A DNA stretch of 5,699 nucleotides. Origin: Treponema sp. Lineage in GTDB: Bacteria > Spirochaetota > Spirochaetia > Treponematales > Breznakiellaceae. Positions 1 to 5,699 of this stretch are shown here, in pieces. A model generated the notes under the pieces. It was not told where the DNA came from and did no database searches. It saw only the letters and a program-made list of their open reading frames with translations. The position numbers and the translations under genes were made by a program. Within the stretch, counting starts at the first letter, position 1. Each line of letters opens with the position of its first letter. The stretch is from NCBI GenBank assembly GCA_031255615.1, contig JAIRSD010000143.1, forward strand, positions 1 to 5,699. Reading direction: 5' to 3'.

Positions 1-8
1 TTTTTCAG

Positions 9-117
9 CCGCGCAAGGGATAGGAGGGGTGCGGAGCAGCCACGCCGCAGGCGGGGCCGGAGCGAAGCGGAGCCCCGGATAGCCCGGTCCCCGGCGCGGA
101 GCGCCGGGGATGCGCCC
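9..117 (-). repeat. Structured dispersed repeat, copy A
   Basis: Read on the minus strand this copy has, in order, block 1 GGGCGCAT (110-117), a perfect 9-bp stem with loop TCC (89-109 on plus: CCCCGGCGC, GGA, GCGCCGGGG), block 2 CCGGGCTATCCG (76-87), a GC-rich region with a 6-bp CGGGGC/GCCCCG stem, and block 3 CTATCCCTTGCGCGG (9-23). The same blocks in the same order recur in copy C (5279-5378), and blocks 1 and 2 recur in copy B (3109-3162). The palindromes between blocks differ in every copy. A 68-codon minus-strand reading frame covers this stretch, but it is explained by the repeat and is not called as a gene. Function is unknown; the element may continue past the left edge of the window. 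Confidence 0.7.
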
Positions 118-180
118 AAGATACAGGCGATGCGCGGAGTCTTTTAAACCGGGAATTGCCGGTCCGGGGGCCGAAAATCC

Positions 181-209
181 TTGACGGTCGTACCGGGAGG
201 TGGTAATAC
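181..209 (+). promoter_or_regulatory. Candidate sigma-70-type promoter for the UroD-family gene
   Basis: TTGACG (181-186) matches the -35 consensus at five of six positions. It is followed 17 bp later by TAATAC (204-209), a weak -10 that has an extended TGG just before it. Transcription would start near 216, leaving about 60 nt of leader. This also explains the in-frame TTG at 181 as promoter sequence rather than a start codon. The call rests on consensus matching only. Confidence 0.4.
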
Positions 210-240
210 AAGGAACCGGCCTGAAAAATCCGGCCGGCCC

Positions 241-254
241 TGGAAAATTTTCCA
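241..254. promoter_or_regulatory. Perfect 14-bp palindrome, possible operator
   Basis: TGGAAAATTTTCCA is a perfect palindrome without a loop. It sits between the candidate promoter and the start codon at 277, where a dimeric repressor could block transcription. A second small dyad lies just upstream (CCGGCC at 216-221 against GGCCGG at 232-237). The position and symmetry suggest an operator, but no regulator family can be named from the sequence. Confidence 0.35.
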
Positions 255-276
255 AATACGGCGACTTGGGGGAATC

Positions 277-1221
277 ATGAACAAGATTGAACGGGTGAAC
301 GCGGTGTTCCGGGATGAAAAACCGGACTGTACTCCGGCGGGTTTTTGGTATCACTACAAACGGGAATATAGTGTCGCCGAGATGATTAAGGCCCACCTGA
401 GCATCTACCGGGAAACCGGGGCGGATATTATGAAGGTCATGCAGGACTACGGGCAGGAGCTCGACGGGGAGATCAAGAGCCCCGCGGACTGGCGGGGGGT
501 AAAATTTCCCGGCGTCGGGTCTCCGGTCTATCAAAAGCTGGCCGATGTCCTGAAGGGGCTTTTGGACGCCATCGGCGGGGAGACCCTGATCTTCCAGACC
601 ATCTTTAGCCCCTTTAAAACTGCGGTGAACAGCTACGGCGACGCCCTGGTCATGGCCCATGCCAAGGAAGCCCCGGATCTGGTGGCCGCCGCCATGCGGG
701 GTGTCGCCGAATCCCTGGCCGAATGGGCGGCGGGTTTTGTGGAACTGGGGGCCGCGGGCCTGTTCTACGCCGCCCAGTTCAGCGAACCCGGCCGTTTCGC
801 CAGGGAAGAATGGGAAACCCTGGTAAAGCCCGGAGATCTGGCGGTGATGAAGGCCGCCGCGGACAAGGGGGGCCGGAACATCCTCCATATCTGCGGGGAG
901 CCGGAGTACCAGTTCCGCACCCAGCCCGGCTGGTTCGCCGATTATCCCGCGGCCATCGTAAACTGGTCCGTCAAGGATACCGGCCTTTCCCTCAAGGAAG
1001 GGAAGGCCCTCTTTAAGAAGCCGGTCCTGGGGGGCATGAACAACCGGGGGAACATCCTCAACGGCGGCGACGAAGAGATCAGGGCCGAGGTGGAACAAAC
1101 CTTGAGCGGCATCGGGGCCGAAGGTTTCATGCTGGGCGCGGATTGCACCATCCAGGGCCAGGGCATCAGCCATCAAAAAATAAAGGTTGCCGTGGACGCG
1201 GCCCACAGCCGCCGGATATAA
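277..1221 (+). CDS. Uroporphyrinogen decarboxylase family protein, MtaA-like (probable corrinoid or one-carbon methyltransferase)
   Basis: This is a 314-residue cytoplasmic protein of the UroD/MtaA fold. The N-terminus (IERVNAVFRDEKPD, then GFWYHY at 22-27) is typical of UroD-like methyltransferases and lacks the Arg-rich RQAGRY-type segment of true HemE. LHICGE places H204 and C206, and GADC places C290. In MtaA-type enzymes an H-x-C plus a distant C binds the zinc that activates a thiol such as coenzyme M, so a methyl transfer between a corrinoid protein and a thiol or other acceptor is inferred. The substrate is unknown, and no corrinoid protein or heme gene is adjacent. The start is the ATG at 277, preceded by a G-rich ribosome site (GGGGGA at 268-273). 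An in-frame TTG at 181 would add 32 residues but is the likely -35 box. The gene has its own promoter and terminator, so it is probably monocistronic. Confidence 0.85.
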   Translation: MNKIERVNAVFRDEKPDCTPAGFWYHYKREYSVAEMIKAHLSIYRETGADIMKVMQDYGQELDGEIKSPADWRGVKFPGVGSPVYQKLADVLKGLLDAIGGETLIFQTIFSPFKTAVNSYGDALVMAHAKEAPDLVAAAMRGVAESLAEWAAGFVELGAAGLFYAAQFSEPGRFAREEWETLVKPGDLAVMKAAADKGGRNILHICGEPEYQFRTQPGWFADYPAAIVNWSVKDTGLSLKEGKALFKKPVLGGMNNRGNILNGGDEEIRAEVEQTLSGIGAEGFMLGADCTIQGQGISHQKIKVAVDAAHSRRI

Positions 1222-1231
1222 CCAGTTCTTT

Positions 1232-1262
1232 GCGGGGCCCCTTCCCGGGGCGGGGGCCCCGC
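1232..1262. repeat. Perfect GC hairpin after the UroD-family gene
   Basis: GCGGGGCCCC (1232-1241) and GGGGCCCCGC (1253-1262) form a perfect 10-bp stem around an 11-nt loop, starting ten bases after the stop codon. No T-run follows, so it is not a classical intrinsic terminator. It may stabilise the 3' end of the transcript. A second stem (1273-1289, loop GGC) follows with only four Ts. Confidence 0.6.
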
Positions 1263-1311
1263 CGGTGGAACGCGGCGCCGGCGGCGCTGTTTTGGCGTTG
1301 GAACCGGTATG

Positions 1312-1339
1312 CCGCCAGGAAATCCGGGCGGGTTTTTTT
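1312..1339 (+). terminator. Intrinsic terminator of the UroD-family gene
   Basis: CCGCC (1312-1316) pairs with GGCGG (1327-1331). The loop can extend the stem by two further GC pairs, and one G then leads into seven consecutive Ts (1333-1339). The GC stem with U-run matches a rho-independent terminator reading on the plus strand. It separates the upstream gene from the M15 peptidase gene, which begins 30 bases later. Confidence 0.6.
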
Positions 1340-1351
1340 GGGGGCCCCTTT

Positions 1352-1360
1352 TATGTTAAT
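1352..1360 (+). promoter_or_regulatory. Possible -10 region for the M15 peptidase gene
   Basis: TATGTTAAT is the only AT-rich -10-like stretch between the terminator and the ATG at 1370. No convincing -35 is seen apart from the terminator T-run. Transcription from it would begin about 5-8 bases before the ATG, giving a nearly leaderless mRNA. That agrees with the lack of any Shine-Dalgarno sequence before 1370. Weak evidence. Confidence 0.25.
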
Positions 1361-1369
1361 CTGCATTCG

Positions 1370-2488
1370 ATGAATTTTCTTCGGTTCCCCGGCGGCGGAC
1401 GCCTGGGAAGCATGGTACTGCTTTTTCTGGCCCTCCCGCCCTGGGGATTCGCCCTATACGCCGGGGGGAAAAGCCAGCGGGGGCCCGCCGGGTCCGCCCT
1501 TCCGCAGCAGCAGGAACAGCTTTGGGAGCTGGAACCGCCGGCCCTTTCCTACCATGCGGCGGATGCCGGGACGCCGCCCCCGATGCTGGAGAACCCCGAT
1601 GCATCTTCCCAGGACCCGCCGCCCCCCGGCGAAAACCCCTTCGATTCCGCACTGGCGGGCGGGGCCCCGCCTCCCCAGCGTCCCGGCCGGGGGGAGCTGG
1701 TGATGAAAGCCCTGGCCCAGGGCTACCCCGAACGGGTCGGCCCGGCGGAATTCCGCGACGGGGACTGGGCGGTTCCCCTGGAGGGGACCTGGTTCTACTA
1801 TGCCGAGGGCCGGCTTCTTCCCCGGGAGCTCCTCCCCCGGGCCGCGGAATACGATCCCCAGCCCTTCTACAACTACCCCGCCGAGCTTCCGCCCTGGGAG
1901 CCCCCCGCCGCCGGGGAGGTGGAGCGTATCCGCGGCCAGGTCCGGCGGCGCCTCCAGAATCCTCCCAAGCGTTCCCAGCATTTCTACGATACCCTGTGGC
2001 GGGCCGCAAGCCGGGCCGAATCCTGGGACCGGGTCAAGTCCCTCCGTTTCCTGGGCCGCCCGGTGTACGTCCATTATTCGATTCTGGAGGAACTGGCCCT
2101 GGTGGAGGAGCGGATCCTCGCGGAATCCCGGACCGACCCCCAGGTTAAGCGGTGGATAGACAGCCTGAATGTTTTGGACGGATGGAACTGGCGCAACATC
2201 GCCGATACGCAAAGCCGCAGTTTCCATGCCTACGGGGCCGCCCTGGATCTGCTTCCCCGATCCAGGGGGAATCTGGAGACCTACTGGTCCTGGACATCCC
2301 GCAACAGGAGCGACTGGTGGGCCGTGCCCTACAGCCAGCGGCTCCACCCCCCCGACCCGGTGATCCGGGCCTTCGAAGCGTACGGTTTTGTCTGGGGGGG
2401 CAAGTGGATGTACTACGATACCATGCACTTCGAGTACCGGCCGGAGATCTTCATCTTGAACAAGCTCCCCCTCTCCTCCCGGCGTTAG
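1370..2488 (+). CDS. Secreted M15-family zinc peptidase (D,D-carboxypeptidase or endopeptidase type)
   Basis: This 372-residue protein probably trims peptidoglycan peptides outside the cytoplasm. Residues 1-14 form a basic n-region (R5, R11) and 15-31 a hydrophobic signal segment with plausible cleavage after LYA (31). Residues 45-106 are a low-complexity Pro-rich linker. Residues 110-230 are a middle region to which I can assign no domain. The C-terminal third is a VanY/Peptidase_M15_4-type domain: SFHAYGAALD gives zinc ligands H286 and D293, WGGKW lies at about 342-346, and DTMHFEY gives D350 and third ligand H353. D350 takes the place of the Glu in VanY-type ExxH, as in M15C endolysins. 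No Shine-Dalgarno precedes 1370. An in-frame ATG at 1412 would lose the basic n-region, and a TTG at 1187 would overlap the upstream gene and carry the terminator inside the coding region. Family assignment is strong; exact bond specificity is not known. Confidence 0.88.
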   Translation: MNFLRFPGGGRLGSMVLLFLALPPWGFALYAGGKSQRGPAGSALPQQQEQLWELEPPALSYHAADAGTPPPMLENPDASSQDPPPPGENPFDSALAGGAPPPQRPGRGELVMKALAQGYPERVGPAEFRDGDWAVPLEGTWFYYAEGRLLPRELLPRAAEYDPQPFYNYPAELPPWEPPAAGEVERIRGQVRRRLQNPPKRSQHFYDTLWRAASRAESWDRVKSLRFLGRPVYVHYSILEELALVEERILAESRTDPQVKRWIDSLNVLDGWNWRNIADTQSRSFHAYGAALDLLPRSRGNLETYWSWTSRNRSDWWAVPYSQRLHPPDPVIRAFEAYGFVWGGKWMYYDTMHFEYRPEIFILNKLPLSSRR

Positions 2489-2553
2489 GACCCTGCCCCT
2501 GCTTCCCTCCCCTGCATCACCGGGTAAGAGAACAACCGGGGACAAACATATAA

Positions 2554-2583
2554 ACCGCGGAGGCGCACCAAGGTACACGAAGG
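2554..2583. repeat. Three tandem degenerate 10-nt units
   Basis: ACCGCGGAGG, CGCACCAAGG and TACACGAAGG follow each other without gaps and fit NNCRCSRAGG. Similar ACGAAGG/GCGGAGG strings in tandem are, from memory, a scattered intergenic repeat in several bacterial phyla; that link is not verified here. Confidence 0.5.
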
Positions 2584-2589
2584 AATGGG

Positions 2590-2619
2590 GTTGTTCAGAA
2601 ACTTCAGTTTCTGAACAAC
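2590..2619. repeat. Perfect 13-bp stem-loop, TTGTTCA family, copy 1
   Basis: GTTGTTCAGAAAC (2590-2602) and GTTTCTGAACAAC (2607-2619) are perfect reverse complements around loop TTCA. No T-run follows on either strand, so it is a poor intrinsic terminator candidate. Its outer bases TTGTTCA...TGAACAA are shared with the stem-loop at 2679-2715. Confidence 0.8.
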
Positions 2620-2678
2620 AACCGTTCAAAAAAAGAAGAAAAACGTGGATTCCCTCGGGAAACCCGCATTTTTCGCAA

Positions 2679-2715
2679 GACTTGTTCAATAACCAACCGG
2701 GTTATTGAACAAGTC
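2679..2715. repeat. Perfect 16-bp stem-loop, TTGTTCA family, copy 2
   Basis: GACTTGTTCAATAACC (2679-2694) and GGTTATTGAACAAGTC (2700-2715) are perfect reverse complements around AACCG. On the plus strand the stem is followed, after CAATA, by five Ts (2721-2725). It could therefore act as a weak, displaced terminator for the M15 gene about 200 bases upstream. It shares the TTGTTCA/TGAACAA ends with the stem-loop at 2590. Confidence 0.8.
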
Positions 2716-2858
2716 CAATATTTTTCAAAATGTCATATTACATGATTATCTAAGGCCATTTTTATATTTTCTCATGTTTTTTTCGACCAATTACGCATAA
2801 CGGCTTGTTAATGCTCGCCTGTGCTTTCATCGCGTTCCGTAAAGCCAATATTATTTAG

Positions 2859-2879
2859 GCATAGGCTCTAAGCCTATGC
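2859..2879. repeat. Perfect 9-bp stem-loop
   Basis: GCATAGGCT and AGCCTATGC are reverse complements around loop CTA. It lies at the edge of the AT-rich patch, with a TAACGC direct duplication shortly after (2889-2900). No T-run follows on either strand. Role unknown. Confidence 0.65.
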
Positions 2880-3108
2880 GGACCCTGCTAACGCTAACGC
2901 TCCGGCATTGTGATGCCCGTGGATGGCGCGGATGTTGCTGATTGTGAAGGATCTTCGCATGAAAACCTGCGAAAAACCGGGAAATTCGCGGTTCTTCAGC
3001 TTTGCCGTTTAGTGTATTTACAAGAGACGAAGACCCGGCGGGTTTCGCCGCCCTCACGCCGCTCTGCCGCCGCGATCCTGCGCCCCTGCCGCTGCCGTGC
3101 GGGCGAAG

Positions 3109-3162
3109 GGCAGCCTCCGGCTGCCTGACAGCCCGGCCCCCGCCGCGGGCGGGGATGCGCCC
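3109..3162 (-). repeat. Structured dispersed repeat, copy B
   Basis: On the minus strand this copy reads block 1 GGGCGCAT (3155-3162), a 7-bp stem CCCCGCC/GGCGGGG (3138-3154), a block-2 variant CCGGGCTGTC (3127-3136), and a second perfect 7-bp stem GGCAGCC/GGCTGCC with loop TCC on plus (3109-3125). Block 3 is not recognisable. The string CGGGGATGCGCCCAAGA (3150-3166) is identical to 105-121 in copy A. It begins 17 bases beyond the ftsH stop codon, with block 1 facing the gene. Confidence 0.65.
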
Positions 3163-3165
3163 AAG

Positions 3166-3181
3166 AAAAAGGGCCGCCCCT
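3166..3181 (-). terminator. Weak intrinsic terminator candidate for ftsH
   Basis: On the minus strand AGGG and CCCT can form a 4-bp stem with loop GCGG, followed by TTTT. It overlaps the ftsH stop codon and the stem is short. The adjacent GC hairpins of copy B may do more to end the transcript. Confidence 0.22.
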
Positions 3182-5114
3182 ATTCCTGGCCGGTGAGGGC
3201 CTTGAATTCCTTTTCGTCCAGGGTTTCTTTTTCCAGCAGGGCCCCGGCCACCCGGTTGAGAATCTCCCGGCGCTGTTCCAGAATTTCCCGGGTCTTGGCG
3301 TATTCCGCCTCCACCATCCGGGCGATCTCCTCGTCCACATACTGCTGGGTGCTTTCCGCATATTCCCGCTGGAACATGGGTTCCTGCCGCTCGACCCCCG
3401 CCGCGCCCGCCCCCCGGGAAGTCAGGGCTACGTTGCGGAAACGCCGGCTCATGCCGTAGTCGGTGATCATCTTCCGGGCGATGTCGGTGGCCTTGGTAAG
3501 ATCGCTGGCGGCCCCGGTGGAGTACTCCCCGCTCACCATCTCCTCCGCCACGCGGCCCCCCAAAAGAATGTCGATCCTCCCCAGCAGATCGGACTGGGTA
3601 ATGGTGTAGCGATCCTCCACAGGCATTTGCAGGGTGTAGCCCAGGGCGAAGCCGCGGGGGATAATCGAAATTTTCTGCACCGGATCGGCGTTGGGAGTAA
3701 AGGCCGCCACCAGTGCGTGGCCGGCTTCGTGGTAGGCTGTGAGCTTCCGCTCCTCCGGTTTCAGGACCCTGGTCTTCTTTTGCAGCCCCGCCACCGTCTT
3801 TTCGATAGCCTCGTCAAAGTCCCGCTGCTCCACCAGCTTGCGCCCCGACCGCACCGCCAGCAGGGCCGCCTCGTTCACAATGTTCGCCAGATCCGCGCCG
3901 GAAAAGCCGGAGGTTATCCGGGCCACCGCCGCCAGATCCGCCGCGGAGGACAGCTTCACCCCCTTGGCATGGATCCGCAGAATCTCCTCCCGGCCCTTCA
4001 AATCAGGCCGGTCCACCAGCACCTGCCGGTCAAAGCGGCCGGGCCGCAGCAGGGCCGGGTCCAACACATCAGGCCGGTTCGTCGCCGCCAGAATAATAAG
4101 ACCGCTGGTCCCGTCAAAGCCGTCCATCTCCACCAGAAGCTGGTTCAGCGTCTGCTCCCGCTCGTCGTTCCCCCCCGCGATATTGTTGATCCGGCTTTTG
4201 CCGATAGCGTCCAATTCGTCGATAAAGATAATGCAGGGCGCCTTGTCCCTGGCCTGCTTAAAAAGATCCCGAACCCGGGCCGCCCCGACCCCGACAAACA
4301 TCTCCACAAAGTCCGCGCCGGACATACGGAAAAACGCCACCCCCGCTTCCCCGGCCACCGCCCGGGCCAGCAGAGTCTTCCCCGTACCCGGCGGCCCCAC
4401 CAGCAGCACCCCCTTGGGGATCTTCCCCCCAATCTCCGTGTACTTCCGGGGGTTTTTAAGAAAATCCACCACCTCCACCAATTCTTCCTTGGCCTCGTCC
4501 ACCCCCGCTACATCGTGGAAACGGGTCGTAATATCCCCCTCCGCCACAATCACCGCCCGGTTCTGCCCCACGGCAAGGACGTTCCCCCCCATAGCCCCCA
4601 GCCGCAACCGCACAAAACGCCAGATAAAGAAAAAGAAGGCGATAGGCAGCACCCAGGAAAAGATGATGTTGAGAATAGCGCTCCCCTCCCGGGAAACCGC
4701 GTAGTAGGACACGTCATGTTCATCCATCAGCCGGATGATGTCCGGATCGTTGATAGGCACCGTGCGGTACACCTGCTCCGGCGCCCGCATATAAGGAGAA
4801 ATCGGCGGCCGCATAGAAGGAATCTGCCGCGTGGAAGTGTAGCCGGTAAAATACGAATCCGTCAGCTCAACCCGCTTAATCTCCCGGTTGGCGATCCGGG
4901 CCTTAAATTCGGAAAAATCAATAGTCGGATTCACCCGGCGAAGGAACACATAGTTAAAAAGACTCATCCCCACAACAAGAATGAGAATGTACACAAGAGT
5001 AAACTTCCAGCCCCCAAAAGGCTTAAGGTCCGGCATCTTGAAAGGCCATTGGGGACCCCCGCCTTTCTGATTCTTCTTGTCGTTCCGGTTGTCGCCGGAC
5101 ATAAAATCGCTCAT
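3180..5114 (-). CDS. ftsH: ATP-dependent zinc metalloprotease FtsH
   Basis: FtsH is a membrane-anchored hexameric AAA+ protease that extracts and degrades unassembled membrane proteins and selected soluble regulators. This 644-residue copy is full length. A short basic N-terminus leads to TM1 (about 38-57), a periplasmic region (58-146), TM2 (about 147-168) and the ATPase. Motifs seen: Walker A GPPGTGKT (240-247), pore loop MFVG (272-275), Walker B IIFIDE (295-300), and arginine fingers R357 and R360 in [10 protein letters not shown]. The protease domain has HEAGH (462-466) and third zinc ligand D538 in TGAASD. The C-terminus is coiled-coil-like and ends LTGQE. The start at 5114 has AAGGA (5118-5122) only 3 nt upstream; in-frame ATG 5102 and TTG 5252 are alternatives. 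No neighbour shares its strand nearby, so it is probably transcribed alone. Confidence 0.98.
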
Positions 5115-5196
5115 CCGTCCTTCTGGCCCCTGGTATCGAAGTATCCCGGCGAAACACCCGCGCGGAAAATCCGCCGCATGAACAGCCGCCCTTATA

Positions 5197-5225
5197 AATA
5201 TCCGCTTTTTAAGACCCTTATTCAA
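5197..5225 (-). promoter_or_regulatory. Candidate promoter of ftsH
   Basis: On the minus strand TTGAAT (5220-5225) lies 17 bp before GATATT (5197-5202), each matching four of six consensus bases. Transcription would start near 5190, giving a leader of about 75 nt. This would place the in-frame TTG at 5252 outside the transcript and support the ATG start at 5114. No CIRCE-like inverted repeat was seen. Confidence 0.35.
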
Positions 5226-5278
5226 GGGACGCAGCGGTAATTCCCCGTGCAACGGACTCCTTATATTGAAGATGTTTA

Positions 5279-5378
5279 GGGCGCATTTTTTGCGGCTCCG
5301 CCGCAAAAAACCGGGCTATCCGCTCCAATTCCCCGCCCCCGCCGGGGGCGGGGAATTCCGCTTCTATCCCTTGCGCGG
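5279..5378 (+). repeat. Structured dispersed repeat, copy C
   Basis: On the plus strand it reads block 1 GGGCGCAT (5279-5286), an 11-bp perfect stem TTTTTTGCGGC/GCCGCAAAAAA with loop TCC (5286-5310), block 2 CCGGGCTATCCG (5311-5322), a 14-bp perfect stem AATTCCCCGCCCCC/GGGGGCGGGGAATT with a 3-nt loop GCC, and block 3 CTATCCCTTGCGCGG (5364-5378). The T-run precedes and the A-run follows the first stem, the reverse of an intrinsic terminator. Orientation is opposite to copies A and B, and block 1 faces ftsH. This is the most complete copy. Confidence 0.75.
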
Positions 5379-5380
5379 GC

Positions 5381-5409
5381 GCGAAAGCCGCGCCCAGCGC
5401 GGCTTTCGC
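5381..5409. repeat. Perfect 12-bp hairpin
   Basis: GCGAAAGCCGCG (5381-5392) and CGCGGCTTTCGC (5398-5409) pair perfectly around CCCAG. It starts three bases after block 3 of copy C and is probably part of the same element or an attached module. Confidence 0.8.
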
Positions 5410-5411
5410 CC

Positions 5412-5443
5412 GCCGAAAATCCGCCTCCCTGCGGATTTTCGGC
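5412..5443. repeat. Perfect 13-bp hairpin
   Basis: GCCGAAAATCCGC (5412-5424) and GCGGATTTTCGGC (5431-5443) pair perfectly around CTCCCT, which again contains TCC. Only two bases separate it from the preceding hairpin. Confidence 0.8.
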
Positions 5444-5446
5444 CGG

Positions 5447-5471
5447 TGAGTTTTCGCTTCGCAAAAACTCA
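5447..5471. repeat. 8-bp hairpin with inner stem
   Basis: TGAGTTTT (5447-5454) pairs with AAAACTCA (5464-5471). One C/A mismatch and two more GC pairs close a TTC loop (5458-5460). It is the last hairpin in the run that starts at 5286. Confidence 0.6.
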
Positions 5472-5560
5472 TGAAGCTCTCCCCGCCCAGACCAACATGC
5501 GCCCCTCCCCCCCCCGCCGGCCTCCCTGCCGCCGCCCCCTCGCGCCCCTTTCGCATCGCT

Positions 5561-5656
5561 CCTCCCTCACTCCCTCGCCTGCGCCGCGCCCTCTCGCTCG
5601 CCCTCGCTGCCCCTCCCTCACTCCTTCGCTCACGTCGCACTCCCTCGCTCGCCCTC
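5561..5656. repeat. Imperfect 51-bp tandem duplication in C-rich low-complexity DNA
   Basis: CCTCCCTCACTCCCTCGC (5561-5578) recurs with one change at 5612-5629, and TCGCTCGCCCTC (5594-5605) recurs exactly at 5645-5656. Both pairs are 51 bp apart. Over the first 45 positions of the unit, 37 match. The wider 5500-5660 stretch is strongly C-rich on plus with few As. Frames through it are low-complexity (Arg/Glu/Gly or Pro/Ser/Arg) and are not called as genes. Confidence 0.65.
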
Positions 5657-5699
5657 CGCCTGGACCTTACCCCATCTGGTAGACATAAAGATAAGCGGG

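Follow-up and report, generated by a model that had tools for sequence, protein, structure and literature searches.

The element copies in the window, as we call the whole 5,699-base stretch of DNA analysed here, are fairly probably members of a dispersed, horizontally transferred and mobile DNA repeat that folds as a single strand, in which the sense strand of the Rfam family Flavo-1 forms a three-way junction. Two of the window copies (A and B) are strong and a third (C) is a fragment. Copy A lies upstream of the start of ftsH (FtsH, 644 aa, encoded at 3180-5114 on the minus strand), copy B lies upstream of a gene coding for a URO-D family protein (277-1221, plus strand), and fragment C sits directly past the ftsH stop; an M15 peptidase is encoded within 1373-2488 on the plus strand. 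A sequence-only reading of the window had reported three blocks in the same order at 5279-5378 on the plus strand and at 117-9 on the minus strand, with copy-specific self-complementary inserts between them, and blocks 1 and 2 again at 3127-3162. The inserts are real, and the order of blocks was borne out in both full copies. With R1, a covariance model of the full element built on 25 copies that include A and exclude B and C, copy A, as a member of the training set, scores 79.2 bits on the plus strand as modelled (E 3.6e-19), and copy B reaches 47.8 bits (E 4.1e-11). The third site is weaker than that reading had it: GGGCGCAT and the hairpin are present on the minus strand, followed by CCGGGCT and then GTC in place of ATCCG; block 2 is partial there, block 3 is absent, and R1 gives 17.3 bits (E 0.0028). 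The features of the window are as follows.

5281..5376, minus strand: copy A, the whole three-way junction P1-P2-P3; minus is the best-folding and Rfam-modelled strand, and the blocks of the earlier reading run on plus
11..115, plus strand: copy B; plus is the Rfam strand, and the blocks run on minus
3103..3160, plus strand (blocks on minus): fragment C, comprising a P1 arm, P2 and the start of block 2 only
5275..5280, plus strand: foot TTTAGG beside P1 (family consensus TTTGG), from the flank profile and the sequence
5281..5285, plus strand: P1 5' arm GCGCA, pairing with TGCGC at 5372-5376, from exact complements across copies and two-sided changes
5286..5310, plus strand: P2 (hairpin 1), T-rich arms with GCGGC; 8 of 9 P2 pairs show two-sided change in 25 copies
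5312..5324, plus strand: block 2, CGGGCTATCCGCT, which forms one strand of the irregular P3 helix, from the Rfam alignment and RNAalifold pairing with block 3
5325..5357, plus strand: P3 tip (hairpin 2), arms AATTCCCCGCCCCCG / CGGGGGCGGGGAATT, from the inverted repeat and the fold
5358..5371, plus strand: block 3, CCGCTTCTATCCCT, the other side of P3, from the Rfam alignment and RNAalifold
5372..5376, plus strand: P1 3' arm TGCGC, from exact complements across copies and covariation
5378..5412, plus strand: a further perfect hairpin, situated between copy A and the TD-2-like array, seen by eye in the sequence
5408..5501, minus strand: TD-2-like hairpin array adjoining copy A (RF03162, 43.3 bits, cut-off 48.7, E 3.1e-4; sub-threshold)

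Read on the strand of the earlier reading (plus for copy A), the parts follow in the order foot (consensus TTTGG), P1 (5 bp), the P2 hairpin, block 2, a variable hairpin, block 3 and the second P1 arm, and it is hairpin 1 together with the 5-bp closing stem that completes the three-way junction. The foot consensus derives from the flanks of 129 spirochaete copies and 54 others, and foot and P1 form a conserved boundary in both phyla. Among 125 pattern copies in the collected loci and the window, 119 lie far enough from a sequence end for P1 to be assessed; its arms are exact complements in 107 of these, with 19 different 5-mers, against a match in 5.8% when partners are swapped, and matches at a distance of 80-90 nt may be due to chance. 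On the Rfam strand of copy A the junction is the minimum-energy fold with RNA parameters (-58.7 kcal/mol, z -4.25) and again with DNA parameters (-37.7, z -5.68), and the opposite strand folds less well (-54.7 as RNA, -35.1 as DNA). The copy at locus L095 behaves in the same way, its Rfam strand folding best, also as DNA; in a Cytophagales copy (L104) the full fold forms as RNA (z -2.19) and only part of it as DNA. Copy B belongs, by eye, to a subtype in which GGGG/CCCC replaces the second P3 loop, and a copy of this subtype also stands upstream of ftsH in a relative (L251). In the Bacteroidetes copies L037 and L031 the P2 loop contains further hairpins, for example AACGCTGGCAGGGTTCGAAACCCTGCCAGCGTT, which looks as though other repeats insert at this point. 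Integron attC sites have the core sites RYYYAAC and GTTRRRY, and inspection by eye of the conserved columns of our 25-copy alignment found no such motif.

The sequence-only reading had matched the element to no named family, and in this it was mistaken, because the core corresponds to Flavo-1 and the neighbouring hairpins to TD-2, each scoring slightly below its cut-off in the window. Rfam searched with its curated cut-offs gives no match anywhere in the window; with an E-value threshold, Flavo-1 (RF01705) appears at 5385-5305 on the minus strand with 40.7 bits against a cut-off of 42 (E 2.6e-6). As copy A thus sits 1.3 bits below the curated cut-off, we call it a below-threshold Flavo-1 variant and not a formal member, and copies B and C are without a Flavo-1 listing even at E values up to 10. 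Judged by the alignment, the core of the element is nevertheless homologous to Flavo-1: the conserved irregular helix GGG-A-UA-(loop)-GC-(loop) and its partner are present in copy A, so that block 2, the hairpin and block 3 are common to both. The Rfam model (76 positions) consists of blocks 2 and 3 with the hairpin between them, and P1 and P2 are not in it. In relatives, Flavo-1 is found above its cut-off in 12 of 13 loci, and further spirochaete loci gave nine matches, in 7 of 20 loci. In the literature, the table of Weinberg et al. 2010 (PMC2864571), in the part available, places Flavo-1 in Bacteroidetes only, and the available part of another paper (PMC9029176) counts it among the most abundant small RNAs without giving a function. 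Among the titles retrieved for Flavo-1 or RF01705, none treats it as a repeat or mobile element; a search with the literal block sequence returned unrelated papers only, and one combining TD-2 with Treponema denticola returned nothing.

TD-2 is a hairpin array next to copy A, where the match (43.3 bits) lies below the curated cut-off of 48.7. Among 30 TD-2 loci from relatives (L321-L350), 11 have a full Flavo-1 element directly adjoining, with an overlap of 2-3 bases and in constant order, and none abuts in the other 19; by genome the figures are 5/5 in G002, 3/5 in G115, 2/5 in G006, 1/1 in G007, and 0/14 in G004, G008 and G117 together. The window has the same order of Flavo-1 and TD-2, with one more hairpin in between. 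TD-2, also an Rfam 'sRNA', is itself a high-copy sequence, with 64 matches in G002 and 63 in G115.

Covariation was assessed in two alignments hand-picked from about 107 copies with matching P1 arms. In the first (A4, 25 spirochaete copies), two-sided change affects 12 of 25 pairs and the covariation score is 0.350, compared with 0.113 in shuffled alignments, none of 500 shuffles scoring as high; from the same alignment RNAalifold recovers the junction unaided, with 25 pairs of which 14 show two-sided change. In the second (A1, 32 copies from both phyla), three P1 pairs show two-sided change and the tested structure has 30 two-sided cells against 10.0 in shuffles. Because the search pattern fixes blocks 2 and 3, pairs of the P3 core could not vary in these sets. 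The element is commoner than chance would give: our detector for it found 218 elements in 1.48 Mb of sequence, chosen because copies were in it, and none in the same sequence reversed without complementing. With many copies and covarying stems, the maintenance of the fold is supported.

The manner in which the arms change is informative about the process behind it. In P2, 25 copies hold no one-sided cells (such as G-C to G-U), 67 two-sided cells and 8 unpaired ones. Between copies that differ at one or two stem positions, two-arm changes outnumber one-arm changes by 121 to 21 in P2 (90 copy pairs) and by 65 to 16 in the P3 tip (54 copy pairs), in comparisons where the arm finder favours paired arms and the copy pairs are not independent. 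Across 199 copies, 1,429 of 1,509 inner P2 positions are Watson-Crick, and isolated wobble-type mispairs amount to 3 G-T and 12 A-C; for comparison, 19 tRNA acceptor stems from the same sequences have 14 G-T among 133 positions. The excess of A-C over G-T (p 0.035) indicates that wobble is slightly more tolerated on the Rfam strand. The sequence-only reading had taken changed arms with retained pairing as the mark of selection on a fold; the fold is indeed maintained, but the pattern is odder than that. Both arms change in concert, and steps that are one-sided or pass through G-U are almost absent, which is more in keeping with a process acting on DNA than with step-by-step compensation in RNA.

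Wider searches found many further copies, in spirochaetes and Bacteroidetes, in one clostridial MAG and in phages, one of them a circular microvirus. A scan of 84,980 species genomes gave at least 119 stretches with the pattern and, among the matches listed, 63 are from spirochaetes, 54 from Bacteroidetes and one from Clostridiales Family XIII (counted by eye). In whole-genome counts, which scored at most 150 candidates per genome, five spirochaete MAGs have at least 149, 150, 150, 116 and 142 matches, and three other spirochaetes have 19, 47 and 3; five Bacteroidetes genomes have 2-36 each, and two viral records have three and one. Most of the name series of these MAGs we take to be termite-gut ones. 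Surveys that scored 16-18 candidates per genome, and are therefore undercounts, found the repeat in 24 of 247 Spirochaetota (two of them known carriers) and 38 of 247 Bacteroidota (29 above the cut-off, one a known carrier), and it was detected in none of 14 control genomes. Against plasmids, copy A gave short matches to three records, none covering 80%.

The clostridial MAG (G009, locus L045) holds 71 matches and is the single positive among 99 genomes of its family, the repeat being detected in none of the other 98. The LeuS encoded beside one of its copies shares 84% identity with one family member, 64-74% with most of the rest (one stands at 41%), and 50-59% with the better spirochaete matches, some of which are partial. 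Since this LeuS is clostridial, it is very unlikely that the copy beside it lies on a spirochaete contig binned in error.

Pattern scans of a viral collection yielded 12 contigs with a confirmed copy, 11 by the detector (L003, L277, L278, L279, L280, L352, L353, L354, L355, L357 and L358) and one by R1 (L006). L351 and L356 have a pattern match only, and the matches in L001, L002, L004 and L005 looked, by eye, like chance ones. A terminase adjoins the copy in L003 and a portal protein lies near that in L279. L277 is the circular genome of a single-stranded DNA phage (a microvirus) carrying the repeat: its 4,627 bases have a 121-base terminal overlap and encode a capsid protein of the microvirus type (PF02305) as well as a pilot protein and a replication initiator; the Flavo-1 element, at 2325-2413, is intact and lies between genes. 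The INPHARED phages gave one short match to the microvirus copy, at E 1.

Copies are mostly intergenic and without orientation bias. With ORFs called by a simple script, only 4 of 199 distinct copies lie inside an ORF of at least 150 aa and more than 150 nt from its ends; 71 have no gene on one side in the piece examined, and the 124 with both neighbours comprise 46 along and 38 against co-directional genes, 23 in divergent gaps and 17 in convergent gaps. Within the co-directional gaps (n=84) the median distance is 72 nt to the end of the upstream gene and 134 nt to the start of the downstream one, and the flank profile has no T run after P1. Movement of the IS200/IS605 kind would predict a bias by replication strand. 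With replication arcs set by eye from GC skew in 20 sampled stretches of each of two genomes (G617 and G653), 43 of 79 copies lie on the lagging side (p 0.50), and in G653 alone 27 of 41 (p 0.06).

Signs of movement come from the window's own ftsH locus, compared with the FtsH loci of 30 relatives, several of the closest of which keep the gene order. The gap between ftsH and the peptidase gene measures about 725 nt in the window, with fragment C, and about 410 nt in L246, with a full copy, against only about 71, 151 and 41 nt in L245, L248 and L249. A short sequence similar to block 2 occurs in L248, and in L250 a decayed copy lies downstream of the gene for FtsH. On the upstream side of ftsH, copy A stands in the window and L246 beside a conserved, promoter-like (by eye) TTGAATAAGGG...GGATATTT, and the stretches compared in L245, L247, L248 and L249 have no copy there. 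Both ftsH sites are thus occupied in the window and in L246, and unoccupied in L245 and L249. At this locus the window and L246 have the copy, its orientation and its P2 in common; they differ in the P3 tip, and in the L246 copy one base is missing from each side of the first 3x3 loop. Given about 80-86% identity among these relatives, the comparison gives presence/absence differences and not base-exact empty sites, and a joined-flank search with 199 flank pairs found no empty site in the sequence collected, its sole junction-spanning match, at its own locus L023, being taken as false. The same window gap holds two perfect palindromes with arms TTGTTCA...TGAACAA, at about 2590-2622 and at 2679-2715. 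The first has the loop ACTTCAGT, which recurs with different arms in similar hairpins at L257 and L132, perhaps another repeat family with fixed loop and variable arms.

The best sign of transposition, albeit of a composite, is in G005, where the element forms the core of a 160-164-bp unit with inverted ends (a MITE) whose 3-bp TNA duplications agree, by eye, in six of eight two-ended copies. Inverted ends and TNA duplications are shared with MITEs of IS5-like families, which this unit presumably resembles. Such a unit was seen in G005 only and most copies are without such ends: a strong outer inverted repeat is present in 10 of 171 copies and was not found in the other 161. The copies in G010 have a different one, CTACTTTACGAAGT.

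Like REP, BIME and REPIN sequences, the repeat is a dispersed, intergenic, imperfect palindrome in high copy number with a one-sided foot, and compensatory arm change has been reported for REPINs too, in the available part of PMC3116915. A REP is one hairpin, whereas the Flavo-1 repeat is a three-way junction. The part of PMC6006769 available to us defines REPs by a GT[AG]G foot 5' of the hairpin; here the foot is TTTGG. Nor is a RAYT/TnpA-REP gene regularly flanked by the repeat, full copies occurring at 4 of 29 Y1_Tnp loci, all four in G002 (at least 150 copies), and an inverted doublet of the REPIN type is rare, with 2 of 25 neighbouring pairs lying within 300 nt (both inverted). A Y1 transposase was found in none of four of the 11 carriers searched (G003, at least 150 matches; G004, at least 116; G006; and G009), MAGs that may be incomplete, and in the other carriers Y1 genes are not regularly beside copies. 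We therefore rejected membership of the RAYT-driven REPs, because Y1 genes are not regular neighbours and the foot is not GTAG, and read the repeat as one that behaves like REP elements yet fails their definition, having neither a GTAG foot nor a consistent RAYT neighbour. Bacteroidetes TnpA-Y1 proteins of subclass 2.6, from the same phylum as many Flavo-1 carriers, are associated with unusual repeated secondary structures according to the part of PMC6006769 available. We rejected Flavo-1 as these 'atypical structures', since the two subclass-2.6-like genes, at L222 and L234, are without Flavo-1 in the stretch examined. At L234 (genome G014) the subclass-2.6-like gene is instead flanked by repeated double hairpins of a sequence unlike Flavo-1, CTGTAGTT..AACTACAG and GTCCGAAGTC..GACTTCGGAC, which are candidates for the 'atypical' REPs of that paper. 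Separately, 177-223 aa ORFs at five loci of G002 (L228, L230, L233, L235 and L237) match PF01797 weakly and are perhaps a repeated, divergent family; a motif search in them found no HuH and tyrosine pair.

Rfam types Flavo-1 as 'Gene; sRNA', a structured non-coding RNA, so that transcripts of the Rfam strand would fold and act as RNA and the copies would form a multi-gene RNA family. Covariation of the stems, the strand asymmetry of the loops and of wobble (12 to 3 for the Rfam strand) and the L104 copy, which folds fully with RNA parameters only, agree with this, as does the coincidence of several Flavo-1 matches with 5' transcribed regions (PMC9723704, in the part available). The available part of the same paper also places Flavo-1 in F. 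psychrophilum in sense or antisense indistinctly, and many positions outside transcribed regions. Together with the unbiased gene orientation (46:38), the near absence of G-U, and hundreds of copies in some genomes with none detected in most relatives, this makes an RNA family rather unlikely. The choice between RNA and single-stranded DNA, which the sequence-only reading had left open, is tilted towards a DNA repeat by the lack of orientation bias, the distribution and the presence/absence differences.

There are two further accounts of the element. In one, the junction is not itself mobile and could have spread only as a passenger, carried by MITEs or IS-like units that have terminal repeats of their own, and by recombination, as the TIR-bounded unit with TNA duplications in G005 and the separate outer inverted repeat in G010 might suggest; 161 of 171 copies without a strong outer inverted repeat, and a boundary of foot and P1 conserved in both phyla, render this improbable. 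Alternatively, the host could maintain an intergenic hairpin for transcript ends, mRNA stability or a DNA-binding protein, much as REPs serve gyrase or IHF. The lack of enrichment between convergent genes (17 of 124), the absence of a T run after P1 in the flank profile, the lack of the repeat in most relatives and the copies in phages make such a role quite improbable, set against the mostly intergenic location, the proximity to the upstream gene's end and a structure kept at an orthologous site. That last observation, of a site at which the copy common to the window and L246 has retained its structure, may point to a local function and so tells against a mobile repeat, as do the lack of a base-exact empty site, of Y1 genes in four carriers, of a regular RAYT neighbour and of lagging-strand bias, the TIR-bounded MITE in one genome and the partial DNA fold of L104.

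In the junction, P1 is the closing stem, with the TTTGG foot beside it, P2 is the copy-specific hairpin, and P3, a conserved helix of irregular form, contains purine 3x3 loops and ends in a tip that varies. For the mobile DNA repeat that we prefer, the following mechanism may be proposed. The element would spread as a non-autonomous one: when its strand becomes single during replication, rolling circle or conjugation, a putative trans-acting ssDNA nuclease or recombinase might recognise the junction and act at the foot, by analogy with the action of RAYTs on REPs. The arms could stay perfect if one arm templates the other (hairpin-primed correction) or if whole hairpins are exchanged.

A broader proposal, which we offer as a serious though tentative possibility, is that Flavo-1, one of the 'sRNAs' most often annotated in bacteria, represents not an RNA gene but a new class of non-autonomous mobile DNA, an ssDNA three-way junction moved in trans by a putative ssDNA enzyme. 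It would cross phyla (Bacteroidetes, spirochaetes and one clostridial lineage) and pass onto ssDNA phages, its arms would be kept paired by arm-to-arm copying, and it would join TD-2 modules into composites. Should the element prove to be mobile DNA, many sequences annotated as 'sRNA' in Bacteroidetes and spirochaetes would be mislabelled. The addition of P1 and P2 would improve the model and define a substrate for capturing the protein that handles it, and the near absence of G-U in covarying stems may offer a cheap test to tell DNA palindromes from true RNA families elsewhere in Rfam.
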